Assembly: GCA_015680905.1 (NCBI GenBank) | Contig: CM027377.1 | Span: forward strand, 37,844,501-37,908,500 | Reading direction: 5' to 3' | DNA length: 64,000 nt | Source: Coptis chinensis | Lineage: Eukaryota; Streptophyta; Magnoliopsida; Ranunculales; Ranunculaceae | Part shown: piece by piece, positions 1 through 64,000 of the stretch | How the letters are laid out: each line of letters begins with the position of its first letter | How positions within the stretch are numbered: position 1 is the first letter of the stretch | Notes under the pieces: generated by a model | What the model was told of the DNA's origin: nothing | Databases searched by the model: none | What the model saw: only the letters and a program-made list of their open reading frames with translations | Made by a program: the position numbers and the translations under genes

Positions 1-422
1 CTGAGCCTTTCTTTAGCCTTTCATAAACCACAATTCCTTTACCCTTTTACAAAAACAAAACAAAATAAAAATTAGCCTACCCATTTTTGAATGAGTTTGA
101 GAATATAGTTGAAATAACGAATAGGAAAGAGAAAGACCTTTGAAACCAAGAATTTGTTGGTTGCTTCAATAAGAAAATAAAGTTTTCATCCAAAGAAAAG
201 AAAAATAAAATAAAATAAAAAGTTTGTGAGTATCTTCTCTGGGAAACTCTCACGAGGCTATAACTTGTCCACTAGAGAATTCCTAGTGGTTTAAAGCCTT
301 ATTGCATATGGTCAATGCAATTTCACTCAGCGAAACGAGATTAGTTAGAACTCCATTTTTTGTCACTTATTTTAATTTATCATATTTGCTTGAGGACAAA
401 CAAAATATTGTTTGGGGTGGTT
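1..422 (+). mobile_element. Athila-like element A1, 3' internal end
   Basis: This is noncoding 3' internal sequence of a Ty3 LTR retrotransposon, ending in a G-rich polypurine tract (TTGTTTGGGGTGG, 409-421) directly before an LTR. It matches, in reverse complement, the 3' internal region at 46367-47420, including the stretch that reads CACGAGGCTATAAC and the nearby TTGCATATGG. No coding sequence is visible. The rest of this element lies left of the window. Confidence 0.75.
269..320 (+). other. Conserved pre-LTR hairpin block
   Basis: An inverted repeat (CCACTAG ... CTAGTGG, 269-289) is followed by TTGCAT ... ATGCAA around 302-320. The same arrangement occurs just upstream of the polypurine tract in other families of this window: on the minus strand near 7430-7480, 11830-11915 and 46470-46521, and on the plus strand near 60235-60320. 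Its role is unknown. It may be a structured RNA signal in the element transcript. Confidence 0.55.
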
Positions 423-973
423 TGATAAGTGCCCAAAACTGTAGTTTTAACCCCTTAATAATATTACATTTAGACCAATTATGCTTATAATAAATAAAAG
501 TTAGTACTGTTTACGTACTTTTGTGTATTTCAGATCTTTGAGTCAACTATATGAAGAAATATGTCACTTTTGCAAGAGAAAGGATCAAAGGTTGGTTGCT
601 AAGAAATTCTATTTTTAAAGCCCAAGTTTCAAGGAGAAAAAAACCTTTTTAAATCCCAGTAAAAACTGAAAAGTCAAAGTCAACGCGGGCAGAAATAGAG
701 CATAAAAGTCAACAGAACTTTTGCAGATCGTATCTTTGGACTCAGACCTCGAAATTAAGCCTACTATATGTCAAAACGACCGGATCGGAAAGAGATTTCT
801 AATGGTTTAGGCCTTGATCTAATCAGAGGAGTAAAAATGGATGAAAAGGCAATTGTAGTAATTTCCAACATATAAACTTTTTTGGACTTAAGTAATTAGG
901 TTTTGGGCTTGATTTAATGGCCCAAAATATAGCTCCAAAGCCTATGCACGAATTTGTAAACCTAACCCTCTCC

Positions 974-981
974 TATATAAA
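974..981 (+). promoter_or_regulatory. TATA box in the A1 LTR
   Basis: TATATAAA lies about 550 bp into the LTR, the usual place for the U3 promoter of such elements. A CT-rich transcribed leader follows. Confidence 0.5.
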
Positions 982-1040
982 GAGGGTTAAAGCTAAACAA
1001 AACATGGTTACTCCCCTCTTTAGTTTACTTGTAAATTAGG

Positions 1041-1042
<2 letters not shown>

Positions 1043-1092
<50 letters not shown>
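1043..1092 (+). repeat. (TC)n microsatellite
   Basis: About 25 uninterrupted TC units in the LTR just downstream of the TATA box, in what would be the R/U5 part of the transcript. Confidence 0.95.
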
Positions 1093-1096
<4 letters not shown>

Positions 1097-1809
1097 GATA
1101 ATAAATTAGTTTTCTTCTTTAGTTTTAAAATCTAGTTATTGTTTTATTAGCCTAGCCACCATTAATCCAATCCAATCAAATCAAATTCCAATACAAGTGT
1201 TCTTTCATTATATCTTCTTCTTTCTATTATTATGTCCATAATAATCTAATGAATCATAGCTAAACCTCCATTAGAGGGATTTGATTAAAGCCTTGATGAA
1301 AACTTGATGTGTTAGTATAGAATAGTTGTAGTAAGATATTCTACTCTTGAGGGTAGTTAATTCACCATTAGAATGGGTTTCAATTACCTCACATGCTAAT
1401 TATTAGTTGGTAGAGATGTCATGAATAATTAGGGATAAAAAGACCTAACCTTTATGTGAAAACATAAAGATTAGGATTGCAACAACTCCGTACTAGCATA
1501 TTAGGGATTAATCAAGGTGGATTTCAAATCTCTCTATTCTTCTCTATATTTTATTCAAGTCATATTCAATTGCTTAGTTAAATTATTATAAGTTAAATTC
1601 ATATATTCAATTTTGTAGTATAAATTCACATCCATAAATATTACTCTCACCATTGTTTCCTTGTGTTTGATTAGTTGAATTCGTTTAAGTCTAGAGAGTT
1701 AAGAGTGGAACGATTTCGTACTCTATATATATTGCATGAATATATAAGTGAGAGTAGAAAATAAATAATTAATAACGTAAGATTAAGTTAGAAAAATCTA
1801 GTTATCAAA

Positions 1810-1822
1810 TGGCGCTGCTGCC
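1810..1822 (+). other. Primer binding site of A1
   Basis: TGGCGCTGCTGCC follows the LTR end after two bases. It resembles TGGCGCCGTTGCC, complementary to the 3' end of plant tRNA-Asp, the usual primer of Athila elements. Confidence 0.7.
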
Positions 1823-1915
1823 ATCTTAAACTCATTTAGGACAATTGAATTCTTGATTTTTGGCTTTAAGTCCCTGAGTCCATAGCTTTCAGCTTTGAGT
1901 CTTTGACAGTTGACT

Positions 1916-2300
1916 CACTACAACAAATAGGCTTTTTAGCGACAAAACTTTTAGTGACAATAAAAAAACATGGCTAATGATCATCTTTGGCGATGTTTAT
2001 AACGTCGCAATTTCTCTAGTGTCGTACCCTTTGATGAAAAACTTTTGGCTACGATTTTCATGTTGCTGAAAGCCTTGTTCAAAAATTTTGGAAATTTTAT
2101 AAATCAGAAAAAATTATTTGGCGACAAAAGGACGGTTGGAAAAACATTTTATCAATGACGACGTATTTAAGCGTCGGTGATGATAGAGTATCCCAACGTT
2201 GAAAAAAAAACGTAGCTAGAAATTACTTTTTTGGCGGCATTTTTCATCGTAGCCTATAGTTTGGCATAAATAGAAATTAAAAATCCATATATGGCGATGA
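1916..2300 (+). repeat. CACTA left subterminal repeats
   Basis: Repeated motifs such as TTAGCGACAAAA, TTTAGTGACAATAA, GGCGATG...AACGTCGC and GACGACG...AGCGTCGG occur in both orientations. They mirror those at the right end. Confidence 0.75.
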
Positions 2301-2479
2301 TACCAATTCTGAATTTGAATTTGTGATTTCAGCGAGTCAAAATTTTTGTTTCGAAAAATTTCAGGCTCTAAAATTTTTTGGTTATCTCGTGCCCATCCAA
2401 TTAAAAAGAAAAGGAAAAAAAAAGAGAGAAAAAGGAAAAAAGAAAAAAGAAAAAAAACCTAGCTATTAGTACTACTCAG

Positions 2480-2676
2480 TATTCACGCACTCTCTCTCCC
2501 ACTGAACCGCCATTCTTCTCGCCTCCACCACCAATTATTAAATCACCTCAACCAATTTGAATAACCCTCCCCCATCAGATCGGAGAACCGTTTCAGTAGA
2601 AGATACACTCTCCATCACTCTATTCTCTCTCTTAGGGTTTTAAATTTGATTTTTGGGGTTCCAGCTCGATTAGCAA
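2480..2676 (+). promoter_or_regulatory. Captured 5' untranslated region of the melibiase fragment
   Basis: A CT-rich stretch (CACGCACTCTCTCTCCCACT, then CCTCCACCACCA and TTAGGGTTT) resembles a plant 5' leader. It ends at the start codon of the captured gene. This suggests the capture took upstream sequence as well as exons, but I see no clear TATA box. Confidence 0.4.
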
Positions 2677-5140
2677 ATGAAATTCATTCTAGGGGGTTTA
2701 CTTAATTCTGGCTGCATATTTTGTTTTTCTCTACTATTTTTTTCAGTCATGGGTTTCTCACAAATTTCTTATAGAAATTGTTGCTGCAAGGTTTCTTCTC
2801 TGGTCTCTCAAACAGAAGACTTTCTAGAAACCAACCTGCTACAGGTGCGTGTTCTTCTTCCATTTCTTTATTCTTTCTTTCTGCAAATTAATTGTATAAG
2901 AACAAATATGCCCAAGTTGTTATTTTCTGTTTTAGTTGATGAAGAAGTGGAAATGTTACTCAAATGACTCAAACTGAGACAGTGGACAAACATTTTGAGC
3001 TTTTTGGCTATTTGACGAGTTATATTAGAATCCCTTTTCTCCTTTGTCCTTAAATTTTATATACTATGGTTTTTACCATTCTGAAATATGGTTTTTCATC
3101 TACTTTGTTTGCTTATTTTCTTTGTTAAGTGTTTTGTTTTTGTTCCTTTTTGCATTCTTTAAACAGAATCCAATTCTTAGATAAATGAGTATTATGAAAT
3201 TAATGTTGAATTGGAATTGTACATTTCAGGGAGCTATCCAAGCCTCTCGGGTAAAATGGAGGGCAAGCTAGCACCCTCCTAGAGGCCGGAAATTCATATG
3301 ATTCTTTTTCATGGATCGTTTCTGAAGAACAATTCCTCCAAAATGCAGAAATTGTTTCTAAGAGGCTACTAACTCATGGATATGAGGTCGAAAATATATT
3401 CCAACTTTTGACAAGTCAAGAGTTACCGTCTATGTTAAACACATTATGAGCAAGTATCCACAGAGAGATATTTTATTACTATTATGTTACTTCCTTGACT
3501 TAATTTTTTTTTCTCGGCAAATATGTTGTGGTGGATTTTCTCCGTATAGGAGGAAAGTTAAAGGTGCTTATACAGATTCACTCAGATTTGATGTGATCGA
3601 TTAGTGGGAAAGATGATCCTTGACCCCAAAAGATGGCCTTCGCCTATAGATGGGAAAGGGTTCAATGAAGTAGCCGAGGAAAGTACATGGCATAGGTTTA
3701 AAGTTTGGGATTCATGTCATGAGAGGAGTAAGTACACAAGCAAATCAATGCAAACTCTCCCATCTTAGACATTACCACGGTAAACCCTTCAATGTACATT
3801 GCACTTTTCCTTTTTTTCTTTTTATTTAAATAAGCTACCATTACCAAAAGTTTGGCACATAACAATCATCATAATCATACAAATGATTTGAAAGGGTACC
3901 CTTATGAAATATAATTGAAATTAGATTGCAGCATGTGTGAGCCTCATTGAAAGCCGATAAACATTGAGATATACCTACTCCCTCACATACAAATCTAGAG
4001 AAATAAGTATGGCCATTTGTTGTTGGAAATCTCAACCGACACTAGTGGTTTCTCGGGTTGGTTATATGGAGTCCGGAAGACAATGGCGTGCAAAAAGATA
4101 TAGGCCCGACAGATCGAAAATGTGCATGGATGCCACATGGTTTCATGGCGTGGATACTAAGTTGGGAGCTGGAAAAGCCTTCTTGAGGTCACTCTGTCAT
4201 CAGAATGCTGAGTGGGGTGTGGATTTCGGTAATATATTTCTTTGCAGTTGAAACATATTTTTGTCTGCTAAAGCGTGCGTCATCTGACATGGTACTTTAA
4301 TCTAAATGGAAGAGCATTCTTCAGACACCGATATACAGATGAAACCACATTCAGATTTTCGTACCACTTTTGTATGCTATTTTGTGCTCTTATTATCCTA
4401 ACACTGCTACTATCCACGACCAATCAAGAGGAATTGTACTATTTGGAATTTGTAATATCATATGATCCAAGTTTTCAACATGAATTGGGTATTATTCTCT
4501 GAAAATTTTGTTTAATGTTTTCCCCATTTTTGACACAGTGAAGCATTATTGTATCTTTGGCGATGATTTGAACATCAATGAAGTAGCCATAGTTTCAAGG
4601 TACAATGTGACAAATTTTCTTCTTCTACCAAACCGGTAATTTTCAGCTAGAACATTTTAGAGGGGGTTGGATGATTTTGTGGAGGATTTGCATAAGGAAG
4701 AGATGGCATAAAGAGCTCTAATTTATGCAGTCTTGAAGGAGCTTGATCGTCCTATCTTGTATTCTCTCTCTCCACGGAACCAAGGCAACACCAGCCATGG
4801 CCAAGGATGTGAGTTATCTTGTTAACATGTATAGGATTACTAGAGATGATTGGGATTCATGGGGTGATGTGGCAGCTCATTTTAATGTATCCGGTATATT
4901 GGTGTTCTACTCTATTAAGCTTCGAACTACTAACTCCCATTATTAATGTCGATGAGGATTGCATGCTCACTATATTTCTTTATGGTTGCTCGAGAGTTAT
5001 GAAATAACGATATATTGACTTGTGGGCGGGGACTTTTCTCTGCTGCTAATATGATAGGAACTGAGGGATTAAAAGGAAACTCATGGCCCGACTTGGACAT
5101 GCTTCCGTTGGGGTGGCTTCTTGATCCGGTAAAGAACATT
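2677..5140 (+). pseudogene. Captured alpha-galactosidase-like (melibiase family, GH27-like) gene fragment
   Basis: Successive blocks match a plant melibiase-family protein: RNSYDSFSWIVSEEQFLQNA (from about 3290), YVVVDFL (3525), the K-RWPSPIDGKGFNEVAE block (3620), ESGRQWRAK and VDTKLGAGKAFLRSL (4070-4230), KHYCIFGDDLNINEV (4541), VLKELDRPILYSLSP (4728) then AKDVSYLVNMYRIT and DDWDSWGDVAAHFNVS (4800-4892), and SAANMIGTEGLKG plus SWPDLDMLPLGW (5040-5125). A signal-peptide-like start lies at 2677. Introns remain (donor CTACAG/GTGCGT near 2845, acceptor ATTTCAG near 3229, donor CCG/GTATAT near 4893), so capture was at DNA level. It is broken: frameshifts near 3285 and in the 3530-3780 and 4080-4140 blocks, a stop near 3600, and no C-terminal part. 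Where relatives read KHDC, the likely nucleophile region, this copy has KHYC (TAT at 4547-4549). Family assignment is from recalled sequence. Confidence 0.85.
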
Positions 5141-5477
5141 GCTAGATATGACACAATCAGTATTGCCACAATATTGCTATCACCTGTTTCCGCGAAACAT
5201 TGTCCCCTTCAACGTAACATTCATAACCTTGTGAAAAGTTAAGGTAATTTTGAAGAACTTGCCGCGATCTATCACTTCGCGTTTTTCACAAGATCACACA
5301 CAATAACTTCGCCTTATCTAACTCCTTCACTATGAAAGATTTTATTTGCTTCGTGCAATTCGGGGATGTGTTTGCATGCAAACGTAGTTTACTAAACCAT
5401 TATAGGTTTTGAGGGATTAATATCTGGTCAAACTATTGACACCATAGTAGCAGAGACCATATTTGACCAAGTGATAC

Positions 5478-5604
5478 TATATACTCTTTGAACAAAAGAA
5501 GACTCTTCTTCAATGAAATATATGTTTGTCACGCTTAAATCTCTTACGTGTTAATTACTGTATTCATGGGGTGATGTGGACTTCTTTTGTTCAAAGAGTA
5601 TATA
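5478..5604. repeat. Perfect 24-nt inverted repeat
   Basis: The arms at 5478-5501 and 5581-5604 are exact reverse complements, spaced by 79 bases. The spacer contains TTCATGGGGTGATGTGG, also present in the melibiase exon near 4857, as if a scrap of that exon had been copied here. Confidence 0.8.
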
Positions 5605-5643
5605 GAATGAGAAAATATTAGATATTAATGTGATTTAACTTCT

Positions 5644-5710
5644 TTCACAGTTCTCATTATAATGTCCAGCTGCCGCCGCTGCTGCTAGACATTAGAATGA
5701 AAACTGTGAA
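5644..5710. repeat. Hairpin with 23-nt arms and GC-rich loop
   Basis: The arms at 5644-5666 and 5688-5710 pair with two mismatches. The 21-base loop consists of CTG/CCG/CTG-like triplets, unlike the AT-rich surroundings. It is possibly a small insertion or a foldback inside the CACTA element. Confidence 0.7.
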
Positions 5711-6479
5711 ATATTAGACATTCTTATTTGAAGTGGAAATGTGATTTTGGCTTATATATTTGTGGTCTTTAGAGTCTATGCTTTCTTTAGTGCCTTGCTA
5801 AGGAGGTATATAACTTCGTACTGCAGACTCCTCTAGCCTTGTACCTTTGTGCTTTCATATTAATGAAATTCTTGTTTTGTATATAGTTCAATTCTTAGAT
5901 TTATCTCAATGAATACTAGCTAGTAGAGGTCTAATGGATAAATTATTTGGATACAATTTAAACTTAACATAATTGTTAATAGTTCACGGATTTTAATTTT
6001 GTCGGAGGAAACTATTATATTTTTGTTTCCATTTTTTTTTGTGGTCTAATAGATAATATCTTTGTATACAGATACTCTTACGTCAAAATGGATTGGTTTG
6101 GTATTAGTTTTTGTGAAGAAATGGCGGTTTGGAATTGCAAGAGGCACTAGAGGAATCTAAATGCTATTTATTATCATTTTTTGTGAAGATGGTTCATTCA
6201 CAAGCTATTTGAGGGATGTTTAGAAATGTTTTTGTTTAAGTTAATACTTTTCTTAAGATGAGTTCAAAAATAAAAGTTATGAAAAGGGATGATGCAACTC
6301 TATTTTGTTGCTAATGGAGTGAATTAACTCACTTTTATTTATTGAAAATTTGTTGTTTAAGATAATTGATGCTCACGTTATATCGTTTATTTGTTGAATA
6401 GAGGGGGGGGGAGACAATTGTACAAATGGTGCACAATGTCGGCAACAATATTAGTGATCAAAATAGTGTGGGAACATGA

Positions 6480-7099
6480 TCACAACTAACCGATAGCTAC
6501 AATCAAAACGTCACTTATAACACTAATTTTTTTTAATTTGTTTTACCTTTTTTTCGACGATAGAAACGTCACTAAAAATACACAAAATTCAAATATTTTA
6601 GATCTTTAACGATGATAACAACGTCGTTTATATAACTAAAGTTTTAAATTACTGATATCTCTAGTGACAATAAAAATGTCGCTAATAAGATTTTTGATTT
6701 TTAATTTTTTGGGACTTATAGCGATGATTAAAACGTTGCTAATAATGCTAAAATTTTCAAAATTTTCAGACTTTTATTGACGTTAAAAGCGTTGCTAGTA
6801 ATGCTTTATTACCGGCGATTTTAAAAATGTCGCCAACATTTCATCTTTTGCGACGTTACTATATTGAGAATACCAAAATGAGTTAGCGACGAAATTAGAG
6901 AAATAGCGATAGTAATAAACGTCGGTAAATATCTGCTATTTTGCGACGTTAAAATAGCGTGGCTACATATCATTAACGACTATAGCATTAGCAATGTTGA
7001 CTCGACACTCCAAAAAGCGTCGCCAAGTTGTATTAGCGACGTTTCTGCGATTTTCAGCGACAATTTTTTTTGTCGCCAAAGACCTTGTTTCTTGTAGTG
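6480..7099 (+). repeat. CACTA right subterminal repeats
   Basis: More than ten copies of short motifs such as AACGTCGC, AGCGACGTT, ATGTCGCTAA and AACGTTGCTAAT lie in both orientations, ending at the terminal CTTGTAGTG. The interval between the melibiase fragment and this block (5240-6480) is AT-rich with no coding signal. Confidence 0.8.
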
Positions 7100-7321
7100 A
7101 CTTTGACTTTTCGGCAGTTTTGCTCCTAAGCTGGAATCTTCCCAAGCAGCATCAATAACAATCTTTTTTGCGCTAAAATGCACGTATTAGGAATATACGT
7201 CCTAAATGGCATGTATCCTGCAAACGGTAACAAAAGCTATAAGTTGTCTATTTAATAAGCATAAAAAGGGCATAATTGAAGTATTGTAAAGGTAACAAAA
7301 TGCACATTTGGGGTCTAATCA

Positions 7322-9620
7322 ACTACCCCCAAACAGCATTTTGCTTGTCCTCAAGCAAAGATAAGAGAAAAAAAACTAAGATCACAAATGTGTGATTTAT
7401 TATACTTGTCTCATTTCGTGAAGTGCGATACCATTGACCATATGCAACTAGGCTTTCAACCACTAGGAATTCCCTAGTGAACTTTAGTACAAAGGGTCTC
7501 GTTTCCTTATTTAATCTTAGAGGTTTATACATCTCATTAGCGGGGGAATAAAGAAAAGATCCTTTGAACTCATAATAATATATATACAATAGTTTAATCT
7601 TCTAAAGATAAACGTGCAAAGCATGAGCGGTGAAATGCAAAAGCATAGTCATTTTTTAAGCTTTTGGAGAGCGTCCTTAAGCTGAGTTCTCACAGGGGTG
7701 TGTTGCAATAACAACTCTCTTATAGATTCACTCAAGTTTTGTTTTCTCAAGTGCAGAGGGCACTTATATTCCTCATATACGCGAATGACGTCCAAGGAAA
7801 CCGGGGTCGATTGATCACAATATCCACTTACTATCACACCATTCTATTCCTAGTTGAACTAAAGGTCTTTTATTAGGAATTATGGGGATAAGGTAGTGGT
7901 TTAGAAATAAAGGGAAGGGAAAACAAACTCTGATAAGTTGAGAAATTGGGTCTTCGGATATTTGTACGAGAGAAAAACCTCGTTTTGTTCTTTTTTGCTC
8001 CAAATTTGTGATTCAATTCATTCTTTATCCCTTTGGCTTTGTGACTCCATTTTGATTTTTGGGAGTTCTAATTTTGTTTTTGTTTCTTTTGAATTCAACT
8101 CCTTTTGATTGATTTTGAACTTTTGGGGGATTTCGATTTTTGAATCTTTTCTTTCTTTTTCTTTCTTTTGAAGCTTCTAACTATTCTATTTTTGTACAAG
8201 GCCTTCTCTTCTCTTTTCACAGTTCATCCAATTCTCAACTCGTCAACTGGGTACGCTTTTTATTGTGTGTGTAGTAACGGTTTAGGGATTGATGGCGAAG
8301 AAATAAAAAGGCTTTCAGAAATTGGTAAAGGCTCAAGGGGGGGTAACTAGAGAAAAAATTATCTTTTTAGGTTTTTAACGTTTATTTGGCTATATCAATC
8401 CAAAAAAGGCCTAAATGATCTCCTAGGATATGGCGTGGTGATCAAGCAAGTGGACATGTTATCTCTCTATCCGGACATTCTTGTGTCATCACTCAATAAT
8501 CATTCAGATGAGGCTTCTGGCTAGATTCTCATAGGATATGTAACTTAACTGTTCTAACCTTGGTCTCAGAAACTCACTGCTATATACGATCAAATGTTGA
8601 TGCATGCCATTCATGAAAAGGTGCAGAAACTGTTGTATGTATATTAATCTAAGTTCGAAGAACAAATCTTTACTCTATTGCTATAATGAGACTTCTAAAC
8701 CATTTCTTCATCATAGAAAAAGGGAAAACAATACTTTTAGTACTAAAATGTAAAAATATTTTTGGTCTTTTTTGAAATATTTTATGAAAGAAAGAAATAT
8801 ATTAAATCTATCTAATATAAGAATGCTATATAATAAATGCCTAGTTTTTGCAAAATATTACTATACCAATATGTTTTGTCCTCAAAGTATGAAGAAAAGG
8901 AAATAGATTACCATAGGAACATGAGCAAAAACGGCAGTAACCTATACTATGTTCTTCGTTATGAAAATATACCACCCCCACACAAGTTTGGAGCGTCGGT
9001 TGATAGATATAGAACGAGAAATACATGGTTTATCTAAAAGGTAAAAAAACATAATTATTCTAACATGAAACTTTTGGCTTTTTTGAATTTTATTTGTAAA
9101 AACATGCATGGTGTAGAAAATACGAAAATTTGGGCATGATGTATTTGTATTTCTTTCTACTCATATACCACAAATCCTTATACATTCCACAAAACACAGG
9201 CATACATACAAATAATACTATGAAAAACTAGAAGTGCAGAAAGTAAAGACATGTACTACAACCAAAACAAATATATCTATCTATGCGGACACTAGGGAGC
9301 TGTCTAGTCAGATTCTGCGTGGGCAACGTCGAGACGAACTCGAGCTACTCCTATCTCTTCCCTCTCATCTAGCTCTCTCGGGCGTAGAAGCCTGAGAAAC
9401 TAACTCGTCTCGCAGCTCTTGAAGCATCTAGATAGTGCTGGCCTGAAAGTCGCTACTGCTCTCTGAATTGTACTCAAACCGCTGATGTAGTTGACCGACC
9501 CCTCATGCATGAATCGTGTGATTTGCACTTTTGCACGCTTTAATAATTTATTCTTAATACACACTCGAAAGTACATTTGTTCAAGTACCCTCACTCACGT
9601 GCACGTTGAAATATAATTGA
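7322..9620 (-). mobile_element. Element B1, 3' internal region
   Basis: On the minus strand this runs toward the B1 3' LTR. It has the polypurine tract (7322-7338), the conserved hairpin block (7430-7480), and a segment (8330-8560) homologous to 47400-47640 of element G, sharing GTGATCAAGCAAGTGG. The upstream part (9300-9600) may be the end of a post-pol reading frame (minus 9400-9594, about 64 residues), but I do not recognise it. No gag or pol domain is visible. Confidence 0.55.
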
Positions 9621-10118
9621 GTGAGGGTTTCGCTCCAAAACCTAAGGGCTAGAACTCTAATTAACAACCAAGTGGAGGTTTTTCTAAGAGGAGATTTAGT
9701 GAGTAGGATTTTACAAATATTTTAAAACTATTTTTCAAAATGACTGAAATTGCAAGTTACTAAAATGTGAACCTAATCAATAAATCTAATTGTTGTAAAA
9801 TGGAAATAGCAAAAAGACAATAACTTCTAATTTATATATAAAGACAATATTGGAACATATAATAAGACATAAAACAAATTTTGTTCACAACTAAATATTA
9901 ACCAAATTACAAAACTTAAACCTTACATGGAAAACTTTAAACTCCGACTAAAACTACACTATGGAGCCAAAGTTATGTCTTGCTACTAAAGACATCTTTT
10001 TATAGGAAAATGAGAGTGCTCATTCTCCTTTCTTTCACATGAAATTCAACACTCAACTGCATCATTTAATGTTCCAATTGATTTTCTTTTCCTTCCCAAC
10101 TAAATAACCATGACTTTG
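9621..10118. other. Unassigned AT-rich stretch
   Basis: No coding region or terminal repeat was recognised. It lies between the B1 internal region and the C element 3' LTR, and may belong to whatever C inserted into. Confidence 0.4.
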
Positions 10119-11138
10119 TGACACTCTCTCTTTTTGCGTATGTAGATGGTATATGGTCGTTGAACAAAAGAGAAGCGTATCAAAACCTAACTATCCCTCA
10201 ATAAATAAAGGATGAGTAGGGTATCGTTCCACTTTTAAGTGTATGTTATGTGAAGAACGAGACCTTTGGAAAGGGGTTTGAGGGATTAAAACTAATATTG
10301 TAGAGATTGTAGATTCTAATGCTAAACTAAGCTAAACTAACTAAACTATTGAGAATTTATAAGAGAGGGAATTCAAGAGATTAGAATCCACCAATACTTT
10401 TAATCTATGATCTTACTGCTTCATGGTTGTTCTTACAAGTAGACTACAATTAGGCAATCGAAATGAGTGCGATGCCCTTTTTGATGAAACATCGTTAAGA
10501 ATTAACTCTACTTAAGGTTGTTCCTATGTTTATGCTATTAATATCTTCTTTCCTTTTATGTAAGCTCGGGCAGCCATTCAATGTATTACCAAGAGCAACA
10601 TCAAGGAGTACTTTCTAATAGGGCAGCCATTCAATGAATCACCACTTAAGGCAAACACAAAGAATACTTCCCCTAGGCACCACTCCCTGAGCTACCCTTC
10701 TAAGGCAACACAAAGAATACTTCCCTAACTCTAAAGAATTACACTACTAGAAGAAAAAGTAAAGAACACTAGCATGATATTAATATTGCAAAACATAAAC
10801 CCTATTCTATACTTCCATCCCCTGGTGGGCAATGGAACTAATAACTACAAACATAAAGAACTAACCTGATTGAAGAACACCATGAACCCGTAAGAATCAT
10901 TTAAACTTTAAGCATCGCTTCATCTTCCCTTGAAGGAGAAGATTAGCCTTCCATATAGAAGGAAGAACACGAAGAACGAGAAGAAGAAGAGTTGAAGAAC
11001 ATAAGACTAGAAAGACTAATTTATTAAGACTTCGGCTAGTTAAAACCCGATCTTTTATTATTAATCTCTCTCTGCCTCCAAGTTAAGGAGACAAGAATAT
11101 AAAGTGAATTGGCAAATTACATGAGGCACTTAGGTCCT

Positions 11139-11147
11139 CTATTTATA
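11139..11147 (-). promoter_or_regulatory. TATA box in the C LTR
   Basis: TATAAATAG on the minus strand, with the same box in the solo copy at 35217-35225. Confidence 0.5.
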
Positions 11148-11261
11148 GGGGTTACAATGAGCTCTAGAAGCATTCCAAACCGTCATTTGTTTCCTAATAC
11201 AAATAGGTTTCTTTCGAGTCCAACTTCATGTCCAAAACCGAAAGGAATTGGCTACATTGTC

Positions 11262-11375
11262 GATTCATGCGTCTAGACGCATTATCCATGCGTCTCAGAC
11301 TCAATCAATGCGTCCCAGACTCAATCAATGCGTCTGGACGCTCGATCCATGCGTCCCAGACGCATAAGCCGATTT
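11262..11375 (-). repeat. Short GC-rich tandem repeats in the C LTR U3
   Basis: About five imperfect units of some 20-25 bases built on ATGCGTC(T/C)...GAC. Some form small palindromes such as GCGTCTAGACGC. Diverged versions occur at 21040-21175 and 34975-35105. The place upstream of the TATA box suggests promoter-proximal repeats. Confidence 0.7.
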
Positions 11376-11712
11376 TCTCTCTTCTGCTCTATCCTTCTAT
11401 CCTCTTTTGCGGGCTTTGGTCCAAGCAACGAATCCTTTGGCCTTGGGCTTCCAAATAGACTTTAATATAGGTCCAAGTCGCACCTTTAACAGCTCCAATT
11501 CCTTGGCCTTCTCCATGATTGTCCACGGGCCTCCCATGTGATCCTTAATGCTCGAATTGCTTCGCTTTTACCCCATTTTTCTCTAATATTCTACAAAAAC
11601 TCTTTTTTCACGTAGAGTCTTAAAACACAACTTATAAACACTATTAGTCCACTAAGATGGCTAAACAAGAGGCATAATCGAGGGTTAAATAGCACTTTTT
11701 GAGCACTTATCA

Positions 11713-13722
11713 CAACTCCCAACTAGCCTTTTGCTAGTCTCTTAGCAAATAAGATAAAAAATAGATAAGTGATCAAAATCACATCCTAATAACAAAAATA
11801 AAATCCTAACTCATTTTCAAGAGGCATCGCGATTGCATTTACCATATGCAACAAGGCTTTAAACCTTTAAGTTCCCCAAAAAGGACGAAGTTATAGTCTC
11901 GCGTGAGGGTTTTCAGGTGATATACCCACAAAATCAATCAATAGCATGTTCAAGAATGATAGTATTTTTCGAGAGAGAAATTCCTTACCCACTTTGTGCT
12001 TACTCCAATAGACAATCTCCATTGCTAATTACATTGCTGCAAAGACTCATAGATTATGATGAGAGATAGTAAAATTGACAAAAATTCTCAATCAAGGCTT
12101 ATGTGTGTACTTAGTCAATTTTCTATACTCTCCTATCCAAGAAACGGAATCCCTAGTTTACCATAGGTAGATAATCTTGACTTTCAATCCTCACCGGGTC
12201 ATACTCTCAAAAAAGAATCTCTCGAGAAGATGGTCTACTATTTTACCTCATGTATGTGGGGAAAAGAATAATGCATCTGAACATCCCACATACTACCTTG
12301 AAAAACGGACTTCCTCATAAAAGTAGTCTCATGGAAAGAATGTCAATCACATATGAAGTGTCGGGTCCTTCACTTTAGCATCCTCTCACCTATTCTAGAC
12401 TTAGCACCATCTTGTAGTGATAAGTCATGGGTTGTAACTTGGCTTGGGTATTGGTTTATGAAGGAAAGGTAAAAAGGATTCTAAGGTTGTTTAAAAAACA
12501 CTAAGGGTTTTGCTTATTTCTTTGGAAGATTTCTTCAAATTTTGTATTGCAGAAAAATTCTTCCTTTGTCTTAGCTTTTCCATCCATTCGCTCTTACTTT
12601 TTTTTTTTTTTTTTTTTTAGCTCCGATTGGTATATCCTTGATTAGTAATCGGATATGCTCGTTTTCCACTAGCTTCTTTCACTTGAACAAAATGATGGAC
12701 TTCATTGTATCTCCTCGATATTTCCTTGTAATCTTCCTTTTTGTGGTCTTTCTTCCTCCTTGTGCCCCTCGTATTCTCGAAAACATATGGGTATGGATGA
12801 TAAAGATTTTGGCTATACTCTTGTCCGGAGTTGGGTGATGGGTCAAGGGTTTTATGAAAAAGAAATGGCTTATTATAAGGCTCAAAAGGGTTAACATGAT
12901 GGTCCTACTAGGTGGGATAAAGGCTGAATGGGTTCACTACTTGACTTATCAGTATGATACTCTGTTTTGAATAGACTACAAGACCTAATGGCTATCTCCC
13001 CAGTTGATGTCACTTCGTGATTAACCAAATCAACGAATAATGAGACTATATTACAACGACATAAAGAACTGAAAAGATGATGAGTCACTAAGACTTCGGA
13101 TTTTTCGTAAGAACTCTCCAAAGAATGAGTATAAAGCTCAAGTCTCACGGGCTAAGTCTAAAAATTCTACTTCCAGTTTACTAGGGGTTTAAATCTCTCT
13201 TCTAGCAAAAGTACACAAAACTACCAAGTATTATGGTGGTGCCTTGATAAAGAATTCTATCAATAAGAACTATGTCCGAAAGCATAATAAATAGTCTAAG
13301 CGGCAATGAAATCAATAATATCAACTATCTATCAAATTCAACACTAAGCGTTATAGAATATATATCCCGACTCATCATTAAAATTCATTTTTTCATCATA
13401 TCTTGATATAAAACAAAAATGTTTTTGTTTTGAAAACTAATTTTTGAAATTAGTTTCTCAAGTACACCCTCCCCCCTACTTATGCATGCATTGACCTCAA
13501 TGTATAAAGAAGTAAATGAAGTGGATGAGAAAAGGTAGGATATTACCATTGATGCCGAATATCAATATTTGATCTTTCTCATCATATAAAGGTTAAGCTT
13601 ACAAAATAGAGGTGGCGAATCTCTGATTTCCCAAGAATGGGTTAGGGTTTTGGGTTTTGAGGTGATGTGGGAAGAGAATGAGTTGTTGGGCGAAATATGA
13701 ACCGATTTGGCCCAAACCCATA

Positions 13723-13763
<41 letters not shown>

Positions 13764-14289
13764 AGACTAAAATTACATGTAAAGGGAAAGGAAATCTTAA
13801 CATTAGTTTGAAAACTATCGGACCTTAAAAGCATGGGTTCCTAATCAAAATTTAGGTGTATGAAATGAAGTGATCGTAATAATTAAAACGAAAGTTTTCA
13901 AAAGAATGATAGGTCTTTTTCGTCGGATCCCTAAGGCGTAATGTGAGTCTTTTAAAGTCGGATCCTCAAGACTAGAATTCCCATTCCAAAACTGATCTCT
14001 CAAGAACATGCTTACTTCCTATAGACATTTTATACTTTCGGTCTACTACTAGAGTTATGAGACTTTGACTCCGCCTTGCAACTCCTCCTCGATGAAATGA
14101 TAAAGTTATGAAAATCGAGGGTCGGCTATCGGTTGCACTTATACTAATGAGATCCTAAGGAGTCAAGCTTACGACGGCTTGGCTTCCTCATGCAAAAACT
14201 TAAACTAGACAATTAACAGGTTCAAGAAGACATAGAATGTAATCTTTAAGGTGTGTAGGTAACTTACCCCAATTTTCCGCTTAACAAGT
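11713..14289 (-). mobile_element. C element 3' internal region
   Basis: This long stretch after pol has no recognised protein. The part near 11830-13150 is homologous in reverse complement to 58980-60420 of F (shared AGATAGCCATTAGGTCTTG). It contains the pre-LTR block (11830-11915), a T tract (12599-12619) and another at about 13731-13759. Small reading frames here are not convincing. Confidence 0.65.
13944..13973 (-). other. Conserved post-pol motif in C
   Basis: On the minus strand it carries GACTTTAAAAGACTC, matching blocks just after the pol end in A2 (42661), F (56198) and G (49504). Confidence 0.5.
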
Positions 14290-15620
14290 GGTTTTGATAA
14301 ACCCGGATCCTTGAGAAAAATGGCCTCCACGTCTCCGATGAGGTAACTCCGAGGAAAAGGCTTTAGTCGATGAGCATTGACTTTGAAACGAGTCCTTCTC
14401 TTTATGTCTTCTACTTCAATAGCTCCAAAAGGTGTGACATGTCTTACTATAAATGGTCCCGGCCCATCTAGATCTCAAACTTTCCAGGGAAAATTTCTAG
14501 ACGAGAGTTGTAGACCGAACCTTCCTACGTCGTGTTCAAAATCTCTCTTGAATTCTTCTGTCATGTAATGCTTTAGTCTTATCCTTGTAAATCCTTGACT
14601 TATCATAAGCATCACTTCTCAATTCCTCTAATTCACTGATCTGAAGCTTCCTCTTTTCTCCTGCTTGATCTAGGTTGAAATTCATCTCTTTCACTGCCCA
14701 ATAGGCTTTATGTTCTAACTCAACAGGTAGATGACATGCTTTTCCATATACCAAGCGATAGGGTGACATCCCTATGGGTGTTTTGAATGCTGTTCTGTAT
14801 GCCCATAGTGCATCTTGGAGTCTAAGAGACCAGTCTTTCCTAGATGGATTTACTGTCTTTTCCAGAATACTCTTGATTTCCCTATTCGAAACTTCTGCTT
14901 GACCATTAGTCTGAGGATGATATGGTAAAGCTAGCTTGTGAATTACTCCATACTTTGCCATAAGATTCCCAAATACCGCGGTTCTGAAGTGAGAACCGTT
15001 ATCAGATGATGGCTCTCGTGTTCCAAATCTTGGTAGAATGTTCTTCTTCGAAAAGTCCACGGCGACTTTATGATCGGCGTCTTCTTCGTAACTGCTGCTT
15101 CAATCCATTTTGAAACATAGTCCACAGCTAGTAGAATATAGGTGTAACCAAAAAGAAGGAGGAAATGGTCCCATGAAATCTATACCCCATACATCAAAGA
15201 TTTACGAGATAAGGATCGGTTGTTGAGGCCACTTTCGAACCTTTTCGAGATCTTACCCAAAAAATTGGCATCTCGGACATGCTTTGCAATAAATATTTGC
15301 ATCTTTAAAAAGAGTAGGCCAATAGAATCCAGCTTGTAATACCTTGTCTGCGATGCGTTGCGGGCCAAAGTGTCCTCCATGAAATTTGATCATGACGGAA
15401 TGATAGAATGGATTCTGTTCCACCTGGGATGCATCTTGAACAATTTGATCCTAACACTTCTTGAATAAGTATGGATCATCCCAAAAATAATATCCGCCTT
15501 TGAGTAGAATAAATCTTTTTCTTGCTTGCTCCAATGTGATGGTACCTTGTCGGTCACAAGATAATTTGCAATGTGGGTCGTACCCATGGCACTTCGATAT
15601 CTTGAACAAGCTGTTCATCG
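14290..15620 (-). pseudogene. C integrase region (fossil)
   Basis: Integrase remains: a zinc-binding-like part near 15250-15400, the core with [16 protein letters not shown] and GQAEVSNRE (the D, D and E motifs), and a C-terminal part toward 14290. An Athila-type stretch, [16 protein letters not shown], lies in the core. It would insert the cDNA into the host genome. The region is broken in several places. Confidence 0.85.
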
Positions 15621-15629
15621 GGGAAAAAG

Positions 15630-16036
15630 TCTCACATTTGTAAATTGTCTTCCGTATTCTCCACTAGCAATCTAGAAAGGTGATCAAGAAAGCGACATTC
15701 TCTTCCTTTCTTATCACGTATCTCCAAATCAAATTCTTGTAAAAGTAGTATCCATCGGATCAACCTAGGCTTGGCATCCCCTTTAGCGAGTAAATGACGC
15801 AAAGCAAAGCATGGTCGATATAGATAATCACTTTTGAACCTATCGGATATTGTCGAATTTGTCAAGAGAATAGACAACGGCTAAGAGTTCCTTCTCGGTG
15901 GTAGAATAATTAATCTGAGCTCCATTTAGAGTCTTGCTAGCATAGTAGATTGCATCGGCACTTTCTTGTCTCTTTGTCCTAGAACGGTTCCTATAGCATA
16001 ATCGGATGCATCACACATGATTTCAAATGGTCGGTT
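15630..16036 (-). pseudogene. C RNase H region (fossil)
   Basis: RNase H and connection remains, recognised by ALRHLLAKGDAKPRLIRW, closely matching the same stretch in A2. It would remove the RNA strand during reverse transcription. Broken. Confidence 0.75.
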
Positions 16037-17040
16037 TCAATCGAGCGCGAATGATTGATGGTGATGTGAGAGTGCTTCCTTTAACTTCATAAAAGCTTCA
16101 ACGCTAGATGTATCAAAATCAAAGACAATATCTTTTCCTAACAAATGTGACAGCGGTCTTGCAATTTTGCTGAAATCCTTGATAAATCGACGATAGAATC
16201 CCGCGTGACCTAGGAAGGCACGGATATCTTTGACAGTTCTTGGTTTGGGTAGATCCTTTATAATATCAATCTTCGCTCGATCTACTAGAATTCCTTCCTT
16301 TGAAACTTGGTGACCTAGCACTATCCCTTCCTTTACCATGAAGTGACACTTTTCCCAGTTCAGAACTAAGTTGGTGTCGCAACAACGTTTAAGGACTAAG
16401 GAAAGATGGTGTAGGCAATCTTCAAAAGATGATCCAAAAACTGAAAAATCGTCCATAAAAACTTCCATGTATTTCTCCACCATGTCGTCAAAAATACTCA
16501 TCATGCATCGCTGAAAAGTGGCCGGTGCATTGCATAGACCAAAAGGCATACGACGGTAGGCGAATGTTCCGGATCGGACATGTGAATGTGGTCTTCTCTT
16601 GGTCCTCGGGGTGAATATGGATTTGAAAATATCCCCGAGTAACCATCAAGAAAGCGAGTAGTAAGCTTGTCCAAATAATCTTTCTAACATCCGATCGATG
16701 AATGGCAATGGAAAATGGTCTTTCCTTGATCGCTATTCAGTTTCCTATGTCGATGCAAACTCTCCATCCGTCTGAATCTGGTTGGTATCAATTCATTGTT
16801 CTCGTTCTCGATCAACGTGGTTCCGGTTTCTTTGGCACAACTTGAATCGGACTAACCCATTGACTATCGAGAAATAGGGTAGATAATGCCGGCGTCAAGG
16901 AGTTTGGCGACCTCTTCTCTAACTACTTCCTTCATTTTCGGATTAAGCCTCCTCGTGGTTTGCTTAGAAGTCTTGGAATCCTCTTCGGATGAATCCTATG
17001 TTGAACTATCATAGGGGCTGATCCCCCTTGATATCATCAA
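16037..17040 (-). pseudogene. C reverse transcriptase region (fossil)
   Basis: The best-preserved part (16037-16549) reads MPFGLCNAPATFQRCM, then FMDDFSVFG with the catalytic DD pair, then LNWEKCHFMV and AFLGHAGFYRRFIKDFSKIA, all standard Ty3 RT signatures. The upstream part is recognisable but degraded. Confidence 0.88.
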
Positions 17041-17385
17041 TTGTCCAACCTATAGCCGACTTGTGTTCCTTTAAAAGTGCCACTAACTTTAGATTCTTGC
17101 TCCGTGAGTCGGATCGATGCAATGACTCTTGGGTAGGTTCCCAAATCTCCCAAGAAAACATACTTGAGTGTAGGCGGTAAAGGCTTCAATTCTAGCTTAA
17201 GGCGGCTCCTTCTTAAGCTCTTTAGGTGGTTTATCAAGCATAGGTGATTCAAGCTTTTCTTTGAACTTGATGTCATCCAAGGCAATTGATGAATCAAAAT
17301 CGCATTGATTGACTCAACACTAAGTTCCTCACAATCTGAAATCTGTCGAGGCTTTCAATAACTTCGTCGGCAGGATATGAATAAG

Positions 17386-17890
17386 TTAGATAATCCTGTC
17401 TTCTAACGCTTCAATCATGCATACCTCGTTCACGATTACACACCTCCTCGTGGTTCTTTGTAACATATGGAAAACATTGGTCTCGACTTTCATATTACCA
17501 AAGGATAACGTCATATTACCGTTTCGACCCGGTTGATGAGTGCATTTGCGGTGGCCAAGAATGGTCTGCCTAGAATGATTGGTATCGCCTACCGATGTAG
17601 GTTCTGTGTCTAGTACTATGAAATCAACCGGATAATAGAAATCTTCGATCTTGACTATGACGTCTTCAATGAGTCCTCTAGGTATCTTCACTGATCTATC
17701 TGCCAACTGTAAAGTAACATCAGTTGGTTTTAGATCCTTCAAACCCAACTTCTCGTAGGCGAAATATGGTAGAAGATTCACTGGCACCCAAATCTAATAA
17801 AGCTTGTTCCTCCAAAGAATCTCAATTCTGCATGTAGCGGTTGGACTTCCGGGATCTTTCGGTTTCACAACCGATAGATTCCGTAGAATG
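17386..17890 (-). pseudogene. C protease region (fossil)
   Basis: Aspartic protease remains with VNLLPYFAYEKLGL and TDVTLQLADRSVKIPRG, then the flap-side PVDFIVLDTEP, close to those in F and A2. It would cut the Gag-Pol polyprotein. Confidence 0.8.
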
Positions 17891-18059
17891 CGATGAACAT
17901 CTTTGAAGCGATAAAAGCTTCTTTCGAATGTTGGTCTTCTTCTTTACTAGATCTTTCGGGAACTTGGCATATGAGGGAACTTGCTTGATGGCGGTCGAAA
18001 TGGGATATTAATCAGTAAATTCTGAAATACATCGCAAAATCTCCTTATCTTGGTCATCC

Positions 18060-19962
18060 TTTTACGGTATTCACTAGTTTGAAGGAAGCGGTCTTTGGAT
18101 TCTTCAATATCGGTTCTCTTCTTTCGAACGGTTGGCTTGGTAACAAATAGTGGAGTGGCAGTGGAGTCACTTGTGATGGCTTCTTCTTACTTACTTCCAC
18201 GATGGTTCCTTCAATGGTTTCTTGGCCGAGGTTGCACAACACTAGATATATCACGGAATGTTAGAAGCTGGGTGGGATGGTGGGGACATAAGTTACCTTA
18301 GGCTCCACGAATCTTTTCTGGTTCATAGACAATCTTGTTATCAACTTTCTTGCGACCTCCAGTGGTGACAGAATTAACTTGGGCATTTGACCGAGGTAAT
18401 CTCCGGGTTATCCACCTGCAAGACACCTTTTCCTTTTGGATTTGGCTCCTCCGCTCGGGTAATGCTCCTTTTGATCTCTGTCAAAGGCGGCAGCGATTTG
18501 CCCTATCGGCCTTGAATGACACTAAAGTTATTCTCCAACTTCTGGGTTCTTTGATTTATGCGTTTTACTTCATTGACAATGGTGGTGATAGCATCTTCGG
18601 ATGTGGGGTAACCTGCTTTGCTTTCGATGAGGCATAGAGCAATATATCCACTCATAAGATCGGTACTAACTCTCTACGTTTGTGTTGGCTTGGTATTCTT
18701 TGGTTCTCGGTATGATTTGTTGATTTACGTATGGTTGTTGGCGGTTTTGGAACCCGATCTCGGTTATTACGAACCGATTTGGCTGATTTTGGAATCCTTG
18801 AGGAAAATTCACGTGATTTGTATTTTGAGGCTTCCAATAATTACGTCCTTGATTGAGAACTGGTTATTTCTTCCTAAAGAGTTGATACTACATGCCTCCT
18901 GCATTAGTATCCGGATAATCTGAACACTCTTGATGGTATGGCCTTCATCGAACATAGCTCACAAATGGTATAACAAGGCTTGGATGGGTGAGGTTTAGCT
19001 TGGAAATTGTTTGGTTTTGGAGGATTCATGGAGAACCCGATCAAACTTCTTGTTCAGATTTTCAAGTCCTGTTGATAGGCTTGCCATAATTGATAGCATT
19101 GCTTGATTTGGGTCTTCTTGAATTTGGTTGCCAAATTTCTTGGCACCCTCCACTCTAGCTTCGTCCTCGTTGCTAGTACTCCATTGTTGAGTGTCTTGAC
19201 TAAATTCTCGAGAAAGTTGTAAGCTTCCTCTCCATCCAATGTAAACTTACCTTGATGCATTGATCATCATCCGCTTTTGTTCATAGTAGAAAGTCCTCGA
19301 AAAGAAAAATGAGCCAAATGTGCTCTTATCATAACCATGATGTGGACATGAGACTAGCAGATTATTGAATTTCTCCCAAATTTGATGATATTCTTGATCA
19401 CCTTCCCTTTGAAATTGCGATGGCTTGCTGCATGGCATGGCATCTGTCTTCCGGGGTGGGTAGAACTTGTTCATAAACTTTGTTCTCAACTTCTCCCAGT
19501 TGTTGATTGAATTGATCGGTGTCGCGGTTAACCATTCGGATGCTTTTCCTTCGAGGAGAGTGGAAAAAGAATTAACTTGATACTCTCATCCCCGATATTT
19601 TGATTCTTGAAAGTTAGAGGGGATAGAAATTTGTTCATGTGAACATAAAATTTGAACATTATGCGAACCATTGAACTTTGGAAGCATAGATTTCTTGATG
19701 CTCTAAGTTCAAACCGATTAGCTTCGTCTCGGAAAAACAATATCTTGGGTGGGTCTCCAATGATTGGCGAATAGAAATCGCTCAACTTCTTTCTCTTGTT
19801 GCTTTGCATGGGTGGGATAACTTCGGGATTATTGGTGTCCAAAACACCTCCCTCATTATGTGCGGCCATTGTATCAATCTCGTCTAGTATTCTTGTGAGT
19901 CGGTTGTTAAACCTTGTCCACTGTTGTGTTCTTACTGGACGATGATATGGACGACGGGGCAT
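18060..19962 (-). pseudogene. C gag region (fossil)
   Basis: Capsid-type remains: a start region with MAAHNEGG and SDFYSPIIGDPP (near 19740-19870), then FMNKFYPPRKTDAMPC and the WEKFNNLLVSCPHHGYD block (19260-19490), as in F gag. The C-terminal part is degraded. Broken. Confidence 0.8.
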
Positions 19963-20470
19963 ACACTAGAAAATTCTATGCGAAAATAACAATAAACTAT
20001 CCTACTATGCAACTATTCTAACTTATACTAGAATGTAAAACTACTTTTCTTCAACTGAGTTGGGCTTTGCAGCTAGTACCTCGCCCGTTGTCTAAAGCTG
20101 TCTCTTCGAGGGCTATGGTGAATCACTTGGATTGCTTAAGTACCACTGCCCACAGACGATAGTCCGTTTGTCAAGATTCAGACAAGAAACACTAGAGTCT
20201 GATATTTCGCTGTGTTGGCTTACAACTTCAATTGTTGAAAAGATCCTAAATGCAATTATACTAGAAAGCAATAAAACTAAACTATGATGCAACTATACTA
20301 AAAAGCAATAAAAAGAATGAAGATTTGACTAACCTGGATGGTAGATCTTGTCTTCGAGATGTCCTTCAAGCTTCTTTCTTTCTTAAAAGGATGGATGATG
20401 CGGCTAAAATTACCTCAAGATCCAAAATTCTAATCTTGAAAGAAAACCTTAAACATAAACAACTTTAAAA

Positions 20471-20484
20471 CGGCAGCGGCGCCA
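20471..20484 (-). other. Primer binding site of C
   Basis: TGGCGCCGCTGCCG on the minus strand, next to the 5' LTR. It is one or two bases from the tRNA-Asp complement. Confidence 0.8.
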
Positions 20485-21519
20485 AAGGCAACACAAAGAA
20501 TACTTCCCTAACTCTAAAGAATTACACTACTAGAAGAAAAGTAAAGAACACTAGCATGATATTAATATTGCAAAACATAAACCCTATTCTATACTTCCAT
20601 CCCCTGGTGTGGGCAATGGAACTAATAACTACAAACATAAAGAACTAACCTGATTGAAGAACACCATGAACCAGAAGAATCATTAAACTTTAAGCACTGG
20701 CTTCATCTTCTCCTTGAAGGAGAAGATTAGCCTTCCATATAGAAGGAAGAACACGAAGAACGAGAAGAAGAAGAGTTGAAGAACATAAGACTAGAAAGAC
20801 TAATTTATTAAGACTTCGGCTAGTTAAAACCGATCTTTTATTATTAATCTCTCTCTTTTCAAGTTAAGGAGACAAGAATATAAGTGAATTGGCCAATTAC
20901 ATGAGGCACTTAGGTCCTCTATTTATAGGGTTACAATGAGTTCTAGAAGCATTCCAAACCGCATTTATTTCCTAATACAAATAGACTTCTTTTTTTCGAG
21001 TCCAACTTCATGTCCAAAACCGAGAAGGAATTGGCTACGATGTCGATCCATGCGTGCCCGACTCATTATCCATGCGTCTCAGACTCAAGCAATGCGCGTC
21101 GGGCCTTTCGATCTATCGTCCCGGACTCATTCAATGCGTCTGGGCGATTTCGATCCATCGTCCCTGCAGCGATAAGCCGATTCTCTCTTTTGCTCTATCC
21201 TTCTATCCTCTTTTGCGGGCTTTGGTCCAAGCAACGAATCCTTTGGCCTTGGGCTTCCAAATAGACTTTAATATAGGTCCAAGTCGCATCTTTAACAGCT
21301 CCAATTCCTTGGCCTTCTCCATGATTGTCCACGGGCCTCCCATGTGATCCTTAATGCTCCGAATTGCTTCGTTTTACCCTATTTTCTCTAATATTCTATA
21401 AAACTCTCTTTTTTACCTGTAGAATCTTAAAACACAACTTATAAACACTATTAGTCCACTAAGATGGCTAAACAAGAGGCATAATCGAGGGTTAAATAGC
21501 ACTTTTTGAGCACTTATCA
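20485..21519 (-). repeat. 5' LTR of C
   Basis: It begins TGATAAGTGCTCAAAAAGTG on the minus strand at 21519 and aligns with 10683-11712 of the 3' LTR. Confidence 0.82.
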
Positions 21520-22330
21520 ATGGGGTTTTAATTAGTCATAAATATTAGGATGGGCTTTAACAATTGGTTTTGTTATAACAACATTTTGTTCCTCTTGTTG
21601 GTTGGGTTCTGGACTGGTGGGAAGAATATTAATCTCAGATATGGTATCGATTAAAATGGATTGGAGAGAATAGAAGGTCTTTACTATCTGTTGTATTTGA
21701 ATTGTTTGCTCGGCCATTGCTTGGTAAAGTTGGTATATGATAAATGGTGGAGTGGAATCTGAATTTGAAATGGATGGTGATGTAAATGGTAATGGATTGT
21801 TAGTGAACCCATATTCTGACTGACCAGGTAGATATATGAATGATGGTTGACTATCTGTGATGGAACTCCATGAATTATTTGCATGATTAGAAAACTCTGT
21901 AGTGTATTGGGTACTATGGAAATTTGAAAATTAAGGTTCGTAATCATAAGAATATTCCATAGAGGCTCGAACTTCGGTATATGATGTGCATTGAGATGCC
22001 TAATGATCTGGACTGCCACAACAAGATGACAGTTGTGATGCATATTGATAAGCCTTGTATGCTCAAACAAGAATGGTGCACAATCTGCAGAAATTCATTT
22101 GTGACCTTGAAGTTTTTGAAAAATTTGCATGCAATGTCTGTAGATTAGAAACTATGCCCTGTCTGAATTTAACATTGGGCGTGAAACTGGGTTTTGGGAA
22201 CTACACGCGTCAAGGGAGAAGATCACTACTTCACCAGATGGTGTACCACCAAGAATCTTACCCACAGTATTTCTGAGGGAGGAGAGTGAGGAAGGTGGTT
22301 GGTCTACTGGAATCTGGTAGTTCACTACTC
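21520..22330 (-). mobile_element. Gag-like fragment H1
   Basis: A minus-strand remnant with a zinc-knuckle-like part (CCGSPDH, near 22000) followed by QSEYGFTNNPLPFTSP and a Q-rich part (MAEQTIQIQQ). It is homologous to H2 (31967-33103). It borders the C 5' LTR, so C may have inserted in it. The parent family is unclear. Broken. Confidence 0.5.
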
Positions 22331-23977
22331 TCTTTGTTCGTGCTAGATGTTTGTCCTAATGGATGTGACTAGACCGCTCTCGCTTTGATTGATTTTATCT
22401 TTTGTTTAATTCTATGTAACAAACATTTCCATGGCGTCCGTTCTAAAGTGGGGGGCTTAATCCCACTTTTTGTTCTTTTTAGGGCTTTCGGGTTTAGCCT
22501 TTTAACATTAATGTACGAGACAAGACTGAAATGTAAATCACACAATCATCCAAATATGCTTAGTAATACACAAGTATCCTCTTACACTTTGTAGTGAGGA
22601 GGTTTAGAAATTACCGGCCAAGGTGTGCGTACACGACCCTTGTGGTGAAGGCGACGTGGTGGGGTTGACGAAGTGTTTGGTGTCTTGCATGTCAACCCAC
22701 CATTCGACCTTTTCCTTACAGTTACAAGTTTAATCTAGCTAAGACCCACAAGTCGGTTGAAATGTTGGCAAAGCTAATAAGTTACAACTGGTTGCCTTCG
22801 TGGGCCTACAACTATAAAAGCGGTAAACACAAAAATTTAACTACGTTTAGCTAAAAAAGTATTCACTAATTAAACAAAATACATAAAACTTTGGAAAGTG
22901 TTCACAAAGATTGGAACTTCAACCCCAAGTTGGGTTGTAATGTCTTGGCGAAATGGTACTACTCTTTCGTGGCCTCGCACATCCAACTGGGTCCAAGTTG
23001 GTTGAATCCCCAACTCTTGGTAAGTAAACTTAAACCAAAAGACTAAACTTCCAAAACTTAAACTATTTTGTATTTATCCTAATTATATTTTTGTGTTTTA
23101 ACTTAACTATATGATATTATCTTAATCTAATAATGCATAAACAACAATTAATGAAAACTAAAACCTAAACATGCTACTACACTAACTTTAATATTTAACA
23201 TTGCTGATGATTACTAATTCATTTTAATTAATAAAAACTTTTAATTAATTTTTTTTTTAATTGAATTTTTGGTTTTTGAAGACTCAAAACTTTGCAAATC
23301 TATCTACTTTTATATACTAACAGTTGAATTAAAAAAGACCATGGGGAAAAGTGGACTTACACACGAAGATTCTGAGCCAACAGAATCTTCGTCTGAGAAA
23401 AAAGAGCCGCAGCAAAGGTCAATGAGGCACGGACTCGTGTCATTTGCGGGCGTGTGTGAACGTCTCACGGGTGCATGTCATAATGCTGGCACGCGTTCCG
23501 ACATGTCGTCGATTTCGATGCGTGGATGGCGCATGTGACAAAGCTTGCCGAGTTCTTTTCTCCATTTGCACTCATTTTTCGGACAAGTTCTGGTGATTCA
23601 TCTCGTGCTATTCTCGGACTCCGCTTTGCACGTATGTGCTGAAACATACTGAAAATGAAACATTAGTAACAAAATTTAGAAAAAAACTAAAAAAATGAAA
23701 TTAAGATTGAGAAGAAGGGTTCAATGAGTGTTATTTTTCTCTATCTTTCTCTTCCCATTTGAATCCATGACAACGCGCCATTTGAAGAGTATGTGGTAGT
23801 AGTGGTGTTGAGGGTGTTGTTCATCTTAAATTCTTTGTTTGGAGGATGGTTTTGATGGTTGGAAAAACAAGACTTGTAACTCTTCTCTCCTACTCTAATG
23901 GTTATTTGAAAGTATTTCTTAATATGAAACTCTTAGTTGATTTGTATAGGGATTAAGACTTGCTTTTAACTTGTTGT
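22331..23977. other. Unassigned stretch
   Basis: No domain or terminal repeat was recognised. It holds a small plus-strand reading frame (23269-23538, 89 residues) and a minus one (23465-23647). Neither resembles anything I know, and both may be chance. A perfect hairpin lies at 23364-23391. The low-GC part 23020-23260 is noncoding. Confidence 0.4.
23364..23391. repeat. Perfect 11-bp stem hairpin
   Basis: CGAAGATTCTG and CAGAATCTTCG separated by AGCCAA. Confidence 0.8.
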
Positions 23978-24755
23978 TGAATTAAAACATGGAATGAAAT
24001 TGGTTTTGGTGATTATCTTACTCACAAAGTTATACTCATTTGAACTTGTCAAATCAGTATGACTTGTGTTGTGGGATTAAAGCAATATGAGATAAGTAGA
24101 GAAAACTTGTATATAAGATAAGATGATAAACTTGTATTGAAAGGACTAAGAACTTGTATTGAAAACACTAAAGCTTAAAGAACATAAAAATGGAAAACAA
24201 GTAAATAACAATTTAAATTAAAACATTTAATCTACTCCTAATGACCAAAGATTAGCTCTGTGGTCTCTACTCCTAACAAACCAAATGGTTTGGACCCTAA
24301 AACATTGGATAACTAATTTTCTACATCTCTTTTGTTTATATAAGGCACTAATTACATCTATGCCCTTCCTTCTAGAAAACAACCTTGTGGGCTTTTGACC
24401 TAAGCCCATACAATGGAATTCTTGATTTTGGCTTTAAGTCCTTAAGTCCTTAGCTTTCAAAGATTAAGTCCCTAAGTCTTTAGCTTTCAGCTTTAAGTCC
24501 TTAAGTCTTTGAGAGTTGACTTTGAAAATTGACTTTGACTTTCCGACACTTTTTGCTCCCAAGTTGGAATCTTCCCAAGCAAAGCATAAATAGCCATCCT
24601 TTTTAGGCTAAAATGCACGATAGGAATATCGTCCCTAAATGGTTTGTATCCCGCAAAACGGTAGCAAAAACTATAAGTTGTATGTTCATTAAGCATAAGA
24701 AGGGCATAATTAAAGTATTGTAAAGGTAATAAAATGCACATTTGCGTACTGATCA
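23978..24755 (-). repeat. Likely solo LTR of family B
   Basis: On the minus strand it starts TGATCAGTACGCAAATGTGC at 24755 and matches the B1 LTR. The high end is exact, because the flank GTTGTGGAAGATAC continues the D element as it does in G (49871). The low end is inferred from the matching 5-base duplication GTTGT (23973-23977 and 24756-24760) next to TG, and is less certain. A TATA-like TTATATAAAC lies near 24348. Confidence 0.5.
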
Positions 24756-24760
24756 GTTGT

Positions 24761-25452
24761 GGAAGATACGGGGGATATGGATAAGTTTTAGAAGGAAGGG
24801 GTAGAAAGAATGAGAACTTTGATTTAGCACAAAACTTATTCATGGTGTAGGTCTGAACTATCTCATATCTGAAAATGAAGATGTCAGGTGGCTTGTTCTT
24901 GAGTATTATTTCCGCATCAGGAAAGTTTAGAAAATCATGAAGCACAAGAGAAGCAAGAAGGTCAAGTGCAAACTCAGGGTTCATTTGAAAAGGTGGAGGG
25001 CGGGGAATCAAGGTGGTGGTAAATAATTGGATTTTATGAGGGATTAACTCAGGTAGATGATGGTCGGGTGGTGCTCTAGGTAGTTCTTGAGAGGGTGGAT
25101 CATTACAGGCTCTTAGAAACTCATCGAATTCCTCATCTAGGTTGTTCGCATCCACATAATTATGGTAGTCATCTGCATCTTTGAGGAATTCATCTATCTC
25201 TTCCATTGTAAGATTAACTATATCTCCCATAGGGTCAGAAGGCAGGGTGGAAAATTCTTCCTCTATTTCAGTTATGTTCAAAGAGTAGAAATTGTGATCT
25301 TTGTCTTCTTCCCTTAGAGGGGTATCTACTAGTGTGGGGATGAAAGTGTCGGCTATACTAAGGTGAGAGAAAAAACTCTCAATGGATTTCACTTCTCCTT
25401 CTACAAGCAAACCTAGTTGTCCATACTTGAGTCTAAACATGTTAACCTCCAC
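24761..25452 (-). pseudogene. D acidic tail reading frame after protease (fossil)
   Basis: The first part (VNMFRLKYGQLG, then EGEVKSIESFF) matches the protease-RT linker of A2. The following acidic part (REEDKDHNFYSLNITEIEEEF, then LTMEEIDEFL and YHNYVDANNLDEEFDEF) recurs in G (EEDKDHNFYSLDVDNIEEDF) and, in part, in H2 (LTMEQICDIL, HNYVDTPKLDEESFEF). A proline-rich segment follows. No enzyme domain is seen and its function is unknown. Confidence 0.65.
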
Positions 25453-25479
25453 AAAAAGATTTCCAAAAAGAAATAGTCA

Positions 25480-26290
25480 TCGATCCATCCCGCAATTGAT
25501 TTGGGCATTTCGCGGTTGCCAAGAAAGGATGCCCTAAGGTGATGGGAATAGAATCATGAGCAACTTCTATGTCAAGAATAACAAAATCAACCAGGTAGTA
25601 AAAATCCTAAATTTTAACGAGAATGTTTTCAACTACGCCTTTGGGGTATTTAATAGAACGATCGGCTAACTGCAAAGTTATTTTGGTTGGTTTAAGTTCA
25701 TAGAGACCTAGCTATTTATATAAATAAAAGGGAGTAAATTAACACTTGCCCCCGTGTCTAATAGTGCAGTTGTTATAAAGTAATCTCCCAAGGTGCATTG
25801 CACAAAGAGGGGGCTAATTGTGGTTCTTGTAATTAATAATTCCATTATGTTCAAATAAATATGGGTATTGGTCAATTAAAAAGGCTTCTTGGGGTATATT
25901 GGTTTTCCTCTTATTGGTGCACAACTCTTTTAGAAACTTAGCATGTCCATGTAGACTTTTGATAACATCTAGAAAAGGTAGGTTTATAGTCAGATTTTTA
26001 AACATTTCCCTAATCTCATCAAAGGTCTCATCTTTTTTAGGCACGGCTAGTCTCTGGGGAAACGGTGGCTTATCTCTATACTTAGCATAAGGGTTATCAA
26101 TATTATTAACCTTGTCTTTGTCTTTAGCATGAGGGTGAACATATTTATGAACCGTTATTTTATCTTTTGGTGTATTCCCTTTTGGTTGTGGTGTAACTGG
26201 TACTTCTACAATTGTAGGGTCTTCAGTTTCTATGATAGTATTAGGTATGATTTCATTTTTAGCTTCCGTTTGTGGGCAATCTTCAGGCAT
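25480..26290 (-). pseudogene. D protease region with gag C-terminal part (fossil)
   Basis: Remains resemble the A2 gag-protease boundary: a basic, proline-rich segment (EDPTIVEVPVTPQPKG), YAKYRDKPPFPQRLA, NLTINLPFLDVIKSL and HGHAKFLKELCTNKRK, then the protease part toward 25480. Broken. Confidence 0.75.
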
Positions 26291-26499
26291 AGTTACTTTG
26301 TTATCAACTACTCTCCCATAACGAAGGGTAGTGACTGCCTGTGGGTCCCCTTGGTTTATATTGTCATTACACTAAATACCGTTTACTTCAAAGGCAGTGT
26401 TTGTTGAGTTAGGATTAGGCACTGCTTGACTTGGAAACATGCCTTTTTGGTTATTATTTTGGGTAGGAGACATGTCAATAACCTTTTGGCACAAAGACT

Positions 26500-27815
26500 A
26501 CATCATTTGTTATAGCATGTTAGAGTTTTAATCATGTTGATCTGTCATAAATTTGGAGTTTTGTTCATTTTGTTCTTTCATCAAGTTGGAGTTTTGTTGC
26601 ATAATTTGATTTTGATGTTGCAACAAAGTTACTACTACATCCTCTGTAGATGGTATAACTGGTGGAGTGGTTATAGGAGGAGTGACTATAACTAAGGCTT
26701 GTTGCATGGTCATGTCTTGTTATTGATAGTTCTAGGTCATGGGCATTAAACTTCAGTTAGTTCGTCACCTAAATCTCCTTGTCCTAGATGTTGGTTACAT
26801 TGGTGGAAGTTTGTAGTGGGACTATCATTTTGATAATTAAAACCTGGAGGTGTAGGTTGTTGTTGTTGATTATAATTAGTGTTCTGCTTCCATTGTGTGT
26901 TAGGGTTGGTGAAAGCGTAATTATCTACTCGTTGTGGTGGCGGTGAACCGTAAAGTAAAGGACAAAATGAATTGGTATGGTTGGGATTAAAACAGACATT
27001 ACATGGAGGGGAGTTGATGTTCACGACTGGAGTAGGTATCGCTTCTTGTTTATGAACAGAGAGGGCATCTACCTTTTTAGTGAGGGATTCAATAAGAGTT
27101 TTAAGCTCATGGCCAGGTTTAACCTCAAACATACTGGTTGCCTTAACTGTTGAAGAAGAGCAGGAGTAATTGTTACCTCCCCAGTTGTTGTTTTTCTTGG
27201 ATTGATTATCTAAAAAGTTATATGCGTCTGTGGCTCCTTTACTTAAGAAATTTCCTCCATTCATGACGTCTAAAGTCTCCTTATGGTCTTGAGATAAGCC
27301 TTTGAAAAAGGCTTGAACTAGTGTGTCATTTCCAAGGTTATGATGGGGGCACTCTACTAGAATATCAGTGAAATGATTCCAAACCTCAGAAAAAGATTCA
27401 TGAGGCTTTTGGCAAAAGAAGTGAATATTTTGAAGCATTTCATCAGTCTTTTGTGGTGGATTGTTCTATAAATAATTCAACTAGTTTTTCCCATGTGTCG
27501 ACAAAGTTCGGCTTTTGTGTTGTTAGCCAAGAAGTCGCTTTGTCAGCTAGGGTGAAAGGAAACACCCTAAGCTTTACTTGTTCAGGTCTTACATTAGGAT
27601 GAAGTAAGAACTTGTTGTATCCTATGTAAGTGTTGATAAGGCTACTCATGGTCTAAACCATGGAAAACTAGTAGCAGATCAAATATATTAGGGGGGATTC
27701 TAAAATCTCCCGTTGTATCTGCAAGAATAATGCAGAACTCAAGTCCATCATTTAAAACCTAATAAAAATCCCTAGCTGACAATGTATTTCTTCACTCATT
27801 GCTACAGATGTAGTG
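26500..27815 (-). pseudogene. D gag region (fossil)
   Basis: Capsid-type remains: KLRVFPFTLADKATSWL and TWEKLVELFIEQ (about 27450-27640), then ILVECPHHNLGNDTLVQAFF and GGNFLSKGATDAYNFL. The zinc knuckle CNVCFNPNHTNSFC (CX2CX4HX4C, near 26990) precedes a Q/N-rich C-terminal part. The layout matches A2 gag. Broken. Confidence 0.82.
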
Positions 27816-28554
27816 TTGTTGGTGGGTGTAGGTAGTGTGTGTGTGTTGTTATGTGAATTTTTAGATAGGTGATTATTTTTGCGTCTACAAGAAACTAATA
27901 TGGTAGGTTTATGCGTACCATATCTTAATCTCATGCAAGTTTTAAGTCTAATAGGCAATTCCTAATGAGCATGCAAAAATAGCCCCGATTATTACTAGAA
28001 ATAGAATCCTCTTACGGTAGCTTTGATAATGTAAGGAGGTGTTACCCGAGCGCCATTGCTTTCGCATATAAATAGCTTCAACAGCCTTGAAGCATGTCTA
28101 TTTGTTACTTGAACAATTATAATGAGTAGTAATCGGTCCGGGTTCATGAGGTGGATTGTAAAGTCCCCGTAAAAGTTTAACCCCGATTAGTGCTAGAGTT
28201 TAAGAATAAGGTTCAAACTAATTACTATGGGCTTCGTGGTTCGCCCGATGTGAGGCCCGTGAAACGGGCTTTGGTAGTGGGGTGGGCTTATTAATTTAAC
28301 TACTAATATTTTTTATCAAACCAATGACCATGCCACTTAAGAATTGAGGGAGGTTGTCTATGCGTGCACATTCCTTAATTAGATAACCCCAATTCTTTAA
28401 GTTTTCTGGACACCGTATAGTATGAATTTTTTTGTTATTAAATACTATAGTGGATGGGCATACGAGTATCGTACTGCACTCGTGAGGTAATATTGCACTT
28501 AATGTAAAAACAATTAATTTATTCTACGCAAACGAGGTTGCTTGAAAATAGGCT

Positions 28555-28640
28555 AAATTGGGCGCGGGTCGCGCCTAGGAGAGGGAGCGTGGGGCACGTT
28601 GTAAACAGGCAAAATGAGGGCTCGGGCACACTCTCAAGTA
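28555..28640 (-). repeat. GC-rich leader repeat of D
   Basis: Contains GGCGCGACCCGCGCC on the minus strand, the same motif as the larger block at 36297-36590. It lies between primer site and gag. Confidence 0.6.
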
Positions 28641-28646
28641 AATAGT

Positions 28647-30484
28647 TGATAAAGCACATAAATGTTATATATTTATGCTCAATTTTATATTAGTTAGTCC
28701 GTTTATTTTATTTGTTTCATTTAGATAGTGTGTTTTTAGTGATTTTGCAGGATCGGAGTTAACTTGATTAAAAGTGTTGAAACTGTCGAGATTCGAAGAT
28801 ATTAGTGTGTACGTTGATTTAGTTCAATGGAGGTATCCTAGGTTGGTCAAGATATTGGATTTGGCGTTGTTGTCTGCTAATGAGAATTTGGACTTGGTAC
28901 CTTACTACCTCAGCGCCTGATGATCAGTAATAGAGGAACAAAACTAGGCCTTGAATATATTGGCTCAAGGATGCACGTAAACAGTACAAGCTTGCGGGTT
29001 ATGGGCCGACATCTAAAGCCTGAAATCACATGACTAAAGGAAGTGCTGAAGACCGGACCATGTGCAACTAAAGAGACCAGCCCATAACCAAATAACAAAG
29101 CCCATATACTCAAAATTCCATACCCACTAACTGGCCACACCATTCCCCATCCGGCTTGATGTACCGTAACAGCCCTTAGCTCCTTCTCCAGTTTCCAATT
29201 CGCGAAACAGAAACCAAAAGCTCCTCGAATCCCGGCGATACAAATCGAACATATCAACACCAAAGTCCAAATAAAAAAAAGCCCACACCAATATAACCCA
29301 CCATACATCCGGACCACCGAATCAAGCCCTTAGTTCCTTCTCCCTCTAATTCGCGAACGAACCAAAACCCTCTTATTCCAAATAAACAATTGAATCATAA
29401 CAACTAAAACGGTAACCCAATGCACTTCTATTTCCTTCCAATTAGAATTCTAAATAGTACCGAATTATTATACACCATGGTACCATTCGATTGTTTCGAG
29501 CCTAATAATTAAAACCACGAAAAAGTCACAATTCCAATAAAACTCTCGAGTTCGTGGAGAGGACTATATATAAACAGTGGAGAAAGAGAGTTGAGGGGGG
29601 CGCTCCAGAATATCCAGAAAATCAGATCTTGGGGGAGGAGAAACTCGAGTTAGCGCCGGTGGAATTGAAGCTTGGGCAAACCGAATTGGGAGAAGACAAC
29701 ACCACTGCTGGACTACGGTTTTGCGATGATTGTCTCTTCTTTTAATTTCGTTTTTCCCTTCAGTGATATTGTTATGTGTAACTAAACTCTGTCTAGGACT
29801 TTGATGAAACTTTAGATTACTGTTTGTGTATTGGGATTGATTTTGATGATTTCCAGTTGGTTTAATATCGTTATATTCTTTTAAGTTCGTAATTTGATAG
29901 CAAGAATTTATCTTTCATATAGTATGTCACGCATGCGATATAGTTCGATATTCATCGTTATTGATTAAGCCCGTTTTAACTGTTTGTATCAAGTTTAGAT
30001 ATTACTCGTGTCGTAAAAAGACGAGTAATCTTTTGAGTTTGATCATTAGTGCTGAACTTTTAGAAGATACATGTTTAGTTAAGAGTTGTCACGATCATAT
30101 CTTCGAGAAAGCAAGGGTTACCTTTCCCTCGTGCTACTCGTATTAAATCTGGAATATTAAAATTACTCCTAGAAATATAAACAGAAGTCTAAGGTGGATT
30201 CAACAGTCCTAGAATTCTCTCTATTTGATAAAACCCAATTATTTAGTTTATAGTTTTCGTAAACGTAGTTAAAATAATTAGCTTTAGTTAATAATAATTC
30301 CAAATTTCTATAAAACAACATTGTCGAATTAGGTTAGGTAATATTTTAGTACTCGTTTGTCCGAAGTAGCAATCCCTGTGGGATCGACCCGTTTGCCGCA
30401 ACTATTTTCAACGATAGCTGTGCGCTTGCGGTTTAACTAGGGTTAGATTAGTCTAATTAATTTAGACTGACTAATTTCCTATCA
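28647..30484 (+). repeat. Solo LTR of family E
   Basis: 1838 bp, starting TGATAAAGCACATAAATG and ending TTTCCTATCA, with perfect 5-base target duplications ATAGT at 28642-28646 and 30485-30489. A TATA box lies at 29565-29574 and an LTR-typical CCCTGTGGGATCGACCC near the 3' end (30374). No internal sequence follows, so it is a recombination remnant. Open frames within it are not considered coding. Confidence 0.9.
29565..29574 (+). promoter_or_regulatory. TATA box in the E LTR
   Basis: TATATATAAA in a plausible U3/R position. Confidence 0.5.
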
Positions 30485-30663
30485 ATAGTGAAGGGGTTGA
30501 ATTTTTTAGGTCAGGTCAATGGTACAAGGAGTTGGATTCTCAACTCGTATGCACTCAGACAAGAATGAAATTTTTAAGAAATTACGAACAATAAAAATAG
30601 TAGAGAATATTGAAAACAGTTTTTCGTAGTTTTAATCTAAACACGCAATACGTAAACAAGGAA

Positions 30664-30682
30664 GATGGCAAGCGGAGCCGTC
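30664..30682 (-). other. Primer binding site of D
   Basis: On the minus strand CGGCTCCGCTTGCC follows the LTR end, a diverged form of TGGCGCCGCTGCC. Confidence 0.6.
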
Positions 30683-31966
30683 TGATAAGATAATTAAATT
30701 AAATGTGAAAATAGTGTTTCTACATGCTAAAGTCATTCTAATCAATCAATATATTATACTCTTAATATCATGTGATAAAGAGGAGAGTAACCGTTTTCGA
30801 TCCACTCTTGTTTGCACGCATTTTGTAAAACGAATCTAGAATAAAATACTATTAACTAATTATGAGAGTAATTTGAGATGAAAATAGTAGATAAGATCAA
30901 AAAAATAATAGATTTAAAGATTGGAAGGAAGATATAGAGAGGGGTAATCCACCACGCAATTCGATTGGCTATTAGTTTAGTCATCGAATCACTTTTCTTG
31001 GTCCCTAGTGAATACCAAGTCATCTATGATCATGGCTTCACTAGCATGAGAGTTTAACTCCCCCACAAATCTCTTTGATGGTGGCTCTAAACTCTAATTC
31101 ACCATTATGAGTTCTATCTCTAGAAACTCACAACGAAAAACTTGAAACACTTAAACTAACGACTACTACATTAACTACCAATCATCCTCACGTGGCTTCA
31201 TAAACCCCCTATAATGGAGGTTTTAGCCTTGAGTCATTGGATATTCTATATTAAAACAATAAGAAGAAGACATTAAAGTAAAAGATCTAAGCTTTATTGA
31301 ATGGTTTTTATGGAGGCTACAATTATAAATCTTAATTCTAAACTATACTAAACTAAAGAAAGGGGAGAGAGAGAAACCTAAATTAGAACTAAACTAATGA
31401 GAGGAGTAGCCTAGTTAGGTTTAACCTTAATCCTCTGTATATAGGAAAGGATTAGGATTACATTTTCGTGTATACTGGAGGCTAGACTTTGGGCCTCTAA
31501 TGTGAGCCCAAAGTCCATTAGGTTAAGTCTAAACGGGCCAATTCTGCTGGAAATTACTTCAGTACCCTTTCCATCTACTTTTTCTAGGTCTGATTAGGTC
31601 AAGACTGGGTCCATTGGAAAGCTTATTCCGAGCCGGTCGTTTTGACATAAAGTAGGCCCAATTCCAAGATCCGAGTCCAAAGATACGCCCTTTTGAAGTT
31701 CTGAAGGCTTTTTGACTTCCCAGTTTTGACTGGGCTTGAAAATGTTTTTTCTTCTTGATTCTTGGGCTTTAAACATAGAATTCTTCTATCAATCATCTGA
31801 CTCATTTTTCATGCAAAATGGCATCTTTAAGCAAATAAACAACTTCAAGACCTGAAATACACAAAAATACGTAAACAATACTAACTATTATTTATTATAA
31901 ACATAATTGGTCTAAATGTAATACTATTAAGGGGTGGGTTTAAACTACACTTTTGGGTACTTATCG
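30683..31966 (-). repeat. 5' LTR of D (family A)
   Basis: On the minus strand it begins at about 31966 (GATAAGTACCCAAAAGTGTAG) and ends TTATCTTATCA at 30683. It is homologous to the A1, A2 and G LTRs but diverged. Confidence 0.75.
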
Positions 31967-33103
31967 GTGGCTCATCACATACTATCGAACTCGAAAGACT
32001 CTTCATCTAGCTTGGGTGTATCCACATAATTATGGTTCATTTCAGAAATTGTAAGGATGTCACAAATCTGTTCCATTGTTAAGTCTTGAACGACCAAAAT
32101 AAATTGAGATTCGCGTTCCACCATAGATTTTATATCCTCTTTTTTGGGCACTTGATTTTCTTTTTCCTCTATCCCTAATTCCCTATATCTCCATAAATTT
32201 TCTCAATGTCATTGTCCAAGTTTGTCGAGTTAATATCTAACACGAGTTCTTGAGTTTCTTCTGCGGGAGTTTTCTCATTTATGGGTGATGCTGCCTTAAG
32301 CCATGTGAGAGAAACTGGGACTTTAGGCATATAGTCATCGTCATAATAGTTGGAATCCTCATGATATTCAGGTGGAGATTGACGGGGATTTGATTGGTCA
32401 TGAATATCGGGGGTCAGAGAAGGTATCATTTGAATTGGATTGGAGAAAACACAAGATTTGTGTCATTTCCTAAATTGTTTTTGATTATTCGGCCATTATT
32501 TGGTAGACTTGGTCTGTGATAGATGGTGGAGTGGAATATGAATTTGATATGGGCTGAGATGTGTATGGTGATAGACCGTTAATGAAACCATAATCTGACT
32601 GACCAGGTGGAGATATGAATGGTGGTTGACTATTTGTGGTGGAATTTCATGAATTGTCGGCATGACTAGAAACCTCTTGAGTGTATTGGGTACTTGGGAA
32701 GTTTAAAAATTAAGGTTTGTAATCGTAAGGATTTCCCGTAGTAGACTCGAATTCAGTATATGTTGGACAATGAGATAATCAATGATAAAGACTACCACAA
32801 AAAGAACAAAAGGCTCGGGTTTGCATTGTAATTCTATGACGGTTCTGATGCATATTGATAAGACATGGATGCTCAAACAAGGATGATGCATAAGCAATTA
32901 ATTTTTTTTTTTTTTTTGAAAATGTTTGCTTGGTCTATAGATTACTATGCCTTGTTCAAACGAACAATTGGGCACGAAACTAGGATGGATCTACTACACA
33001 GCTCAGAAGAGTAAGCAATCACTTCACCAAGTGGTGTGCTACCAAAAATCTCACTCACGGTGAATCTGGGGGGGGGGGAGGAATGAGGAAGGTAGTTGGT
33101 CCA
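31967..33103 (-). mobile_element. Gag-like fragment H2
   Basis: A minus-strand remnant, homologous to H1. It has a zinc-knuckle-like CSFCGSLYH...SHC (near 32800), then QSDYGFINGLSPYTSQ, then an acidic frame (32175-32429) and a tail like that of D. A2 interrupts it at 33104. Both neighbours are LTRs. Broken. Confidence 0.55.
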
Positions 33104-34527
33104 TGATAAGAGCCCAAAACTGTAGTTTTAACCCCTTAACAATAATACTTTTAGACCAATTATGCGAGTAATAAATAAGAGTTAATGATAATTACGTGCT
33201 TTTATGTATTTCAGGCATTGAAGTAAATTATGTGCAGAAATATGCCACTTTGGCGATATAAAGGAGCAAAGGGTTGGTTGCTAAGAAGTTCTAGGATTAA
33301 AGGCCAAGACGGGGAGAAACAACATACAAAAGTTAGCAGAACTTCCAAAGATCGTATCTTTGGACTCAAGCCTCGGAATTGGGCGTACCTTATGTCAAAA
33401 CGACCAAATCGGAAAGAGCTTTCCAATGGTCCAAACCTTGACCCAATCAGAGGAGCAAAAGTGGACAAAAATCCTGTGGAAGTCGTAGCTAGCTAAAAAG
33501 AGCCCTGTAGACTGAAGAAATTGGGCTTTGGGCTAGATTTTCCGGCCCAAAACATGGACCCTCAGCCCATGCACGAAAATGTGGATCTGGTCTCCTCCAT
33601 TTCTACACACAAGACTTAGCTCTTAAGTATCAATTAGCTTAGGTTAGAAGGGAGCCATTAGAGTAGCCATTAAACCTTAGTTCTAGATCTAGTTTTGAGA
33701 ACTTTAATTAGTTTATTAATTAGTTTTTATTCCTTGTTTTAATTTAGATTATTGAATGATTGTTATTATTCATTGGATTAAATAAAATAGTTAGTCTTGA
33801 TAATTTCGGTTTTGACTTATTGAATTACTTAGATCTAAATTCAGTTATTAGTTGTTATTCATTTCTTAATTGTTTAATTTAGTTTTGAATTATTGATTAG
33901 AATCTTTATATTAATAAAGTTAGAATCTTTATGTTATGTCTTATTCAATTTCATTTGGAAATGATAGTTTGATGAATCAAGGCTAAACCTCCATTAGAGG
34001 GGTTTGATGAAGCCTTGATGAAAACTTGATATTGTTAGCTTAGAATGGTTGTAAAAGTCTATTCCACTCTAGAAGGGCATTGATTCGCCATGAGAATGGG
34101 TGGACGTCCTCATATGCTAGTTATGAATTAGTAGAGATGCCATGTATAATTAGAGATTAGAACGACCAATTCTTACTGTAAGAACGTAAGAATTGGATTA
34201 CAACAATCTATGCTAGTTTCTTAAGTTGGATTCAAGGTGGATTCAATTCCCCCCTAATTCTTATTCTAGATTCAACCTTAGTATTCCATAGCATTTCGTA
34301 GTATAATTCGTAATTCTCTCATTGACTTTGGTAGGATTGATAGTCGTAGGAAACTTGAATGCTAAAGAACTAGGAGTGGAACGAATCTTCTATTCCAACT
34401 CTACTTCAATAGTATCGAGAGTAGAAATTTTTTATAAGTCTAGTATAAGCACAGTTTTTAGTTTTACTTTCGTTTAGAGTTTCATCGCTTTATTCATTAG
34501 TAAAACTATTCTTTTTACGTATTATCA
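33104..34527 (+). repeat. 5' LTR of A2 (family A)
   Basis: 1424 bp, starting TGATAAGAGCCCAAAACTG and ending TATTATCA. Confidence 0.88.
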
Positions 34528-34529
34528 AA

Positions 34530-34542
34530 TGGCACCGCTGCC
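34530..34542 (+). other. Primer binding site of A2
   Basis: TGGCACCGCTGCC two bases after the LTR, a tRNA-Asp-like site. Confidence 0.75.
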
Positions 34543-34643
34543 ATCTTAGTTGCCTTTAGCATTGTTTTCTTTAGAATTGTTAATTTTCCAAAGTCCCATA
34601 ACCCACCCACCCTTGTTTGATTCTCACTGTGGTTGTTCGTTTC

Positions 34644-36259
34644 TGATAAGTGCTCAAAAAGTGTTATTTAACCCTCGATTATGCCTCTTAGTGGACTAAT
34701 AGTGTTTATAAGTTGTGTTTTAAGATTCTGGTGAAAAAGAGAGTTTTGTAGAATATTAGAGAAAATGGGGTAAAACGAAGCAATTCGGAGCATTAAGGAT
34801 CACATGGGAGGCCCGTGGACAATCATGGAGAAGGCCAAGGAATTGGAACTGTTAAAGATGCGACTTGGACCTATTTTAAAGTCTATTTGGAAGCCCAAGG
34901 CCAAAGGATTCGTTGCTTGGACCAAAGCCCGCAAAAGAGGATAGAAGGATAGAGCAGAAGAGAGAAAATCGGCTTATGCGTCTGGGACGCATGTATCGAG
35001 CGTCCAGACACATTGATTGTGTCTGGGACGCATAGATCGAGCGTCCAGATGCATTGATTAAGTCTGGGATGCATGAATAATGCGTCCAGACGCATGAATC
35101 GACACTGTAGCCAATTCCTTCTCAGTTTTGAAGACGAAGTCGGACTCTGGAAGAAGTCTATTTGTATTAGGAAACAAATGACGGTTTGGAATGCTTCTAG
35201 AGCTCATTGTAACCCCTATAAATAGAGGACCTAAGTGCCTCATGTAATTGGCCAATTCACTTATATTCTTGTCTCCAAAACTGGAGGCAGAGAGTTAATA
35301 AATTAGTCTTTCTAGTCTTATGTTCTTCAACTCTTCTTCTTCTCGTTCTTCGTGTTCTTCCTTCTATATGGAAGGTTAATCTTCTCCTTCAAGGGAGGAG
35401 ATGAAGCCAGTGCTTAAGGTTTAATGATTCTTCTAGTTCATGGTGTTCTTCAATCAGGTTAGTTCTTTATGTTTTTAGTTATTAGTTCCACTGCCGGGAC
35501 CAGGGGATGGAAGTATAGATTAAGGTTTTTATTTATTGCAATTGAATATCACGCTAGTTTAGGGTTTTATTTATTGTAATTGAATATTTGCTAGTGACAT
35601 GCTTTTATTTATTGCAGTTGAATATAATGCTAGAATAGGGTTTTATTTATTGTAATTGAATATTATACTATTATTCTCTACTTTTCTTCTAGTTGTGTAG
35701 TGTTTTAGAGTAAGGGAAGTATTCCTTGTGTTTGCCTTAGATGGTGATTCATTGAATAGCTGCCCAAGCTCACATAAAAGGAAAGAAGATACTAGTAAAC
35801 ATGAACATAGGAACAACCTTAAGTAGAGTTAATTGTTTAACGATGTTTCACCCAAAAAGGCATCGACACTCACTTCGATTGCCCGATTGTAGTCTACTTA
35901 GAGAACAACATGAAGCAAAAAAGTCATTGAATCAAAAGCATTGGTGGATTTGAATCTCTTGAATCTATCTCTCTCATATTCTCTCCTATTTCCAATTCTT
36001 AGCTTTAGTATAAGTTTAGTTAGTTTAGTTTAGTTTAGCATTAGAATCTAAAATCTCTACAATTATAGTTTTAATCCCTCAAACCCCCTTTCCAAATTCA
36101 TCATTCATATAAACATACACTTAAAAGTGGAACGATACCTTACTCATCCTTTACTTATTGAGGGATAATTAGGTTTTGATACGCTTCTATTTTGTTCAAC
36201 GACCATCATCTATCTACATAACCCATACCACATCTCATACACAAAAAGAGGCAGTGTCA
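34644..36259 (+). repeat. Solo LTR of family C in the A2 leader
   Basis: 1616 bp, starting TGATAAGTGCTCAAAAAGTG and ending GCAGTGTCA, with perfect target duplications GTTTC at 34639-34643 and 36260-36264. It carries the TATA box (35217-35225) and the GCGTC repeats (34975-35105). It is a remnant of a full insertion reduced by LTR-LTR recombination. Confidence 0.93.
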
Positions 36260-36296
36260 GTTTCAGCACTGAAAATTTTCCTCGAAAAATTATATG

Positions 36297-36590
36297 GAGC
36301 GCGACCCGCGCCCTGGATAGGCATAATTGGAGTGCGACCCGTGCCCAAGCGCCTGGAACTCCACTCTTTGGCTAAGCGTGACCCGTGCCTTGCCAAGGCA
36401 AAACACAAGCGCCCCCTACGCTGAAGCACCTGGACCTCGAGGTTTTCCCTGAGCGTTACATGCTCCCCACCAAGGCTAAATTGGAGCACGCCCTGTGCCC
36501 AAGAGCCTGGAACTCGAGCTCGAACCTGAGCACTACCTGCGCCCTACTTAGGCCTATTCTGAGCGCTACCTGCGCCCTCTGCTGAAACTG
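36297..36590 (+). repeat. GC-rich dimeric leader repeats of A2
   Basis: About eight imperfect units begin AGCG(C/T)(G/T)ACC. They alternate between a short form (about 33 bases, with AGGC near its end) and a long form (about 45 bases, with GCCTGGAACTC), so the true period is about 78 bases. GC content is far above the surroundings. Open frames crossing it are by-products of the repeat. Confidence 0.8.
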
Positions 36591-36943
36591 CCCGATTTCC
36601 ACAGGTTTGTTTCAAATTTCCATTTCTTCATAGTTTCAGTGTTTTAACTTGTTATACACACTGAGCATGCGCAAACAAGATGCTATTTATAAGTGAAGTA
36701 AGGAGGCATTCAGGTACTCTTTTCTTCCACACCTCGCATCTCCTGTTAGAGGTTCATACTAGCATATCAGGATTGTTTGGAGTGTTGTTATGTTTGTTAA
36801 GATTGGCTTAGCCTTGCATGAGATTAAGGTCAGGCCGAAGAAAAACGCCTAACGTAATCAACCGGCAACGTCAATAAACACGCCTTTCTAGTATACCACT
36901 CACTACACCTCTAACTAATATACCACACACACCACCTAAAGTA

Positions 36944-38690
36944 ATGGCTGAAGAAAGAGAGTCTCCTCTCTCTGACTTTTACAAAGCCTTGAACGATAGC
37001 CCTAAATCTTGCATCGTTCTATCAGACCCAGTGGGGGATTTCCGAATCCCCCCAAATATATTTAATTTGTTACCCATTTTTCATGGGTTAGACCATGAAA
37101 AGCCTTATCAGCACATGCGTAGGATTGACCAAGTCCTTACTACATTCCACCATCCTACAGTTGGTGCTGAACAAATTAAACTGAGGGTATTTCCCTTCAC
37201 TTTAGCCGATAAAGGCGTCTTTGTTAACGCCCTGCGCCAAATTATATGGACTCGTGGGCTAAACTTGTTCAACTATTTATGGAACATTTTTACCCACAAC
37301 TGAAGACCGATGAAATGCTTTCCAAGATTCATTTCTTTCAACAGAATCCTCATGAATCATTTTCAGAGGCTTTAAATCATTTCACCGATCTACTTATAGA
37401 ATGTCCACACCATAACCTCGCAAAAGACACGCTAGTTCTTCTCTTTTTCAAGGGACTGTTACACCACCACAAGGAGGTTCTTGACATAATGAATGGGGGT
37501 AGTTTCCTAAGTAAGGGAGCCTCAGAAGCTTATAAATTTTTAGAAGATCAAACTAAGCATAATAATAACTGGGGGGTAGTGACGATATCTCCCTTGGCTA
37601 GTTCTTCTACAACAAAAGGCGCCCGGTATGTTTGAGATGAAACTTCGATCCTAACTTAAAAATTTAATCGAATCTCTAACTAAAAGGTAGAGGATATTTA
37701 CGTTCAATAAACGCCGATCCCCGTCATGAATGTCAACTCCAATCCATGTAATTTCTGTTTGAGTCCCGAGACATCCCGACTCTATTGTCTTCTAAGCCTA
37801 TGAACAACAACAATCACAACAAGATAATGTTTGCTCGATTAATAGTTTTCCTATTCCTAACTTCCCTTGAGAAAAGATCCCAACTTCAGTTGGAGAAATA
37901 ATCAACAAGTAACACCTCCAGGGTTTAATAATCAAAATGTTAGGCAAGCAAACAATTATAACCAAGCTCCACCACGACAAGGACAAGGTCAGGGTAATTA
38001 TAATAATTATAACAACCAAGCGCAACCACGACAAGGTCAAGCACAAGGTCAAGGTAATTATAATAATTATAACAATAATAATTATAGTGCTAATAGAGGC
38101 ATCATTCCGGTAAATAATAACAATCAAAATCCACCCATTAATAATCAATGTGACATAGTTCCTGTCACACAATCTATAGCTAACACTCTTCCACAACCGG
38201 ATCGTTTCGATACATTTATGCAATCTCAACAACAGATTTTACAAGCTATCCAACTTTCCTTACAGCAGTTAGCTCAAGAGAAAGTGCAACCGAAAGGTGT
38301 GTTTCTAGGACAAGCGATAGCTAATCCCAAAACAACAAACACAGCCTTTGAGGTAAATGGTAATACTAGTATGGGAAATAAAAATATAGGTGAGCTAAAT
38401 GCCATCTCCACTCTCCGTTCTGGGAGAGTGGTTGATAACAAAGTAACTATGCCTATAGTTACCCCACCAGTTGTCCCTACACCGGAGATTGTACTAGATA
38501 CCGTAATAGAAACTAAATAGCCTACCCCTGTAGAGGTACCAGTTAAACCACAACCTAAGAAACAGAAAGCAAAGGTTAGACATCCAGTTGATCCATACGC
38601 TAAATATAGAGAGAAACCACCGTTTCTCCAGAAATTAGCTATGTTAAACAGGGATACAAACTTCAACGAGATTAGGAAAGTTTTTAAAAT
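36944..38690 (+). pseudogene. A2 gag region (fossil)
   Basis: The ATG at 36944 opens MAEERESPLSDFYKALND. The capsid core follows: KLRVFPFTLADKG, LVQLFMEHFYPQLKTDEML, HESFSEALNHFTDLLIECPH and GGSFLSKGASEAYKFL. A degraded knuckle (CNFC) and a long Q/N-rich segment (37900-38150) with repeats of GQGNYNNYN precede a basic C-terminal part. It would form the particle shell. Broken. Confidence 0.85.
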
Positions 38691-38699
38691 TTAACGATA

Positions 38700-39300
38700 A
38701 ACTTACCTTTTCAGGACGCAATTAAAAAATTACCTCACCATGCTAAGTTTTTCAAAGAGTTGTGCACTAAAAGGCGTAAGACAAATATTCCTAAAGACGC
38801 CTTTTTAACTGAACAGTTTCCAACTTTAACGGAACACAATGGAATCGTTAAGTACAAGGACCCTGGTCGTCCTACTGTACAATACACCTTAGGAGATTCC
38901 CACATGATGACTGCTTTACTAGACCTGGGGGTGAGTGTTAACTTACTCCCGTATTATCTATACAAACAAATAAGTCTACAAGAGATGCAACCTACTAAAA
39001 TGACGTTGCAATTAGCGGATCGATCAATTTAGTACCCTAAGGGTGTGGTTGAAAATGTGCTTGTTAAGGTCCAGGATTTCAACTATCCTGCTGATTTTGT
39101 TATCCTCGATACAGAAGTCGCTAACGACTCTGTTCCGATCATTTTAGGGCGTTCCTTCTTAGCGACTGCCAACGCGCTTATAAATTGCCGCGATAGGTCG
39201 ATGTCCTTGTCTTTTGGCCATCTTTCGGTTAAGGTAAATGTTTTTAAAATGATAAAACAATTACCAAATTCCTCTATAGATGGAGAGGTTAACATGATCA
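38700..39300 (+). pseudogene. A2 protease region (fossil)
   Basis: Aspartic protease: the active-site stretch reads ALLDLGVSVNLLPYYLYK, followed by KMTLQLADRSI, PADFVILDTEV and PIILGRSFLATANALINC. Athila proteases commonly have DLG where other families have DTG. Broken. Confidence 0.85.
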
Positions 39301-39754
39301 AGAGCTTAGCTCAAGATTACTTTAATAACACGTTCTCAGAAAACCATATGCATAAATTCCTTTCTTTTGGAAGTTCAGATTTTGTCGATGACTCCTACAT
39401 AGAGGAAGTCAACACCATTTTCGAGTCTACACAAATCGTAGACCCTTCGGTTGCTCCATATACAGAGTTTGAAGACCTGCTACCTAAGCAAGTATTCATT
39501 ACTCAAGATGAGGACCCTCCTAAGTTAAAGTATATTCAACTTGATCCGGATGGCAGTCATCCGGTAATTATATCTTCTCTGTTATCTAAGGAGGAAGAGA
39601 CACGGTTGATTAGGCTGATTAGGGAATATCATTCTGCGATTGGTTGGTCCCTAGCCGACATTAAGGGAATTGACCCTAATGTGTGCACTCATCGTATCCA
39701 TTTAGAGGATAACGCAAAGACTTCCCCGAACCTCAGCGTCGTTTAAACCCTGCC

Positions 39755-40560
39755 ATGAAAGAAGTGGTTAGGGAAGATGTCTTATGGTTACTCGATGCGG
39801 GTATCTTATACCCAATCTCTGATAGCGAATGGGTAAGTCCCATTCATGTAGTTCCAAAGAAATCAGGGATTACCATGGTACGTAATGCCAAGGGTGAATA
39901 TAATGCCACGCATGGCCCTATAAAATGGAGGATCTGTATTGATTACAGACATTTAAATGCCATGACACGAAAGGATCATTTTCCTTTACCCTTTATAGAT
40001 CAGATGCTTGAACGTCTAGCTGGTCATGCTTTTTATTGTTTTTTAGATGGCTACTCTGGCTATTTCCAAATTATTATTGATATTGATGACCAAGAAAAGA
40101 CTACCTTCACATGTCCTTTTGGAACATACGCCTATAAACGAATGCCTTTTGGCCTTTGTAATGCTCTTGGTACCTTCTAGCGGTGTATGCTTCATATATT
40201 TAGTGACATGGTAGAGCATTTCATGGAAATGTTCATGGATGATTTTTCTATCTATGGAGACTCTTTCACTGAATGCATGTCTAACCTGTCTAAAGTTTTA
40301 ACACGATGTGAAGAGAAAAGTCTCATTTTAAATTGGGAAAAATGTCACTTCATGGTGAAAAAAGGCATAGTACTAGGTCACATCGTATCTAGTGATGGCA
40401 TCGAAGTCGATAAGGCCAAACTAGATAAGATAGCGACTTTACCTATACCATGGACTGTCCGTGATATTAGAGCCTTTCTAGGCCATGCAGGTTTTTATAG
40501 GCGATTTATCAAAGATTTTTCGAAAATAGCTAAACCTTTAACTAATCTGCTTTTAAAGGA
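39755..40560 (+). pseudogene. A2 reverse transcriptase region (fossil)
   Basis: Signatures in order: WVSPIHVVPKKSGIT, WRICIDYRHLNAMTRKDHFP, CFLDGYSGYFQI (first catalytic Asp), RMPFGLCNA, FMDDFSIYGDS (catalytic DD), LNWEKCHFMVKKGIVLGH and AFLGHAGFYRRFIKDFSKIA. It copies element RNA to DNA. Broken, though the motifs are intact. Confidence 0.92.
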
Positions 40561-40639
40561 GGCCATCTTTGATTTTAATTTTAACTGTAAACAGGCTTTT
40601 GAAACTTTAAAAGTCGCCTTAACTTCTGCACCCATTATA

Positions 40640-41080
40640 CAGCCTCCCGATTGGTCTAAACCTTTCGAACTCATATGTGATGCTAGTGATTATGTAGTTG
40701 GTGCTGTCTTGGGACAGAAACTAGATAATAAATCCATTGTTATTTATTATGCTAGTAAAACTCTAAACGATGCTCAAAGGAATTATACAACTACTGAAAA
40801 AGAATTCTTAGCTGTCGTTTATGCTTTAGATAAATTTCGTCCTTATTTGGTTGGTTCTAAGACTCTAGCTTACACGGACCATGTAGCCCTTAGGTACCTT
40901 CTCGCTAAGAAGGATACTAAGCCGAGATTGATCCGATAGATTCTTCTTCTGCAAGAATTCACATTAGAAATAAAGGACAAACGAGGGGTTGAAAACGTAG
41001 TTGCCGACCACTTATCTAGACTTACAAACGACGATGATAGTGATTCTGACTCCATACCGGACTCTTTTTCGGATGAGCAT
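40640..41080 (+). pseudogene. A2 RNase H region (fossil)
   Basis: FELICDASDYVVGAVLGQ, then IYYASKTLNDAQRNYTTTEK with the catalytic Glu, and LAYTDHVALRYLLAKKDTKP supply the D, E and D positions. There is a single RNase H, as expected for Athila rather than a Tat element with an extra archaeal-type copy. Confidence 0.88.
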
Positions 41081-41119
41081 CTGTATGCTATTTTTTCTGC
41101 ACCATGGTATGCTGACATT

Positions 41120-42376
41120 GTGAATTATTTAGCATCTGATGTTATTCCTTATGATTGGTTAAGAAATGAACGTAAGAAGTTCTTGGCTAGAGTTAAGATA
41201 TACTATTGGGATGAGCCCTACCTTTTCAAGTATTGTGCGAATCAGATTATTCGTCGTTGTATTCCTCAATGGGAATGTAATGAGGTTCTCTCATTTTGCC
41301 ATGACAAAGAGTGTGGTGGCCATTTTAGTGGTATGAAAACAGCTGCTAAAATTCTTCAATGTGGATTTTATTGGCCTACTCTCTTTAAAGATGTCTAAGT
41401 GCAATGCAAGACGTGCATTCGTTACCAACAACTTGGGCGAATCACAAAGCGTAATATGATGCCATTGAATCCAATATTGGTGGTAGAAATTTTTGACGTA
41501 TGGGGCATTGATTTCATGGGTCCCTTTCCAGTTTCCCACGGTTTTATTTATATTCTAGTCATCGTGGACTACGTGTCTAAATGGATAGAGGTCATGGCTT
41601 GCCGTAGCAATGACCATAAGACAGTTGTGTTTTTTGTTAAAGAATATATTTTCTGTCGATTTGGCATTCCCAAATCCATCATTAGTGATGGTGGAACACA
41701 TTTTTGCAACAGAGTTGTTGTATCTCTAGTGAAAAAGTATGAAGTTACACATAAAGTAGCAACTCCGTATCATCCACAAACTAGCGGACAAGTAGAAATT
41801 TCTAATAGGGAAATCAAAAAGATATTAGAAACAGCTGTAAGTCCTGATAGGAAGGACTGGTCAAAGCGTCTATCTGATGCCTTATGGGCATATAGGACGG
41901 CTTTCAAAACTCCTATAGGTATGTCTCCCTTTAGACTTGTATTTGGGAAACCTTGTCATTTGCCCGTTGAATTGGAGCACCGTGCTATGTAGGCTATAAA
42001 AAGCCTTAACTTCAATGTCGATGAGGTGGGTGTCAAGCACAAGTTGCAATTGAATGAGCTTGAAGAAATCCGTAGCGATTCTTATGATCTAGCGAAGGAT
42101 TATAAAGCTAACATGAAACGTGTCCATGATAAGCAAATCTTGCGCAAAGAGTTTGTGGTAGGTCAAAAAGTCTTGCTTTACAACTCCCGTCTACATATTT
42201 TTCCAAGGAAATTAAAAACCCGTTGGTCTGGTCCTTTTCTAGTTACTGAAGACACCCCTTATGGGGCAATCACCTTGGTAAATCCCAAGAATAACAGTAC
42301 CTTTCAAGTCAATGGCCAACGGTTGAAACATTTTCACGAGCTATTGTCTCTTGATATAGAGGAAGTCCTCTTATAG
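41120..42376 (+). pseudogene. A2 integrase region (fossil)
   Basis: The zinc-binding part has CHDKECGGHFSGM and CKTCIRYQ. The core has [19 protein letters not shown] and [12 protein letters not shown] (D, D, E). Then come the Athila-type [15 protein letters not shown] and a C-terminal part with VLLYNSRLHIFPRKLKTRW ending at 42376. Broken. Confidence 0.9.
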
Positions 42377-42660
42377 GACCCTGTCTATGAGGACTGACCT
42401 TTTTCATTGGTGTACTTCCTTCTATTTCCATATATTGGTAAGTGCACCATTCAGGTAACCGGGCCCTTCTTATGGAGTGTGTGGCTGTAAGTACCGGATC
42501 CTAAGACCACGTTAAACATAATTCTCGTTTCTCGGATTTTGAGTCATGTTCTTCTATGGTGTGAATTATGCATTTATTGCTTTATTGTTTTTCTTATATT
42601 AAACCTTATTCATAAAAAAATAAAAAAAAATTGTTAAAATCATAAAAATAGTAATTTAGG

Positions 42661-42743
42661 AAGTCTCGGGAATCTGACTTTAAAAGACCTAATGTTAAAA
42701 CAAATTTTCAAACTCTATTGTCTAAAATTTGTTTGGGGGTAGG
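42661..42743 (+). other. Conserved post-pol motif and internal polypurine-like tract
   Basis: AATCTGACTTTAAAAGACC (42671-42689) is followed by TTTGTTTGGGGGTAGG (42728-42743). The pair is shared with G on the minus strand (near 49450-49535), and the first half with F and C. It resembles a second, internal polypurine tract before the post-pol frame. Confidence 0.5.
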
Positions 42744-43410
42744 ATGTTTGTTTTTCCGTAATGGATTGTTCAACTTTCCATTTGTGTTGCTTAGGCCGTT
42801 TAATCGTATTTCGATTCGAAGTGACAATATCAATGAATTTAGAGCTCATTCATTCGCATAACTTACATCATACACGCATTTTGAGGCATTTTCCATCTTC
42901 TTATATGTCATCCACGGTTGGAATAGGGTGTTTTATAGATCATTGGATTGGAAATTCTTTCCTGATAATTTCCATAGCTCATTCGCAAAAATCAGACCTA
43001 TAACGAAACGGCAATTTTAGTTTGAAGTTGCGCGAAAAAACGACAAAATCAAATTGAGCTTGGGCATAATCTTGTGCGCACATGCCACGCACGTGCGTCC
43101 CTTTCCTTCAACCCAACAGTCGCGATTTCACCTCAAAACTGCCGTTAGCAAAGTTTAAACTTCAAAACCTAACCTAAAATAACAAAACAAAAGAAATCTA
43201 ATTACACCCACGTCCATCAATTAAATCCACTCCAAATCTTTTCCAAATCATTCCCCTACCAATTCCCACCACCAAACATTAGAAAAAAAAAACAAAAAAA
43301 TTGTGGAATTTGAACTGCCGCGCCACCACCACTGTTTGGTTAGTGAGTTTATCTCAAACTCCAACCCCACATTCAAGTTAAACCCTCACATCGTCCCAAA
43401 TTTTAAGATG

Positions 43411-44526
43411 GCTCAAAGACGTCGGATTTTGCCGGAGCACGCGTTTACTGCCGACCACTTCGCGCCATTTTACGGCGATGAAATGGTTAGGAGAGATTGG
43501 AGTGGTTTGTGGTACTCGACAGAGGATTTTTACCATGAAGATTTGGTCCGACAGTTTTATAGGACGAGGGAGTTAGATGAAAATAGGATTTTTGTTAAGG
43601 TGGCTGGGCGGAGAAGAGATGTATCTACTGGGTTGTTAGCTGAGATTTAAGGCATTCCGCCTAGACGGCATCTCGATGCCACACTACAGGATTCCCAATT
43701 TACTGGGGTCGAGCCTTTGATGAACGTGACTATTTCAGAAGGGAACTACAATGCGAGCTCGCATTGTGTTCGCCAGTCGTCTCTCAGAACCAACCAACTG
43801 GCTATAGCTCAGTGGATTGGTAGGAATGTCATAGGAAAGGAGAAAGTCAGTGACATCGGTCTAAACTGCCTTCACATTCTATGGATACTCAAAGAGTAGA
43901 AGTACGAGTTCTGTATTTTGGAGTTTTTGGGTAACATGATTAGGGGAGTTGGGAAGAGTATTGCACCTCTCCCTGTTTTGATAACCAAGATCATGATGAC
44001 CTTGAGAGTGACTCTGACTTCTGATAGGATTTGCCTAAAAGAGCACCAAAATCCTCATATTTATACGGAGTGTATCCAGAGAGTTTGGAGGTTGCTTGAA
44101 GAGAGGGTAGTCGAGGAGGATGAAGAGGACACGACCTGTTTTGATGTTGATGCCTTGGAGAGGTGTAGGTCGGATGTAGAACGCATGGTTGTGATTCATC
44201 GTGGCATGCGTTCTCTCAATACTATTTGTAAAGACCTCCAAACTCGGCAGGTTACCATGCATCACAACTTCGAGACTCGTGCCCAGCGCGAGGATGAGTG
44301 GTGGGAACAGACGAGGGCCGAGATGGAAGCTCAACACAAGTTCCGAGACAATATTCTTGCACGCTTTCCACCCCAGGGGGGTGCTTCTTCTGAGGAGCAG
44401 TCTATGAGGTACGAGCGTCGTCGCTGCAGGACTGATGGCTCTGGCCCATCAGGAGCTCAGGAGACATCACCTTCCCATGTCCCTTCCACTACCAATAGCG
44501 AGTGGTTTAGGAATATTATGAGTTGA
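43411..44526 (+). pseudogene. A2 post-pol (Athila third) reading frame (fossil)
   Basis: The ATG at 43411 opens MAQRRRILPEHAFTADHF. WSGLWYSTEDFYHEDLVRQF resembles the 'putative plant transposon protein' domain often found after pol in Athila and Tat elements, and matches F at about 58000-58130. An acidic, probably coiled-coil part follows (44080-44380) and a serine-rich end. I see no fusion peptide or clear membrane segment. Broken in a few places. Confidence 0.65.
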
Positions 44527-45137
44527 TGTTGTTTTGTATTTGCTTTTTATTTTAGTTCGGATGTTAATTTATGAATTCCGTATTTAATTTTGAATTTGGT
44601 TGTTAAATGTTGTTTGAATTTCCATTTTAATATAATCCGATTCTTTTTAAATTGTGCATTGTTTTTATCATTAATCCCACCTTCTCGAATTGTTTGGGGG
44701 TGGTATTATGTATTCTAGCATGATTTTTTATATGATCCTCCGGTTAAGAATTTGTGTTGGAGTGAGGGTTGAAAACATTGCCGATATGGGCATGGCTATG
44801 AATAGATATTGTGATATGATGAAATCTCGATGAATTAGGCAGTTTCTATCCTAAATTCAACCTAAAAGATATTAGGTTGGTTTTGGAATAGAGAATATGG
44901 GTTGTTTTCGTTTTCGGGTTTGAATTTTTTTTTTTTGTTTTCGGCAATTGCCTTAAAACTTTTTGGTAACTTCCCGATTAGTTTTAACAACTTAAAACCT
45001 ATAAAAACTTCATTCATTCTACACTCACAACCCATACTACACCTCACTTTCATCTCTTACCTTTCACTCCCACGATTCCCATCTTCTTATCCATTTTAGC
45101 ACTATCGGCCTGCTTTCGAGCCACTCATGTACCTGAT
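44527..45137 (+). mobile_element. A2 3' internal noncoding stretch
   Basis: AT-rich, no coding signal. TTGTTTGGGGGTGG at 44690-44703 is another polypurine-like tract. Confidence 0.5.
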
Positions 45138-45340
45138 GGAGCGACCTGCCCCCTAGGCACTCTCTCGAATTTCATCAGAGCAACCCGCCCCCCCACCAAA
45201 TACGAAGCTGAAGAGCGACTTGCACCTACAACACTGGAATTCCAGTTTTCATCCTGAGCGTGACCTATGCCTATCCCAGGCACAAAGTGAGCGCGACCTG
45301 TGCCCAAGTGCCTGGAACTCGAAATTCACCAGAGCGCACC
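45138..45340 (+). repeat. Second block of GC-rich repeats in A2
   Basis: About five units such as AGCGTGACCTATGCC and AGCGCGACCTGTGCCCAAG with GCCTGGAACTC, the same dimeric pattern as 36297-36590 but downstream of pol. The block is cut by the left end of element G. Confidence 0.7.
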
Positions 45341-46366
45341 TGATAAAAGGTAAAAACAATAAAACACTAATATTAATGTTAACAACACTAATACGTAATC
45401 CTACCGTTCTTACGTTTAAATCAAAATCTCTTACTCTCAAAACATAATCATGCAATATATAGAGTAAGGATTCGTTCCACTCTCAATCTATCAAGACTAA
45501 ATAGAATTCAACTACTCAAACACAAGGAACAGTGAGAGTGATGTGTTTGGTGTTTAAACTAAAACTAATTATAAATTTAAGACAACTAAATCTAAAGATT
45601 CTAACTTTATGAAATTTAACAAACAATAATTAAAATCTAACATCAATAACTACGAAATGACTAACAACCAAGAAATGAAATTAGATCTAAGCAATAGATA
45701 GATGACAAAATCGAATTTGATCAATAATAAACTACTTTATTTATCTAATGAAGCAATAACAATATTTTAATACTTTAAATTAAAACAAGGGAAATGAAAA
45801 CTAATAAAAATGGAGATTCAAAACTAGATCTAGATCTAAAAACTAATCTAGATCTATCTTTTTCTAACCCTAAACTCCATTAACATTAGCTTCCTAACCT
45901 AACTGCCATTAACAAAGAGTCAAGCTTTTGTTTTTATACATCCAGATCCAAAAATCGTGCATGGGCCTGGAGCCATGTTTTGGGCCAGAGAATCAGGCCC
46001 AAAACCCAATTCTTTCAGTCCAAAAAGGCCTCTTCAGCTAGATTCGGCTTCAACAGACTTTTCGTCCACTTCTGCTCCTCTGATTGGGTCAAGGCTTGGA
46101 CCATTGCAAAGCTCTTTCCAAGCCGGTCGTTTTGACATAAGGTAGGCCCGATTCCGAGGTCTGAGTCCAAAGATATGACATTCGGAAGTTCTGCTGACTT
46201 TTGCTCCTTTATCTCGCCAAAGTGGCACATTTCTGCACATAATGGACTTTGAAGCCTGAAATGCATAAAAACACGTAATCAGTATTAACTCTTACTTATT
46301 ATTCACATAATTGGTTTAACAGTATGATTATTAAGGGGTTAAAACTACAGTTTTGGGCTCTTATCA
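45341..46366 (-). repeat. 3' LTR of G (family A)
   Basis: On the minus strand it starts TGATAAGAGCCCAAAACTG at 46366 and ends ACCTTTTATCA at 45341, 1026 bp. A polypurine tract (TTTGGGGGTGGTT) adjoins at 46367-46379. Confidence 0.85.
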
Positions 46367-46500
46367 AACCACCCCCAAACAGCATTTTGCTTGTCCTCAA
46401 GCAAATATGAGAAATTAGAATAAGTGACCAAAAATGGAGTTCTAACTACTCTCGTTTCGCTGAGTGCGATTGCATTGACCATATGCAACAAGGCCTTAAA

Positions 46501-46521
46501 CCACTAGGAATTCCCTAGTGG
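46501..46521 (-). other. Conserved pre-LTR hairpin of G
   Basis: CCACTAGG and CCTAGTGG arms around AATTC, the best-preserved copy of the block described at 269-320. Confidence 0.6.
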
Positions 46522-49501
46522 ACGAGCTATAGCCTCGTGAGAGTTTTCCAGTGAAGGTACTCACAAACTTCATCTATACTACAACGACTAAGAAATAAAA
46601 CTATTGTTTCCTCATTCATGTCTCAACTATCTATACATCTAATTAGCAAATGAATAAGAACAACCAAGTCAAAAACCTAAACTAATATATGCATAATAAT
46701 CAATCATCTATGATACAAATATATATACTATGAGTAATACTATGAAAATGCCTAGCGAGGTTAAGTTTTAAAACTTCGAATAAGCGTCCTTAAGTAGGTC
46801 CTCACATAAATGTCGAGACAAAACCACTCTGATTTTTCCGCTCAAGTTTAAGCTACTCCGATTAATGCGATGGGCACACTTTTTACCTTACAATCTCAAT
46901 GACAAACAAAGGAAGCCGGGTCGATCAAACACATCCGCCACTTACTATCACACTAACCTATTCCTAATTGAGCTAGAGGTCTTTATTAGGTGTTGCGGGG
47001 GATTAGGAGATGGTTTAAGAAGGAAGGAAATGGATATTCAAAAGGACAAGTCTGAGATAATAGAGTCTTCATATTATGTAACTTAGAAAAACCTTGTTAT
47101 TTTCTTTTGCTTCTATACTTTGTTTCCATCCTTAGCCATATTTTTTTTTTTTTTCTTTTCTTTGGCTTTTGACTCCTTTTTTATTCTATTTTTGGAGTTT
47201 TTATTTATTTCTATTTTTTTTTTTTTTTCCTTGGATGGAAACTTCTTTTCTTTTTTTTCAAGCAACTAACTAATTTTTGTTTACACATGTTTTCTCTTCT
47301 TCTTTCTTCACTCATTCTATTCTCGGACTTATTCTAAATTGGGTAGGTTGATTTTTTTTTTTTTTTTTTTTTGTTTTTGTAACAGGGTAAAGGAATTGTG
47401 GTTTATGGAAGGCTAAAGAAAGGCTCGAGGGGCTTACTAGCGGAAAATAATTCATAGGTTTGAATTTTTGGCTATATCGATCCAAAGAGGGCCTAAATTC
47501 TCGCTTAGGATATGGCATAGTGATCAAGCAAGTGGGCGTGTGATTTCTCTATCCGGATTTTACTTCTCCCTTGTGTCATTTCTCAAATATTTCGGCTCAT
47601 ATAAGGCTTTTTAGGCTATATTCTCACAGGATTTGTAGAATAAGTACTCTAGCCTAGATTTCAGAAACTTACTACTAACAATCATAGATACTCATGTAAT
47701 ATATTTATAGATAGATGCAAAGATTATTACCTACATATTAACCTAAGTTTCTAACAATTATTCTCGATGCAAAAGCTACGTTGAGGCTTCTAGATTGTTA
47801 AGAGCATAGAGAAAGAAAAAACAATACCAATATTCCTAAGTGTATAGCATAAACTTATTTATTTATATTTTTGAAATTTTTAACTTGAAAACAAATGCAT
47901 ATTATACATATCTATATCCTAACAGATGCCTTAATTACACGTGTTTCTATGCCCCCAAACAAGAAACATGCTTTGTCCTCAAAGTATTTAAATAGAGATG
48001 GTAGGAAAAATACCATGGAAACGCCGTGAAATTCGAACATCCGCAAAACAAGGTTATAACATACTAATATAGAAAAGTAAACCGACGAACTCTATAAGAG
48101 TTCCACCCATTATGGGGTTACAGTAATTAAATTGCTTGGGACATAAGCGGACACTAACCTGAAACTAAAAACTTACCTCCACTCCAGCTTTACTTCGTCA
48201 TCCTCCTCTTCTATCAAGAAGTGAGGTTCCTTTGCATCCCGCCATGCCATTATAATTTGCCAAGCTTGCATGCCATTTATCATCTACGGATCCTAACCTC
48301 ATTAAGCGCCACTTGGTCGGATGGGGTGTAAGGTGCAACCCGATGAGGTTGTATCCTCCACCCTTGCCAAGTCATTGCACGGAAAGATCGAATAATAGAA
48401 TTGGTGGGTCTCACAATGTCGACCCCAACCCAGTCCGTGAAACGGGTACAAAAATAGGGAAGAAACATAGTATAATACGGCAAACTAATATAGGCATAAG
48501 AAGATACTTATGCCTCATGCTATGGGCTCGTGCTAAACTAGACATTAAGGTCTTAGGAAGGTCATATAGCAGGCGTTCCTCAGCTAAAGCAAGGAAAACG
48601 CTGCAAGTGGCATTATTCACAGAAGAAAAATGTCATTCCCCTAAAATGTTTAGCATGATCCAAAACATAACAGTTCCTATGTTCATGGACAGGCTACCAA
48701 GGGCGACGTTATATTCCCCTTGGTCCTCGATACGGAAAATGCCTGCCCCATACGACTCATGCAAAAACTCATAAGTGTAGACATACATATTATCTACCCA
48801 ATAGCACCATGGGTCTTGTATTTCAGCGAGCATGGCAAGTCCAAGAACAAATGCTAGCAAGAACCATAAAGCGGTTCCCGACTTCTACGTGTGTGATCAC
48901 CTCACGAAACCAAGCACCATAAGTAGTGCTTTGAAACAAATCTTTGAAAGATTGTTCGGTATTATTATAGGAGATGTCATCTCGAACTACGCTCTAGAAC
49001 ATTTGCGAATGAACCGGAACAACCCGCGGAAAACTGGAATTTTTCTCGGTCGAAGGAAGTCGGTAGCCGAAGTTCTTTGTTTTGTATTTTGGAATCCGGT
49101 GTTTGGAGCTGGTCGGCTTGACTTGAAGCTGGGCGCCACCTCGTTTTAAATTCCGGTGTTTGTTTGGCTGGTCGCCAACTTCAGCAGCTGGCCGCCTAGG
49201 TCCGATAGATGAGGGCTGGTCGCGCTTCGGTATGAGGGCGGTCGGCGCTCTCGAATAAATTTTCCAAAAATGTGAAGAAGAAGCGCGCGCAGCCTCGATG
49301 AAGCGGCGCCAAATTCTGAAGCCAATGAAACCGAGTTTAGAGCAAAAAGAAGGTAAAACTTGGAGTGGAAAAACGTTTTTTTTTTTTTAAGGGGAGCGAG
49401 GTGGGGTAAGAATAGGAAGTTTAGTGATCAAGCATGGAAAAACCAAACACCCGCCCCAAACAAATTTTTGAAAACAGGTTTGTAAAAATTTGTTTTAAAA
49501 C

Positions 49502-49690
49502 GTGGGTCTTTTAAAGTCGATTCCCTAGACTTAAAAGTGATATATATGTATTTACATGCAGTTTCCCATATATCAATAATCTAAAAAGTTGTGGGTCTTT
49601 TAAAAGTCGATTCCCTAGACTTAAAGTGATATATATGTATTTACATGCGGTTTCCATATATCAATAATCTAAAAAGTTGTGGGTCTTTCC
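49502..49690 (-). repeat. 88-89 bp tandem duplication in G
   Basis: The unit begins GTGGGTCTTTTAAAGTCG at 49502 and again at 49591, with a third start at 49679. It contains the conserved post-pol motif and TGATATATATGTATTTACAT. The two copies are nearly identical, so this is a recent local duplication. Confidence 0.85.
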
Positions 49691-49885
49691 ACAAATAATT
49701 AACATGGAATGCACCATCAAACGAGAATTAAGCACCAAGATTTCCTATGACGTAGCTTAGTGGAATGAGAGTAAAGCCTTATAGATCTAAAACCTAATCG
49801 AAATCTGAAAATTCTTCTTTGTCCTCCTCCCGAAGGGAATGCCAAGTAAATGAACTTGAGAAAATTGATGGTTGTGGAAGATACG

Positions 49886-50950
49886 TTAGGATGTGGATAA
49901 TTTTGAGAAGGAAAAAAATGGAAAAAATGAAAAAGTGTCAGGTGGCTTGTCCTTGGGTGTTACTTCTTCACTAGTTGGTTTTAGATAGTTATGAAGCATA
50001 GGAGAAACGCCAAGGTCAAGTACAAACTCAATGGTTCTTTGAAAAGGTAGAGGGCGAGAGACATGCGTGATGGAAGGTGAATGAGTGACATGAGGATGTG
50101 AGGTGGGTGAATGGTGTTCAACTAGTGTTCTTAGGTCTATATCATCAGAGGCCTTGAGATATGCAAGACATTCCTCAATAGGTGGGTAAGAAGAATCACT
50201 GGGATAGAGAGCGAAAAATTCTTCTTCCGTCATGGCGTCAAGAGATGAATGGATGTCAATAGGAGAGAACTCAAGGAGTCGAAGGAAATCTTCCTCGATG
50301 TTATCTACGTCTAGGGAGTAGAAATTGTGATCCTTGTCTTCTTCCATAAGAGGGTATCTACTAGTGTGGGGACTAAAATGTCACCCGCACTAATGTGAGG
50401 TACAAAACTCTCAATGGACTTCACTTCTCCTTCTATAGGCAAACCTAGTTGTCCCTGTTTTGTCTAAACATGTTAAGTTCTACGAAAGATTTCCAAACGA
50501 AAAGAGTCATTGAGCCATCCCGACAATTGATTTGGGCATTGGCGGTTGCCAAGAAAGGATGCCCCTAAGATGATGGGAATGGAATCATGAGCAACTTCTT
50601 GGTCGAGAATAACAAAGTCGGGCAGGATAGTAAAATCCCTGAACTTTAACAAGAATATTTTCAACTACACCCTTGGGATACTTAATAGAACGATCGGGCT
50701 AACCGCAAAGTCATTTTGGTTGGTTGAAGTATTGTTAGACCCAGTTGTTTATATAAATAAAAAGGAGTAAGTTAACACTGCCCCCGTGTCTAATAAAGCG
50801 GTTGTTATGAAGGTATCACCTAAGGTGCATTGTGACGATAGGGATCGACCAGGGTCCTTGTACTTAACAATTCGTTATGTTCGGATAAAGAGGATATTGT
50901 TCATTAAGAATGCTTCGTATATGTTGGTTTTCCTCTTCTTGGTGCACAAC
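49886..50950 (-). pseudogene. G protease region and acidic tail (fossil)
   Basis: The protease part reads PDFVILDQEVAHDSIPIILG (near 50570-50630). The acidic tail EEDKDHNFYSLDVDNIEEDF and a proline/serine-rich segment match D. No RT signature follows. Broken. Confidence 0.7.
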
Positions 50951-52475
50951 TGATAAGTGCTCAAAAGTAATGATTTATAACCCCAATTATGTGTATATTA
51001 GTCTCCATTTTATATTTAAATATTCTAATATGATGCAATTTGAGTTTTTTGCAGGTCAAAGAACCTAAATATGAAATATGGAGGGAAAAGAAGTCAAACA
51101 AGTCAAAAAGGAGTCACTGGGAATTACAGCTAAAGGCCTAGGGCAAAAATGTCATATTTGTCTCCATAAGTGCCAAGCCTAATGGGACTCTAAAAGAGGA
51201 TAATAATTGAGTTAGAAGAGTCTTCAATCTGATCTCAAAGCCTTAATTTCGACTTCATAGGAAGATGAGATCAACATGGAAAAGAAGTCAGAGTTTCACA
51301 AGAATTAGGAAACTGAAAGCTGTCAGAAGCTGCAGCTTGGGAAATAGCCTGCAGGGCAAAGTGGGCCACGTCCAACTTTGGTCCAACCGAATTTAACTTT
51401 TCCAGGATTTCTTCTAGAAATATTACAGAGAGTTTGACACCAAATAAACATAGGATTCGGATCTCTATCCAGACGAGCATGTAAGCCAATATATAAGGCA
51501 CAAAAACCTCAGTTTACAATGATCTAGGAAATTTAGTGTTTGCATCTTAGATCTAGAATTAAGAGAGAAGAAAGTTCAGACCTTTTCACCATTAATAGCT
51601 ATAAAGATTATTCCTTTTCATATTGTGTTCATAGCATAGTATGAGGGGCTAATCTCCCTTCTCTTGGGAGGGGAGATGAAGCCTTTTTCGTATGTTTTAG
51701 TTTAGTTCTTCTTCTATCATGTTTTAGTTTAAATCCCTCATTGAGTTTCTTCTTATTCGTCCATTGATCTAACGCTCCTGTGGAGGTTAGGAGGTCTTAG
51801 GGTAATTCAAGATTGTGTAGAGCCAAATACCACAAACCCTAGATTCTTTTCTTCTAGTTTTTAGTGTTCTAGTGTGATGATTGGATTCTTTATGGCACCT
51901 CAATTAGTTGTATGGTTAATGCCACATGTGGATTTTCCATGGCACCTAGAGTTGTATATTGAATGCCACTTAAAGCACAATTTGGTTAGATAGAAGATAT
52001 CATTGGAGTTTGAAGAAGTATTTAATGGAAAGATAGAAAGCACGCTTGAAATCCACATATTATCATCATGGTTATGAGCATCGCTCAGAGGTATGGTGAG
52101 TTTCTATTGGAGATTTATATTAAGCATGATAGGTAGATCTATTAGACTAATTCTATGATTTTGGTGGATTCATCTCTCCCAAGATATTCTCTCTTTGATT
52201 CATATTTATATATTTAATTTAGTTTATTTTTTGCATAGTTTAAATCTCAAATCAAATCAACCATATATTACTTATTACTTAGCCACATCTTTTACTTGCA
52301 TCCATTAGAGTAATTTAGATTAGGAATTTCTATTACTATCAACTAGTTATTTAGAGTAGGATTGATACCTTGCTAGCCACTATACTAATCAATATATATT
52401 AGGCTAAGTAAGATTTGCAAAAGATAATGCGAACACAAACAACCACACAATTAATTACGTGTTATGTTTTTTTCA
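50951..52475 (+). repeat. 5' LTR of F
   Basis: Starts TGATAAGTGCTCAAAAGTAA and ends TTTTTTTCA, 1525 bp. A TATA box (TATATAAGG) lies at 51490-51498. Confidence 0.93.
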
Positions 52476-52490
52476 ATGGCTGCGCTCTAA
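52476..52490 (+). other. Primer-site position of F
   Basis: ATGGCTGCGCTCTAA follows the LTR. It begins TGGC like the other primer sites but diverges after that, so the primer tRNA is uncertain. Confidence 0.4.
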
Positions 52491-52645
52491 ATTGATTAGG
52501 TGATATAATATTTAATTTAGTTTACTTTAATTTAGGAATTCATATAGTATAAATTGCATATTTAGCATAATTAGATTAATTTAGCATAATTCAATTAGAT
52601 TTGCATAGTAAAAAGTATTTCCATAAAGTTTAGTGTTTGTTTAAC

Positions 52646-53310
52646 AGAAAAGAACAGTACAGAAAACGTATTTATAAATTTCAAAAAATTCTGAAATTTT
52701 ACAGAATTGATCTGTACAGTATCGGTAATTTATTGAAATTTTTTCGAATTTTTAGTGCTTGTCTTACCTGGGTAACTAACATCGTCTTTGCAGTAACCCG
52801 TTTTCAGTTTTCAGGACGCAAGCATCTGTACAAACAGTCGAGCAGAGTTATTTTCACATTATCAAAAATTCTAAATTTTTTACAGGAAGAACCTCGACAC
52901 GTCAGGAGCCTCCAGTAAAAATTTGAGTACTTTTTGACCTGTTTTGACCACTTAACTAGTTGCTTGTTTTCAGTGTGTTTCTGCAGCTTTTCAGGACCAA
53001 GGTCTCTGGAAGAACAGTCGAGAAGAAGGATCTATAAAATTCTAAATAATCCAAACTTTTTACAGGATCATCCTTGAGACGTCAGGAGACTCCAGTAAAA
53101 ATTTCGTGATTTTTAGTGCTCTTTTACGTATTTATTCAATCGATTGTTTACAGTGTGTGCAGAAAACTTCTCACTTGACTCTGCAGGATTGAACAGTAAA
53201 GAAGAGGGACTTAGCAAGCTCCGATTGCTCTGAAATTTTACAGGCTACTTTCTGGACGTATCAGGTAGCTGCTATAAAAATTTCAAAATTTTTGGACTTG
53301 TTTTGCTTGC
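52646..53310 (+). repeat. Leader tandem repeats of F
   Basis: About four imperfect units of 110-190 bases start near 52646, 52836, 53011 and 53191. Each begins GAACAGT(C/A)(G/A)AG-like, passes through TTTTACAG and a GACGT(C/A)(A)GG stretch, and has (C/T)AGT/TATAAAAATTT. The repeated TTTTCAGG and TTTTACAGG resemble splice acceptors. Confidence 0.7.
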
Positions 53311-53639
53311 TGTAACAGTAAGTGCTTCTCTTCCACCGTGAATCTCCTGTTAGCGGTTTCATAATTAGCATTAATAGTTAGCATCATATAGTTTGATAAT
53401 ATAATTTAGTTAATTAAGTGCATATTAGATTATTTTACATAGCTTTATTATCTAGTGCATGAAAACTTGGTTTCGTGATTCACCTCGTAAACGTTTAATC
53501 GAAGAGCTAATTCTTGTAACAATCTTCCACTCGGTTTTAGAGAATACCACACCATCAAACTCGGGATCTATTTCGATTAAAACACACACACCACTAGTAA
53601 ACTTAGAAGATACACCGTGAGAGAGTACCATTAGCCACC

Positions 53640-55410
53640 ATGGCTGATCAAAGAACTCTTAGCACCTTGTTTCAACCTATCGCAGTTCAACCACCAAACC
53701 GCATAGTGATGCCGCATAATAACAATAACTATGAGATTAAGCCCACCATTCTTAATATGTTACCAAGATATTATGGAAAAACAAATGAAGAACCATATAA
53801 TCATCTGAGTAAATTCTTGAGCATATTAAGTACTTTTAAAAGCACCTCATCTTTCCCCAAGAAACTAGATTAAGGTTGTTCCCCTTGACTTTTGAGGATG
53901 CCGCACTACGCTGGTATAGATCCCTACCCTCTAATTCTATAACTACTGGGAGCAACTATCACAAAAGTTTATGAAACAATATTACCCTTTACGTAAAACC
54001 GAAGCCATGCAATTGGCTATTTCAACCTTCAAAGGAAAACCTAATGAAGAGTTTCATACAACATGGGATAGATTTAATGATTTACTTGTCCGTTGTCCAC
54101 ATCATGGTTTTGACATACTTAATATAGTACATTACTTTATAAAAGGTCTTTTCACCTATGAACCGTCGAGCTAATTGAATCAATGAATGGAGGAAGATTT
54201 ACTAGTCTTACTCCCGATGAAGCATACACTTTTTGCAAAACTTTTCCGAGAGTTCTAAGGATTGGGCTAATAGTAGTGACCATGAGGACATGGCACGGGT
54301 AGATGGGGATAAGTTTTAGTAAACCGGTATGTATGAGGTTAAAAATGAACTTAATGAGAAACTTGAAGGTGCCATTGCTAGTTTAACCACGTGAATCGAA
54401 AACTTAAATAAGAAATTTGATTCATTTACTTCAAACCCTCCAATGAATAATCAACCTCAACAAGCAATGAGTGCCAATCAATTTTGTGAAAGTTGTTTTG
54501 CCACGCACCATGATACACTAGTTTGTCCAAGATTTGTTGCCCATAACTTTAGTAATAACTATAACCAAGATCCACAAAATAATTATCAATGGAGACGAAC
54601 ATGTCTCCACAAAGAAAACCAATATGGTTTTCAAGGTAATCAAGGGAACAATAGGCAACAATACATGAATAATAGAGGCTAGCCAGTAATACCTTCTCCA
54701 CAAGATACCCACAACAACAACAACCAAACGTGAATAGAGAATCAGCTATTGATCCTATGGCTAATTACCAAACCCAACCCAACACCACGATGAAACCATG
54801 AAAGCTTTAGCCACCAAAACTGAGAATGAATTCAAAAGAATTGACCAAAAATTTGATATTATGGCTCAACAAGTAACACAACAAATTTCTCGTAACTCAA
54901 CAAATAACTCAACAGATGAGCCAACAATTCAATCGGATACTAGCTAGTCTAGCGCATTGCACCCAAGGGAACTCTACCAAGTCAACCTGAACAAAACCCT
55001 AAAGGTAGAAATGTTTATCAAGTTGAAACCACCCCTTCATCCGTACCCACAGAGGTAGTTAACTCAATATCTACCCTTAGGTCCGGAAAGAAAATAGATA
55101 ACAAAGTTGACATACCTGATTCTGATGAAGTTGTTATAACAAAAGATAAGGAAAAGCCAGTTGAAACTGAGAAAACCAAAGAGCGGTAACCTAAAAATTC
55201 CACCCGCACCATTCCCTCTAGGTTAAAAGATAACAAAAAGGAAGCACAATATAATGAGATCATGAATATTTTTAAAAATCTACATATCAATATTCCTTTT
55301 CTAAGTGCAATTAAACAAATACCTTCATATGCTAAATTTATAAAAGACCTAGTAAAGAAGAAAACAAATATTCCTAAGGACGCTTTTATTGCACAAAGTT
55401 GTTCATCCTT
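53640..55410 (+). pseudogene. F gag region (fossil)
   Basis: The ATG at 53640 opens MADQRTLSTLFQPIAVQPPN. ILNMLPRYYGKTNEEPYNHL, then MKQYYPLRKTEAMQLAISTF and WDRFNDLLVRCPHHGFD, form the capsid core. The knuckle CESCFATHHDTLVC (CX2CX4HX4C) lies near 54487. A Q/N-rich part and a basic C-terminal part (IPFLSAIKQIP) follow. Close to C gag. Broken. Confidence 0.85.
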
Positions 55411-55479
55411 TCTACGTAACAAAGCCAGTAGTAAAACATAAGGACCCCCGTAGTCCTACAGCTTATGTGTAGAATAGGA

Positions 55480-55930
55480 GAGGACTACAATCGATCAAGC
55501 ATTATTGGATTTAGGTGCTAGTGTGAATTTATTACCATACTCGGTTTATAAAACGCCTAGGGTTAAAGGACTTGAAACCAACAACCTGTTAGACTACGTT
55601 AGTGATAGATCTATTAAGATTCCACGAGGGATAATAGAGGATGTGATTATCAAGGTCTCTTGATTTTTATTACCCCCGTTGATTTTATAGTTCTTGACAC
55701 TTTACCTACAAATGGAAACCAAATTCCTATCATCTTAGGTAGACCATTCTTAGCTACAGCAGAAGCTTTAATTAATTGTAGGAATGGGAACATGTCTATC
55801 ACTTTCGGGAATATGAGAGTAGATGTAAACATCTTTACATTATTTAGAAACCCTGACGATGATACGGAAAAGATGGATGATCTATGTGCAATACACACAA
55901 TTGCTAATAAAAGTTTTAGGAACACTCACT
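55480..55930 (+). pseudogene. F protease region (fossil)
   Basis: ALLDLGASVNLLPYSVYK at the active site, then RSIKIPRGIIEDVI, PVDFIVLDTLPTNGNQ and PIILGRPFLATAEALINC, closely matching C. Broken. Confidence 0.82.
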
Positions 55931-56197
55931 ACAAAGATCCATTTTTATCATGTGTATCACAATTAGGCATGAATTATAACAATGATAGTGTTATACACCA
56001 TATTAATACTTTGCTAGACACTGGTCAACCTCATACAAAAATAAAAGACATTCGAGCATCTTTATGTCAAGCTACTTTTAATCGTAGATTTATCAAAGAT
56101 TTAATTAAGATGACTCGCCCTCTACTAAAATGTATAGGCCACGCATGGAAAAGAAGGAAGATAAAAAGAGCAAAAAATTGGATTACAAACAAGTTTT

Positions 56198-56228
56198 AAG
56201 TCTAGGGAATCTGACTATAAAAGACCCA

Positions 56229-56259
<31 letters not shown>

Positions 56260-56261
56260 TA
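56198..56261 (+). other. Conserved post-pol motif and A tract in F
   Basis: AAGTCTAGGGAATCTGACTA then AAAGACCC, matching A2, G and C, followed by an A tract (56237-56260) and a G run (56275-56280). Confidence 0.5.
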
Positions 56262-57105
56262 CCTAAGCTAGTTAGGGGGGTAACCTTAAGTTTCCCCCCT
56301 TTGTGTCGGCTGGCGACATTAAACGTAGCGCTTATGGGAGGCAACCCAAGTAGTTTAAATAGATAATATCTCATGACAAGAAAATCGAACAAAAATAAAA
56401 AAAAAAAAAAAAAAAAAAAAAAAACAGATGCGTACCTGAGCCTGTGCTGAAAATTCATAGCAAAATCCTCACTAAACTCACTTTGCTTCAACTATATAAG
56501 AGAAGATTTTTCCTACTTCTACTTCAACTCTCGTTAGCTTTATACTAATTCCATTTTAATTAGGATTAGAGGACTTAGGATAGTCCAACATAACCCAAAA
56601 GACTAAATATTTTCGTGCAAAGAAAGAAGAGAGAGTCAGGTAGTCTATAGAATTCGAGTTCAAAAAGGAATAGAAATCTACCCAGCGTCAGGAAGTTGTA
56701 GCTTTGCGTTTCTGACTAGGAGAGAAGTGGAGCACGTCTGAAACTTCTCCTATAAAGCTATACTTTGTAGCGTCTCCTCGAGTTCACTATTTCAATACGC
56801 TCTACATCTCTTTCGCTTCAGATCTCATAGCCAAAACATGTCGAGGAAGAAATCGAATCCATACTCTCCATATTTCACCGCTTTCAACGCAAATACCTAC
56901 AAAATTTTTTCAAAGCCGCAAAGTTTTATTTTCTACTACATCATGAGATTAGTTGCTTTTAATTATTTATATTATCAATAGTTTATGAATGTGATTAGTT
57001 TTATGAATAAGAATGAAATTGATATGAGCTAAAAAGTGTATGCGCGATGCATATATATGCTATGTTGTGCGTATGTGTTATTGTGTGCTACTTAGACTAA
57101 GACTA

Positions 57106-57167
57106 GTAGAATCCTTTTATGCTTCGGACACAACAGAAGTAGAATCCTTTTATGCTTCGGACACAAT
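57106..57167 (+). repeat. 33-bp tandem duplication in F
   Basis: GTAGAATCCTTTTATGCTTC repeats at 57106 and 57139, identical through TCGGACACAA. Confidence 0.85.
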
Positions 57168-57299
57168 TCCTAGTCAAAACACCCATATAAGTTCAATTTG
57201 GGCCAAAAAACTAAAGCAAAGCCCAACCGAACCAAAGAAGGGTCGATATATCATTCTCTTTTCTGCTCATCTTCTACCTCCAGCATAAAACACCACCAC

Positions 57300-57480
57300 C
57301 AGGACTCATCACCTCCACCATCTTCTTCCAGCCGCACCCTTCCACACTTTTCCTTCTTCTTCCTTCCTCTTCCAGCCGCCCCCACCACGAGTTGCACACC
57401 TCCAAACACACTTCCAGCCGCACCCACACTCCTTCTTCCTCTTCCGGCCCAAATTTCATCACAACCCCCAACTTCAGACC
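57300..57480 (+). repeat. C-rich imperfect repeats in F
   Basis: Four scattered copies of CTTCCAGCCGC(A/C)CCC-like units in a CT-rich stretch before the post-pol frame, comparable in place to the GC-rich blocks of A2 and G. Confidence 0.6.
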
Positions 57481-57899
57481 GACTGCATTAACACTTATAA
57501 TCGTGTTTCAACACCTGCTCACCGGCAAGATCGATCGCCGGTCAAGCATGATGGGATTTGAATTATGGGTGGCTCAAGATTCGACCGCCAAGTGTTCAAC
57601 ACTCAACACTACCGCCGATTTCGATTATAGGTGGCTGAAATTCGCGATTTGAAGTAATTTTTCAGTTTGTTTTCGTTTTTTTTTGTTTTGTTGATTGAGG
57701 AGAATGGGAAAAACATGAAGGTAGTAATGGGTGTTGAATTGTGAAGAAGGAATGGTGTCAGAAGTTAGGCTCAAAAAAAAAAAAAATTTTCGAGAAACAA
57801 GTTTGTTTTGTAATCGACGATTTTTGGGTTTATCGAAAGCAACCGCTTGCGCAGTAGTGTTCCAAAGAGTGTTGTTGTGTTATTTTACCCTCTCTGTTT

Positions 57900-58260
57900 G
57901 GCCATCTCCATTACTTACAACCCTAGGATAAGTTCGCAAACAAATGAATATGACTTAATCGAACGAAAGATTCACGCCAAACTTTGTTATGGAGAGTTGT
58001 TTGACAACAATGCCATGAACGGATTTTTTAAAGAAGAATGTGAAACTCGGGGTTGGGACTGTCTATTTTATTCTAATGGAGACAAATATCATGAAGGCAT
58101 TGTTAGACGTTTCTATGACTGCAGAATTGATTATGAGTAGGCGAGTAGGAAAATGGAGTTGTATTGGGATAATGAATCCGAGCTTATTATTATAACTGAT
58201 TTTCTGGAAGAAAAATTTGGACTCAGCTCGCAGCTCCGCATTTTCTTAATATGATCACTC
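57900..58260 (+). pseudogene. F post-pol reading frame (fossil)
   Basis: The segment RGWDCLFYSNGDKYHEGIVR then RFYDCRID aligns with the A2 post-pol frame (RDWSGLWYSTEDFYHEDLVR). It is much shorter than in A2. The role of this product is unknown. Confidence 0.6.
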
Positions 58261-58343
58261 ATGTACTTGATTGTCTATTATGGTTTTATCACTCTTATTT
58301 GTAGCCTTGTAGGCAGAGACAAATCTTGTATTCCGTATTTTAA

Positions 58344-58344
<1 letters not shown>

Positions 58345-58409
<65 letters not shown>
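58345..58409 (+). repeat. (TTA)n microsatellite
   Basis: About 21 uninterrupted TTA/ATT units. Confidence 0.95.
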
Positions 58410-58411
<2 letters not shown>

Positions 58412-59487
58412 TTGTTTATTTTTATTTTTTTCATTCAGTGTGTCATTTGTACATGTGACTCTTACATTCTACCTCCACCTTTTTGGAGACGATAACTCTA
58501 TAGACATGCACATGACAAATATTTAGTCGTTGTAGTAATTTTAATCCTCACAAATTATTACTCCTATTTCTTTGTTAAGGATATAAATTCTACAGATTTT
58601 AGTCGATGTAATTTTGCACGATTTAAGGTAATATCCCTCCTTCTCCTCGATTATTTCAATTATGGTAAGCTTTAAGTTATTTTATTTAGTCATTGAGGAC
58701 AATGCCTAATTTAGTTAAGGGGGTGAGAATTAAAATTTTGCAATATTTTAATTACAATATTTGGAAAGTTTATATGTGAATTATGGTGATTCTAGGTGAA
58801 AAGTATATTTTTATCGCTTAAACCGGCTAATGAAATAGGAAATTATAAGTCATGACCAGATTAGTAAGACTTTTAGACTAAGTTTCTATTACTAGAAATA
58901 GATCTCAATCGATAAAAGTCTTAGTCTAAAGTAAGTTCATATAATACACCACTAGAGGAATTTCAACTAAAAGAGCAATTTAAACTTCTACCAAACTAGA
59001 TGATTAGTACAGAGACTTGACCTCGTGAGACTTGAGCCTTCAATTTTAATTCCTTGGAGAGTCTTTACGTAAATCTGAGTCCAAGTTGACTCAACCATTT
59101 TTCAGTGCTTAAATTCGTTGTGTAGTCTCATTTATTCTTGATTTGGTCAATCACGAGGTGACATCAACTGGGAGATAGCCATTAGGTCTTGTAGTCTATT
59201 CAAAGCGAATATCATACCGATAAGTCAAGTAGTGAACCAATCAGCCTTTTATCCCACCTAGTAGGATTATCATATTAACCACTTTTTGAGCCTTATATAT
59301 TAAACCTTTTATTCTTAAACCAATCATCTTAAACCCAACTCCGGATAAGGAGTATATCCCATATTATCACCTTATCCATATTTCTCGAGGATTTCTAAAG
59401 ACTAAAGAGAAAAAGCTAGAATGAAGAAGATTTTTGAAGGAAATTTTACTAAAGTCAAATGAAGAAAATCATTCCTTTTGCTCAAAG

Positions 59488-59536
<49 letters not shown>

Positions 59537-60432
59537 AAAAAGAAAAAAGAAATATAAATAATTGAGCAAAAGTAGTGATAGAGGTCAAGTGTTGCAGTCT
59601 ACAAGTGAAGAAAATTTCCAAGAAGGTCAAAAGCAAAAAGTCTTTAGTATATTCTCGAAATTTTTGAATCCTTTTTACCCTTTCTTGTTAACCCGTCCCT
59701 AAGCCCCGCTTTTAATACCCGTGACTTATCACCAAAGTATGATATGAAGTGTAGAATAGGTGAGAGGATGCTAAAGTGAAGGACCCGACACTTCAAATGT
59801 GATTGACATTCTTTCCATGAGACTTTATTTATATATTTGCAAATTTCCGCCTTTTCGACTAAATATGTGGGATGCTCTACTTTTTACTCATTTCCCTCAT
59901 ATAGAGGTAAAATAGAAAACTTATCCGAGAGAGATTTTCTTGTGAGTGTATGAAATGGTGAGATTTGAAGTCTAAATACTAATCCAAAGGTGAGGTAGAA
60001 ATTCCGTTTTGGAAAAGAGAAAGGAATCAAAATGGTTAAAAATGAATAAGCTCTAGTTAGGATGATTAGTCACTTTTTCTATCTTTATGAATAGAACCTT
60101 AGCCTAATGTTTTATGATCATGGGTATGATAAGTAATAACTTTTGATTTAGACATTTGAATTGAAAAAAATTGTTTTCTAGATTTCACCATAGTTCATAT
60201 GTAAAATTGATTTTGTGGGTATATCAACCTAAAACCCTCACGAGGTTATAACTCGGCCCTTTTAAGGGTAACTTAAAGGTTTAAGGCCTTGTTGCATATG
60301 GTAAATGCAACCGCTGATGCCTCTTGTGAAAGTTAGTTAGTTTATTATTTAATTAGTATTGTTAGCTTTGAACACTTCTCTAGTATACCACATATTTTTG
60401 CTAAGAGACTAGCAAAATGCTAGTTGGGGTTG
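58410..60432 (+). mobile_element. F 3' internal region
   Basis: Noncoding, homologous to 11713-13150 of C. It contains a 47-base A tract (59488-59534), the pre-LTR block (60235-60320) and a G-rich tract AGTTGGGGTTG next to the LTR. Confidence 0.75.
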
Positions 60433-61949
60433 TGATAAGTGCTCAAAAAGTAATGATTTATAACCCCAATTATGTGTATATTAGTCTCCATTTTATATTT
60501 AAATATTCTAATATGATGCAATTTGAGTTTTTGCAGGTCAAAGAACCTAAATATGAAATATGGAGGGAAAAGAAGTCAAACAAGTCAAAAAGGAGTCACT
60601 GAATTACAAAAAGGCCTAGGGCAAAAATGTCATATTTGTCTCCATAAGTGCCAAGCCTAATGGGACTCTAAAAGAGGATAATAATTGAGTTAGAAGAGTC
60701 TTCAATCTGATCTCAAAGCCTTAATTTCGACTTCATAGGAAGATGAGATCAACATGGAAAAGAAGTCAGAGTTTCACAAGAATTAGGAAACTGAAAGTCA
60801 CGTAAGGCTGCACTTGGGAAATAGCCTGCAGGAAAAGTGGGCCACGTCCAACTTTGGTCCAACCGAATTTAACTTTTCCAGGATTTCTTCTAGAAATATT
60901 ACAGAGAGTTTGACACCAAATAAACATAGGATTCGATCTCTATCCGCATCGAGCATGTAAGCCAATATATATAAAGCACAAAACCTCGGTTTACAATGAT
61001 CTAGGAAATTTAGTGTTTGCATCTTAGATCTAGAATTAAGAGAGAAGAAAGTTCAGACCTTTTCACCATTAATAGCTATAAAGATTATTCCTTTTCATAT
61101 TGTGTTCATAGCATAGTATGAGGGGCTAATCTCCCTTCTCTTGGGAGGGGAGATGAAGCCTTTTTCGTATGTTTTAGTTTAGTTCTTCTTCTATCATGTT
61201 TTAGTTTAAATCCCTCATTGAGTTTCTTCTTATTCGTCCATTGATCTAACGCTCTTGTGGAGGTTAGGAGGTCTTAGGGTAATTCAAGATTGTGTAGAGC
61301 CAAATACCACAAACCCTAGATTCTTTTCTTCTAGTTTTTAGTGTTCTAGTGTGATGATTGGATTCTTTATGGCACCTCAATTAGTTGTATGGTTAATGCC
61401 ACATGTGGATTTTCCATGGCACCTAGAGTTGTATATTGAATGCCACTTAAAGCACAATTTGGTTAGATAGAAGATATCATTGAGTTTGAAGAAGTATTTA
61501 ATGGAAAGATAGAAAGCACGCTGAAATCCACATATTATCATCATGGTTATGAGCATCGTTTGTAGGTATGGTGAGTTTCTATTGAGATTTATATTAAGCA
61601 TGATAGGTAGATCTATTAGACTAATTCTATGATTTTGGTGGATTCATCTCTCCCAAGATATTCTCTCTCTTGATTCATATTTATATATTTAATTTAGTTT
61701 ATTTTATGCATAGTTTAAATCTCAAATCAAATCAACCATATATTACTTATTACTTAGCCACATCTTTTACTTGCATCCATTAGAGTAATTTAGATTAGGA
61801 ATTTCTATTACTATCAACTAGTTATTTAGAGTAGGATTGATACCTTGCTAGCCACTATACTAATCAATATATATTAGGCTAAGTAAGATTTGCAAAAGAT
61901 ACGTAACACAAACAACGACACAATTAATTACGTGTTGCGTGCTTTTTCA
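60433..61949 (+). repeat. 3' LTR of F
   Basis: Starts TGATAAGTGCTCAAAAAGTA and ends GCTTTTTCA, 1517 bp, nearly identical to the 5' LTR. Confidence 0.93.
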
Positions 61950-62540
61950 ACAACTCTTTTAGAAACTTAGCGTGTCCAGGTAGACTTTTTATAGCTTCTA
62001 GAAAAGGTAGGTTTATAGTCAAATTTTTAAACACTTCCCTAATCTCATCAAAATTCTCGTCATTTTTAAACACAACTAGGCTTTGGGGATATGGTGCTTT
62101 ATCGCTATTTTTAACAGAAGGGATAAAAGTATTATTAGGCTTTGCTTTATCTCTATCTGTTTTCCATCTAGGTATCCATATTGGAACCTCTACAGGTGTA
62201 GGGTCTTCACTTTCTATTATTGGATCTTGTAATGTTTTCCCTTTTGGTTGTGGTTTAACTGGTACTTCTACAGTTGTAGGGTCTTCAGTTTCTATTATAG
62301 TATTTGGTATGACATCATTTTTAGTTTGCGGGTAATCTTTAGGCATAATCACTTGGTTATCAACTACTCGCCCTGAACGAAGGGTAGTAACTGCCTGTAG
62401 GTCCACTTGATTTATATTACCATTACACTGAATACTTTTTATTTCGGCGCGTGTTTGTTGACTTAGGATTAGGCATTGCTTGACTTGGAAACACGCCCGT
62501 TTGGTTATTATTTTGGTTAGAAGACATGTCAATAACCTTT
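61950..62540 (-). pseudogene. G gag C-terminal part (fossil)
   Basis: LQAVTTLRSGRVVDNQVIMP, repeated EDPT(T/P)VEVP segments, then NLTINLPFLEAIKSLPGHAK, closely matching D (25814-26290) and A2. The internal EDPT...VEVP motif is present twice here. Broken. Confidence 0.75.
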
Positions 62541-63690
62541 TGGCACAAAGACTGCATCATTTGCATCGTTTGTTTCATCATATTAGAGTTTTGATCATGC
62601 TTGATCTTTCATCAAGTTGGAGTTTTGTTGCATAATTTGATTTTGTTTCTCCAACAAGGTCACTACCACTTTGTCCGTAGATGGTTGTATTGGAATTAAA
62701 AGCTTGTTGGCGTTCATGTCTTGATGTTGATAGTTCTGGGTTATGGGTACTAAACCTCTATTCCGGTCACCTAAGTTCCCTTTGTCCTTGATGTTGAGTT
62801 AACCGGTTGAAGTGTGATGGTTGTGGTGGTGTTTGTGCATAGACAAGAGGACAATAGAAGTCGGAATGCTCAAGACTACAAATGCACATTACAACAAGTA
62901 GAGTTAATGTTCATGACCGGAGTGGGTTGTTGTTGAAACAGATGGCATCTACCTTTTAGTGAGGGCATCGATAAGAGTTTTAAGCTTCGGGATCATGTTT
63001 AACCTCACGAAGAAGAAGGAGAGGAGCGGGAGGAATCGTTACCTCCCCAATTGTTGTTCCTCTTAGATTGATCTTCTAAGAATGTATAAGCCTCTAAGGC
63101 TCCTTTACTAAGAAAACTACCCCCGTCTTGATATCTAGAACCTCCTTATGACGATGTAAAAGCCCCTTGAAGAAGGCACGAACAAAGCGTGTCTTTTCGC
63201 AAGATTATGATGTGGGCATTCAATGAGAAGATCGCTGAAACGATTCCGTGCCTCGAAAAGGATTCATGAGGATTCCGCGAAGAAATGAATCTTTTGAAGC
63301 ATTTCATCTGTCTTTAGTGGTGGGTAAAATTGTTCCATGAACAATTGAACAAGTTGAGCCCATGAGTCCACGAGTTTGGCGCTTTGGGCAGTTAACCAAG
63401 ACGCCGCCTTGTCGGCTAGGGTGAAAGGAAACACCCTAAGTTTAACTTGATCCGGACTTACGCTAGGATGATGGAATGTAGTGAGAACTTGGTCTATCCC
63501 ACGATGTGTTTGGTAAGGCTTCTCGTGGTCTAAACCATGAAAACCCGGTAACAAGTTAAATATATTAGGGGATTCGAAAATCCCCACTAGGTCTGCAAGA
63601 ACGATGCACCACTTAGGGCCATCGTTTAGGGCTTTATAAAAATCGAGAGAGAGTCTCTTGTTCTTTAGCCATTGATGCAAGTGTAGTGTG
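62541..63690 (-). pseudogene. G gag region (fossil)
   Basis: SLDFYKALNDGPKWCIVLAD, NIFNLLPGFHGLDHEKPYQ, KLRVFPFTLADKAASWLTAQ and WAQLVQLFMEQFYPPLKTDE (63264-63680) match A2 gag closely. The part below 63264 is degraded. Broken. Confidence 0.8.
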
Positions 63691-64000
63691 TGAAATTCTA
63701 GATAGGCGTGTTGTATTTATTTCTATGAAAAACAAGCCTGATTATACTAGAATTAAAACTCCTCCGGAAGAAGAGGCGAGGAGTGGAAGAAGGAGTACCG
63801 AATGCCTCCTTGCTTCGCACAGCTTTGAATAGCGTCTTGTATCGCCATTTAAGTGTATTTAACAAGTTAGAAACACTTAATAACTTTAAGGAATAAAAAT
63901 ATGCATTTACCTATGAAAATTGGGCTGTTCGGATGAATTTTCCTTGTTGGGCGCGGGTTGGGCGTTAGGGCGCGGGCCAAGGTAAGTTGAAATTACAAAG
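63691..64000 (-). mobile_element. G leader
   Basis: Noncoding leader between gag and the unseen primer site. A GC-rich GGGCGCGGG(T/C)(T/C) repeat begins near 63950, as in D and A2. Confidence 0.65.

Follow-up and report, generated by a model that had tools for sequence, protein, structure and literature searches.

How nearly half of a host gene came to lie inside a transposon, and whether it does anything there, is the question raised by a locus of Coptis chinensis in a window of 64,000 nucleotides, the whole stretch of contig CM027377.1 (assembly GCA_015680905.1) that was analysed. The feature spans window positions 1916-7099 (5,184 bp) and holds about 2.5 kb of a GH27 (melibiase-family) gene, introns included. 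We give a probability of about 0.9 to its being a non-autonomous Pack-CACTA transposon in which a single GH27 capture by template-switching repair was followed by spread of the cargo as ballast. Pack-CACTA is a known kind of element, and the present one is a clear-cut case of an established process.

Ends and modules of the transposon

The element starts with CACTA at 1916, finishes with TAGTG at 7099 and is flanked on either side by ACT. Its terminal and family-shared features are as follows.

1913-1915, no strand: target-site duplication ACT, left copy (a single ACT at the empty site)
7100-7102, no strand: target-site duplication ACT, right copy
1916-1948, + strand: left terminal inverted repeat, starting CACTACAACAAATAGG (26/33 bases match the right end)
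7067-7099, - strand: right terminal inverted repeat, the outer 33 bases (26/33 inverted match to the left end)
1916-2350, no strand: left subterminal motif zone, 4 core motifs (shuffled mean 0.3, maximum 2; 200 shuffles)
6451-7099, no strand: right subterminal motif zone, 17 core motifs (shuffled mean 0.5, maximum 3; 200 shuffles)
1916-3068, + strand: 5' module of the transposon family, including a leader-like stretch, common in whole or part to sister elements with other interiors
2845-2850, + strand: candidate donor splice site within the 5' module, as read from alignment (GTGCGT here, GTACGT in L027 and L033-L035)
5672-7099, + strand: 3' module of the transposon family, where matches start at loci other than the melibiase copies

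Terminal inverted repeats beginning with CACTA, a 3-bp duplication and subterminal motifs at both ends place the element in the CACTA superfamily. The core motifs (GCGAC, GTCGC, AACGTC and GACGTT, with 200 shuffles as background) number 0 in each of 2351-3068, 3083-5561 and 5672-6450. A paralogue of the flank at window 24490-24755 represents the empty site, with one ACT at the junction, and genome-wide the 16-base left end has 31 occurrences, compared with 9 for its reversed control. The sequence-only reading had called the termini, the ACT duplication and the subterminal motifs clear, and the inverted match, the motif counts and the empty site confirm this. Its claim that the interior is not transposase also holds: no start-codon open reading frame (ORF) longer than 96 aa lies inside the element (the longest stop-to-stop ORF in 2400-5300 is 97 aa), and six ORF pieces from the window, searched raw against Pfam, matched neither a melibiase nor a transposase, in the case of melibiase because the captured exons are short and broken. 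Rfam gave no match on window 1-12000. Having no transposase gene of its own, the element is therefore non-autonomous, still within the CACTA superfamily, and would be mobilised in trans by the transposases of related elements. At three places (C6:40125098/40131106, C1:73206318/73199655 and C8:12750995/12759152) a Transposase_21 domain lies upstream of a right-end match, 5.4-7.5 kb away and similarly oriented; these pairs were spotted by eye among the listed matches, which comprised 150 scored out of 2,715 candidates and 40 out of 186.

The 5' module is 88.7-93.8% identical to that of sister elements, with matches running to element position 1151/1153 in L030 and L031, to 1034 in L034-L036 and to 901 in L042, and from 378/484 to 1153/1150 in L032 and L033. 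In an alignment of 13 elements the candidate splice donor is GT in 10 and altered in L025 and L026, while L042 stops short of it. Three groups (the melibiase-cargo group, L030/L031 and L034-L036) retain the module beyond the splice donor; in L042 and other matches divergence sets in upstream of it. At the other end, the match to the 3' module starts at 5668-5688 in 24, and at 5712-5756 in 10, of 34 listed non-melibiase loci. Sister elements bear a fragment of glucan water dikinase, for which a PDB search with the piece returned no match, and part of a GH27 paralogue was taken up by a second CACTA family. Terminal repeats were searched for in the L038/L039 unit and none was found.

The leader at 2400-3068 was ruled out as part of the melibiase gene, since sisters with other interiors share it. 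Its ORF at 2677-2967 is likewise unsupported as a coding exon: variable sites by codon position number 12, 18 and 13 of 56 each, alongside 33/161 upstream and 39/221 downstream of the ORF. A source gene for the leader was looked for and not found; the leader has a 79% match at C4:81859054, and its peptide has matches at 31 places in the genome, including three 25-residue matches on C4, C6 and C8 (84-92%).

The captured GH27 DNA and its copies

The donor is a GH27 gene on C6 (L028) with 14 exons, 647 codons and no stop, GT at 13/13 splice donors and AG at 13/13 acceptors. Its protein matches Pfam Melibiase_2 and Melibiase_C above cut-off (PF16499, 69.9 bits against a cut-off of 23), and the nearest solved structures are 3cc1 and 4nx0, of which 4nx0 carries the name GH27 beta-L-arabinopyranosidase. 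Assignment to glycoside hydrolase family 27 rests on the melibiase domain together with an aligned catalytic Asp, presumed to be the nucleophile. The donor is 91.5-93.4% identical to the captured DNA, introns included, which rules out mRNA as the captured template.

3083-5567, + strand: captured host DNA, equal to donor L028 4217-6685, from intron 1 to intron 7 (exons 2-7)
3230-3386, + strand: captured exon 2 (GAA to TAA in 6/6 copies)
3522-3779, + strand: captured exon 3 (acceptor changed from AG to AA, and a CAG codon to TAG, in 6/6 copies)
4055-4228, + strand: captured exon 4
4539-4599, + strand: captured exon 5 (KHDC to KHYC, the site of the aligned Asp, in 6/6 copies)
4730-4893, + strand: captured exon 6
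5031-5128, + strand: captured exon 7, the SWPDLDMLP region

The sequence-only reading had proposed that a CACTA element captured a melibiase-family fragment with its introns, and an intact-looking host gene does align across the introns, just as the ends are common to other CACTA copies. That reading ran the fragment from the gene's 5' leader through SWPDLDMLP; exon 7 with this region is there, and the leader is transposon sequence. The start codon that it assigned to the cargo is absent, since donor exon 1 (L028 3552-3625), which holds the 5' leader and start codon of the gene, does not occur in the element. It had suggested aligning 2400-5240 to the parent; the captured span is instead 3083-5567 and takes in exons 2-7 with their introns.

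Six copies on six chromosomes share cargo and junctions, so that a single capture was followed by spread. Copies L024-L027 share the ends and are 95-97% identical to the window element. With host gene DNA between transposon ends, a donor elsewhere and multiple copies sharing the cargo, the element belongs among the Pack-CACTA (Pack-TYPE) transposons. The window copy and L026 have common flanks, so that the six copies represent five insertion sites. Exact 3-bp duplications (the window copy, L024, L025, L026 and sister L030) vary by insertion (ACT, AAC and ATG, with ATT in a sister element), and L027 and the sisters L031 and L035 have inexact ones. A segmental duplication would account for the flanks shared with C8, or the surrounding repeat may have moved with the element inside; at both loci a further copy of the flank lies 5-6 kb upstream, but its match ends at base 1852, before the insertion point is reached, so that it does not discriminate between the two. 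Differences between copies cluster at CAG/CTG sites and look like sequencing consensus error, which makes dating of the capture unsafe. Gene conversion was considered as a less likely cause of the high divergence of the window cargo; the excess lies largely at these same sites. Apparent mutations in methylated repeats of GCA_015680905.1 may thus be consensus errors and call for caution.

As judged from its sequence, the cargo is dead as a protein, because all six copies share lesions (two stop codons, one lost splice acceptor and D-to-Y at the presumed catalytic nucleophile) and the codon positions lack constraint: fixed changes split 8:5:3 and polymorphic changes away from CAG/CTG 17:16:14, with no third-position excess. 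That it is instead a new functional, translated gene is extremely improbable; captured-exon splice donors are GT in 35/36 cases and exon 5 keeps its length in 5/6 copies, but the shared stops, the lost exon 3 acceptor, KHYC in 6/6 copies and the codon positions all speak against it. The cargo had lost its coding capacity by the time the copies multiplied, and so rides as ballast.

Junction fillers and the route of capture

The two junctions between transposon and host DNA were resolved as follows.

3065-3082, + strand: left junction zone (TATGGTTTTT at 3065-3074 repeats captured 3087-3096)
5562-5579, + strand: right filler 1, identical in direct orientation to captured exon 6 4855-4872 (0/300 mononucleotide shuffles; 6/6 copies), its first 6 bases also equal to donor intron 7
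5581-5608, - strand: right filler 2, captured intron 7 5474-5501 copied in inverted orientation (27/28; 0/300 shuffles)
5609-5642, no strand: right filler 3, no significant source (95/300 shuffles reach the score)
5643-5671, - strand: right filler 4, start of the 3' module copied in inverted orientation (25/28; 0/300 shuffles), forming a hairpin

Loci L048-L050 match right filler 4 in inverted orientation only. Because the right junction holds short templated fillers, we infer capture through template-switching repair of a double-strand break, either by filling of the gap that excision leaves or by end joining of the polymerase-theta type. The family-shared 5' and 3' modules now flank 2.5 kb of DNA copied from the host GH27 gene. 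Counted against this explanation are the sourceless filler 3, the lack of end-module matches in the 9.5 kb around the donor, the imperfect duplications and the absence of a Pfam match for the ORF pieces. A tentative alternative is that two CACTA elements inserted into introns 1 and 7, lost their inner ends and moved as one, a route proposed for Pack-CACTA and other Pack-TYPE elements (PMC13317346, PMC8903248). Both breakpoints are intronic and introns tolerate insertions, but the 9.5 kb around the donor hold no match to the end modules, so that neither route is marked there, and the fillers copy the captured interior, which fits repair synthesis, even if end joining on the tandem-insertion route could leave fillers too.

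Capture by repair and spread as ballast leave room for the cargo to yield, at most, sense transcripts or small RNA that match the donor gene. The sequence-only reading had raised chimeric or antisense RNA as a possible influence on the parent gene. That chimeric or small RNA from the element alters expression of the intact donor seems improbable. The cargo lies in sense orientation downstream of a leader with a possible splice donor, and the captured donor stretch is exact in at least one copy for 1,243/2,449 21-mers and 1,139/2,446 24-mers (64/2,120 and 37/2,117 for the comparison paralogue L037), so that small-RNA crosstalk between copies and donor is possible; short-word matches are nevertheless no demonstration of regulation, 6/6 copies lack the exon 3 acceptor, and L025 and L026 have an altered splice donor. 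Still less probable is an exon-trap platform, whereby the 5' module would supply promoter, leader exon and splice donor to express and splice each cargo, whose RNA could silence the donor; the divergence of L042 and other matches before the splice donor makes it less likely.

Relation to known gene-capturing transposons

The capture is well resolved, with an intact-looking donor, two intronic breakpoints, templated fillers at the right junction and sisters with other interiors, and the two proposed routes can therefore be compared on one family. A literature search found no paper joining CACTA gene fragments with alpha-galactosidase. Pack-CACTA and Pack-TYPE transposons are reportedly described by Catoni et al. 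in 2019, and the title of a 2007 paper by Zabala and Vodkin (cited in PMC13317346) announces alternative splicing of gene fragments that a soybean CACTA element has mobilised. The soybean element likewise carries gene fragments, with splicing according to that title, whereas the Coptis element has one donor gene. The Pack-CACTA elements of Arabidopsis, rice and maize likewise have CACTACAA-type ends, are non-autonomous and carry captured host coding DNA in several copies, while the Coptis element differs in having donor, breakpoints and templated fillers resolved on one element, and end modules that recur in groups with different interiors (PMC8903248). Host gene fragments are also found inside CACTA elements of Chenopodium, in the portion seen of that account lying upstream of the transposase coding sequence, whereas no transposase was found in the Coptis element (PMC8978399). 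Maize Ds elements that contain filler and gene fragments with introns likewise took genomic DNA and not mRNA as template, Ds belonging to the hAT superfamily and the Coptis element to CACTA (PMC3260210).

The element and its gene fragment

The element at window 1916-7099 (5,184 bp) is a member of the Pack-CACTA group whose cargo is dead and whose leader belongs to its own transposon family (for comparison, see PMC8903248, PMC13317346, PMC8978399 and PMC3260210). It lies on contig C1 of a 935.6 Mb genome in 116 contigs, begins with CACTACAACAAATAGG, ends with CTTGTAGTG, and has ACT on either flank. Of the outer 33 bases, 26 match those of the opposite end in inverted orientation, and both ends are dense in GCGAC/AACGTC-type motifs. 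A paralogue of the flank (window 24490-24755) is without the element and has one ACT at the junction. These features, alongside copies that share the same ends, bear out the CACTA transposon proposed in the sequence-only reading.

The donor of the interior has been located at a GH27 locus, L028 (C6:68347000-68356500), which aligns with element coordinates 1168-3652 and extends as a gene beyond the captured stretch on both sides, there matching its paralogue L037. Donor positions 4217-6685, running from intron 1 to intron 7 and including exons 2-7 (914 of the approximately 1,944 donor coding bases), were captured in the sense orientation relative to the 5' and 3' modules; this alignment upholds the claimed capture of an intron-containing melibiase-family fragment. 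Identity to the donor is 91.5% for the window cargo and 91.9-93.4% for the other copies. Donor exons were placed by hand from the reading frame and GT-AG, exon 11 being set with the aid of L037; a first exon version had stops after exon 10. The resulting model has 14 exons and 647 codons with zero stops, then TGA. In Pfam the protein matches Melibiase_2 and Melibiase_C above the cut-off and ricin-B below it, and its closest solved relatives are 3cc1 (named as a putative alpha-N-acetylgalactosaminidase) and 4nx0 (named as a GH27 beta-L-arabinopyranosidase). The earlier term ‘alpha-galactosidase-like’ hence stands as a family label only and not as a statement of substrate.

The leader and start codon had also been assigned to the captured gene. 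The element lacks donor exon 1, the exon with the start codon and a signal-like peptide, and window 2400-3068 is found in sister elements with other interiors (L030-L036 and L042; 88.7-93.8% identity, full or partial length), which rules it out as a GH27 gene leader. Two sister groups have different interiors, namely L030/L031 and L034-L036. The L035 interior matches the GWD1_pHisD domain of alpha-glucan water dikinase in two pieces (E 1.2e-26 and 1.2e-8), and by DNA match L034 and L036 have the same interior. L030 and L031 share a third interior of ~3 kb at ~95% identity; four pieces of L030 were searched for domains, with zero matches.

Capture, spread and recurrence

Parts of the element and its right junction
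1916-3068: 5' module
3083-5567: captured gene piece, sense orientation
after ~5567, 18 bases, direct: exact copy of exon 6 sequence (0/300 mononucleotide shuffles reach the score)
28 bases, inverted: copy of intron 7 sequence, 27/28 (0/300 mononucleotide shuffles)
34 bases: without significant source (95/300 mononucleotide shuffles reach the score)
copy, inverted, of the first bases of the 3' module, 25/28 (0/300 mononucleotide shuffles)
5672-7099: 3' module

A search with window 2400-5240 as DNA query (40 scored of 85 candidates), plus local comparison, gave six cargo-bearing copies including that of the window. L024 (C6), L025 (C7), L026 (C8) and L027 (C9) are 95-97% identical along the entire element, and L029 (C5) is 94-96% identical. 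The left junction, with a 10-base repeat of neighbouring donor sequence, is identical in all six. The right junction, where donor sequence ends near 5567, is likewise common to all six, with small differences in L026, L027 and L029. Since all copies have one junction set, there was a single capture event. Short templated fillers are a typical residue of template-switching repair or polymerase-theta end joining.

Exact 3-bp duplications were found for the window copy and L026 (ACT), L024 (AAC), L025 (ATG) and the sister L030 (ATT); they are inexact in L027 and the sisters L031 and L035, and L034 is missing the final G. For L029, L032 and L036 the displayed ends are not both true ends. The left end of L029 apparently lies ~51 kb off (C5:53193884-53194388), as if nested insertions had split the copy, and at the position of window 3886 this copy holds an insertion (flanks TTTGAAAG, ends CTAGGTTACAT/ATGTAACCTAG, read by eye) resembling a small element of the hAT type. 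The window copy and L026 have flanks in common (~98-99% identity) on both sides, leftwards to the window edge and rightwards to ~10,120, and are thus one insertion duplicated with its surroundings; the flanks of the remaining copies differ, which gives five insertion sites. The common ~10 kb, element included, spans window 1-10120 and C8:34142668-34152764, with flanks at 98-99%. Both loci also have a related copy of the flank 5-6 kb upstream, which makes it likely that the shared block is longer.

Another CACTA family (L040, C8:82.68 Mb; L041, C7:28.27 Mb), with ends CACTACTATAGAAA and CACTACTACAGAAA and a duplication that is exact in L041 (TAC) and ATG/ATA in L040, contains a piece of L037 (L041: 94.4% over 198 bases, 92.5% over 1,771). 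This is an independent capture from the donor's GH27 subfamily: two CACTA families took pieces of two subfamily members. Fragments of L037 also occur in a duplicated ~6 kb unit (L038 993-7275, where they are reversed, and L039), in which terminal inverted repeats were sought and none were found.

State of the cargo, mobility and RNA

All six copies have an exon 2 GAA to TAA change, an AA acceptor at exon 3, an exon 3 CAG to TAG change and, in exon 5, KHYC for KHDC. The frame is shifted by local length changes in L026 (exon 2), in the window copy and in L025 (both exon 3); there the stop is out of frame, yet the base change is present. The altered Asp, which we take to be the catalytic nucleophile, aligns with a position that differs between 4nx0 (D) and 4nxk (A). 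Fixed differences to the donor number 8, 5 and 3 at codon positions 1, 2 and 3 (298, 298 and 299 sites) and 62/1,515 in introns; polymorphic sites outside CAG/CTG number 17, 16 and 14 (225, 226 and 225 sites) and 75/1,269 in introns. No codon-position constraint is visible at fixed or polymorphic sites of the six copies.

A search of the element for a transposase found none, and it would consequently have to depend on those of others. Transposase_21 is abundant in the genome (2,715 candidates, 150 scored), and inspection by eye places three of the scored domains 5.4-7.5 kb upstream of right-end matches that share their orientation. At 2845 there is a possible splice donor, with GT in 10 of 13 aligned elements; it is altered in L025 and L026, and the L042 alignment stops short. 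The cargo starts downstream of this site in the window group, L030/L031 and L034-L036; L042 and other DNA-search matches depart from the 5' module upstream of it, so that 2845 is not a fixed capture point. The preceding ORF showed no constraint among the aligned elements. Of the donor 21-mers within the captured stretch, about half have an exact match in at least one copy, and a spliced chimeric RNA from the element is possible.

Differences at CAG/CTG and relative timing

Differences between copies are enriched at CAG/CTG by 6.1-fold in the 5' module, 3.1-fold in the cargo and 4.1-fold in the 3' module, the four control motif sets giving 0.3 to 1.9-fold; enrichment is also seen at CG (1.9 to 6.9) and CCG/CGG (1.2 to 4.1). 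Between the window copy and L026, 52/99 CAG/CTG sites differ (43 by an indel or non-transition), against 22/100 for the control GWC, and CCG/CGG is higher still (48/69). Three further CACTA pairs differ at 37-45% of CAG/CTG sites versus 12-22% of controls, L040/L041 at 29.2% versus 16.0%, and L038/L039 show a weak contrast (27.3% versus 22.9%). In an unrelated LTR pair (window 50951-52476 and 60433-61950), CAG/CTG lies in the 3-base surroundings of 9/20 difference events, the baseline being 7.9% of positions within 2 bases of CAG/CTG; the unequal widths slightly favour the contrast.

Cargo distances are 2.6-4.9% between copies (1.7-3.3% outside CAG/CTG) and 5.7-7.3% to the donor (5.0-6.2%); the copies are nearer to each other than to the donor, so the donor split predates the spread. 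Absolute dates from these distances are unsafe. Deamination yields transitions, and some of the CAG/CTG differences are of this kind. Their clustering at CAG/CTG, with many indels and unusual substitutions among them, suggests that consensus errors at methylated CHG sites were left uncorrected in the assembly. In this the differences resemble the nanopore consensus errors at methylated CCAGG/CCTGG described for bacteria in PMC6591954.
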